From: a virus
IMG/VR virus record: IMGVR_UViG_3300021356_000061
Coordinates: 1 to 37,924 of that record
DNA length: 37,924 nt
Reading direction: 5' to 3' (one strand)
Positions 1 through 37,924 of this stretch are shown here, piece by piece. The translations under genes and the position numbers were made by a program. Within the stretch, counting starts at the first letter, position 1; each line of letters opens with the position of its first letter. The notes under the pieces are model-generated. The model made no database searches and had not been told where the DNA came from. It saw only the letters and a list, made by a program, of their open reading frames with translations.

Positions 1-783
1 ACCATTGTCTGCAGTATAGAGGTAATCTCCCTCAATACCTTGTGCGAGAGTTGTGTTGATGGACTTGCTACCAAACTTCTTAATGCTTCCCGCTGCGGGA
101 AGATTGAAAGATATTGTGGGAGCAGTAGTATATCCACGTCCTACTGAAGACAATGTAATATCTTGTAACGTACCCTGTTCATTAATTGTAGTAGTTGCAG
201 TTGGCAATGATCCGCTACCATCACGGGTACGCATGGTTAACTTATACTGGAATGCACCTTCGTATTCGATATCGTCTAGTTCATCGATACCCGTATCAAA
301 GTCTTCGTCGTTGTATTCGAACAACTCACACTGTAACCGGAACGTGGGTAACTGACTCAACTGATAGAACGGAGTCTCTGTTTCCACCTTGATAATCTGG
401 AAGATGGACTTAGAGAGGGGGAGATAGATGACATCCCCTTCCCTTGGACGGAAGTTATTCTCCTCTAGGTATTCACCAATCAATCCTTTCCAACGTCTAC
501 GTGCAACCACGAAGGTCGCTTGGTCACGCAACTCAATACCAAATTTCGTGAACAAGTCACCCTCTCCATCGAAACCCTCTGTGTTTTCGATGTACATTTC
601 GATCTTATACGCATCAGAAAATCTTGACGGAACGTCATCAAGGAAGATGGGGTCTTTATTGACAATCTCTCTAGGAATGTAGTATACGTCTTGACCGTAG
701 AACTTGAGAGACTCAATTACGATGTCTTCATATAGGTTCTGTTCAGATCGTACCGATTGACTGATATATGGATTTGTTGGCAC
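1..783 (-). CDS. gp14: Neck protein gp14, 3' end beyond window
   Basis: Head-to-tail connector (neck) protein of T4-like phages, which with gp13 completes the filled head for tail joining. Only the first 261 codons are present and the frame is open to the left edge. The start is GTG at 783: an in-frame TAA lies two codons upstream (787-789), and the next in-frame Met is well inside the conserved region. An AGGG stretch lies about ten bases upstream of the GTG. The protein begins MPTNPYISQSV and continues with KFYGQDVYYIPREIVNKD, a stretch I associate with marine T4-like gp14; later parts include RDQATFVVARRRWKGL and REGDVIYLPLSK. It follows gp13 with only six bases between them, the usual T4 order. 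Identity is from remembered family sequence and gene order. Confidence 0.85.
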   Translation of the reverse strand, partial: MPTNPYISQSVRSEQNLYEDIVIESLKFYGQDVYYIPREIVNKDPIFLDDVPSRFSDAYKIEMYIENTEGFDGEGDLFTKFGIELRDQATFVVARRRWKGLIGEYLEENNFRPREGDVIYLPLSKSIFQIIKVETETPFYQLSQLPTFRLQCELFEYNDEDFDTGIDELDDIEYEGAFQYKLTMRTRDGSGSLPTATTTINEQGTLQDITLSSVGRGYTTAPTISFNLPAAGSIKKFGSKSINTTLAQGIEGDYLYTADNG

Positions 784-789
784 TTCTTA

Positions 790-1551
790 TCACCCTATAA
801 AGAAGATTGGGCCTACATCCTCTTCTTCCCTAAACTTCTGCATTAGTCTTTCAAGATCAGTTTGGGCATCCTCGTAGATTTGTCTTCCACTGATCGTCAC
901 TCCGCCGGGTAGTGTCATACCATCGAACTTCAATAGGTTTGTACCCCATTGTTTCTTGATCAGAGTTGTCGCATATTCCTTCAAGAACGAGTGGTTCCAT
1001 AAGGAATGAAAGTCTGTACCTGAAGATGTAGGTGTTCTGTATCCATAGACTTCCAATACAACATAGTCTCCAGCACTAACCTTATAGTCGCCTGTGTAGA
1101 AGAAAATTCTTCCTTCCTGTCGAGAGAACGTAATCGTGTTCTGCCCTGTTAGTTTCATATCAAGCAAAGATAAGTGTTGTTGCATCTGTTCGTAGTACGC
1201 AATATCACCAGCGTAGTTATTTAGATCGGTGATATCATTCAACATCATCTGATACTTGATGTCAAAGAAGTTGGTTGTCTGGGATACCGTGTTCACGGGG
1301 AACATGCGAACGACAGTCATCACACTAGAATCCGCCAGATCGATGTATTGATTTGTGATGTCGTCTGAGGTCAGTTGGTGTGAGATGTAGAAACGTCGAG
1401 AACCATCGGGGTGATGTTCTCTAAACCATTGCAGAGCCTCGTCGATATTATCTTCCAGTTGTTCATCATCAATGTTGATTTCAATAACCGGATGTCCTAA
1501 TCGACGGAGACAGTACTCTGTGAATTCGTCTCTGGTGTTTGGTATCGCCAT
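790..1551 (-). CDS. gp13: Neck protein gp13
   Basis: Head completion/neck protein that forms the collar with gp14. At 253 residues it is shorter than T4 gp13 (309) but typical of what I remember from marine T4-like phages. The N-terminus (TRDEFTEYCLRRLGHPVIEI, then a D/E-rich stretch and EALQWFREHH) is the recognisable family signature. The C-terminal part, with KKQWGTNLLKFDGMTLPGG and an acidic tail, also fits. The ATG start at 1551 is 12 bases after the stop of the 1458-residue fibre gene, so it is probably co-transcribed from the late promoter at 5988-5995. It ends in TGA at 790, immediately before gp14. Confidence 0.88.
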   Translation of the reverse strand: MAIPNTRDEFTEYCLRRLGHPVIEINIDDEQLEDNIDEALQWFREHHPDGSRRFYISHQLTSDDITNQYIDLADSSVMTVVRMFPVNTVSQTTNFFDIKYQMMLNDITDLNNYAGDIAYYEQMQQHLSLLDMKLTGQNTITFSRQEGRIFFYTGDYKVSAGDYVVLEVYGYRTPTSSGTDFHSLWNHSFLKEYATTLIKKQWGTNLLKFDGMTLPGGVTISGRQIYEDAQTDLERLMQKFREEEDVGPIFFIG

Positions 1552-1563
1552 CTATCCTGTCCT

Positions 1564-4500
1564 TTAGTTCTGCAACACACCGGCAGAGTTGTATACATTG
1601 ATCCTGTAGTAAGAACCGTGTTGACCGTCAAGGAGGTCAGCATCCAATCCAGAGGTTGCACCATCCACAGTCTTGATTGCAGTCAACAGTTCGTTTGCAG
1701 TCGAGTATGTCTCACTAAAGGAGATCACACCTGTTCCAGCATTGTAACTAAGGTCACCACTTACACTGATTGCATTCTTCGCATCGGAGTCCGCACGTGC
1801 GGTTGTGTAGTAGAGATTATTACCTTCACTCAAGTTTGTGGTAGACTTAGTTGCAAGTCTGATATCAAAGTCACTATCCGCTCTCGCAGTAGTGTAGTAC
1901 AGATTCGTACCTTCGGATAGATTCGTAGTAGACTTAGTTGCAAGTCTGATATCAAAGTCACTATCTGCACGGGCAGTCGTATAGTAGAGATTATTACCTT
2001 CACTAAGGTCTGTCGTACTGTGGTTACTTATGTCAGAAACTTGACCTGTGACATTACCTGTCACATTACCAGTTACGTTACCCGTTAGAGCAGCAGTAAT
2101 CGTACCCGCAGCGAAGTTACCAGATGCATCCCGTTCGACAATTGTAGAACCTGTGTTCGCATCGGTTGCAGTCGTTGCAGAGTTCTGTACTTTACCCGCA
2201 GTCGAGATCGTTGCGAGTTTGGTGTCTGCAATGTTTGCTGTTGCGTTGATGTCTGCGTTGACAATCGATCCGGCAGTAATTGCAGCAGAAAGTGCAACGT
2301 TACCCGTACCATCGAACGAGATAGCGCTTGCAGTTACATCACCCGTGATAGAGAAGTTTCTACCACTTGCAAGGGCTGTTGCAGTATCCGCATTACCTGT
2401 TAGGTTACCAGTAACATTACCTTCAAGTGTCCCCACAAGCAGTGTTGCGAGACTGACAGAAGAATCTGCCATGTTGATTGTGCCGGTTGGTGTCGAGTCA
2501 TATGCTTCTAGAAGTTTCCACTTCTCATCGGTGACATCAAAGAATATACCCGCATGAGTATATCCAACACCACTTGTACCAGTGTTTCGGTTTGTGAAGA
2601 AACCAGTATCAACGTTTACAGGAGCAGCAGTACCCGCCCATCTATCACCAGAGTCGTGACCCGTAGTTGCACCAAAGTTTACTGAGATATTATCGGCAGA
2701 GTGAATGAGTTGGTCTTCACCTGTAATATTTTGTTTAGTAAGGATCGGAGATGCAAAGTTACTGTCACTTCCAAGTGCAACCTCAAAGGTGTCAACACCA
2801 CCCGCACCAGTTCCTACACCGTCGATTCGGACATAGTAAGTCTGTGCAGTAGTACCTGTGAAGTGACCAGCGAAGAATGCGTCATCAAGACCCGTTCCTG
2901 TAAATACTGTGTTGGCCTCACCAATCGCATCACCTTCGTTGAGACGATAGAAAGGAGAACCCTGAGTTACGTTAGACGTACCCACTGTGGTTTGAGAACC
3001 CAATACTGTAAGGTTACCGTCAACCTGTAGGTCTGTACCAATGTGTGCAGAAGTTCTTACACGGAAACTGTTAACAGAGTGGTTCTGTTGATTGACCAAC
3101 AGGATACCAGTGTCAGAGTCACCAGCCTGTACAACCCAACCCAAACACATCGGGAAGTTTGGATATGTCGGAGATGCGTTCTGAACTAATCCAGGCCCAA
3201 GACCTACGAAGAAGTTTGTCCCGTCTGACAGTCCTGTTGTATTTACTTCGGTCAACTGACCCGCAATCAGACAGTGACCATAAGAGTTGTTTGGAATATC
3301 TTGTGCGGCAATACCCTGTGCGTTGTATGCGTTTACATCTGTCGCATCAGCAAGACCAACAGTCGGAACATCGATTGTTCCCGATGTATAGTTACCAGAG
3401 AAGTATAGTGGTTGACCCTTCTTGATTGTTGAACCAGTATTGTTGAAGACACGCTGGTGTTCTTGAATACCAATCTCATGATTCATATCAGTGATATCAT
3501 CGTAATAGTTCAGTGTCTTATGTTTGTTATCATAGAACAACAGACCTTCACTATACGGTTGATGTGAATCAAACAGTGCAGTATTAAATTGAACATTCAG
3601 AAGTGACGCAGAGTCAGCCTCCAGTCTACCAGAGACTTTGAGTCTGTCTTCGATACGGAGGTATTCGAAGTGTTCACTGAACGGATCGACAAGTATCATA
3701 CCTGCAGAAGCGTCAGCGGTCATTACCCTACCAAGATGGACAGGGTAACCATCGTCTACTGTCACACCAACGTTGGTCAGTTTACCAGCGGAGTCGGCAG
3801 AAAGATACAGTACATCTCCCGCAGAGAATGCACTCGTGTCAATATCACGGACAAGACCGTAACGGGTTACCCAACCGTGTGCGCCATCCGGAATGTCCAT
3901 TGTTGCAATTCCGGTAGGTTGTGCAGTACCAGACGCATCAGCCCTTGCAAGACTTACTTGAGGATGTTTTCCGTGTGCAGTACCGGAGATGTAAACCACA
4001 TCACCGTTACTAATCGCAGCACCAGTAAGGTTGTGGACATAGAGTAGAATCTCTTGACCAATGTTAAGAGTTACTTCAGAAGTCGAATTGTTCTGTGTGT
4101 CTAGTTTGACAGACAGACCTTTCTGGTGGTCAGAGTCAAAGAACAATGTACCAGCAGGAGCGGCATGGTCAGCGGTAAGTGTGTTGAAGTTGATACCATC
4201 AAGAACCGCAGAGTCCGCAGTAACCTTACCGAAAGTTACGTCATCGGTTGTACCGACAGACTGACCAACCGCAACCACACCGTCCGTAATCGTGACACCC
4301 GTACCACCTGAGAAGTGGGCACGTGTTTCAGATGCAGAAGGCCCAGTGTATGTGATAACACCGTTTGCATAGGATAGAGACCCATCACCACCCGCATCTG
4401 TTACAGAGATCGCTGCCTTAGCGGCACTATCCGCACGTGCTGTGGTGTAGTAAAGATTCGATCCTTCACTGAGGTCTGTAGTAGACTTATCACCAAACGC

Positions 4501-5940
4501 AGAGTCAAACCTTGCCTGTGTATAGTAAAGGTTTGTACCTTCTGTGAGGTCTGTCGTTGTGTAAGGATCAAGTGTAATGGTCTCAACGTATACACCACCA
4601 TCAGCGGTGTTAATCGTGAAGTTACCATTCGAAGAGTCGAAGTTGATACTGGAGACACCCGCAACACTTACTGTTCCGATGGAGTCTACTTGACCTTGTG
4701 CATTGACGGTGAACACCGGAACCAAAGAAGCGGAACCGTATGTTCCTGCAGTGACTCCCGTGTTTGTAATAGAGAACTCGCCCGAACTGTATGTAAGACC
4801 AGTACCGGCAGAGAAATGCGCTTGTGCTTCTGCAGCAGAAGGCCCTGTATAAGAGAATCTACCAGAAGCAGAGTCGTAGGTCAGAGACCCGTCACCACCC
4901 TGATCCTGCAGACCAATAGCGTTACGTGCACGGGCGTCCGTGTAGTAAAGGTTCGTACCCTCACTCAGATCGGAAGTTGACTTGTCACCCAATGCTGAGT
5001 CGAATCTCGATTGTGTGTAGTAGAGGTTTGTACCCTCTGCGAGATCACTCGTGGTGGCAGAGTCCATTGCGACATTGAAGTCGGAATCGAAACTTGCCTT
5101 GTTGTAAATGTTCTCAACCGTAAGGGAGAACGTACCAGTTGCACTATCGTATGATAGGTCACCAGTAGCAGAAAGTGCGCTTCTTACTCGTGTGTCTGTG
5201 TAGTAGAGATTCGACCCTTCAGTCAAATCACTCGTTGTCTTCTCACTGAACGCAGAGTCGAAACGAGTCTGTGTGTAGTAGAGGTTGATACCTTCGGATA
5301 GATCGCCTGTTGTTTTAGTTGCAAGACGTGCGTCGAACGAGGAATCGACACGGTTCTGCGTGTAATAAAGTTTGGAACTACCTTCGTTGAGGTTGTCAGT
5401 ACTAAAGGGTTGCAGTGTGATATCGGCAGTAAATGTCTGTCCATCCGCAGTACCGATTGACAGTTGACCATTGACTGTATTATAACCGAACGAGTCCACA
5501 CCAGCAACAGAAACCGTACCGATGGAATCGACCTGACCTTGTGCGTTAACAGTGAAAACGGGAACTAGGGATGCACTGCCATACGTACCAGCGGTTACGC
5601 CGGTATTGGTAATATCGATAACACCTGTCGATGCGTTGTAGGTTAGACCTGTGCCACCAGAGATGGCATTCTTTGCATCACTATCCGCCCTTGCGGTAGT
5701 GTAATATAATGCGCTTACGTGTTCTGCGATGTCTCCAGTCGTAAGGTCTTGACTATCACCCAAAGACACAGTATAATCATTAATCGTGATTCCACTGTGC
5801 ACCAACATTGCATTGGAAATGTACGGTAACGATGATGAATCGATACTACCGTCTGAACCAGCAAGTTGTGATCTGTCGTCTTTTACGAAACCAGAAGCTG
5901 TCAACAGACTGGACAGATATCTAGCTTTTGATTGTGCCAT
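1564..5940 (-). CDS. Large tail-fibre protein with DLSEGTNLYYT repeats (1458 aa)
   Basis: Probable long tail fibre or fibre-like virion protein. Copies of a motif close to TTDLSEGTNLYYTTARADSD occur near the N-terminus, in the middle and near the C-terminus. A segment ending GTYGSASLVPVFTVNAQGQV occurs twice, and a TGNVTGNVTGN stretch lies near the C-terminal third. The middle (residues about 590-900) is less repetitive and contains YVHNLTGAAISNGDVVYISG, a beta-structured module common in phage fibres. The C-terminus, GLDADLLDGQHGSYYR followed by VYNSAGVLQN, is a typical fibre ending in marine T4-like phages. A late promoter lies 48 bases upstream of the ATG. No receptor specificity can be read from the sequence. 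Which T4 fibre gene it replaces is unclear. Confidence 0.8.
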   Translation of the reverse strand: MAQSKARYLSSLLTASGFVKDDRSQLAGSDGSIDSSSLPYISNAMLVHSGITINDYTVSLGDSQDLTTGDIAEHVSALYYTTARADSDAKNAISGGTGLTYNASTGVIDITNTGVTAGTYGSASLVPVFTVNAQGQVDSIGTVSVAGVDSFGYNTVNGQLSIGTADGQTFTADITLQPFSTDNLNEGSSKLYYTQNRVDSSFDARLATKTTGDLSEGINLYYTQTRFDSAFSEKTTSDLTEGSNLYYTDTRVRSALSATGDLSYDSATGTFSLTVENIYNKASFDSDFNVAMDSATTSDLAEGTNLYYTQSRFDSALGDKSTSDLSEGTNLYYTDARARNAIGLQDQGGDGSLTYDSASGRFSYTGPSAAEAQAHFSAGTGLTYSSGEFSITNTGVTAGTYGSASLVPVFTVNAQGQVDSIGTVSVAGVSSINFDSSNGNFTINTADGGVYVETITLDPYTTTDLTEGTNLYYTQARFDSAFGDKSTTDLSEGSNLYYTTARADSAAKAAISVTDAGGDGSLSYANGVITYTGPSASETRAHFSGGTGVTITDGVVAVGQSVGTTDDVTFGKVTADSAVLDGINFNTLTADHAAPAGTLFFDSDHQKGLSVKLDTQNNSTSEVTLNIGQEILLYVHNLTGAAISNGDVVYISGTAHGKHPQVSLARADASGTAQPTGIATMDIPDGAHGWVTRYGLVRDIDTSAFSAGDVLYLSADSAGKLTNVGVTVDDGYPVHLGRVMTADASAGMILVDPFSEHFEYLRIEDRLKVSGRLEADSASLLNVQFNTALFDSHQPYSEGLLFYDNKHKTLNYYDDITDMNHEIGIQEHQRVFNNTGSTIKKGQPLYFSGNYTSGTIDVPTVGLADATDVNAYNAQGIAAQDIPNNSYGHCLIAGQLTEVNTTGLSDGTNFFVGLGPGLVQNASPTYPNFPMCLGWVVQAGDSDTGILLVNQQNHSVNSFRVRTSAHIGTDLQVDGNLTVLGSQTTVGTSNVTQGSPFYRLNEGDAIGEANTVFTGTGLDDAFFAGHFTGTTAQTYYVRIDGVGTGAGGVDTFEVALGSDSNFASPILTKQNITGEDQLIHSADNISVNFGATTGHDSGDRWAGTAAPVNVDTGFFTNRNTGTSGVGYTHAGIFFDVTDEKWKLLEAYDSTPTGTINMADSSVSLATLLVGTLEGNVTGNLTGNADTATALASGRNFSITGDVTASAISFDGTGNVALSAAITAGSIVNADINATANIADTKLATISTAGKVQNSATTATDANTGSTIVERDASGNFAAGTITAALTGNVTGNVTGNVTGQVSDISNHSTTDLSEGNNLYYTTARADSDFDIRLATKSTTNLSEGTNLYYTTARADSDFDIRLATKSTTNLSEGNNLYYTTARADSDAKNAISVSGDLSYNAGTGVISFSETYSTANELLTAIKTVDGATSGLDADLLDGQHGSYYRINVYNSAGVLQN
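1805..1978 (-). repeat. Two 87-bp tandem units inside the 1458-aa fibre gene
   Basis: Units 1805-1891 and 1892-1978 encode the 29-residue repeat YYTTARADSDFDIRLATK plus STTNLSEGxNL. A third partial copy starts at 1979. The 3' half of each unit is nearly identical in DNA, while the 5' half differs at synonymous sites. The copies could recombine and change fibre length. Confidence 0.8.
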
Positions 5941-5966
5941 TAGACGTTCCCTTTATTTCCTCGTTT

Positions 5967-5979
5967 CACGCCAAGCGTG
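5967..5979 (-). other. Small hairpin in leader of the 1458-aa fibre gene
   Basis: CACGC-CAA-GCGTG is a perfect 5-bp stem with a 3-base loop. It lies between the late promoter (5988-5995) and the ATG at 5940, so it would sit near the 5' end of the transcript. There is no U-tract, so it does not look like a classical terminator. A role in 5' end stability is possible but unproven. Confidence 0.35.
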
Positions 5980-5987
5980 TTCTCTCT

Positions 5988-5995
5988 TATTTATA
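5988..5995 (-). promoter_or_regulatory. T4-type late promoter for the 1458-aa fibre and gp13-gp14
   Basis: Exact match to the T4 late consensus TATAAATA on the minus strand, 48 bases upstream of the fibre ATG, followed by AGAGAG. In T4 this element is read by host RNA polymerase carrying gp55/gp33 and the sliding clamp. No other late-type site lies between here and gp14, so gp13 and gp14 probably depend on it or on read-through. Confidence 0.75.
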
Positions 5996-5999
5996 CGTT

Positions 6000-7364
6000 T
6001 TACGATATGAAGTATTGCCCTGTCACCAAAATCCTACCCGATCCATTCGACGCCATAGTGACGTTATTATAGTTTCCTGCACCATCTTCTGTTTGTACCA
6101 ATAGTTGAGTGGAGTTCTTCTCCATTCTAGCCAACAGGGTATCTCCGTCTGTATAAGTCAACTGTCCATTTGTTGACACGGGGAATACGTATTCCAGACC
6201 TGTCTCATCCAATGATGTAAAAGGAAGACCCGATACTCGTAGGTTTCCGGTTCCGGTGTGTGCACTCCATACTAGTTGTAAAGTAAAGGTAACCATGTTA
6301 CCCATGCGTGTATAGTGTCCCACCTGAGAACTATACGTTCCTGTTCCTGCAGTCGTTGTCCCCACAACAGTTGGGGTAAACGATGTGTTCCTGTACTGCT
6401 TTATCTGGTATTCATTGGATGTTCCTCCAATGTAGATACCGGCTGTTACTTTTACGTCCTCATAAGAGGGACGACTTGATGATTGTGCGAACGCCTGAAT
6501 GTGAACTCTATCCGAAGAATCCAATGCAGTCGTAAAATTTACTGATACTCCATCGATGCCACTATAGTCCGTATCAGGACTCATCAAGACACCGTTGTTA
6601 AATACCTTCAGTGAACCTACTTTGTATGATAACGAGTTTCCATCACTGTCTGCACCAGTGATCGTAGTCTGTCCACCATTACCAACAAAACTGTATACAA
6701 ATTCGTCGTAAGCGTCTGCAGAAGTAGAATATTGAGGCAGACCAAAAATCTGTACAAAGTCGTTCAGTGCAGCCGGTACAGTTAGGACTATAGAAGTACC
6801 ACTTGTTGCGGTATAGTCCACCTTGGGGTCAAGAAGAACACCGTTGAGATACACTTCAATGTATCCGGAGGCATACGACAACGATCTGTTGTTATCGTCT
6901 AGACCCGTAAACGTAGTCTGCGCTGCAGTTGCGGTGTAGTTGTATTCGCCAATTTGGAGAGAGGAATGAATTGCCTGAACCTGTAGGATATCTCCGGAGT
7001 CTGCTCCCCCTACAAGTGTGATAGATGTCCCATCTGCTGCCGTGTAATCTTTATCAGAGTCGAGTAATACCCCGTTCAGATAAACGTTAAGCAGACTTGG
7101 TGTATAACCAAGATTATCACTGTCTAAGTCCGCACCGGAGAATACCGTCTGTCCACTGTCCGCCGAATAATAAAATTCGTTATAGGTTAGGTCAGAGACT
7201 TCTTCACCAATCTGTACGATAGATTCGGTTCCATTAACATTCTTCTTGATGAACATGAGTCCATCATAGGTGTTAATCGCAACCTCACCCAACTCCAACT
7301 GACTGGTAGTCGGTATCTTTCCGGCTACAGAACTTCTCTTAAGCCGAAATGTTGTTGTTGACAT
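6000..7364 (-). CDS. Tail-fibre protein with three beta repeats and C-terminal fibre domain (454 aa)
   Basis: Virion fibre or fibre-tip protein. Residues 1-50 (RLKRSSVAGKIPTTSQLELG, then NTYDGLMFIKK) form an N-terminal module also seen, in variant form, at the start of the 663-residue fibre next door; it probably docks the fibre. Three repeats of about 70 residues follow (roughly 62-132, 141-209, 222-292), each with QT-T-TGAD-D, a VYLNGVLL-like strand and a DYTA-DGTS turn. Residues about 310-454 form a separate C-terminal domain with SFTPTVVGTTTAGTGTYSSQ and TGTGNLRVSGLPFTS, a pattern widespread at phage fibre ends. The start is supported by AGAGGA eight bases upstream of the ATG. No exact late promoter lies directly upstream; a dyad region is there instead. 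Confidence 0.8.
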   Translation of the reverse strand: MSTTTFRLKRSSVAGKIPTTSQLELGEVAINTYDGLMFIKKNVNGTESIVQIGEEVSDLTYNEFYYSADSGQTVFSGADLDSDNLGYTPSLLNVYLNGVLLDSDKDYTAADGTSITLVGGADSGDILQVQAIHSSLQIGEYNYTATAAQTTFTGLDDNNRSLSYASGYIEVYLNGVLLDPKVDYTATSGTSIVLTVPAALNDFVQIFGLPQYSTSADAYDEFVYSFVGNGGQTTITGADSDGNSLSYKVGSLKVFNNGVLMSPDTDYSGIDGVSVNFTTALDSSDRVHIQAFAQSSSRPSYEDVKVTAGIYIGGTSNEYQIKQYRNTSFTPTVVGTTTAGTGTYSSQVGHYTRMGNMVTFTLQLVWSAHTGTGNLRVSGLPFTSLDETGLEYVFPVSTNGQLTYTDGDTLLARMEKNSTQLLVQTEDGAGNYNNVTMASNGSGRILVTGQYFIS

Positions 7365-7379
7365 CTGTCATCCTCTAGT

Positions 7380-7437
7380 CCAATATTGGAATACACTACA
7401 CCCTTATATAAGGGTTAATCACTTACTCTTAGTAAGT
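7380..7437. other. Three perfect dyads between two fibre genes
   Basis: This gap holds three inverted repeats: CCAATATTGG (7380-7389), the 16-base palindrome ACCCTTATATAAGGGT (7400-7415), and ACTTACT-CTT-AGTAAGT (7421-7437), a 7-bp stem that includes the stop codon of the 663-residue gene. No U-tract follows, so a rho-independent terminator is not supported. The central palindrome holds TATATAAG about 36-50 bases before the next ATG, the same distance as the late promoters elsewhere. It may be a divergent promoter element, a protein-binding site or an RNA-processing structure. Confidence 0.5.
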
Positions 7438-9420
7438 TCCTCCGTCTAGTTCGGATACCGTTACTGCACCAGATGTTACAGTGAATTGGTCTGAATCAAA
7501 GGAGGCCACGCCAGGATTGGTTACCGTGGCGAGTTCCGCTGCGATAGTCAGTTCATTAGAACCGTCATTGTATGTGAGGTCAATACCCTCACCCGCAGTC
7601 AGAAGGTTTGCGACTTCACTATCAACCAACTGTTCAAACGTGACACCGTTGACTGTGATAGAAGACGCTTCCATGTTACCATTGACATCAATGCCTTTGT
7701 TGAACTGCCATTCATCGGCGGTAGCATCATAGATAATAGTTGCGTTTGCACCGGCAACCGTGATACCCGCACCATCAGCCTCTGCGGCATTCTGTGCAGA
7801 ATCCGCAAGGGTAATGTTAAGGTCATTGATAGACAACTCTGTCGAGTTGATGGTGGTGGTAGTACCTTGGACGGTTAGGTTACCAAGGATGTATAGATCA
7901 CCGGAATCACCCGAAGGATTCGGATCAATGTAAAGGATACCACCAGCATCCGTATTAGAGATCGTGTTACCATTGATATTAATGTTGTCGATGGTAACTT
8001 CTGTGAGACCGGCGAGGTCTGTTATTGTTGTACCAAGCGGAACCGCAGTAGAACCAATAGTGATCTCTGAATTGACCAATTGGTTGTTATCAACACCAGC
8101 GGTTTTGATCGATACCGCACCGTTAGATACCGCAAAGTCGTTGGAGTTAAACGATGCAACACCCTTGTTATCAGAATCAGCATTTTCACCGGAGACGGTG
8201 ATAATCGCACCGGAGTGCGTGACATTCATTCCCTCTCCACCGAAGATTGCGATAGAGTGGTTGGTGGGCGTTACTGCACCATCGTCGGTCTGTAGAGACT
8301 TAAGTACAGTATCTACAAGTTCGATATCACCAGATGTGGCAACAAAGTCACCAGAAACAAAAGAAGCAACACCCTTTTGTGTATCACTGGCATCTGCGAT
8401 AGTGAGTGTTAGAGTAGAAACCGACCCGCTTGTAGAGATACCTTGAGCGGGTGTACCTACAATACTGAAGTCATGAGCAGCGGGAGTAACGTCTCCACTA
8501 TCTGTGCTGATAGACTTGACAACGGTGTCTTCAAGAGAAACGTAACCAGAGAGAACATCAAAGTCATTAGAGTCAAACTGAGCCGCACCTTTTACCGTTT
8601 CACTTGCATCCGCAAGATCATAGGTGTAAGTGTTGGTGTCAATATTTTGATCTAGGGTGAGGTTACCACTAGCAGCAAAGTTAAGAGAAGAGTCGAGAAG
8701 CGAAATTGCGTCATTGTTGACTGTTAGTGCTGTCGCAACGTTAACCGATCCAGCACTATCAATTTGACCTCTTTGGTTTACCGTGAATACCGGAATCTGG
8801 GTTTGAGAACCATACGTTCCCCCCGTAACTCCAGTATTATCGATGATGTATGTTACTGTGTCATCTGTTACATTAGAGGTAAGACCTGTTCCACTTGCAA
8901 ACGTCAGTACACCAGATACAGAAGAGAACTCATCAGAGTCCGCTTGATCATCTGCAATGGTAAACGTGACTGCGGCAATTTGTGTGTCTACGTATGACTT
9001 GGTTGTTGCATCACTATCATCGACGGGTGTTGCGAGATTAGTGATTCGATTTCCGTTTACATCAACGTTGTCTGTAGGGGCAAGGATTAGACTTCCGGAT
9101 GTTGTAGAAATTGTATTGCCATTGAGGTCAATATTGTCTATAATTAGATGATCTAATTTGGAGTTAGAGTCTGCGATTAGGGCAGTGTTCGCAGTTAGAA
9201 CCCCAAAGGGTGCGTTCCCTTGTCCACCTAATAGGTCAACGTAATATTTACCACCAATGACGGTATGATTTGCCGCATCCCCTGCAGTTTCAGTTCCAGT
9301 ACCTACGTAGAGTCGATCTCCACCGGCACCATTAAAATACGAATACGCTAACTCACCTTGAGCAAGCGTAGTGGGATTGCCCGATACCCCACTTCGTTTG
9401 ATTCTAATTATTGATGCCAT
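7429..9420 (-). CDS. Tail-fibre protein with IRIKRS N-terminal module (663 aa)
   Basis: Probable tail-fibre or whisker-like virion protein. The N-terminus (IIRIKRSGVSGNPTTLAQGE, then GGDRLYVGTGTETAGDAANH) is a signature I remember from fibre proteins of marine T4-like phages. The body is beta-rich and repetitive: GVASF-S-DF or KGVASF segments recur with VT-A-H-SI and LTI-DAS. A GDLYILGNLTVQGTTTTINS segment lies near residue 530; this pattern is common in phage fibres. The C-terminus, ELDGGTY, resembles the INGGQY ending of the 123-residue protein upstream. Its ATG overlaps the stop of that gene (TGATG), so translation is probably coupled. Ligand unknown. Confidence 0.78.
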   Translation of the reverse strand: MASIIRIKRSGVSGNPTTLAQGELAYSYFNGAGGDRLYVGTGTETAGDAANHTVIGGKYYVDLLGGQGNAPFGVLTANTALIADSNSKLDHLIIDNIDLNGNTISTTSGSLILAPTDNVDVNGNRITNLATPVDDSDATTKSYVDTQIAAVTFTIADDQADSDEFSSVSGVLTFASGTGLTSNVTDDTVTYIIDNTGVTGGTYGSQTQIPVFTVNQRGQIDSAGSVNVATALTVNNDAISLLDSSLNFAASGNLTLDQNIDTNTYTYDLADASETVKGAAQFDSNDFDVLSGYVSLEDTVVKSISTDSGDVTPAAHDFSIVGTPAQGISTSGSVSTLTLTIADASDTQKGVASFVSGDFVATSGDIELVDTVLKSLQTDDGAVTPTNHSIAIFGGEGMNVTHSGAIITVSGENADSDNKGVASFNSNDFAVSNGAVSIKTAGVDNNQLVNSEITIGSTAVPLGTTITDLAGLTEVTIDNININGNTISNTDAGGILYIDPNPSGDSGDLYILGNLTVQGTTTTINSTELSINDLNITLADSAQNAAEADGAGITVAGANATIIYDATADEWQFNKGIDVNGNMEASSITVNGVTFEQLVDSEVANLLTAGEGIDLTYNDGSNELTIAAELATVTNPGVASFDSDQFTVTSGAVTVSELDGGTY

Positions 9421-9791
9421 CAGTACTGGCCTCCGTTAATAGTTTGTTCTTCTAGTGCGATAGTGGCTTCAAAGTTTTCCGTCGAAGAGTTATAGACCAA
9501 TACCGATCCGTTTGTTTTTGTGGTGGTGTCAACTCCACCTAAAGTGTTAATATTTGACGATGCTGAATTCGATCTCGTCTCCCAAGTGTCTGTAGACTCA
9601 TTATAAACAAGAATGAATCCATCTTCTTTTCCGGATGTGTCTACACCACGAATATTGTCAATACTCGTTACCGCAGCATTGACCTTACGCACAGGTTTAC
9701 CAACCGTAACTTTCTTTACGATGGTCACACCCTTCGTAGCTACGTTTTCTACACTAGTACTAGTACCATCTGTACGTACACGAATTGCCAT
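9420..9791 (-). CDS. Small virion-associated protein (123 aa)
   Basis: No enzyme signature. The second half has two copies of a motif, GVDTSGKEDGFILVYNESTD and GVDTTTKTNGSVLVYNSSTE, each preceded by an I-D/N-I-G or LGG stretch. This GxVLVYNxSTxxxxx pattern is frequent in phage fibre modules where short beta strands repeat. The C-terminus INGGQY resembles the DGGTY end of the downstream 663-residue fibre. It sits between the 119-residue protein (4 bases upstream) and that fibre (1-base overlap). A fibre-linked or baseplate-attachment role is an inference from position and repeats. Confidence 0.7.
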   Translation of the reverse strand: MAIRVRTDGTSTSVENVATKGVTIVKKVTVGKPVRKVNAAVTSIDNIRGVDTSGKEDGFILVYNESTDTWETRSNSASSNINTLGGVDTTTKTNGSVLVYNSSTENFEATIALEEQTINGGQY

Positions 9792-9795
9792 CTAC

Positions 9796-10155
9796 TTACC
9801 TTGTAACTGAAGGGGATACTCTGATTTTACCTTCCAAAACCCTCTCAATAATTGTATTATCATCAGAATCTAGATTAGAAATTTCCACGTCATAGACATA
9901 ACGTCCACGTGTACTCAAAGCATCTGTTTGGGTGTTGGTGAGAGAAATGACAACGACTCCATCCGTAGCAGGATCGGAAATTGCAGTCGTAAAGTCCACA
10001 ATGTCCGCACTGTCGGTGGAGTTATAATTTCGTTTCATTTTTGCGGCCGCAGAAAACCCAGTGAGGTTTTTCTTCGAACCGTCTTTTTCGACCAGTTCAA
10101 TCTCAATAGAGATATCTGCGCCTTGGTCTATGATGAGTTCTTCGTAAGTCGCCAT
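9796..10155 (-). CDS. Small structural protein, baseplate/fibre-associated (119 aa)
   Basis: The sequence reads as a single beta-sandwich-like domain: ELIIDQGADISIEIELVEKD, LTGFSAAAKMKRNYNS, TDGVVVISLTNTQTDAL and GRYVYDVEIS. This layout, with a 'linear in strain, LTGY, A-MK, G-VV-LT, GRYVYDVE' order, recurs in small phage proteins encoded beside fibres and resembles the N-terminal domain of BppU-type baseplate proteins. That similarity is from memory and is not a firm assignment. It is the first gene after the late promoter at 10194-10201 and leads the lower fibre block. Confidence 0.72.
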   Translation of the reverse strand: MATYEELIIDQGADISIEIELVEKDGSKKNLTGFSAAAKMKRNYNSTDSADIVDFTTAISDPATDGVVVISLTNTQTDALSTRGRYVYDVEISNLDSDDNTIIERVLEGKIRVSPSVTR

Positions 10156-10158
10156 TCC

Positions 10159-10215
10159 CAGTTCCAGTAAAGTGAAAACTTAATTCTTGTTTTTATTTAT
10201 ATAAACTGGAAACTG
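10159..10215. repeat. Imperfect inverted repeat flanking a late promoter
   Basis: CAGTTCCAGT (10159-10168) pairs with ACTGGAAACTG (10205-10215) with one bulged base. The late promoter TATAAATA (10194-10201) lies inside the loop and next to the right arm. The arrangement may be accidental in A/T-rich intergenic DNA. Confidence 0.35.
10194..10201 (-). promoter_or_regulatory. T4-type late promoter restarting the lower fibre block
   Basis: Exact TATAAATA on the minus strand, 38 bases upstream of the ATG of the 119-residue gene and just past the end of the accessory cassette. It would supply late transcription to the small proteins and the 663- and 454-residue fibres without relying on the cassette's own promoter. 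Confidence 0.75.
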
Positions 10216-10225
10216 AAAATGGGGG

Positions 10226-10933
10226 TTAGGGATCACTTATTTCAGCAATAACATCGTCTTGTAGGTTGAGGGCCATATCACTATGGTCAAAGATAAAGGA
10301 TACGGTGATACGTCTGCAGTCCGTACTTGCAGTGTGCCAACATATTTTCTCACGTTCGTCGTGACTACCAAAATACCCAGCCTTGAGTTGCCAGCCGGGT
10401 TTGTCTTGATGATGTACAATCTTACCTGTATTAGGGTCTAGGTGTTTGAACCACCCATCTCCGGTCTCTGACCAAGAGAAGATCAGATTATAGCCGGGAG
10501 CATTCCAGTTATTGTGCCAAGAAATGTATCCTTCGGGTGGGTAGAAAGCACTGAGTGCGTTGTTCCTGACACCAAGAAAGGTCATCATCTCTTCGTTCAA
10601 ACGATAGATGGTCTCCTGAACCTCCATTCGTTTCTCATGATCAGCATCCTTCTTAAAACATTGATACATGAATTCCGGTTGGTTGGGTTTGAAGTTGATC
10701 GCAACGAAGTGATCTGGAAATCCTTCATGATCACCTAGTCTACCACTTCTCAAATCGTTGAGGTACTGTTCGCCCGTCCATCTCTCACGTTGACCCGGCT
10801 CAGCGTCTTTCTGAGTTTCCTTATGCAATTCAGCAGTTTCCTTGAAACTTTCGGAATCTGCAAGTTTCACGTATTTATTGAGGATTTCCAACAGTTCTTT
10901 GCTGTTGATTTCAATGTCTTTAATAAGACTCAT
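10226..10933 (-). CDS. Possible 2OG-Fe(II) oxygenase-like protein (235 aa)
   Basis: The start is ATG at 10933; it overlaps the glycosyltransferase TGA (ATGA), which supports this start over longer readings that would run into that gene. Residues 1-120 are charged and helical. Residues 128-215 hold the conserved-looking core: FYPPEGYISWHNNWNAPGYN, FSWSETGDGWFKHLD, KPGWQLKAGYFG and ICWHTASTDCRRITVSFIF. H140, H200 and R208 fit the spacing of the 2OG oxygenase H-x-D...H...R pattern, but position 142 is Asn rather than Asp. I recall similar proteins in marine T4-like phages without a known function. If active, a hydroxylase is the best guess; it may also be a non-catalytic relative. Last gene of the cassette. 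Confidence 0.7.
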   Translation of the reverse strand: MSLIKDIEINSKELLEILNKYVKLADSESFKETAELHKETQKDAEPGQRERWTGEQYLNDLRSGRLGDHEGFPDHFVAINFKPNQPEFMYQCFKKDADHEKRMEVQETIYRLNEEMMTFLGVRNNALSAFYPPEGYISWHNNWNAPGYNLIFSWSETGDGWFKHLDPNTGKIVHHQDKPGWQLKAGYFGSHDEREKICWHTASTDCRRITVSFIFDHSDMALNLQDDVIAEISDP

Positions 10934-11658
10934 ATAATATAACCATCCTTGTCGAGACCACAAGAATAGTGACGCAGAACAACACCCTCTTCGGGATGAG
11001 GAGTAATTGCAGGATTCAATGCATTGTAATAGTTCCAACGAAGATCATTCTCAAAGACTCCCACCTTGAGGTCTTTGTACTTCTCCACTTTCTCTACCAG
11101 CCACCATAGAGTGAACTGATCCCATGATCGGAGACTCTCATTGTATCCATCGGGGAACCATTCACGATCCATCATCCGGCGGGTCAGTTCCCACCAGTCA
11201 TCCATGAAATCACGCACGATTGGTTTGGTCATGTCATACAAACAGACACCACCACAGAGAGTGAAGATTCCTTTACCTTCCGGAGTATCAAAACTGCGTT
11301 CCGCATAGACGTACTCACGATCATCTGTCAAGGGGGTGAACATGACATCATTGTCACCTAGTTCATCAAACACGTGTTCGATGTCCTCGTGTTCACACTC
11401 CATGTCCGCATCGATATAAAACGTTAGGTCATAGGGAGACTTTGCCATGCCCCACAGTTTCGCACGATAGTGATTGTTACACCAGATTACTTGATCGAAT
11501 AGATCACGATGAAGTTCTTCGAACATCCACTCTTCACAGACCAGAGTGATCTTTGCGTCTTCGTAGAAGTCGAGAATAGACTCTGCTAGGTTGATCGCAT
11601 ACCGATAGAAGTTGATCTTCTTCGATGCGACGATAACATAACCCTTACTCTTCTCCAC
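10930..11658 (-). CDS. GT-A fold glycosyltransferase, GT8-like
   Basis: Predicted nucleotide-sugar-dependent transferase. The N-terminal strand KGYVIVASKK is followed by a helix, ITLVCEEW, and then YRAKLWGMAKSPYDLTFYID with the metal-binding D-A-D motif. Downstream are LCGGVCLYD and SWDQFTLWWLVEK, positions that bind acceptor or sugar in GT-A enzymes. I chose GTG at 11658 because AGAGGA sits eight bases upstream. A GTG at 11676 would add six residues (MKRKLR) but has a weaker site. The 5' end overlaps the 158-residue gene and the 3' end overlaps the next gene by ATGA, so the three form one operon. The acceptor is unknown: virion protein, DNA base or host surface glycan are all possible. The neighbouring Thr/Tyr/Ser/Asn-rich repeat proteins make a virion target worth testing. 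Confidence 0.8.
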   Translation of the reverse strand: MEKSKGYVIVASKKINFYRYAINLAESILDFYEDAKITLVCEEWMFEELHRDLFDQVIWCNNHYRAKLWGMAKSPYDLTFYIDADMECEHEDIEHVFDELGDNDVMFTPLTDDREYVYAERSFDTPEGKGIFTLCGGVCLYDMTKPIVRDFMDDWWELTRRMMDREWFPDGYNESLRSWDQFTLWWLVEKVEKYKDLKVGVFENDLRWNYYNALNPAITPHPEEGVVLRHYSCGLDKDGYII

Positions 11659-12121
11659 TCTCAGCTTCCTCTTCACGCTTTTTCATTTCTTCCATGACGA
11701 TCATGATTGCAAAGAGGTCTACCTCAACCCTGTTCTTTGCACGTCTGAGTTTAGACTTGAGTTGACGATTCTTTGAGTTCTTGATATCATCGATCTCAAA
11801 CGCCTCAAGTTTATAATTGAAGAGTTGTTCTAGTTTACGTGCTTTCGCATGTTCCAATTCACGTTGTTTGTCCTCTTCAGCTTCACGCTTCTTTCGGGCA
11901 TTGCGTTCATTGGTGTTTTCTGTGATTAAATCTTCACCCAACGCCTCAACAACTTCGATGAAGTCTGGGTTCTCATTACCCTCATCATCAATAGTTCGCC
12001 GAAGTTTCATTACCTGACGGGTAACACGCCCAACGTCATCTTCGATCTCCAGAATACAGTTGAGCATTTCTTTCTCATCTGTTTCCCAGAACGCATTATC
12101 CATCCATTTTCTATGACTCAT
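11645..12121 (-). CDS. Charged coiled-coil protein of unknown function (158 aa)
   Basis: I do not recognise this gene. The N-terminus is Trp-containing (SHRKWMDNAFWETDEKEM). Residues about 70-105 are a run of Asn/Arg/Lys/Glu (NERNARKKREAEEDKQRELE) predicted to be a long helix or coiled coil, and the C-terminus is acidic (MKKREEEAESGEE). A strong AGGAG lies six bases upstream of the ATG. It is the first gene behind the sigma70-like promoter at 12165-12193 and overlaps the glycosyltransferase gene, so it probably belongs to the same pathway or is an early regulator or scaffold. No signal peptide or membrane segment is visible. Confidence 0.75.
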   Translation of the reverse strand: MSHRKWMDNAFWETDEKEMLNCILEIEDDVGRVTRQVMKLRRTIDDEGNENPDFIEVVEALGEDLITENTNERNARKKREAEEDKQRELEHAKARKLEQLFNYKLEAFEIDDIKNSKNRQLKSKLRRAKNRVEVDLFAIMIVMEEMKKREEEAESGEE

Positions 12122-12164
12122 GTCAGTCTCCTATTAATATAATATTGTATATAGGTCAGTGTTT

Positions 12165-12193
12165 ATGATACACTATTATGTATCGTTTGTCAA
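12165..12193 (-). promoter_or_regulatory. Sigma70-like promoter for the accessory cassette
   Basis: On the minus strand, TTGACA (12193-12188) is followed by exactly 17 bases and TATCAT (12170-12165), a 6/6 and 5/6 match to the housekeeping consensus. The -35 box contains the TGA stop of the 1115-residue gene. Transcription would start near 12158, giving a leader of about 37 bases with an AGGAG site before the ATG at 12121. This differs from the TATAAATA late promoters elsewhere in the window and suggests early or host-polymerase expression. Confidence 0.6.
12167..12184. promoter_or_regulatory. Possible operator dyad over the cassette promoter
   Basis: GATACA-N6-TGTATC is a perfect 6-bp-arm inverted repeat covering most of the spacer and the first bases of the -10 box. 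A dimeric repressor bound here would block RNA polymerase. In RNA of the upstream gene it could also form a weak hairpin just after the stop, but no U-tract follows, so the terminator reading is weaker. Confidence 0.45.
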
Positions 12194-15100
12194 GCGGCTC
12201 TCACGTAAAGAGTATAGGTTTGAATCGTACTTGAGGTTCCTGCAATCGTCGTACCGATGTAGTTACCCAAGAAACTTCTAGAGTAGTCACCCAAGAAACT
12301 TCTAGAGTAGTTACCCAAGAAGTCTCTTGTGTAGTCACCGATGTAATCTCCCGCAAAGTCTCTTGTACTTGTACGAGTGCTATTACGAGTATATGCAGAA
12401 TTTCTGGTGCGACTGAACGTGGAAGTTCTGACACGTGTTGAGGTTCTCAAAGAGGTTCTTGCGTACTCACCCAAGAAGGTGCGAGAGTAGTTACCGATGA
12501 AGTCACCAGCAAAATTAGTCACACGATCACGTGTGTACTCACCCAAGAAGTTGCGAGAGTAGTTTCCAAGGAAGTTACCTAAGTAATCTCCTACGAAGGT
12601 TCTTGCATAGTTGCCCGTAAAGTTTCTTGAGTAGTTACCTAAGAAATCCCCAGTGAATGTTGTCAGACTGTTTCGTGTGTACTCACCCACAAAGTTCCTT
12701 GAGTAGTTTCCTACGAAATCACGTGTACTAGTACGTGTAGAAGTTCTCGCATAGGTAGAAACTCTTCCACGGGTATAGGTAGAAGTCCTTGTACGAGTGT
12801 AGGCTGAGTAACGAGTTCTCAGAGAAGTCCTTGTGTATTCTCCCACGTAGTTACCCGCAAAGTCACCCACAAAGTTCCTTGCGTAGTTACCTGTGTAGTT
12901 ACCGGCAAACCCACGTGAATAGTTTCCTACGAAGTTGCCGAGATAGTTACCCGCAAATCCACGTGTATAGTTTCCGGTATAATTTCCTGCAAATCCACGT
13001 GCATAGTTTCCTACGAAGTTACCCGCAAAGTTAGTAACTCTGTCACGAGTATAAGCCGACCCACGAGTCCGTTGATAGTTGGTTGCACGTGTTCTCTGGT
13101 AGTTTCCTGTAGGCGTTGAGGTACGTGTTGATGTACGATTATAAACTCCGGTGCGGGTACTTGTTCTGGTAGACGTTCTCTGGTAGTTTCCTGTAGGAGT
13201 ACTTGAACGAGTACTGTTGCGGGTGTAACTGCCAGTTGCAGTTCTTGTTCTTGAATAGTTACCCACATAGTACAGAGTACGTGAGTAGTTACCCGTATAG
13301 TAAAGAGTTCTTGTATAGTTACCAGTGTAGTAAAGAGTTCTTGTATAGTTACCCGTGAAGTTACCTGTATACGATAAAGTACGTGAGTAGTTACCTACGT
13401 AGTACAGGTTACGGACATAGTTACCCGTGAAGTTCCCAGTGTAGTATACAGTTCTTGCATAGTTTTGATTTCGACTAAATCCACGGGCAAAGACATCGGG
13501 TTCATAAGCTGGCCCACCGGCATATAGTCTGTAGTATATTACAGTACGTGAATAGTTAACGTTAGCTGCCCGTGCTCTTGTCGATGTACGAGTGTAACCA
13601 CCACTCGTTGCAACTCTTGTGCGACTGTATGAAGCGGTAACATTACTTGAACGAGTACTGCTACGAGTATAGTCACCCGTTGCAGTTCTTGTGCGAGTGT
13701 AATCACCCGTTGCAGTACGAACACGAGTATAACTACCTGTCGCCGTTCTGGTTCTTGAATAGTTACCTACGTAATACAGGGTACGGGTATAGTTACCCGT
13801 GAAGTCCCCAGTGTAGTATAGGGTACGAGTATAGTCACCTACGAAATTGCCAGCATAATACAAAGTACGTGTGTAGTTACCCGTAAAGTCACCCGCATAG
13901 TACAAGGTACGAGTATAGTCACCTACGAAATTGCCGACATAATCGCCCAAGAAGTTCCTTGCGTAGTTTCCTACGAAATTACCCGCAAAGTTAGTAACCC
14001 TGTCACGTGTGTATGCAGAGTATCTTGTGCGTGTTGAGGTTCTTGTATATGCAGAGACACGTGTGCGACCATAATCGGTGACTCTATCTCTTGTATATGC
14101 AGAGTATCGTGTACGAGTACTCACTCTTGTATAAGTGGAGTTACGAGTGCGTGTCGATGTACGAGTTGACGTTCTCGCATAGTTCCCAAGATAATCACCG
14201 GCAAATCCACGTGCATAGTTTCCTACGAATCCACGAGAATAGTTACCCGTAAAGGTTCTGGCATAGTTGCCCACATAGTCTCCCGCATAAGAAGAGACCC
14301 TTGTTCTTGAATAGGCGGATACACGAGTTCTGCTATAGTTACCAATAAAATCACCCACATAGTCAGTGATTCGGGTTCTACTATATGCAGAAGTTCTTGT
14401 TCTATTATAAGTCGATACACGGTTGCGTGTAAAATTGGTTACTCTGTCACGTGTGTATGCAGAGACACGTGTGCGAGAGTAGTTACCGATGAAGTTTCCG
14501 GCAAAGTCGGTTACACGATTTCTGGTATACGTGGAGAGTCTTGTTCGGGTGTAGTTACCCACATAGTCCCCAACATAGTCTCCCGCATAGTCTCGTGCAT
14601 AGTTTCCGATGAATGAACGAGAGTAGTTACCGATGTAATCACCAAGGTAACTTGAAACTCTGGTACGTGTACTGTTGCGAGTGTAGTTGGAGTTTCGGGT
14701 TCTACTGTAGGCCGAAGAACGGTTTCTAGTATAAAGTGATGTACGAGTTCTAGTATATGCCGTCTCAGTCGTATCTTTCTTGGTGTCTGTCGCAGTACCT
14801 ACCGCAGTCCAAGTTCCCGAAGCCGTAGGTGCACCCTGAGAAGCAGAGCGCAACTGATAGGAACCAATCTCTCCCGCAGTTGCACGAAGATTACGGACAA
14901 AGTTACCGACTGTATTGGAAATGTCCGAATCGGTCATCTCACCAAGATCACCATCACTACGCAAACCAACCGATCTAACAGTTGTCGGAGCAGTCATGGT
15001 TTGTCTTTGATAGATGTTATAGTTTACTGTAGTCCCATCGGTCTGAGTATCACTAAACACGTTAGAGATATGCACAGCGTAGTCTCCGCCAGGCGAAGAT

Positions 15101-15537
15101 GACCCCAACTTGTATGAGCCCGGATAATCAGATGTTGCGATACGAGAGTTGATTCTTCTCGCAAGTACGTTCATGTCCGAATCAGGCATCTCATATAAAC
15201 TAGGAATACCTCCACCATCTGTAGCATACCCAACAGGACGGAGTGCACCCGCAAGTGCGCTCAACGTTCCTGCTTTTTGATACAGGGTAGTTGTCGTTGA
15301 TCCAGATGTAATAGAAGAGGCGGGATGAGTTCCTACCGCTTGATTATAGAACGTATCTACATAAGAACCAATCGTTGTATTTCCAGTTGATGTTAATGTG
15401 ATATCACCAACCTCATTAGACGTTCCGTAGAGATTATCTTTACCAACCACATAGGCCAAGTAGTTCTCTTCAGTAGAGGTCATCTCCTGAAGGTCACCAT
15501 TGGTTCCTTGTAGTTTTAATGGTATATTTGAAGCCAT
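12190..15537 (-). CDS. Giant Arg/Tyr tetrapeptide-like repeat virion protein (1115 aa)
   Basis: Three-part protein. Residues 1 to about 258 form an N-terminal domain with PLKLQ, STEENYLAYVVG, GTHPASSITSGSTTTTLYQ, a DSDMNVLARRIN helix and two IGSYxLxS/YKLGSSSPG-type segments. From about residue 260 to 1092 the chain consists of four-residue steps with Tyr or Phe in every fourth place: G-type steps (GNY, GDF, GEY) and R-type steps (YTRT, YSRN, YARG), with occasional shifts such as YTRTLYYTGN. The end, GTTIAGTSSTIQTYTLYVRAA, is a short C-terminal cap. No Lys, His, Cys, Trp or Met is visible in the repeat region. Both ends match the 773-residue neighbour, so the two are paralogues. A virion fibre or shaft role is inferred from context; biochemical function is unknown. 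Late-type CATAAATA lies 30 bases upstream of the ATG. Confidence 0.85.
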   Translation of the reverse strand: MASNIPLKLQGTNGDLQEMTSTEENYLAYVVGKDNLYGTSNEVGDITLTSTGNTTIGSYVDTFYNQAVGTHPASSITSGSTTTTLYQKAGTLSALAGALRPVGYATDGGGIPSLYEMPDSDMNVLARRINSRIATSDYPGSYKLGSSSPGGDYAVHISNVFSDTQTDGTTVNYNIYQRQTMTAPTTVRSVGLRSDGDLGEMTDSDISNTVGNFVRNLRATAGEIGSYQLRSASQGAPTASGTWTAVGTATDTKKDTTETAYTRTRTSLYTRNRSSAYSRTRNSNYTRNSTRTRVSSYLGDYIGNYSRSFIGNYARDYAGDYVGDYVGNYTRTRLSTYTRNRVTDFAGNFIGNYSRTRVSAYTRDRVTNFTRNRVSTYNRTRTSAYSRTRITDYVGDFIGNYSRTRVSAYSRTRVSSYAGDYVGNYARTFTGNYSRGFVGNYARGFAGDYLGNYARTSTRTSTRTRNSTYTRVSTRTRYSAYTRDRVTDYGRTRVSAYTRTSTRTRYSAYTRDRVTNFAGNFVGNYARNFLGDYVGNFVGDYTRTLYYAGDFTGNYTRTLYYAGNFVGDYTRTLYYTGDFTGNYTRTLYYVGNYSRTRTATGSYTRVRTATGDYTRTRTATGDYTRSSTRSSNVTASYSRTRVATSGGYTRTSTRARAANVNYSRTVIYYRLYAGGPAYEPDVFARGFSRNQNYARTVYYTGNFTGNYVRNLYYVGNYSRTLSYTGNFTGNYTRTLYYTGNYTRTLYYTGNYSRTLYYVGNYSRTRTATGSYTRNSTRSSTPTGNYQRTSTRTSTRTGVYNRTSTRTSTPTGNYQRTRATNYQRTRGSAYTRDRVTNFAGNFVGNYARGFAGNYTGNYTRGFAGNYLGNFVGNYSRGFAGNYTGNYARNFVGDFAGNYVGEYTRTSLRTRYSAYTRTRTSTYTRGRVSTYARTSTRTSTRDFVGNYSRNFVGEYTRNSLTTFTGDFLGNYSRNFTGNYARTFVGDYLGNFLGNYSRNFLGEYTRDRVTNFAGDFIGNYSRTFLGEYARTSLRTSTRVRTSTFSRTRNSAYTRNSTRTSTRDFAGDYIGDYTRDFLGNYSRSFLGDYSRSFLGNYIGTTIAGTSSTIQTYTLYVRAA
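12260..14758 (-). repeat. Coding repeat tract of the 1115-aa protein
   Basis: About 2.5 kb encoding aromatic-every-four repeats. Arg, Tyr, Gly and Thr codons vary widely between units, so most copies are old and kept at the protein level. One interruption near 13480-13530 encodes a non-repeat segment (YRLYAGGPAYEPDVFARG). Boundaries are approximate. Confidence 0.85.
13288..13347 (-). repeat. Recent 30-bp tandem duplication within the repeat tract
   Basis: Two adjacent 30-base units share the string taaagagttcttgtata (plus strand) and differ at only a few positions. They encode consecutive YTRTLYYTGN-type decamers. High DNA identity here, against diverged codons elsewhere, suggests recent slippage or duplication. 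Confidence 0.7.
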
Positions 15538-15566
15538 TTAATTCTCACAAATCGTCAGTATTTTTC

Positions 15567-15574
15567 TATTTATG
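15567..15574 (-). promoter_or_regulatory. T4-type late promoter variant for the 1115-aa protein
   Basis: CATAAATA followed by GAAAA, one base from the consensus, 30 bases upstream of the ATG at 15537. It overlaps the TAA stop of the upstream 773-residue gene. The extension GAA matches the start of the GAACT shared by three other late promoters. Confidence 0.65.
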
Positions 15575-17891
15575 CATATCGAACATACAGGGTATACGTT
15601 TCGATTGTTTCGGATGCCGAATCAATTGTTGTACCTACGTAGTTTCCGGTGAAACTTCTAGAATAGTTACCCGTAAAGGTTCTAGCATAGTTACCAATAA
15701 AGTCTCCCAGATATGTAGAAGTTCTGTCACGTACAGAGTCTCTTGTATAAGCTGAAACTCTATCACGGGTGTATGCAGAACTTCTGGCCAGAAGAGAATC
15801 TCTCGTTGAGTTACGAGTATAATTGCCTAAGAAGTTACGAGAATAGTTACCCGTAAAGTTTCTTGAGTAGTCCGTTATTCTGGTTCTGGTATAGGTAGAA
15901 CTTCTACCTCGTGTATATGCAGAAATACGTGTCCTTCCATAAGCAGAAGAACGGGTTCTTGTGGATGTACGAGTGTATGCCGATGTACGAGTTCTGGTGT
16001 ATGCACGTGCGTAGTTACCAATGAAGTCTCTTGAGTAGTTTCCAACGTAATCACCAACAAAATCTCTTGTACTCGTGCGTGTTGATGTACGAGTATAATC
16101 TGTTGATCTGGTTCTGGTATAGTCCACCGTTCTTATACGTGTGTAGTTACCCACAAAGGTTCTGGAGTAAGAACTATAACGTGTCCTTGTAGAGGTACGA
16201 GTACTGTCGATATCGAATGGACTCTGAAAGTTTCTGACGAAATTACCCACAAAGATTCTACTGTAGTCACCAAAGTAGGTTACGTTTGGTCGAGTACGAG
16301 TATAGTTACCTAAGAAGTTGCCTATGTAAACTCCACCCGTTGGCTGACCGTCCGGTAAAACATCGTCCCTATATCTTAAACTGGTTCGGGTATAGGGAAT
16401 AATACTAGTCCTCTGGCGAGTATAAGAGGATGATCTATCTCTTGTGAATGTGGACTGCCGAGGCGGCGTCTGTCTGGTGAAATTACCTAAGAAGTTACCC
16501 GCAAATCCACGTGCATAACTAGAAACCCGATCACGAGTATAGTTACCCGTGAAGTCAAGGGGATAGTTACCAACAAAGTCACCAATAAAGTTACCAGTGA
16601 AATTACCCGCATAATTAGAAGTGCGAGTGACCACATTGGTTCTGGTGTATGCACTAGTTCTGGTTCTGGTAAAGTTTCTTGAATAGTTACCCGTAAAGTT
16701 TCTTGAGTAGTTACCTAAGAAGTTCCCGGCGAAGTTACGAGCATAGTCACCCGCAAAGTTTCTACTATAATTTCCAGTAAAGGTTCTGGCATAGTTGCCT
16801 AAGAAGTCACCAGTATAAGCCGAAACTCTGGTTCGGGTATACGTAGAGGTTCTTGTGCGAGTATAGTTTCCGGTGAAATCCCCGATGAAGTTGCCAGAAA
16901 AATCTCTTGAATAATTTCCGGTAAAGTTTCGGGTATAGTTACCGATGAAGTTACCCACAAAAATTCTACTAAATGTACTAGTCGAATTTCGTGTGTATGT
17001 CGATGCTCTACCACGGGTGTAAGTTGAAACTCTAGTTCTTGTATATGCGGTTTCAACAGTCCTGTTTCGTGTGTCCGTTGCGACACCTACGGCTCTCCAT
17101 GATCCGGATAGAGGTGCACCCTGAGAACTACTTCTCAACTGATACGATCCAATATTTCCTGCGATAGCACGGCGAGTCTTTGCACGTTGACCCAAAGACA
17201 CTTTCATTTGTCGATTGGTCATTGGGTGAATACCCTGATAGGTTCCGGAACCACCACCCGATCTTTTTATACAAGAAAGAGTCGCTACACTACCATCACT
17301 GTCTGTGATGGATGAGGGAGCAGCTTGAACTTCTCTACGATAAATGTTATAGGATAATGTTGTGCCGTCAGTCTCCGTGTTGGTAAACGCATTGGAGATG
17401 TGAACGTTGTAGTCAACGCCAGGACTTGAAGACCCCAGTTTGAACTGACCAAGATAATCCGACAATGCGATACGACCATTCAGTCGATCCACTAGGACAT
17501 TCATGTCCGAATCAGACATCTCATGAATACCCTCAAGACCACTCGTGGGCCCGTCTGTAGGAGGATTGTAGTATGCAATGGGTTTGCGGAAATCAGAATC
17601 CGCTTCGGATGCAGTACCCGCAACCTGATACAGTGTGGTCTGAGTTGATCCAGAAGTAATCGCAGAGGCAGGGTGAGTCCCCACCGCCTGTTGTAAGAAG
17701 GTGTCTAGGTAAGAACCAATAGAAGTATTCCCTGTCGAAGTCAATGTGATGTTACCGACATCACCAGAGGTTTCGATAAGGTGTGTACCCACCAGATAGG
17801 ATAGGTAGTTTTCTTCTGTACTACTTAATCTCTTTAAATCGCCTTGATCCGGACTTTGGAGTTTAAGCGGTTTACTCTTCGCAATTGGCAT
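15570..17891 (-). CDS. Arg/Tyr tetrapeptide-like repeat virion protein, paralogue (773 aa)
   Basis: Paralogue of the 1115-residue protein. The N-terminal domain (residues 1 to about 282) has PLKLQ, STEENYLSYLVGTHL, GTHPASAITSGSTQTTLYQ, SDSDMNVLVDRLN and IGSYQLRSSSQGAP. The repeat region runs to about residue 750 with the same grammar: GNY/GDF steps and YTRTR/YSRNF steps. The cap GTTIDSASETIETYTLYVRYA matches the other protein. A non-repeat insertion near residues 490-530 carries RYRDDVLPDGQPTGGVYIG, possibly a loop or binding site. No Lys, His, Cys, Trp or Met appears in the repeats. AAGGA lies ahead of the ATG; no exact late promoter is directly upstream, so it may be co-transcribed with the 805-residue fibre. 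Function unknown. Confidence 0.85.
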   Translation of the reverse strand: MPIAKSKPLKLQSPDQGDLKRLSSTEENYLSYLVGTHLIETSGDVGNITLTSTGNTSIGSYLDTFLQQAVGTHPASAITSGSTQTTLYQVAGTASEADSDFRKPIAYYNPPTDGPTSGLEGIHEMSDSDMNVLVDRLNGRIALSDYLGQFKLGSSSPGVDYNVHISNAFTNTETDGTTLSYNIYRREVQAAPSSITDSDGSVATLSCIKRSGGGSGTYQGIHPMTNRQMKVSLGQRAKTRRAIAGNIGSYQLRSSSQGAPLSGSWRAVGVATDTRNRTVETAYTRTRVSTYTRGRASTYTRNSTSTFSRIFVGNFIGNYTRNFTGNYSRDFSGNFIGDFTGNYTRTRTSTYTRTRVSAYTGDFLGNYARTFTGNYSRNFAGDYARNFAGNFLGNYSRNFTGNYSRNFTRTRTSAYTRTNVVTRTSNYAGNFTGNFIGDFVGNYPLDFTGNYTRDRVSSYARGFAGNFLGNFTRQTPPRQSTFTRDRSSSYTRQRTSIIPYTRTSLRYRDDVLPDGQPTGGVYIGNFLGNYTRTRPNVTYFGDYSRIFVGNFVRNFQSPFDIDSTRTSTRTRYSSYSRTFVGNYTRIRTVDYTRTRSTDYTRTSTRTSTRDFVGDYVGNYSRDFIGNYARAYTRTRTSAYTRTSTRTRSSAYGRTRISAYTRGRSSTYTRTRITDYSRNFTGNYSRNFLGNYTRNSTRDSLLARSSAYTRDRVSAYTRDSVRDRTSTYLGDFIGNYARTFTGNYSRSFTGNYVGTTIDSASETIETYTLYVRYA
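15640..17048 (-). repeat. Coding repeat tract of the 773-aa protein
   Basis: About 1.4 kb of aromatic-every-four coding repeats, shorter than in the paralogue and interrupted near 16320-16390 by non-repeat sequence. Boundaries are approximate. Serine, arginine and threonine codons vary between units. Confidence 0.8.
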
Positions 17892-17906
17892 TCCACCGTC
17901 CTTTTA

Positions 17907-20324
17907 TTAAGTATTTAAGAGAGTGCCATTCTCGTCATAGATATCCACCACTCTACTCGCCATGTGATTCAAGGCGTTTACAATACTTGATGTTGCACCC
18001 GCACTGTCAAAGAATGCGGCAAGATTCGCAAGTGAACCAATTCTACTATCCAGTGTTCCTGCACTGTCTTGAAGGTCTTGTACGTCACCTGCAAGCACGT
18101 TGAGTGCAGCAACAACATTTGCCTTGTCTGAGGCAGATGCGAATGTGGTTCCATCCAGATCAGATAACGTACCAACAGAACTATCTAGGTCATTGATTGC
18201 AGTCTTGATCGGAGTAGACTTAACCCAACTATAAGGATTATCTACATTGTAAAGTAGAGTAGCACCAAGAAGGGTCTCGTTCGAATCCATCTCAGATTCT
18301 AGTTCAGCTACTCTTCCTTTGGTTGTCTGCAGATCGGCAACGTCAGAATCCAACTCAGTGTGGATTTCGTTGATCGCACCACCCAAGTGGGTTGATGTTG
18401 TGCCAAGTGTAGTACCCTCAGTGACCGTTCCGGTAATCGTGACGTTCGAAGAACTATCGATCCCGATTGCCTTGGTCGTATTACTATAGATGTCAAGAGT
18501 TCTTGCACCGGCAGGATTTCTAAATGATCCGTAAGTGACACCATTGTCTTTCAGGTATACGATACCACTACCAGCATCAAGGTTGATGTTGGAAGAAACG
18601 TCAAGGGTCAACACACCAGTTCTTGAAATGGTTGTGCCACCCATTATGACATTGCCACCTGTGGTTACTGTACCACCAGTCGTTACGTTCGCACCAGAGA
18701 ATGTCAGTGCAGTAGTCGTACCAGACTTTACGATCAGGTTACCGGATGTGTTGGTAAGCGAACCGTATGTTGTTCCACCGTCTTTGAGGAATACGTCTCC
18801 ACCGTCTGCATCAAGGACAATATCCCCAACCGCATCTACTGTGTAAGTAGAAGGAGCGTCAATCTCATAGGTTGCATCGTCATTAAGTGTGTGAGTTACC
18901 TCATCAGCACCGGCTCCGTTTTTGAATCGAATCTGATTACCATCTGCATCCAGTGTAATGTCACCAGATACATCAATTGCAAGATCACCTGTACGTGATA
19001 CCGTACCGTTTGTAGCAAATTGATAGTTTGTGGTTCCACCGTCTTTCAGGTATACATCACCACCGTCTGCATCTAATGTGATGTCTCCAGTTACGTCAAC
19101 AGTGAAGTTGCCAGTTCTAGAGATTGTACCGTTGGTGTTGAATCTGTAGTCTTCTGTTCCACCGTCCTGAATGATGACGTTACCACCATCTGCATCCAAG
19201 ACAACATCTCCACCCGCATCTACTTTAAAGTTGCGTACAGTGTTTACTGTTGCTGAGTCAGCGTTTAATGTGTAGTCACTGTCTACTGTGACTGTCTGGT
19301 TACCATTGATATTTTCAATGTGGTTTCCACCAACTGAGTCGGTGAGGTTACCAGAGTGTTGAACTGTTGTTGTCGCACCAAGAGTGTAAGTTACTCTTGT
19401 TGTACCCGCATCTTTAAATGTGATGTTATCACCGGCTGCGTCGAGTACTATATCACCAGAAATGTCTAGTGTCAAGTTTCCTGTGCGAGAAACTGTACCG
19501 TCTGTGGCAAAGTTATAGTCGGTAGTACCACCGTCTTTAAATATAACGTTACCACCATCTGCGTCGAGAATGATATCCCCGCCTGCGTCCACGGTGTAAG
19601 TAGAAGGTGCATCGATTTCATATGTGGCATCGTCGTTCAGGTTATGAGTTACTTCGTCTCCACCCGCACCGTTCTTGAATCTGATTTGGTTACCGTCTGC
19701 GTCGAGAGTGATGTCACCCCCCGCATCGATCTCAAAGTTACCACCAGCCGAGTCTGCAGTTCTGATCAAACCCGCAATGGTAATGTCGAGAGTAGTTGTT
19801 GTTCCTAAAGTAAGTTGTGCGTACTGATCGGAGTCCTTGAGGAAGGTAATGTCACCCCCATCCAAGTTGACTTCTAGGTCACCCGCACCATCAAACCGGA
19901 AGTTACCTCCCGCATTGATCTTGAGTGTACTGGCATCAAAGACAGCTTCGATCTCGTTGATCGCATCTCTGATTGTATTCGCTTCAACATTAAGAGTATC
20001 GGAGTCACCACCGATGTATGCGTCGATGGCATTAATTGCACCTGTCACACCACTGTCACGTACACGATTAATCGCATACGATAGGTAGTTTAGATCATTC
20101 TTGACATCACCGCCGCCAGGCCCGTGAAGGTCAGAGTCGAGTTCGTTTAATGCACTAACAACATCCGATGAGTCCGATCTCTGTGCAACATCCGTATTAC
20201 CTTCAGTGAAGGCTCTGGATGTTGTAGTCAGAAGATCAGGGTCACCAACGTTGTTAGAGATGGTGTTAAGATTGTCTCTGAGAATCTTAAACGAATCTGT
20301 TAAAGCTGTAATTGGACGTGCCAT
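17907..20324 (-). CDS. Beta-repeat fibre protein with GGDIxLDADGG repeats (805 aa)
   Basis: Probable fibre protein. Residues 1-110 are helical and Asp/Asn-rich (ITALTDSFKILRDNLNTISN, VVSALNELDSDL, INAIDAYIGGDSDTL). Residues about 125-560 carry many copies of a beta module, GGDITLDADGNQIRFKNGAG or GGDVxLKDGGTTNYQFATNG, alternating with TVSRTGNLTLDISGDI. Two long copies containing EVTHxLNDDATYEIDAPST are nearly identical. The C-terminal third returns to helical character (ELESEMDSNETLLGATL, VVAALNVLAGDVQDLQD). It ends VVDIYDENGTLLNT, resembling the YNSAGVLQN end of the 1458-residue fibre. It follows the 75-residue gene with no gap. A late promoter sits about 150 bases upstream, inside that small gene. 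Confidence 0.78.
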   Translation of the reverse strand: MARPITALTDSFKILRDNLNTISNNVGDPDLLTTTSRAFTEGNTDVAQRSDSSDVVSALNELDSDLHGPGGGDVKNDLNYLSYAINRVRDSGVTGAINAIDAYIGGDSDTLNVEANTIRDAINEIEAVFDASTLKINAGGNFRFDGAGDLEVNLDGGDITFLKDSDQYAQLTLGTTTTLDITIAGLIRTADSAGGNFEIDAGGDITLDADGNQIRFKNGAGGDEVTHNLNDDATYEIDAPSTYTVDAGGDIILDADGGNVIFKDGGTTDYNFATDGTVSRTGNLTLDISGDIVLDAAGDNITFKDAGTTRVTYTLGATTTVQHSGNLTDSVGGNHIENINGNQTVTVDSDYTLNADSATVNTVRNFKVDAGGDVVLDADGGNVIIQDGGTEDYRFNTNGTISRTGNFTVDVTGDITLDADGGDVYLKDGGTTNYQFATNGTVSRTGDLAIDVSGDITLDADGNQIRFKNGAGADEVTHTLNDDATYEIDAPSTYTVDAVGDIVLDADGGDVFLKDGGTTYGSLTNTSGNLIVKSGTTTALTFSGANVTTGGTVTTGGNVIMGGTTISRTGVLTLDVSSNINLDAGSGIVYLKDNGVTYGSFRNPAGARTLDIYSNTTKAIGIDSSSNVTITGTVTEGTTLGTTSTHLGGAINEIHTELDSDVADLQTTKGRVAELESEMDSNETLLGATLLYNVDNPYSWVKSTPIKTAINDLDSSVGTLSDLDGTTFASASDKANVVAALNVLAGDVQDLQDSAGTLDSRIGSLANLAAFFDSAGATSSIVNALNHMASRVVDIYDENGTLLNT

Positions 20325-20552
20325 CTATAATTTCTCTACTATTTGTGAAAGTAAACCCTTGATTTCAGACATTTCCTTCTTAAGAGAATTGACATCATTC
20401 TCAAGGGATGCTCTCTTTGCCTGATCCTCTTTCCACAGACGCTTGCGTTCACGTGCCGCCTGAACCTCAGTTCTATTTATATTAACTACGGCTCCTGTCT
20501 CATTATCACGAACGAAATCATTTGTCCCTTCTATCTCTTGATACTTTGTCAT
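20325..20552 (-). CDS. Small coiled-coil protein (75 aa)
   Basis: Begins MTKYQEIEGTNDFVRDNETG and ends in a leucine-spaced helix (LENDVNSLKKEMSEIKGLLS QIVEKL split here for length), typical of a parallel coiled coil. Similar short proteins occur beside capsid, baseplate or fibre genes of marine T4-like phages as I remember; no function is established. It lies one base downstream of the giant DUF4815-type gene and directly abuts the 805-residue fibre gene, suggesting a trimerising accessory or fibre-assembly role. Its coding sequence contains a late-promoter match. Confidence 0.72.
   Translation of the reverse strand: MTKYQEIEGTNDFVRDNETGAVVNINRTEVQAARERKRLWKEDQAKRASLENDVNSLKKEMSEIKGLLSQIVEKL
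20474..20481 (-). promoter_or_regulatory. T4-type late promoter inside the 75-aa gene
   Basis: TATAAATAGAACT (20469-20481) on the minus strand is identical over 13 bases to the sites at 28730-28742 and 32568-32580. It is in frame with the 75-residue gene (coding INRTE) and about 150 bases upstream of the 805-residue fibre ATG. The 13-base identity with two intergenic sites makes chance less likely. Confidence 0.65.
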
Positions 20553-20553
20553 A

Positions 20554-23500
20554 TTACACCGCTAAGGCAATCGCTCTTAGATCACGGAAGACAGGAACTT
20601 TTGCACTGTTGGTAGACTGCATAACGATCTTCATCTGGAACTGACGGAAGTCAGCCATGTCTCCACCACTCAAGTTGTTGGTATCACCAAACCCACCAAT
20701 CGTGTATCTGTACTCACGGAAAATGTTCGGGTTAGTATCCGAAGGCAAAACGTTGTCTGCGGTTGCAAGAACCCAATTCTTTGTTGTAATCTCCTCTTCC
20801 GCCTCAGCAGTCTTGTAGTAAACTTGGAAAGACGCTTCGGGTGGTTTGTTCACAGCAAGGAGAACCTTAAGACCCGTAGCTGCTTCTTCCAGAGTTACCG
20901 CTTTGGTTACGTGTTTCGCAAGATGACTACCCGCATTAGGTGTCGTCTCAGGAATGTATACCAGAGGTACGTTATATCCGTCTGTAGATGCAGAGTCTTG
21001 TTTGTCAATCATGTTACCGATCATAGTCATACCGGCACGTTGCATGTCAATTACTGGAGAAACCTTATTATCTGTTGTGGTCAAGTTCAACTGAATTCTT
21101 GCAGACTTACCACCCACACCCAATTCTGTCTCCTCTTCATAAGGAGTGATGATACATCTAGGCGAATTGAAGTAGTTGTTTGTCTGGTTGGAAATCAACT
21201 GATAAGAAGTATCCTGTACGAATCTACCACTGGAAGAATCTACCAGAGAAGAGTTAGTTGTGAACTTACCAGACATCGTGATGTTGGTAGTAGGAACCTT
21301 CATGGTTTGAATAGAAGGCCATACCAAGTCAAATGTTGGTTGGAAACTACCAGAACATTTACCCCCACCGAATCTTCCGGCAGTACTAAAGTCACTATCC
21401 GCAAGGAACTCATAACCAGTTCCATCAACGGAGGTCACGATTCTAGTACCGATGATACTTGACCCAAGTACACCATTATATCTTGTATCGGAATCAAGTC
21501 CAGCGAGGACAGTAGTGTCCCCTTGACGAAGACCATGACCTCTATGAACCACAGTTACCGTCTTAGGTTTACCGGCATCGATGTTTGTCTGTCTTACTAC
21601 GAAGGGGTTCTTCGCAAGGACTGCAGGATCAACGTTTACGTTTTCAAGGAAAGCATTACCCTGAGACACAAATTCTGCACGGAACAACTGGTACGCTAAG
21701 TCTTCGGTCTGAGAAGGTTCCCACAAATAGGAGTTCTGAGACTTGAATAGTGATCCAAGGTTAGGTTGTTCAGAAATACGTCTTTCTGTAGAACCAAGTA
21801 CAAAGTCCTCAACACGAGAGATGTACGCTCGATACTTCATGGAAGGTGTTCTGAGCATGATTGCATACTCAGTCAGAGGAGCTAGGTAGATGGGTTCATC
21901 AAACTCAAAATCTGTACCGTTAGACAACATCTCATCAAGAGTCGGGTCTGCGTAAGTATCTGTCACCGCAGTCACTTCAGTCGGAGAAAGGAACTTAAGA
22001 GCGCCCGGAACCATCTCATTAGAAGAAGGGACACCATTTACTGTAGGACGAATTTGACATTCCACCGGAAGACCTTCGTCATCCTTAGTCGCAAAGTATA
22101 CACGAACCTTCGTCAAGAATACACCGTTCGGATCAGAAGCATCCACGAAGAATGTCTGAGCGAGAGGGTCAGTATAACCGATGTTAATATCTTCGGTAAT
22201 AATTTCCGTATCGATGACTTCTTCGGTAGTTTCCTGACCAGTAACCACTTCGGTCTGAGTAGTTTCAGTCTGTACGTCTTGAGCTGTACTGGTTTCAACC
22301 GCAGTTTCCGTACTTGTCGTGTAAATCGACTGAGTATTAGAACTTGTTGAAGTTGAAGCGCTACCAGTAACTTCCAGTACACGTGTACTATGCACAACAT
22401 CCTGTACAGGTTCAATATGACCTGTCGAAGTGAAATTAGTCTTGGCAAAGGACAACGCAGAGTTTTCATCAGGAACACTCACGTCATACAATGCAAATTG
22501 TTTTGTACCCGTTGCAAATCTCATAGCAGAGTTGTTCGGAATTTCAAATTCTCCCTGAACCATACCAGCCGCATCAGAAACCAGTAGATCATTTACTCCA
22601 GCCTCATACTCACTGTGAGTAACAGAAGGAACAAGACTGGTTGTTCTTGTTTCCGGATTTCTATCGGAGTGAAGAGTGTAGTTGTCTGTTGCGATACAGA
22701 AAGCACCAACATTCACATTATCGAAGAACGGGAAGAATCTTGTATTCGGACGAAGACCTTGACCACGGAAGGAAACCTTACGAGAACGCATCCAAGGAAT
22801 AGAGATCAAATCGAACACACGCTGTCCTACAACTTCACGTACAGTGTGTTCACCCGTAATTCGGTTTACTGTTGTGGTTGTGGACGTATTAGTGGTGATT
22901 TGAGTTTCTGTCGTGTACTCAGTTTCAGTCGTAGTTGTGGTTGTCTGTTCCAGAGTAGTAGTGTCAGTAGTCTCAAAGGTTTCACGAGTTTCCGTAGTGG
23001 TAGTCTGGATGGTATCGACTTGACCTGTCTGAATTGTAATAGTGGTTCCAGCACCACCTCTAGGTCTACCATCATTATTAGCGATCCACACGTCTTCTTG
23101 CCACTGAGTCCGAGTTCTCTCATCCGCATTTGCCCATGTGGTTGTTTCCTCATGAGTTGACTGAGAAACGACTTCTGACTGAGTTCCCAGAGATTCCGTA
23201 GAAGATGTCGTACCCGTAACAGTCCAGTCACCAGTTTCTTGAGTCTGCGAAGTACCACTCACAACAGGTTCAAGAGTGTTAGATGTCTGCGATGTAGACG
23301 TACCAGTTACCTGAGATTGAGATGCACCGACCTGAAGATCGTCCAGAGGCACACCACCCCAATCCCATTCGTGGTTGTTCCAGTTAACGGCATTAGAAGT
23401 ATCCAATACTGTGGGTTGATCGATGATCTGCGGAGGCATGATATCGATTTCTTTCCAGTAGTCAGATGCAGGAGACATCGTGACAGTACCAATAATCTTC

Positions 23501-26280
23501 TCAATGAAGAAGGGGTTTAGGTTTTCTGTACGAGATGCAACATCCTGTTTGTACCAGTCTACTTCACTGAAGTCAAGAGTGATTAGGTCACCCGACTTCT
23601 TGACATTCAACTGTTCGGAATAAGCAGAATCGAAACGAAGGTCAATTACCGACTCTTTCTTAGGTGGTCTCATGAATTTCTTCTGAGGGTCAATCGTTGC
23701 CTTGTGTTCGAAGTTCTTGATGTCTGTGAAACCGTGGTTTGCGAAGTTGTCCACAAAGAAACCAGACTTAGTTCTATCCGCCCCGGCAGAGTCAAGTGCT
23801 TTCAAAGATTGAGTCTTGAGTTCAAGGAGAGACAGTACAGCCATCTCTTCAACTTTATCAAGTTTAGTCTCAATCTTGTTGATGTCTGCCATCGAGTATC
23901 CTTTCAAAGGAAGGATACGGCTCTTCAGATCACGTGTGTGAAGAGTGTAGGGGTTCAATTCAAACTTGTACAGATCAATACAGTCTGTAGGAGTTGATGG
24001 GAACGAGGGAGTCAGAGAAGGAGTACCTTGCAAGTATCTCAACTCTCCAAACTTAGAAAGAACAAGTTTGTCCTTACGTCCCAGATAGAACTCAGCATCC
24101 AACTCTACTGTATCGGTAGGTTGAGGAAGTTCGTTAACCGTTGTAAAAGAACCCGAACCGTTTGTAGAAGGACGGAAGTCCAATACGTCACGGAGAGATA
24201 CCAGACGGCCATTGTTCATACGGTGTGCAGGAATGTCTATGTAATCAACCTGACCTGTGTAGGAGTTGACCGCAAAGAAGTCACCTGTACCGTGTGAGAA
24301 GTATTTGAATCTGGCAAAGATGGTTGTACCGTTACCGCCAGCGGAGTCCGTGGTGATAGGGCCAGTACGTTTCCAGATAAGTTTACCGTCATCGTAGTGT
24401 GTATCACGATGACCTGTATCTAAGGTAAAGTTAGTAAAGATGTTAGTGCCATCGGAGTCGTTGATTCTCGCTCTGTTCAGAGAGAAGATATCAGACTGAC
24501 CAAGTGAAAGGTACTTAACGCCGTCACCGTCAGAGTCTAGTCTACCACTAATTGTGGTTTCTGTCAAGGTCTTTGATCTAATTTTTGCCTGACCTTTCTT
24601 GACGTATGCGAGAATCTCTACCGGAGTACTGGCCAGACCACCTCCTAAAGAAATAGTTGCAGAAGTGCCACCACCCGTCAAACTAATAGAACCGACAGTA
24701 GGAACAAAACCATCGGTTGCGGATGCAATGACCCAATCGTTAGTGTTCTCAAAAGTCTCACCTGTGGCAGTCAACGAAATCGTTACATCACCACTTCCGT
24801 TTGTGGTCTCAGAGAATCGACGAGCGACACTCATCGAAATACTAGTGAAGTTCTTCGGTCTAGGAATCGGAGAGTCGAACAACAGAGTTCTTTTCTTAGT
24901 CTCACGTAGAGTCGTGTTATTGGCAGCATCGATATTATAGTAATTCGAAGTTCCAGTACCTACAGACCTCACATCACGAAGACTCTTAGTGACATTTGTG
25001 ATTGCCGTGTTGAATACGTGGAGTCTGTACTGAGAATTTTGGAACTCAGTCAACGCACGAACGTTGGTTCTACCAATAACGTTACCTGTGGCACCAACAC
25101 CATCATACAAATTTACCTGTTGACACTGATCAAAGTTCAACATACCCTTCGCACCCAAGGTGTCGGAGACTAGGAAATAGTTTGCATAGTCTGCAAGAAT
25201 ACCTTGGTTGTCGATACTAACGGTTTCTTGTGACCTCTTCACAACAATAGGCGTTGATTCAGGTTTATTGACACGATACCCGTCAATGTATGCAAGGCCA
25301 GGATCAACAATAAGTTTCATTGTGGTTGCGTTGTTGGGTTCGAATCTTGCCTTGAAATACTTCTTGATGAAATTGCCGTGAATCTCACGCACACGTGTAG
25401 CAACGTGTTCGGTAATTTCGTTATAACCTTCGGATGCAGATACTTTAGAAACTTCTCTACCGTCTACGATGTCCGAATAAGGAACCCAGTTATCAGAAGA
25501 ATCTAAGTCTTCTAATTTAGAAAGAGTTAGACGAATGCGATATCGATCTGCGCCTGGCGAAGAACGGTTGGGTGTAGCACCTTGGTTATCGAACAGAGCA
25601 TCGTTGTCAGAAGACGTAACGATATCTTCTGTTACTTTGAAAACAATAGTACCAGTATAATTCTGATCGTACTTTCTCAGGTAGATACGTTGTGCAGGAG
25701 AGAATACGAATCGACCAACCGCAAAGAATGAACCTTCACCTGTTGCGTATCCAAGAGCCCTACCCGTTGCAGGGTTGACTGCGGTGTCTTCTTGTTGTAC
25801 ATCAAAGGTGTATGTGTTACCATCGATTGTACCCTGAAGAGTTTCATCCGGAGTAACACGAGGAGCCGTATCACCCGCTGTGTCTGTAGGAGTGTCTAAG
25901 TATGTTACGTAAATTGTTTCCGGATCAGTTGCAGTCGCCGCTAAAACATCGTTAACACGAATTTTAATATTACTTGTCTGTCCGACAAATACATTTCCTT
26001 TAATATCCACAGCACTAGGAATCGGAGTTGTCGATTTAATTTTGACAAACTCTAGCTTTCTTTCAAACGCAGAACCCGCATTGTTAACCGGAGCACCGTC
26101 CTTGAAGACGTTTTGTCCTAGACGTGTAATCTCTTTCTGGACAATTGTCTGAAGTTGTGTCAACTCACGTGCTTGTAGGGCCCGCCCACTGTTAAAGAGG
26201 ATACGATGATATCCATCACTATCAGCGTGATCGTCCTTGTACGTTGTTTTGAAAACCTGTTTATTGAATATCTTTGGCAT
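20554..26280 (-). CDS. Giant DUF4815-type virion/baseplate protein (1908 aa)
   Basis: Largest gene in the window. The N-terminus, FNKQVFKTTYKDDHADSDGY then RILFNSGRALQARELTQLQ, is the signature of the DUF4815-type structural protein of marine T4-like phages. The first ~900 residues are beta-rich and include DRTKSGFFVDNFANHGFTD. Two Ser/Thr/Gln/Glu-rich linkers follow, near residues 1000-1150 and 1290-1360, with long Thr runs. Between and after them are folded domains with IPWMRSRKVSFRGQGLRPNT and DPLAQTFFVDASDPNGVFLT. The C-terminal part ends FRDLRAIALAV. It lies between gp8 and the fibre block, where T4 has gp9-gp12, so a baseplate-periphery or fibre-anchoring role is likely. No T4 gp7 or gp10 homologue of usual size is seen otherwise, and this protein may take over part of that role; that is inference. 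Confidence 0.82.
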   Translation of the reverse strand: MPKIFNKQVFKTTYKDDHADSDGYHRILFNSGRALQARELTQLQTIVQKEITRLGQNVFKDGAPVNNAGSAFERKLEFVKIKSTTPIPSAVDIKGNVFVGQTSNIKIRVNDVLAATATDPETIYVTYLDTPTDTAGDTAPRVTPDETLQGTIDGNTYTFDVQQEDTAVNPATGRALGYATGEGSFFAVGRFVFSPAQRIYLRKYDQNYTGTIVFKVTEDIVTSSDNDALFDNQGATPNRSSPGADRYRIRLTLSKLEDLDSSDNWVPYSDIVDGREVSKVSASEGYNEITEHVATRVREIHGNFIKKYFKARFEPNNATTMKLIVDPGLAYIDGYRVNKPESTPIVVKRSQETVSIDNQGILADYANYFLVSDTLGAKGMLNFDQCQQVNLYDGVGATGNVIGRTNVRALTEFQNSQYRLHVFNTAITNVTKSLRDVRSVGTGTSNYYNIDAANNTTLRETKKRTLLFDSPIPRPKNFTSISMSVARRFSETTNGSGDVTISLTATGETFENTNDWVIASATDGFVPTVGSISLTGGGTSATISLGGGLASTPVEILAYVKKGQAKIRSKTLTETTISGRLDSDGDGVKYLSLGQSDIFSLNRARINDSDGTNIFTNFTLDTGHRDTHYDDGKLIWKRTGPITTDSAGGNGTTIFARFKYFSHGTGDFFAVNSYTGQVDYIDIPAHRMNNGRLVSLRDVLDFRPSTNGSGSFTTVNELPQPTDTVELDAEFYLGRKDKLVLSKFGELRYLQGTPSLTPSFPSTPTDCIDLYKFELNPYTLHTRDLKSRILPLKGYSMADINKIETKLDKVEEMAVLSLLELKTQSLKALDSAGADRTKSGFFVDNFANHGFTDIKNFEHKATIDPQKKFMRPPKKESVIDLRFDSAYSEQLNVKKSGDLITLDFSEVDWYKQDVASRTENLNPFFIEKIIGTVTMSPASDYWKEIDIMPPQIIDQPTVLDTSNAVNWNNHEWDWGGVPLDDLQVGASQSQVTGTSTSQTSNTLEPVVSGTSQTQETGDWTVTGTTSSTESLGTQSEVVSQSTHEETTTWANADERTRTQWQEDVWIANNDGRPRGGAGTTITIQTGQVDTIQTTTTETRETFETTDTTTLEQTTTTTTETEYTTETQITTNTSTTTTVNRITGEHTVREVVGQRVFDLISIPWMRSRKVSFRGQGLRPNTRFFPFFDNVNVGAFCIATDNYTLHSDRNPETRTTSLVPSVTHSEYEAGVNDLLVSDAAGMVQGEFEIPNNSAMRFATGTKQFALYDVSVPDENSALSFAKTNFTSTGHIEPVQDVVHSTRVLEVTGSASTSTSSNTQSIYTTSTETAVETSTAQDVQTETTQTEVVTGQETTEEVIDTEIITEDINIGYTDPLAQTFFVDASDPNGVFLTKVRVYFATKDDEGLPVECQIRPTVNGVPSSNEMVPGALKFLSPTEVTAVTDTYADPTLDEMLSNGTDFEFDEPIYLAPLTEYAIMLRTPSMKYRAYISRVEDFVLGSTERRISEQPNLGSLFKSQNSYLWEPSQTEDLAYQLFRAEFVSQGNAFLENVNVDPAVLAKNPFVVRQTNIDAGKPKTVTVVHRGHGLRQGDTTVLAGLDSDTRYNGVLGSSIIGTRIVTSVDGTGYEFLADSDFSTAGRFGGGKCSGSFQPTFDLVWPSIQTMKVPTTNITMSGKFTTNSSLVDSSSGRFVQDTSYQLISNQTNNYFNSPRCIITPYEEETELGVGGKSARIQLNLTTTDNKVSPVIDMQRAGMTMIGNMIDKQDSASTDGYNVPLVYIPETTPNAGSHLAKHVTKAVTLEEAATGLKVLLAVNKPPEASFQVYYKTAEAEEEITTKNWVLATADNVLPSDTNPNIFREYRYTIGGFGDTNNLSGGDMADFRQFQMKIVMQSTNSAKVPVFRDLRAIALAV

Positions 26281-26294
26281 TTTATTCTACAACC

Positions 26295-27695
26295 TTAGAG
26301 TTGAATTACAATCTTAATGTCTTCTGTTTGGTCTGTCGATCTCTCAACCGCCGCACGATTATCTATGTATAGGAGTTCACCCGACATGGGGTCAAACTCC
26401 GGTCTCAAAATATTACTTACCGTTGCAGTAGTTGAACCACCACCCTCTACAATAGAGATAGTCTCACCAGAATCAAAATCACCATATCCAGTGTAATCGC
26501 TTTGATGGAAGAAGATTCCGTTAGAGTCCACATCATCGATATACGCTTTCGTTCCGGATGTCGCACCTTGGACAATCAGATCGTCCACGAAAGGGCCATC
26601 ATTGACAGAGGTCAAGGTCAACTTAGAAAGTCCGAAACCAGTCTCTTGTGTAAACAGTCCATCACTATCCCACTGTTTAATGTTTTTCAAAAGAGACACT
26701 TGACGGAACTGTTGATTGATGATAAAATCACCATCTTCGGTTCCAGTCGGTTTGGTGTTGAACATAATCGCACCAGACTTGAGATCGTCACGGGGGTCTG
26801 CACCAATACCATTCGCCGGGCCAATGATTGCACGAATTTGTGCAGAGTCACCACCCCCACCATTAATCGTAACACTCGCACGAGTGTATCCTTCACCGAA
26901 TGCGATGGAACCATCGGAACTATCTTTTACGGTAACCTTAGTGATCTGTCCACCAACCACAGTCGCAACCGCCTTTGCCTTCCCGTTACCATCACCAACA
27001 ATAGTCAGTGTGGGAGCAGATGTATATCCTGATCCGTTATTAGTAACTACATATCCCAACACCTGTCCTGGCTTAGCGTTCTGTTGAACCAACTGTTGTT
27101 CCACGTCTTCTGCGGGAGAGTCGGAGTCAACACCAACTTCATCCAAAAGAAGAGTAGCATTTGAACTGTCTTGCATCTTCGCAACGGGGATATACGCAGT
27201 TGAGATGAACTTTGACGCTTTCAATGCACCGATAGAGTACAGGAACTTCCACATGTATCCGTCAGCCGTTCGGAAAGGTGTACCAGTTGTTTGTCCTGTG
27301 GGTTGTACCGTAGATGCGACTACTTGAGGAGGGTTAGCGTTTGTTTTACCCTGTTGTAGACACATATAAATCTGTTGGTTTGAGTTCATCACGTAGTATG
27401 CGTTCGTAGGATATCCTTGCTGATCGTCATCATAAGCAGAATAGACCGCACCGGATGTCCAGTTATAACGAGGAACCACAAACGTCTGGTCAGTAATATT
27501 CTTTACCGATTGAATAGCAAGACGGGCAAGTCTCGCATCACGCAATGAGTTTTCGGGATTAGGAGCAACGTCAGAATCGTTCCAGTCTTCGGAACGTCCA
27601 ATTGCTGCATAATAAAAGTTGTCCGAATCCTTGATATCGGTAAGAATCTCTCTGATAGAATTCTTTCGTTGTCTGTCAAAAACTATGGCTGCCAT
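26295..27695 (-). CDS. gp8: Baseplate wedge protein gp8
   Basis: Wedge subunit that dimerises in the T4 baseplate and contacts gp6, gp7 and gp10. Matches to T4 gp8 that I can align by eye: FYYAAIGRSEDW at residues 27-38 (T4 has FITFGRSEPW), the DGYMWKFLYSIG stretch near residue 145 (T4 DGYVWEYLFEIP), and the C-terminus SGELLYIDNRAAVERSTDQT EDIKIVI (T4 SGEMIYMENRPPIIMAMDQTEEINI, shortened here). At 466 residues it is longer than T4 gp8 (334); the added length lies mainly in the middle, with a GSGYTSAPTLTIVGDGNGK module. It starts 13 bases after the gp9/gp10-like gene and ends 14 bases before the giant gene, so it is part of the same late unit. Confidence 0.88.
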   Translation of the reverse strand: MAAIVFDRQRKNSIREILTDIKDSDNFYYAAIGRSEDWNDSDVAPNPENSLRDARLARLAIQSVKNITDQTFVVPRYNWTSGAVYSAYDDDQQGYPTNAYYVMNSNQQIYMCLQQGKTNANPPQVVASTVQPTGQTTGTPFRTADGYMWKFLYSIGALKASKFISTAYIPVAKMQDSSNATLLLDEVGVDSDSPAEDVEQQLVQQNAKPGQVLGYVVTNNGSGYTSAPTLTIVGDGNGKAKAVATVVGGQITKVTVKDSSDGSIAFGEGYTRASVTINGGGGDSAQIRAIIGPANGIGADPRDDLKSGAIMFNTKPTGTEDGDFIINQQFRQVSLLKNIKQWDSDGLFTQETGFGLSKLTLTSVNDGPFVDDLIVQGATSGTKAYIDDVDSNGIFFHQSDYTGYGDFDSGETISIVEGGGSTTATVSNILRPEFDPMSGELLYIDNRAAVERSTDQTEDIKIVIQL

Positions 27696-27708
27696 TTTTT
27701 CGTCCTAA

Positions 27709-28707
27709 TTAACTTAATATTGCACCGGCGGAATCGATACCTGTATTTATTACGATCCATTCAGCGGTATCCCAAACGAGAGTACATGAGTGGTTTACTG
27801 GTAGTGTGATTGTGTTAAAGTTCTGCAAGTTTGAAGGTGTGATTGTTGCAGTACCACTGTTCTGGTTAACCAGATACTTGATCTCACCTCTTTCAGCACC
27901 GTCTGGCATGGTTATGGTCAAGGCACCACCAGCGTTAAAGAATGTGAGAGGTACACCCACATCAACCGCACCGTTAGATGTCATGATCTGATAAGACAAC
28001 TTCAGTCTACTTTGAATCTCTACACCACCCGTACCTTTCGCTTTCAGACCAAGATCGATGTTTGTGTTTACACCTTCGGCTGAAAGAACCGGAGTATTTC
28101 CGTTCGTTGCGGTCTCCATACCAAAGTGGTTAACCGCACCGGCGGGTGTTGTCAGTTCAATGATCTCATTACTTGCACTGTCTAGAATTTCAGTACCAAT
28201 CTTGGGGTTGTTCAACAGAGGTGTGTTGAGTGTCTTATTGTTCAACGTCTGAGTGTGATCGTTGAAGGTAAACTCATCATCTCCGGTAAGGAGAGGAAGG
28301 TTGATCAACCTATTAGCGGCAATCGCATTGTCACCAACAAACTGGTACTTGTATAGGGCATTCTCCGAATCCATGAGGAACGGATTGACAAGAGTAGATG
28401 TCAAGACAGTTTTGTTTGCAATCGTCTGCGTTGCAGAGTCAACAGTAACCTCTCCCGTGAAATCAGGAAGAAGGATAATTTGATCTGCCGTGGGTACGTC
28501 TTTACCCAACTTGATATTACCTGTCGAACTATTGAAGATGATGTGATCACTATCAAAAGAAACGAGAGGCATAAGGACAGTACTATCCCCACCAAGTTTC
28601 GAATAGATTTCTTGGAAGTTCTGTTCTATCTTGAGGGCTGCCGCACGGAGGGTGTCACCCGTTCCGTCATTTGCGGTTGTTCCTCTATTGATTACCTGTC
28701 TTGTCAT
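27709..28707 (-). CDS. gp9/gp10-like baseplate-fibre connector (332 aa)
   Basis: Residues 9-38 carry the module GTTANDGTGDTLRAAALKIE QNFQEIYSKLG, the N-terminal element shared by T4 gp9 and gp10-family baseplate proteins (T4 gp9: STGDILFDGGNKINSDFNAIY). Two later repeats follow the pattern LPDFTGEVTV / LPLLTGDDEF, then TQTIANKTVL / TQTLNNKTLN and a PFL/PLL step. The C-terminal domain has TFFNAGGALTITMPDGAERG and a closing WDTAEWIVINTG. It precedes gp8 in the transcript, whereas T4 gp9 follows gp8, so I do not assign a T4 number. Likely connects fibres or wedge parts to the baseplate. The late promoter lies 28 bases upstream of the ATG. Confidence 0.78.
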   Translation of the reverse strand: MTRQVINRGTTANDGTGDTLRAAALKIEQNFQEIYSKLGGDSTVLMPLVSFDSDHIIFNSSTGNIKLGKDVPTADQIILLPDFTGEVTVDSATQTIANKTVLTSTLVNPFLMDSENALYKYQFVGDNAIAANRLINLPLLTGDDEFTFNDHTQTLNNKTLNTPLLNNPKIGTEILDSASNEIIELTTPAGAVNHFGMETATNGNTPVLSAEGVNTNIDLGLKAKGTGGVEIQSRLKLSYQIMTSNGAVDVGVPLTFFNAGGALTITMPDGAERGEIKYLVNQNSGTATITPSNLQNFNTITLPVNHSCTLVWDTAEWIVINTGIDSAGAILS

Positions 28708-28734
28708 TGTAGTTTGTCCTAAAAACTATAGTTC

Positions 28735-28742
28735 TATTTATA
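28735..28742 (-). promoter_or_regulatory. T4-type late promoter for the gp9/gp10-like and gp8 genes
   Basis: TATAAATA followed by GAACTATAG, 28 bases upstream of the ATG at 28707 and six bases past the stop of the 352-residue gene. The 13-base string TATAAATAGAACT is shared with two other sites in the window. Confidence 0.8.
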
Positions 28743-28747
28743 CCAGT

Positions 28748-29806
28748 TTAAGGTATGTATGTGTTGTCAATGTTCTTGTTATAGTCGGAATCAAGCAGTT
28801 CATCAAGGTTACTGATTCCATCGGAATCCACCCAATCGAACTTGTCTTGATCGATGGTCTCTGTAGAAGAGAAGTCCATAGACGATCCTTGACGATCCGA
28901 ATCTTCGTCGAACGTAGGTGCATCAGCCTCAAGGTATTCACCCAAGGATGAGTACAGACCAGCAAGTTCACCAACAGTCTTGTTCTGTACGTCAATAATA
29001 TCGTTACCGCCTGGGTTCGGATATGTTGCTTCCGAACCAAGATTTGCTCTAAACAATTGCATTGTTCCGTCCGGTGCGTTGAAATTAAACAGACCAGTAG
29101 CACTTGTGATCGCTCTGGGCTGAAGTGTTGCAAAACCCTCAATCTCAAACTCAGGAATGTCTTTGAGACCGGGCGGTGGTTGATCTTGAATGTTGAGGTC
29201 AAATTGACTTACTAGTTGAACCTCTGCACCCAAGTACATACCAGCGGGGTGTACGAACAACTTGTAAGGTTTTCTCCACTGCGATACCGACAGTTCACTC
29301 TTGATTAGGATTGCATATTGTTGATACAGTTTATCGTCGGTTAGATATCTCTGGGACTCTGCACCGATCTGCGATTCTCCGACATTGAAAATCTGTTTCT
29401 TAGTATAGACTACATCAGGGTCAATGTTAAAAAACGTTCGAAAGAACTGTTGGATAGAATACTTCGTACCCTTCGATCTATACAGAGTACTTGAATATTT
29501 CGCCGCAGCTCTCTTGTCCTGAAACCCTTCAAAGTATGACTCGCCCAATAGGAGTTCGTCCTCAATGAAGGACAACAACTTAAGGTCTGTCTGTGTGATG
29601 TCTCTCGTGTAGAACAACTCTTGAATCAGGTGAGACGGAGACTCAACACTTTCTTCAAACTCATAATATTCCTTGAGAAAGGACACGAACTTGGGGTAAC
29701 TCTCAACGATGTGTTGTGAGAGTGCGTCCTCAATCGTGTACTCTCTTATATTGGGTTCACGTCTCCCAATATCAATAAGAGTTCTATCTCTTACGGTGTG
29801 ACTCAT
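28748..29806 (-). CDS. Baseplate wedge-type protein with YRSKGT motif (352 aa)
   Basis: Residues 30-130 show the pattern of a phage wedge-associated family: VESYPKFVSFLKEYYEFEES, an LLSFIEDELL helix, KRAAAKYSSTLYRSKGTKYS and IQQFFRTFFNIDPDVVY. The YRxKGT/S-x-x-S-x-x-x-x-FR core is conserved in long-tailed phage baseplate proteins as I remember. The middle part (QWRKPYKLFVHPAGMYLGAE) continues the domain. The last ~60 residues are acidic and Asp/Ser-rich and probably flexible. By gene order it falls where T4 has gp7, but T4 gp7 is about three times longer, so homology to gp7 is not claimed. Its ATG overlaps the upstream oxygenase TGA (ATGA). Confidence 0.75.
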   Translation of the reverse strand: MSHTVRDRTLIDIGRREPNIREYTIEDALSQHIVESYPKFVSFLKEYYEFEESVESPSHLIQELFYTRDITQTDLKLLSFIEDELLLGESYFEGFQDKRAAAKYSSTLYRSKGTKYSIQQFFRTFFNIDPDVVYTKKQIFNVGESQIGAESQRYLTDDKLYQQYAILIKSELSVSQWRKPYKLFVHPAGMYLGAEVQLVSQFDLNIQDQPPPGLKDIPEFEIEGFATLQPRAITSATGLFNFNAPDGTMQLFRANLGSEATYPNPGGNDIIDVQNKTVGELAGLYSSLGEYLEADAPTFDEDSDRQGSSMDFSSTETIDQDKFDWVDSDGISNLDELLDSDYNKNIDNTYIP

Positions 29807-30261
29807 CTTCTAGACCACCAACAAAGAAATACGTATCTGCTTCCTGTAGTAGGAGCGACACCATGTTTTACTCTGTTTCCCTGAACCACAACCGCCTTTC
29901 CGATTTCAGGTTCGATATAATCTTCTTCGACAATAGCCTGGCCACCATCGTAATCATCATTCAAGAAACACACCAAGGCATGATCGTGTTCTATAGTATC
30001 CTTGTGCATTATCATTCCAACATCGGTGCGCTTTACAACCTCCATGTTCTGAACGTAGTATGCAGAACCAAAGTTTTCCACACCAAATATCGCCATTTTT
30101 TGATGTAAAATCTTAATACCTTCGTGATCCTGTACATGATCATACAGTCTAGTGAGGACAACACCGTCATCCCACTCTACAGGCTCTTTTTGTTTGTTCA
30201 GGAGTTCCATAAGATAATTACAGTATCCTGAGTCGAGTAAATTTTTATGAGTGGTAAACAT
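29803..30261 (-). CDS. 2-oxoglutarate/Fe(II) oxygenase, prolyl-hydroxylase-like (152 aa)
   Basis: Small oxygenase with a complete visible active site: H86-K-D88 and H133 for iron, and R142 nine residues on for 2-oxoglutarate. The core reads MHKDTIEHDHALVCFLNDDY, DGGQAIVEE and GNRVKHGVAPTTGSRYVFL, which fits the double-stranded beta-helix of the prolyl-4-hydroxylase type, here without any added domain. Its ATG overlaps the gp6 stop (TAATG), and its stop overlaps the next wedge gene (ATGA), so it is translated as part of the baseplate operon. The placement inside a structural operon suggests that it is made late and may modify a virion protein, or be a small baseplate component. The substrate is unknown. 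Confidence 0.82.
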   Translation of the reverse strand: MFTTHKNLLDSGYCNYLMELLNKQKEPVEWDDGVVLTRLYDHVQDHEGIKILHQKMAIFGVENFGSAYYVQNMEVVKRTDVGMIMHKDTIEHDHALVCFLNDDYDGGQAIVEEDYIEPEIGKAVVVQGNRVKHGVAPTTGSRYVFLCWWSRR

Positions 30262-32090
30262 TAGTTGTCAGCCTCCGTAATAACAGCACGTGCAACCGAC
30301 CTTGCATTATCAAAGTTTAAGATATACTCTCTCTGAGGAACGATAGCAGATTGATTCGCAGGAACCACGGCCAGTTTGATAAAGTTTGTACCACCCACGA
30401 TCTGATCAACCTGAAGTCCAACAATATTTACGTCACCTGTTTGCGGGTTGTAGGAACCCACGTTGTCCACAATTGCTCTATTAGTCGTTAGGTTGATGAC
30501 CTGAAGTTTAGTTGAATTGAGTAAGTTTCTTACCTGACAGTTTTGATTCTTGTATACAAACGTTGACGTTGAAATTCGATAGAACACATCGTCCGGTGTC
30601 GCAATCGGAGTAGGATATTTGAAATTATGATCTTGTTCCACTAACAAGGATGGATAGAATCTCTGTTGCATCTTTACTTCCGCACGAGAAGACAGGACTG
30701 CAGGACTCACTTCATCCACCAAGGTCAACATGTTTGATCTACGGAATGCCTGTCCAAATCTTCCTGTGTTCTCTGTGAAATATCTCTGCACTGTATTACG
30801 CACATTCTCCTGAATGGTATTCAAGGAGAGAGTCGTTAGTGCAGGATTAAATCTAAAGAAGACCTCTGTTTCGATCCATGTCTTGACAGGATCGGTAAAC
30901 TTAACATCGAAAGTAGCTACGGCAAGTTGCGCTGCAAGATCGACAATAGAAGTTTTGGTAACTTCCTTTCTATTCTCTGATACATCATCGTTGAATTCGA
31001 TTGAAGTGAAGACCACACCGAATTCGGGTTTGAGATTGTCTTCTCCACCCCAACTAGAAATGTCCTTAATAAGCGAAGCGAAGTTACGCAGGATAAGCGC
31101 ATTATAGTCCGCAAACGTTACCATCCTATTCTGAGATGCATACTGATACGGTGCGTTCTTTCGCATAGACTCAACGGTTTCTTTTTCTCCCCCACCCACA
31201 GACTTGGAATAGGTAGATACCACCGGAGTTCTATTGACAGTCTGAGTTATCTTGATTGTAGTGGCGGGTTCAAAAGTCAATGCACCATCTGCAGCATCAC
31301 CATTAACTGCAAGATATTCTACAACAATCTTACCACCAGGCGGAGGAGTTTTTCCTAGAGTAGTTCCGTTACCGAAACTCAATTCAAAGTATCCGTTAGG
31401 CATCTCTTTGAGGATATACAGAGTTGACTGTTCACTAATTGTTGTAGCCTTAGCGATATTCGTATAGGTGACAAATTTGGTTGTACTTGTATTCTCGTAG
31501 ACCTTGACGATTGCTGTGTCGATGTCTATGTTGACATCGGGAATGATGTACACCGCATTCTCATCATTGTCTCCAGCAATAAAGGTCTTGACTCTCTTTC
31601 GACCTTCGAAAATAGAAATCTTGTCGTTGCCGTCCAGAGTCTTGAACTGATAATACCCCGCACCATCATCTGTTGCAATCAGAGTTTCGTTGGTCTGAAA
31701 CGTATAAGTTCTAGTATCTACTTTGGTCGTAAAAACGTATCCTGTTGCGAGGGTGATTGTACTCTCACGACCTGTTACGTTAGATAGATTCATTGCAAGT
31801 TTGATGATGGCTTCGGATGCAGTCTTCGACTTGGGGATGTATCCAATCGCTTCTGATAGTTGCACCAAAGAACTACGCAATTGTGCGGTAGACAAGAACG
31901 ACTCGTTCAGTGCGAAGTTCGCAGTCAGACCATTCAAGTGAGTGTTGTATGCCAACACGTCTAACAGGTTAGACAAACCGGCTGCTTCGAAGTTATAATC
32001 TTTGAACTCTTCCTTCTCTTGAAAGAACGCCTTCAGGTTGTTCTTGATAGCTGCGAAGTCCAGAGCGGACGATTTAATAGTTGTCGCCAT
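30261..32090 (-). CDS. gp6: Baseplate wedge protein gp6
   Basis: Core wedge subunit that forms the inner ring joining wedges around the hub. Length (609 residues) is close to T4 gp6 (660). The N-terminus IKSSALDFAAIKNNLKAFFQ, then LLDVLAYNTHLNGLTANFAL and QLSEAIGYIPKSKTAS, is the conserved gp6/baseplate J-like start. The middle has PPPGGKIVVEYLAVNGDAA and RKNAPYQYASQNRMVTFADY, typical of baseplate-J-type proteins. It follows gp25 with a 1-base overlap (TAATG), the gp25-gp6 order seen in T4 relatives. The promoter is probably the late site at 32573-32580. Confidence 0.9.
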   Translation of the reverse strand: MATTIKSSALDFAAIKNNLKAFFQEKEEFKDYNFEAAGLSNLLDVLAYNTHLNGLTANFALNESFLSTAQLRSSLVQLSEAIGYIPKSKTASEAIIKLAMNLSNVTGRESTITLATGYVFTTKVDTRTYTFQTNETLIATDDGAGYYQFKTLDGNDKISIFEGRKRVKTFIAGDNDENAVYIIPDVNIDIDTAIVKVYENTSTTKFVTYTNIAKATTISEQSTLYILKEMPNGYFELSFGNGTTLGKTPPPGGKIVVEYLAVNGDAADGALTFEPATTIKITQTVNRTPVVSTYSKSVGGGEKETVESMRKNAPYQYASQNRMVTFADYNALILRNFASLIKDISSWGGEDNLKPEFGVVFTSIEFNDDVSENRKEVTKTSIVDLAAQLAVATFDVKFTDPVKTWIETEVFFRFNPALTTLSLNTIQENVRNTVQRYFTENTGRFGQAFRRSNMLTLVDEVSPAVLSSRAEVKMQQRFYPSLLVEQDHNFKYPTPIATPDDVFYRISTSTFVYKNQNCQVRNLLNSTKLQVINLTTNRAIVDNVGSYNPQTGDVNIVGLQVDQIVGGTNFIKLAVVPANQSAIVPQREYILNFDNARSVARAVITEADN

Positions 32091-32545
32091 TACCTTAACC
32101 TATTTAATTGAGTGGTGAGTTCTACGGTCTCGCCGGAATTTATTACTTTAAAGATGATGTCTATTTGCAGAGTATTTTGATCCGGAAGAATACTTGGTTT
32201 CACACTGAGGGTCTTATAATCAACTCTTGGTTCATAGACTTTAATGGCTTCCTTCACGTTGTTGATGATACCAGTGTCATCATAAAGAGTATCCAACTCA
32301 AACAAATAACTATACAATCCCGCCCCGTAACTAGGTTGAAACGGTTTTTCAAAAGGGCCAGTTGTGAGAAGATTACGGACAGCCTGCTTCACTGCGGCCG
32401 CCTCAGTTTTCTTATAGATGTCTCCCGTAGTAGGTTTGGGAGCAAAAGATAAGTCGATATCTAGATTCCTTCGGTTCCGTGTAGTAGCGAACGTAATGGT
32501 ATCTAAATTCTTATCTTCTCTTGACAGTGCACGTTTGATTGCCAT
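32090..32545 (-). CDS. gp25: Baseplate wedge protein gp25
   Basis: Small wedge protein of the gp25 / phage P2 W family, found also in type VI secretion; it bridges the hub to the wedge and sheath start. 151 residues, against 132 in T4. The family pattern is visible: AAVKQAVRNLLTTGPFEKPF (residues 50-69), an LFELDT stretch, and the E105-P106-R107 motif with following beta strand (DYKTLSVKPSIL). Its leader carries the late promoter, with ATG 28 bases downstream. Confidence 0.92.
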   Translation of the reverse strand: MAIKRALSREDKNLDTITFATTRNRRNLDIDLSFAPKPTTGDIYKKTEAAAVKQAVRNLLTTGPFEKPFQPSYGAGLYSYLFELDTLYDDTGIINNVKEAIKVYEPRVDYKTLSVKPSILPDQNTLQIDIIFKVINSGETVELTTQLNRLR

Positions 32546-32572
32546 CGTATTACTCTTGTGTTATACTAGTTC

Positions 32573-32580
32573 TATTTATA
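32573..32580 (-). promoter_or_regulatory. T4-type late promoter for the gp25-gp6 operon
   Basis: TATAAATAGAACTAG on the minus strand, immediately after the TAG stop of the 196-residue gene and 28 bases upstream of the gp25 ATG. It is identical over 13 bases to the sites at 28730-28742 and 20469-20481. It probably drives gp25, gp6, the oxygenase and the 352-residue wedge gene. Confidence 0.82.
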
Positions 32581-33171
32581 CTATTTTGGCAACACTTCGA
32601 CCAATTCATTCTTAGAAAATAAGACCCCATTGTACTGAGTCTCAATGTCTTGTTTGAATGTCAAGTCATAGGTTGATGGTACAGTAGGAAACTCTACTAG
32701 AATGGTGGATGTCAAGGAACCATCGGGATTGTAGGTGTCGTAGTCCAAGACCAGACGTTTGAACCTCGCATTATCCTTAATGTAAACTGCCACATCAAAT
32801 GTTCTTTCTAGATCAAGTCTACCGAATCCGTTGATTACCTGATACCCGACCATCCTACCATCTGACTTGAGTAGATTGTCTCCAGCGATTGTCTCCGTTG
32901 GCCCTGCTTCATATAGTCCTTCAGATACCTTTAACTTGACATCACGGAAGAAATCTGTATCACCATTGACCATGTTGAGAATGTCCGCATGGAGTAATAG
33001 GTTACGTGCTATCTGTGCACGTTGTGTGGCACTACCGATATGTCCAAGAGTTGCCGCACCATAACCCAAGAAGGTGGAAATAGAAACACCCTTCGCAAGT
33101 TTGATCTGCGAAGTAATTGTATTAGGATCGTGTTGATCCGGATTATAAACGGGGTCTGCTAAGTATATCAT
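32581..33171 (-). CDS. Unrecognised baseplate/tail protein (196 aa)
   Basis: I do not recognise the family. The length equals that of T4 gp53, but I see no gp53-like sequence. The N-terminus (IYLADPVYNPDQHDPNTITS) lacks a signal peptide. A helical middle (ATQRAQIARNLLLHADILNM) is followed by beta-rich segments: GRMVGYQVINGFGRLDLERT, FDVAVYIKDN, and a C-terminal TYDLTFKQDIETQYNGVLFS. It overlaps the spike gene by ATGA and is the last gene of the hub group, so a tail-tip or hub-wedge contact role is inferred from position only. Confidence 0.7.
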   Translation of the reverse strand: MIYLADPVYNPDQHDPNTITSQIKLAKGVSISTFLGYGAATLGHIGSATQRAQIARNLLLHADILNMVNGDTDFFRDVKLKVSEGLYEAGPTETIAGDNLLKSDGRMVGYQVINGFGRLDLERTFDVAVYIKDNARFKRLVLDYDTYNPDGSLTSTILVEFPTVPSTYDLTFKQDIETQYNGVLFSKNELVEVLPK

Positions 33172-34670
33172 TGATCAGAATCCAATGGAGAAGACGACAA
33201 TACCTGTTCAACTTCTTCTTCAAGTTTAGTTACCGTGAACTGTTTACCAGCACCTTTATTGGTGTTACCCAAAGGTGTGACGCCAAATTGAGTTGTTCTA
33301 CCCTTACCGGCAGTCCTTCCAATAGCAGGCGGAATGACATCACCGAAACCCGCACTAATGACACCATCTATCGCAAGAGCAGAAGATATCGCATCTTTAT
33401 TTGTCCCATCTCGCATTGCACTTCTGGCCTCCTGTGTACTAGGTTCGCCATCGTCAAAGACACCACCATAAGACTCCGACTTGAGAATCTTAGACTTGAG
33501 TATACCACCAGCGTCAATGGTAACGGTACGGATAGCATACGCACCACCCGCAAGGTGGAGTCCGACTAGAGGTGCAAGGGGCGGCGGCCCAGACGGCGGA
33601 ACTGGAATAGGTGGCGGTACAACAGGTGGGCCCCAACCAGGCGCACCCAATGATCCTGCACTTCCCGCACGTAGAGATTCTCCCGCAAACTGTGACGCCA
33701 CGGAGAACAGGGAAGTACCGATAAGCGATCCATAGAAACATGCACCGGATGCGGGTTGCGGGCCAAGTGGCCCTGAGTAGGATTTACCTACAAAGTCTAC
33801 GAACTGACCACCAAATGTTCCTTTGATACCAAGCGCAGATACCGTTGTACCTGAGATGTTACATGCCTTAGATACCATGACCGCTTCGTCTTTACCAGAC
33901 AGAAGGAGTGTCGCATCGGACACCACATCTAATGGCCCCTCTGCGGAGATTTCATGTTTACCTTTTGTGATGGTCTTACGCAGATCACCCAGAACCGCAT
34001 CGGTTGCGATACCCATCGTGGCGATCTTGGAATTCTTTTTAGTCGTGTACTCTGAGTTACCGGATGTGGTGTGTCTATGATCCTTGGCAACCTTTTCAGT
34101 CTTATTACCCTTGATCTTGATGTTCTGGTTACCACCCACGTCTAGGTTAAAGTTACCTCCAACCCACATGTCAAGGTTACCCTCATACGCAATCTGCGTA
34201 TTACCTTCGACCACGATCTTGCAGTCCGCACCAACGGTCTCATACTTATCCTTGACTGCACTGATCCATATCGAACCGTCCTTACGCATCTCAATACCAG
34301 AACCAGTACGATGTCGAATCAGGACACGTTCGTTGCCTTCGGTATCATCAATCTCAATGACGTGACCGGAGTATGTCTCAGTGACTTTGTTGTAGGGATA
34401 TTTGGATCGTCCGGTATTACTCTCAAACTCACCATCTTCGGATACTGTTCCCAACCCCATATCGATGTTGGGAAAGGTAGCAGACATGGACAGATCATTC
34501 GGTTTCTCTTTCTGACCTACACCACCCGCACCACGAGCAGCACGGTTGACAGAACTCTCTCCCCAGTATCCTTCACGTGGGAATTCTCCAGTCGGGTCTT
34601 GGAAACCATATAGATTGGTTCCCTCCTTTTCTTGGATAGTACCCTGTTCTGCTTCTGTTTTCTTACTCAT
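33168..34670 (-). CDS. gp5-type spike protein with beta-helix (500 aa)
   Basis: Membrane-piercing spike of the baseplate hub. Residues about 22-40 (GFQDPTGEFPREGYWGESS) match the T4 gp5 segment right after its OB domain (GFSDPTGQYPRR). YSGHVIEIDDTEGNERVLIR matches T4 ESGHIQEFDDTPGQERYRL. An octapeptide series follows (KIVVEGN, MWVGGN, LDVGGN, IKIKGN), the hallmark of the gp5 triple-stranded beta-helix. The T4 lysozyme domain is absent from this protein. The C-terminal half has a Gly/Ala-rich stretch, a Pro-rich linker (GPPVVPPPIPVPPSGPPP) and a TRPK-like flexible tail; I cannot assign these to a tip domain. ATG overlaps the TGA of the amidase-like gene upstream. Confidence 0.85.
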   Translation of the reverse strand: MSKKTEAEQGTIQEKEGTNLYGFQDPTGEFPREGYWGESSVNRAARGAGGVGQKEKPNDLSMSATFPNIDMGLGTVSEDGEFESNTGRSKYPYNKVTETYSGHVIEIDDTEGNERVLIRHRTGSGIEMRKDGSIWISAVKDKYETVGADCKIVVEGNTQIAYEGNLDMWVGGNFNLDVGGNQNIKIKGNKTEKVAKDHRHTTSGNSEYTTKKNSKIATMGIATDAVLGDLRKTITKGKHEISAEGPLDVVSDATLLLSGKDEAVMVSKACNISGTTVSALGIKGTFGGQFVDFVGKSYSGPLGPQPASGACFYGSLIGTSLFSVASQFAGESLRAGSAGSLGAPGWGPPVVPPPIPVPPSGPPPLAPLVGLHLAGGAYAIRTVTIDAGGILKSKILKSESYGGVFDDGEPSTQEARSAMRDGTNKDAISSALAIDGVISAGFGDVIPPAIGRTAGKGRTTQFGVTPLGNTNKGAGKQFTVTKLEEEVEQVLSSSPLDSDQ

Positions 34671-36688
34671 CGTATTTTACCAAATTTCCTTTTAACGTAT
34701 TGTTCGACGTTAAAGTATGGTTCATTAGTTGTATCTACTAACTCACCATATCCATAAACCTTAGCGCCGGGATATCCCTTGAAAAACGTGTCAAGGAAAG
34801 TGTCCAAAGTTGTATACTGAGAACGAGTGAATGAAGAACCTGATCGATATGCATTGGCGGCTTGTGTACCACTAGGGACATTCAAACCACCCACCATTGC
34901 AATGTTGATTGAGTTGTTCCTGTACGCTTTGGGATCGATCTTTGACACTAAGGTAGTAGGAATGCCTCTCTGCATCGTACCGTCTCTTCGAATGATATAG
35001 TGATATTGTATCGTATCAAATCCCCGTGCCCTTGCGTCTTCGTGCAACATCTCCGCAGTCAAGAACTGATCCTTAAAAGATTCCGTTGAGTGGATGATAA
35101 GACTGTCAATTCTTCTTTTGAACAACCTGATATCAGCCTGAAGTTCTTCCTTTGTATCACATGTTTGGAAAACAACAGGTTTCTTTTCAACAGTGATACT
35201 ATTGGCCTGAGTGACCGCATTGATCTCTCCGGTTTCAAATTTCTGAAAGATATCAAAGTCGTTGGGGTATGCGAGGACATCAAAAGACTCTCTCCAAACA
35301 GCCCTTTCTTGATCCCCCACCTTGATCTGGTCTGTAATACTGGTGTCAATTTCCTTCAGACCAATCTCAACGACACCCATAACTTTCTCAAAGTTCGATA
35401 TTAATTTAGGATCAATACCCTTCGCTTTAGCTTCCGCAGATGTCTTCTGAATCAATTCACGTGTATTGGAAAACTTTTTTTGTTTGGCGAGTATCGTTTT
35501 AATAGAGTCATCTATTGCAACGTTTCTACCACCAACAGTCTGACACGCCTTAGCGAGATCAACGGGAGCACCACTTTGTGTTTGTTGAAGAACAGTAGAA
35601 ATGTTTTTCTTGGATATTCCCCCGACACCTGATCCCTTAACCCCAGTTCCGGCAAGAACAGCAGCACCCGTAAGTCCGGTAACCTTGTTCGATCCACTGT
35701 TAGTAGCTCTTTCAGAAAGGTCTTGTAACTTACCACCTCCAGTTTGAACATCACCAACAAAACTCTTAGCCTTATTGGTGACATCTCTTACGGTATTCAC
35801 AGCACCAGTAACTTCACCGACAGTAGAGTTGATTTGGTTTCTGACACTATTCACTTCATTCTTAACCTCGTTGACAGTCGAGGTAACGTCATTATAAGTC
35901 TGTCCAAGTTTCGTGAGAGTACCACCCTCGTCTTGCAACAAGTTATTTGTGAATTCAGATACCGGATTGATATTCTTAATTGCGGATACCTGATTTGCAA
36001 CTTCATTGATCGCACCGGAGATGTCATTAACTGCACCACTCAACTCTTTGAGTGATGTTGCGGAACTCAGACCTTCAAGACTTCCTGCTGCATTATCCAG
36101 AGTTCCCAAGAGACCGTCCGCTTTTCCAGCCATGGTTTCTCCCGTCTTGGAGAGTGCGTCCATACCACTACCCGAAAGGTTGGCGGCATTCATTCCATCA
36201 AGGATTGCACCCAGTCCAGTAAGAAGTGTAATGATAGATGCGATCTTTCCGGCAAGATCACCACCAATCGCCTCTACACTAGAGGTCAGACCATCTAGAA
36301 GACTCGCAGAATCTCCACTTGCAAGACCATCAATCAAGTTGCCGAGACTTCCCTCCGCACCGTCACTATCAAACAATCCACCAAGACTAGGCGTACTCAA
36401 ATTCAGTTCAGTTGAAGTCCGATCCATGACATCGACCAGACCACTAACATCTTCGGTCAGTTCGACAAGTGCTTCACCCTTCTGTTCAAACGTACCCGCA
36501 GTAGAAATCTTGGTCTCTAGGTTCTTGAACCCAGCAACTGTCTTGTTCGCCTCTTGTCCCAAGATGGTCGCATTCTTAACCAACTCTGACTGTTTGGCCT
36601 CTTCGATTTGTTTGCTAAGTGAAGTATTCTGTTTGTCAACATTTAACTTAACATCAATGGATCGTTGAATATCGCTTCTAACTGACAT
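34667..36688 (-). CDS. Coiled-coil hub protein with degenerate amidase-like C-terminus (673 aa)
   Basis: Residues 1-310 are helical and rich in coiled-coil heptads (QIEEAKQSELVKNA, NEVKNEVNSVRNQINSTVGE), resembling a tape-measure or hub-scaffold segment. Residues about 528-673 align by eye with T7 lysozyme (N-acetylmuramoyl-L-alanine amidase): SLIIHSTES with T7 FVHCSAT, TIQYHYIIRRDGTMQRGIP with VGYHFIIKRDGTVEAGR, and NNSINIAMVGGLN with HNSIGVCLVGGID. The first zinc His (H533) is kept, but the segment GYGELVDTTNEPYF replaces T7 AHHEVAPKACPSF, so H122 and C130 are a Tyr and an Asn here. Catalysis is therefore doubtful. It overlaps the upstream gene (TAATG) and the spike gene (ATGA), so it is made with the hub. 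Confidence 0.8.
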   Translation of the reverse strand: MSVRSDIQRSIDVKLNVDKQNTSLSKQIEEAKQSELVKNATILGQEANKTVAGFKNLETKISTAGTFEQKGEALVELTEDVSGLVDVMDRTSTELNLSTPSLGGLFDSDGAEGSLGNLIDGLASGDSASLLDGLTSSVEAIGGDLAGKIASIITLLTGLGAILDGMNAANLSGSGMDALSKTGETMAGKADGLLGTLDNAAGSLEGLSSATSLKELSGAVNDISGAINEVANQVSAIKNINPVSEFTNNLLQDEGGTLTKLGQTYNDVTSTVNEVKNEVNSVRNQINSTVGEVTGAVNTVRDVTNKAKSFVGDVQTGGGKLQDLSERATNSGSNKVTGLTGAAVLAGTGVKGSGVGGISKKNISTVLQQTQSGAPVDLAKACQTVGGRNVAIDDSIKTILAKQKKFSNTRELIQKTSAEAKAKGIDPKLISNFEKVMGVVEIGLKEIDTSITDQIKVGDQERAVWRESFDVLAYPNDFDIFQKFETGEINAVTQANSITVEKKPVVFQTCDTKEELQADIRLFKRRIDSLIIHSTESFKDQFLTAEMLHEDARARGFDTIQYHYIIRRDGTMQRGIPTTLVSKIDPKAYRNNSINIAMVGGLNVPSGTQAANAYRSGSSFTRSQYTTLDTFLDTFFKGYPGAKVYGYGELVDTTNEPYFNVEQYVKRKFGKIR

Positions 36689-37512
36689 TATCCACCACCA
36701 TACTTGTCGTTAAGTTCATACACTTTATTTTTAACCGCATTCGTGTCTGAGGCTCCCAGTGCCTTTACCTTACTTGTCAATGTGTTGCCGAGATTTGCTT
36801 TGACATCTGCTCGTGTGCTATTTAGTTCATGTCTTAGAAACTGTACCTGTGTATCAAAGTTCTGATAGTCGGGTGAGAAGTTTTTCAACTGATCCAATCT
36901 CTCACCAGTAAAATTGTCGAGACCAAAGGAACCGTCCGGATGTTCTCCAGTCACCATGTTAGATGCAATGTCAAGTTTTGCAGTTATGGCCATAGCAGTA
37001 TCCGGATCAAACCCTTCATCCAAAAAAGCCTTGAGAGTCTCTTCGATTCTTTTCGACTGTGTTTTTGAAGTGATATTTCCGGTGTCTTCGTTAGATACTC
37101 CATCAAGGTTTATTGAAAACACACTACTGACAGTATCGTCTGGTTGAATAGGATCAAACCCCAATTGAATAGGAGTCGGTGTAGTTATATGAGGAAGAGA
37201 CCCCAGAACAATAGGAACCTGTGAGTACTTACCGTCCATGAAGAAACCGAACACTAAAGTCCCCGCTTCAATTCTTGGTGTTGAACCAAGACCGGATGTA
37301 CCACCTTCGGTTGTTGGAATCAATACCTGTGCCCAAGGTAGTGCAGACTCAGGAACGTCCTTAAGACTAGGACTGTGCACTCCGTGTATACGCACACGCA
37401 CGTAACCTTCAAGACCCTCACCTTCCGGCGGTCTTGCATCAATAACAATTCCCGTGAAGAACCGTGGGTTGTCACCATAAAATTCTGAGGGTATGGCCTT
37501 AGGTAAATCCAT
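36688..37512 (-). CDS. gp5: gp5-like OB-fold hub protein with tail-lysozyme-like domain (274 aa)
   Basis: Residues 15-110 match the T4 gp5 OB domain that joins the spike to the hub: FFTGIVIDARPPEGEGLEGY, VRVRIHGVHSPSL, LPWAQVLIPTTEGGTSGLG (T4 LPWMSVIQPITSAAMSGIG) and VPIVLGSLPHI. Residues about 155-274 resemble the phage tail lysozyme family (Phage_lysozyme2): a helix KAFLDEGFDPDTAMAITAKL, then GSFGLDNFTGERLDQLKNF and DTQVQFLRHEL. In that family the catalytic Glu lies in an ESG motif after the helix; here the segment is DIAS, with Ala183 in that place, so hydrolase activity is uncertain. The symbol refers only to the OB part. The stop overlaps the next start (TAATG). Confidence 0.8.
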   Translation of the reverse strand: MDLPKAIPSEFYGDNPRFFTGIVIDARPPEGEGLEGYVRVRIHGVHSPSLKDVPESALPWAQVLIPTTEGGTSGLGSTPRIEAGTLVFGFFMDGKYSQVPIVLGSLPHITTPTPIQLGFDPIQPDDTVSSVFSINLDGVSNEDTGNITSKTQSKRIEETLKAFLDEGFDPDTAMAITAKLDIASNMVTGEHPDGSFGLDNFTGERLDQLKNFSPDYQNFDTQVQFLRHELNSTRADVKANLGNTLTSKVKALGASDTNAVKNKVYELNDKYGGG

Positions 37513-37924
37513 TATGCTCCACCCTCATTAAACTTAGTGATAGTCATAGTACATCTATGTGCCCCAAAAGATACCTCTCTGACAAAGGAGTGTTTTACAT
37601 TAGTGATTAGAAAGACTCCACTAAACAGTTGTGCAAATCCTGTTTTGGTCTCATCCCCATCTTCAGGAACCATACAGTTTATTCTGTCACCGACACCATA
37701 GGGTACAACGTCTCTTCCACTTACCGTAATTTCAAAACAGTTCTTCATCATCATATCAAGACATGCAAGGGTCTTAACCTTGTTAATGTGGGAGTCTGCA
37801 TCAGCTTCCCAGTGAATACTCTTATAGTTTGCGCCGGGTCTATATGTCTTTCTATTGAGTGTCTGATAAATGAACCTAGAATCCGCCGAATGTGCAGGGC
37901 CCACACCCTGCATACTGAACATGG
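37512..37924 (-). CDS. Hub protein C-terminus, gp27/gpD-like (5' end outside window)
   Basis: The frame is open through the right edge; an ATG at 37922 may be internal. At least 136 residues are visible. The part VSGRDVVPYGVGDRINCMVP, LFSGVFLITNVKHSFVREVS and GAHRCTMTITKF has the order and feel of the C-terminus of tail hub proteins of the gp27/gpD type, where a 'SGxYLITxVxH' strand precedes the last beta hairpin. Its place directly before the gp5-like OB gene fits, since gp27 and gp5 form the hub. The stop is followed at once by the OB gene ATG. Assignment is by pattern and context. Confidence 0.6.
   Translation of the reverse strand, partial: MFSMQGVGPAHSADSRFIYQTLNRKTYRPGANYKSIHWEADADSHINKVKTLACLDMMMKNCFEITVSGRDVVPYGVGDRINCMVPEDGDETKTGFAQLFSGVFLITNVKHSFVREVSFGAHRCTMTITKFNEGGA

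Follow-up and report, generated by a model that had tools for sequence, protein, structure and literature searches.

The closest described counterpart of the two proteins reported here is the needle of T4 gp37, whose collar domain D10 is assembled from residues 811-881 and 1010-1026, with the C-terminus returning to it (PMC6957217). Between these segments the chain forms two arms of equal length (882-931 and 960-1009) separated by a receptor-binding tip (932-959) that lies mid-chain, and the stem is six-stranded and antiparallel (PMC6957217). A contact reported between G921 and F970 joins different subunits (PMC6957217; PMC7291167); the two residues satisfy i+j=1891, which equals 882+1009, and hence occupy mirror positions. 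Two further phage proteins show part of the pattern. The C-terminal triple-stranded beta-helix of T4 gp5 consists of an octapeptide repeat (PMC3004832). Our proteins have in common with it that they belong to a phage tail, a period of 4n residues and residues pointing alternately in and out, but the gp5 chain winds one way without a self-complementary second half, whereas the tracts described below carry a mirror register. A structural protein of cyanophage S-RIM2 (YP_007675557.1), likewise the product of a structural gene of a T4-like phage, contains four-residue Gly-Asn steps (VTGNVTGN); these steps are however aliphatic and not aromatic, the termini differ and the alignment extends over 150 residues only.

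The window, a virus record of 37,924 bases, covers a T4-like baseplate and tail-fibre cluster with nearly all of the large genes on the minus strand; fibre genes occupy 1.5-26 kb, and genes for the baseplate wedge and hub follow at 26-37 kb. Among the latter are two genes whose products can be divided as follows.

12190..15537, minus strand: large putative hairpin-fibre protein, 1115 aa (ORF)
14758..15537, minus strand: base (N-terminal) domain of the large protein, aa 1-260; conserved across an alignment of 19 homologs; the corresponding domain of the small protein is predicted to fold (pLDDT mostly 80-96)
13639..14757, minus strand: proposed outgoing arm, aa 261-633; antiparallel to aa 721-1093 at i+j=1354
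13378..13638, minus strand: proposed tip, aa 634-720 (mid-chain aa 677); irregular, mean pair score -0.21
12259..13377, minus strand: proposed returning arm, aa 721-1093; mirror partner of aa 261-633
12193..12258, minus strand: C-terminal strand, aa 1094-1115 (GTTI...TYTLYVRAA, earlier called a cap); its equivalent in the small protein is predicted
15570..17891, minus strand: small putative hairpin-fibre protein, 773 aa (ORF)
17046..17891, minus strand: base domain of the small protein, aa 1-282; AlphaFold2 pLDDT mostly 80-96, last strand 264-284
16503..17045, minus strand: proposed outgoing arm, aa 283-463; pairs with aa 571-751 at i+j=1034
16182..16502, minus strand: proposed tip, aa 464-570 (mid-chain aa 517); mean pair score about 0 (0.01)
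15639..16181, minus strand: proposed returning arm, aa 571-751; mirror partner of aa 283-463
15573..15638, minus strand: C-terminal strand, aa 752-773; AlphaFold2 strand 750-772, fits i+j=1034

The first-pass annotation had described two paralogs sharing an N-terminal domain and a C-terminal segment, joined by a strongly basic tract of about 830 and 470 residues with Tyr or Phe in every fourth place, and all of this is borne out. The periodic tracts span aa 261-1093 (833 aa) in the large and aa 283-751 (469 aa) in the small protein and carry net charges of +87 and +48, respectively, Arg accounting for about 15% of their residues. Tyr/Phe are enriched 2.4-4.1-fold at lags of 4, 8, 12 and so on up to 24 while odd lags are generally depleted, and Tyr/Phe spacings are divisible by 4 in 112 of 153 cases (large) and 73 of 82 (small). 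Arg and Gly follow Tyr/Phe at a distance of two residues. The idea of two alternating step types has to be revised: there are more than two types (YxRx, FxGN, RxSx and STRT), the period breaks mid-tract, and 10-residue units (TRTLYYTGNY / ATGDYTRTRT) appear near the middle.

Throughout the tracts the residues keep the in/out alternation of a beta-strand. One of the two faces so defined in the large protein holds 120 of its 125 Arg, 94 of its 111 Tyr and every one of its 43 Phe, the opposite face being composed mostly of Thr, Asn, Val, Ala and Asp. Substitutions respect this division, since in comparisons of the large protein with its L037 and L040 homologs only 3-8% of sites changed at word positions 1 and 3 against 33-43% at positions 2 and 4. 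The dN/dS ratio is about 0.5 in the tract and about 0.1-0.2 in the N-domain, and identical four-residue words are encoded by many different codons; codon diversity together with the tract ratio implies that selection acts on the protein and not on a DNA repeat. Both ORFs thus look translated and under selection.

The arrangement of the words along the chain follows a rule of its own. Over 66 members of the family, phase purity falls from 0.98 at the ends of the tract to 0.50 at its exact centre and rises again to 0.97, whatever the tract length, and a phase break fixed at the centre suggests a chain that runs out and back. We therefore paired position w+i with position e-i+delta, where w is the conserved Trp closing the base domain and e the Tyr of the C-terminal TYTLY, and used as controls registers shifted by 4 and 8 residues, in which phase and composition are kept. 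Whichever of four classes of distance from the base is taken (18-70 to 300-900 residues), the pairs depart sharply from the controls at delta 3 and show flanks at 1, 5 and 7, the phase-controlled divergence at delta 3 being 0.33, 0.20, 0.215 and 0.185 over a background of about 0.04-0.06. Enriched over the controls are Y-Y (1290 observed vs 727), R-F (649 vs 245), F-R (459 vs 187), R-G (993 vs 592) and S-R (522 vs 238), while R-R pairs are depleted (159 vs 707), as are Gly-Gly, Phe-Phe and Ser-Gly. Mirror pairs are complementary rather than similar. Translated into words, RxSx lies opposite FxR (73%), YxRx opposite YxG or YxS, FxGN opposite RxR or SxR, and STRT opposite Y/FxG.

With homologs left out, delta 3 was chosen exactly by 46 of the 66 proteins among 121 registers and delta 2 by 5 more, and about 15, mostly short or Arg-poor, miss the register. 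Partner-swapped controls gave a modest contrast only, because relatives share blocks, which is why we relied on phase-matched register controls and on leave-cluster-out tests. The count of simultaneous substitutions at mirror positions is suggestive, not sharp. Proteins of a second architecture (L011, L024, L027), with Y/R steps and different ends, have no hairpin register, so the test does not fire on composition alone.

The same register is found in the two window proteins individually. A log-odds pair table trained without the close relatives of the window singles out one register in every segment of both proteins; expressed as delta, the log-odds of the large protein are positive at 3 only, and in the small protein delta 3 stands far above a few other slightly positive registers. 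Among all antidiagonals the best register is i+j=1354 in the large protein (score 6.09, next 1.14, among 1255) and i+j=1034 in the small one (5.02 against 0.62, among 527), parallel pairings reaching at most 0.53. None of 2000 shuffles, in which 8-residue words of the second arm were rearranged, came close (z=10.1 for the large and 7.5 for the small protein). The trained table is not needed to see the effect in the large protein, where Arg-Arg accounts for 0 of 407 pairs at the register and for a mean of 4% elsewhere, and the fraction of R-{G,F,S} pairs is 0.268 compared to a mean of 0.109 and a maximum of 0.159 at other registers. Pairing reaches almost to mid-chain, to about aa 633/721 (large) and 463/571 (small). 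The distal part of the large outgoing arm (aa 570-633) scores weakly (0.09) because 10-residue units are used there, and these units also lie opposite each other. We show at the level of sequence that the two halves of the tract stand in a fixed, registered antiparallel relation.

Changes in length obey the same mirror. Equal indels at mirror positions amount to 240 residues per arm between L009 and L008, to 24 and 12 per arm between the large protein and L040, and to 28, 14 and 4 between L103 and L107. A mirror partner of the same type and length, within 16 residues of the mirror position, was found for 185 of 1688 indels in the first arm, with 14.6 expected from shifted mirrors. The excess is large, although the 241 protein pairs compared overlap, so that the 185 matches cannot be counted as independent events. 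The mirror-paired indels include ones of 240, 348 and 520 residues per arm, and equal, mirror-placed differences of up to hundreds of residues can be followed in L009 versus L008, L015 versus L083 and others. An exception is an inserted domain, 222-230 residues long, that interrupts the returning arm in L010, L020 and L052 and is unmirrored; beyond it pairing resumes in a register shifted by the length of the domain. The equal mirror insertions pose a new evolutionary question, namely how two distant sites of one gene come to change length together.

Structure prediction bears on the ends of the proposed hairpin. AlphaFold2 was run on monomers with a large alignment of 18 homologs and with 9 short-shaft homologs, and in both models only the base domain and the C-terminal strand are confident. 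In the small protein the base domain has a pLDDT mostly of 80-96 and the C-terminal strand 750-772 mostly of 76-96, while almost the entire shaft stays below 40 in either model, so that neither of them displays a hairpin; such low confidence may occur with an obligate oligomer. The limits of strands 264-284 and 750-772 agree with i+j=1034, a register arrived at independently from covariation, and the predicted C-terminal strand would return to the base domain and complete it. Foldseek searches of both models against the PDB gave nothing with E below 0.3, and the first model had no significant match in BFVD. PDB sequence searches with both proteins and with a base-domain profile gave no match either, in line with the first-pass remark that no standard fold is known to follow such a repeat, and neither Foldseek (E below 0.3, PDB) nor profiles detected a collar fold of the gp12/gp10/gp11 type in the base domain. 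Pfam, PHROGs and NCBIfam contain no family for the two fibre proteins beyond a marginal phrog_15773 (function unknown), the Pfam scan having returned none at E<=0.1.

These observations are best accommodated if each protein is a virion fibre formed by one very long antiparallel beta hairpin inserted in the base domain, a reading that we consider quite probable. The chain would exit the base domain, run out as a beta strand, turn at a mid-chain tip presenting a host-binding surface, and zip back onto the outgoing arm so as to bring the C-terminus to the base again. A number of chains, three being most likely given other phage fibres, would bundle into a rod in which the four-residue words serve as a register code that stops the long arms from slipping. 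Adjacent genes may assist assembly, and in a tail fibre the tip or inserted domains would contact the host. A fibre shaft had been proposed at first pass, and a virion shaft encoded in the tail-fibre gene cluster is supported; a single shaft ending in a C-terminal cap is not, since pairing of the first half with the second in mirror register would put the "cap" at the base and the tip mid-chain. The Tyr/Arg face of the large protein carries about 120 uncompensated Arg, which speaks for its being exposed at least in part.

Two equal antiparallel arms and a mid-chain tip are thus common to the gp37 needle and our proteins, in which they are indicated by the register, the indels and the central irregularity, and an elongated insert in a base domain with a returning C-terminus may be present here as well. 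The differences are in scale and chemistry. The arms measure 181-373 residues here and about 1000 in a relative, compared to 50 in gp37, and they are made of four-residue Tyr/Arg/Gly/Phe words in place of the HxH iron sites of the needle; 66 proteins with 53,862 residues of tract contain only 3 HxH and 90 His. The topology is that of the gp37 needle and was already known; no homology to gp37 was detected, the base domain having no sequence or fold match in the PDB. No earlier account was found of such long arms, of a four-residue complementarity code or of lockstep indels. From the T4 needle, about 150 Å long (PMC3004832), we took about 3 Å per residue, by which the large fibre would measure roughly 110 nm and the small one roughly 55 nm. 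As the mirror contact G921-F970 in T4 is made between subunits, pairing in our proteins may occur within or between the chains of a trimer.

We give even chances to a more general reading, that the four-residue words constitute a strand-pairing code by which the sequence of one arm goes far to determine that of its partner, much as in a hairpin of nucleic acid, allowing almost any fibre length and growth by equal insertions in both arms. If true, evolution would have produced a protein zipper of programmable length for which no described fibre offers a parallel. Phage receptor-binding fibres are mostly regarded as shafts with a C-terminal tip; if the hairpin is correct, the C-terminal end would be the wrong place to look when annotating these proteins or reasoning about host range. 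Readable pairing rules make the structure of an uncharacterised family of marine phage proteins predictable from sequence, are themselves open to direct test, and could inform the design of long self-zipping beta fibres.

An antiparallel domain-swapped dimer, in which residue i pairs with residue S-i of a second chain lying head to tail, so that the filament is bipolar and both its ends carry a base domain, would produce the same i+j register, and the register and indel data cannot separate it from the hairpin. We nevertheless hold the dimer to be unlikely, as the central 85-105 residues are not self-complementary (-0.21 and 0.01) and most family members have an irregular mid-tract, which fits a turn or tip and not a two-fold centre; AlphaFold moreover places the C-terminal strand confidently in a monomer. 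Mirror complementarity, mirror-paired indels and an irregularity fixed at mid-chain would not be expected from a conventional one-way shaft with a distal C-terminal cap, be it a gp5-like triple beta-helix or another beta-solenoid. All three are seen, and neither protein matches the gp5 trimerisation family (Gp5_trimer_C) or any other Pfam family, so that this reading appears quite improbable even though the 4- and 8-residue periods resemble those of octapeptide beta-helices and phage shafts are commonly of that kind.

A largely disordered sticky Arg/Tyr layer without a defined fold, acting through cation-pi contacts and polyanion binding, would agree with the strongly basic, aromatic composition and with the very low pLDDT of the tracts. 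It is hardly probable at all in view of the strict parity over hundreds of residues, the fixed register, alternate positions that are 10-fold less substituted and relatives with almost no Arg. Conservation is position- and register-specific and not of composition only, as it would be in a disordered low-complexity protein of Arg/Tyr type. For the same reasons (selection tied to position and register, and Arg at ~0-3% in some relatives) the sticky Arg-Tyr layer suggested at first pass is not supported as the essential role of these proteins, which may have a secondary role in polyanion binding.

Related tracts had been suspected in other marine T4-like phages, and they do exist. Among sequenced phages, tblastn revealed a single one that encodes a version, of 3347 aa, namely C48C1 (Kyanoviridae); S-RIM2 gave a partial, distant match. 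The small protein has matches at 26 loci of IMG/VR, and an N-domain profile matches 138 contig stretches there, 78 loci being retained. Genome contigs of 84,980 prokaryote species, scanned by pattern, gave no relative, a plasmid collection gave low-complexity-like matches only, and literature searches that covered tail fibres with tetrapeptide repeats, phage C48C1, repeats in cyanophages and fibres folding back on themselves turned up no description of these proteins. In complete members the base domain is followed by a tract, between 125 and about 3059 residues long (125 to about 2000 without other domains), and by the ending [YF]T[LM]Yx[RK]; such members occur as two members in tandem at many loci and as one long member at others. 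In some relatives Arg makes up about 0-3% of the sequence after the base domain while the aromatic steps are largely kept; going by these, Arg is dispensable in the family. The tip is somewhat more variable, if modestly so, with an identity of 0.59 vs about 0.70.

The family and its surroundings show further variety. The inserted domain of ~225 aa occurs in the shaft at L010:12611-17857, L020:1299-7604 and L001:14995-25038, and also in C48C1 and in virion structural proteins of Vibrio phages. Repeats of a hexapeptide (NYAGPT) and a decapeptide (VNYLGEASGA) take the place of part of the shaft at L092:3148-4488 and L093:9992-11302, and small extra ORFs with Tyr/Arg steps lie upstream of the long fibre gene at L015:6785-8040 and similarly in L083 and L091. 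The second protein type, with Tyr/Arg four-residue steps and different ends, is encoded at L011:5003-9433, L024:395-4978 and L027:9359-13456.

On the downstream side of the fibre genes lie several smaller genes that could take part in their assembly or modification.

11645..12121, minus strand: 158-aa gene adjoining the fibre genes; present at 75/106 loci, 68% identity in C48C1
10930..11676, minus strand: 248-aa protein with a DxD-like motif (YIDADME); present at 75/106 loci, YIDADME conserved
9796..10155, minus strand: homolog of the L-shaped tail fibre assembly protein, 119 aa; phrog_1084 and phrog_3304, 62/106 loci

The 158-aa product is a candidate dedicated assembly factor. The 248-aa protein matches Glycos_transf_2 in Pfam below threshold (E=0.005) and found no match in a PDB search; the weak Pfam match hints at a possible glycosyltransferase, which could glycosylate the Thr/Ser-rich fibre. 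Within 9796-12121 (minus strand), genes of 158, 248, 270 and 119 aa recur beside the fibre genes at 62-75 of 106 loci, C48C1 included, three of them with 68% identity in that phage, and a dedicated assembly or modification module is possible.

Upstream of the pair, at 17907-20324 (minus strand), is a gene for a fibre-like 805-aa protein with repeats such as DGGNVIFKDGGTT, which matches a PHROG for baseplate assembly over part of its length and the gp5 trimer family marginally. The S-RIM2 structural protein, encoded at L002:5396-11134, has four-residue steps of the form VTGNVTGNLTGN at its end.
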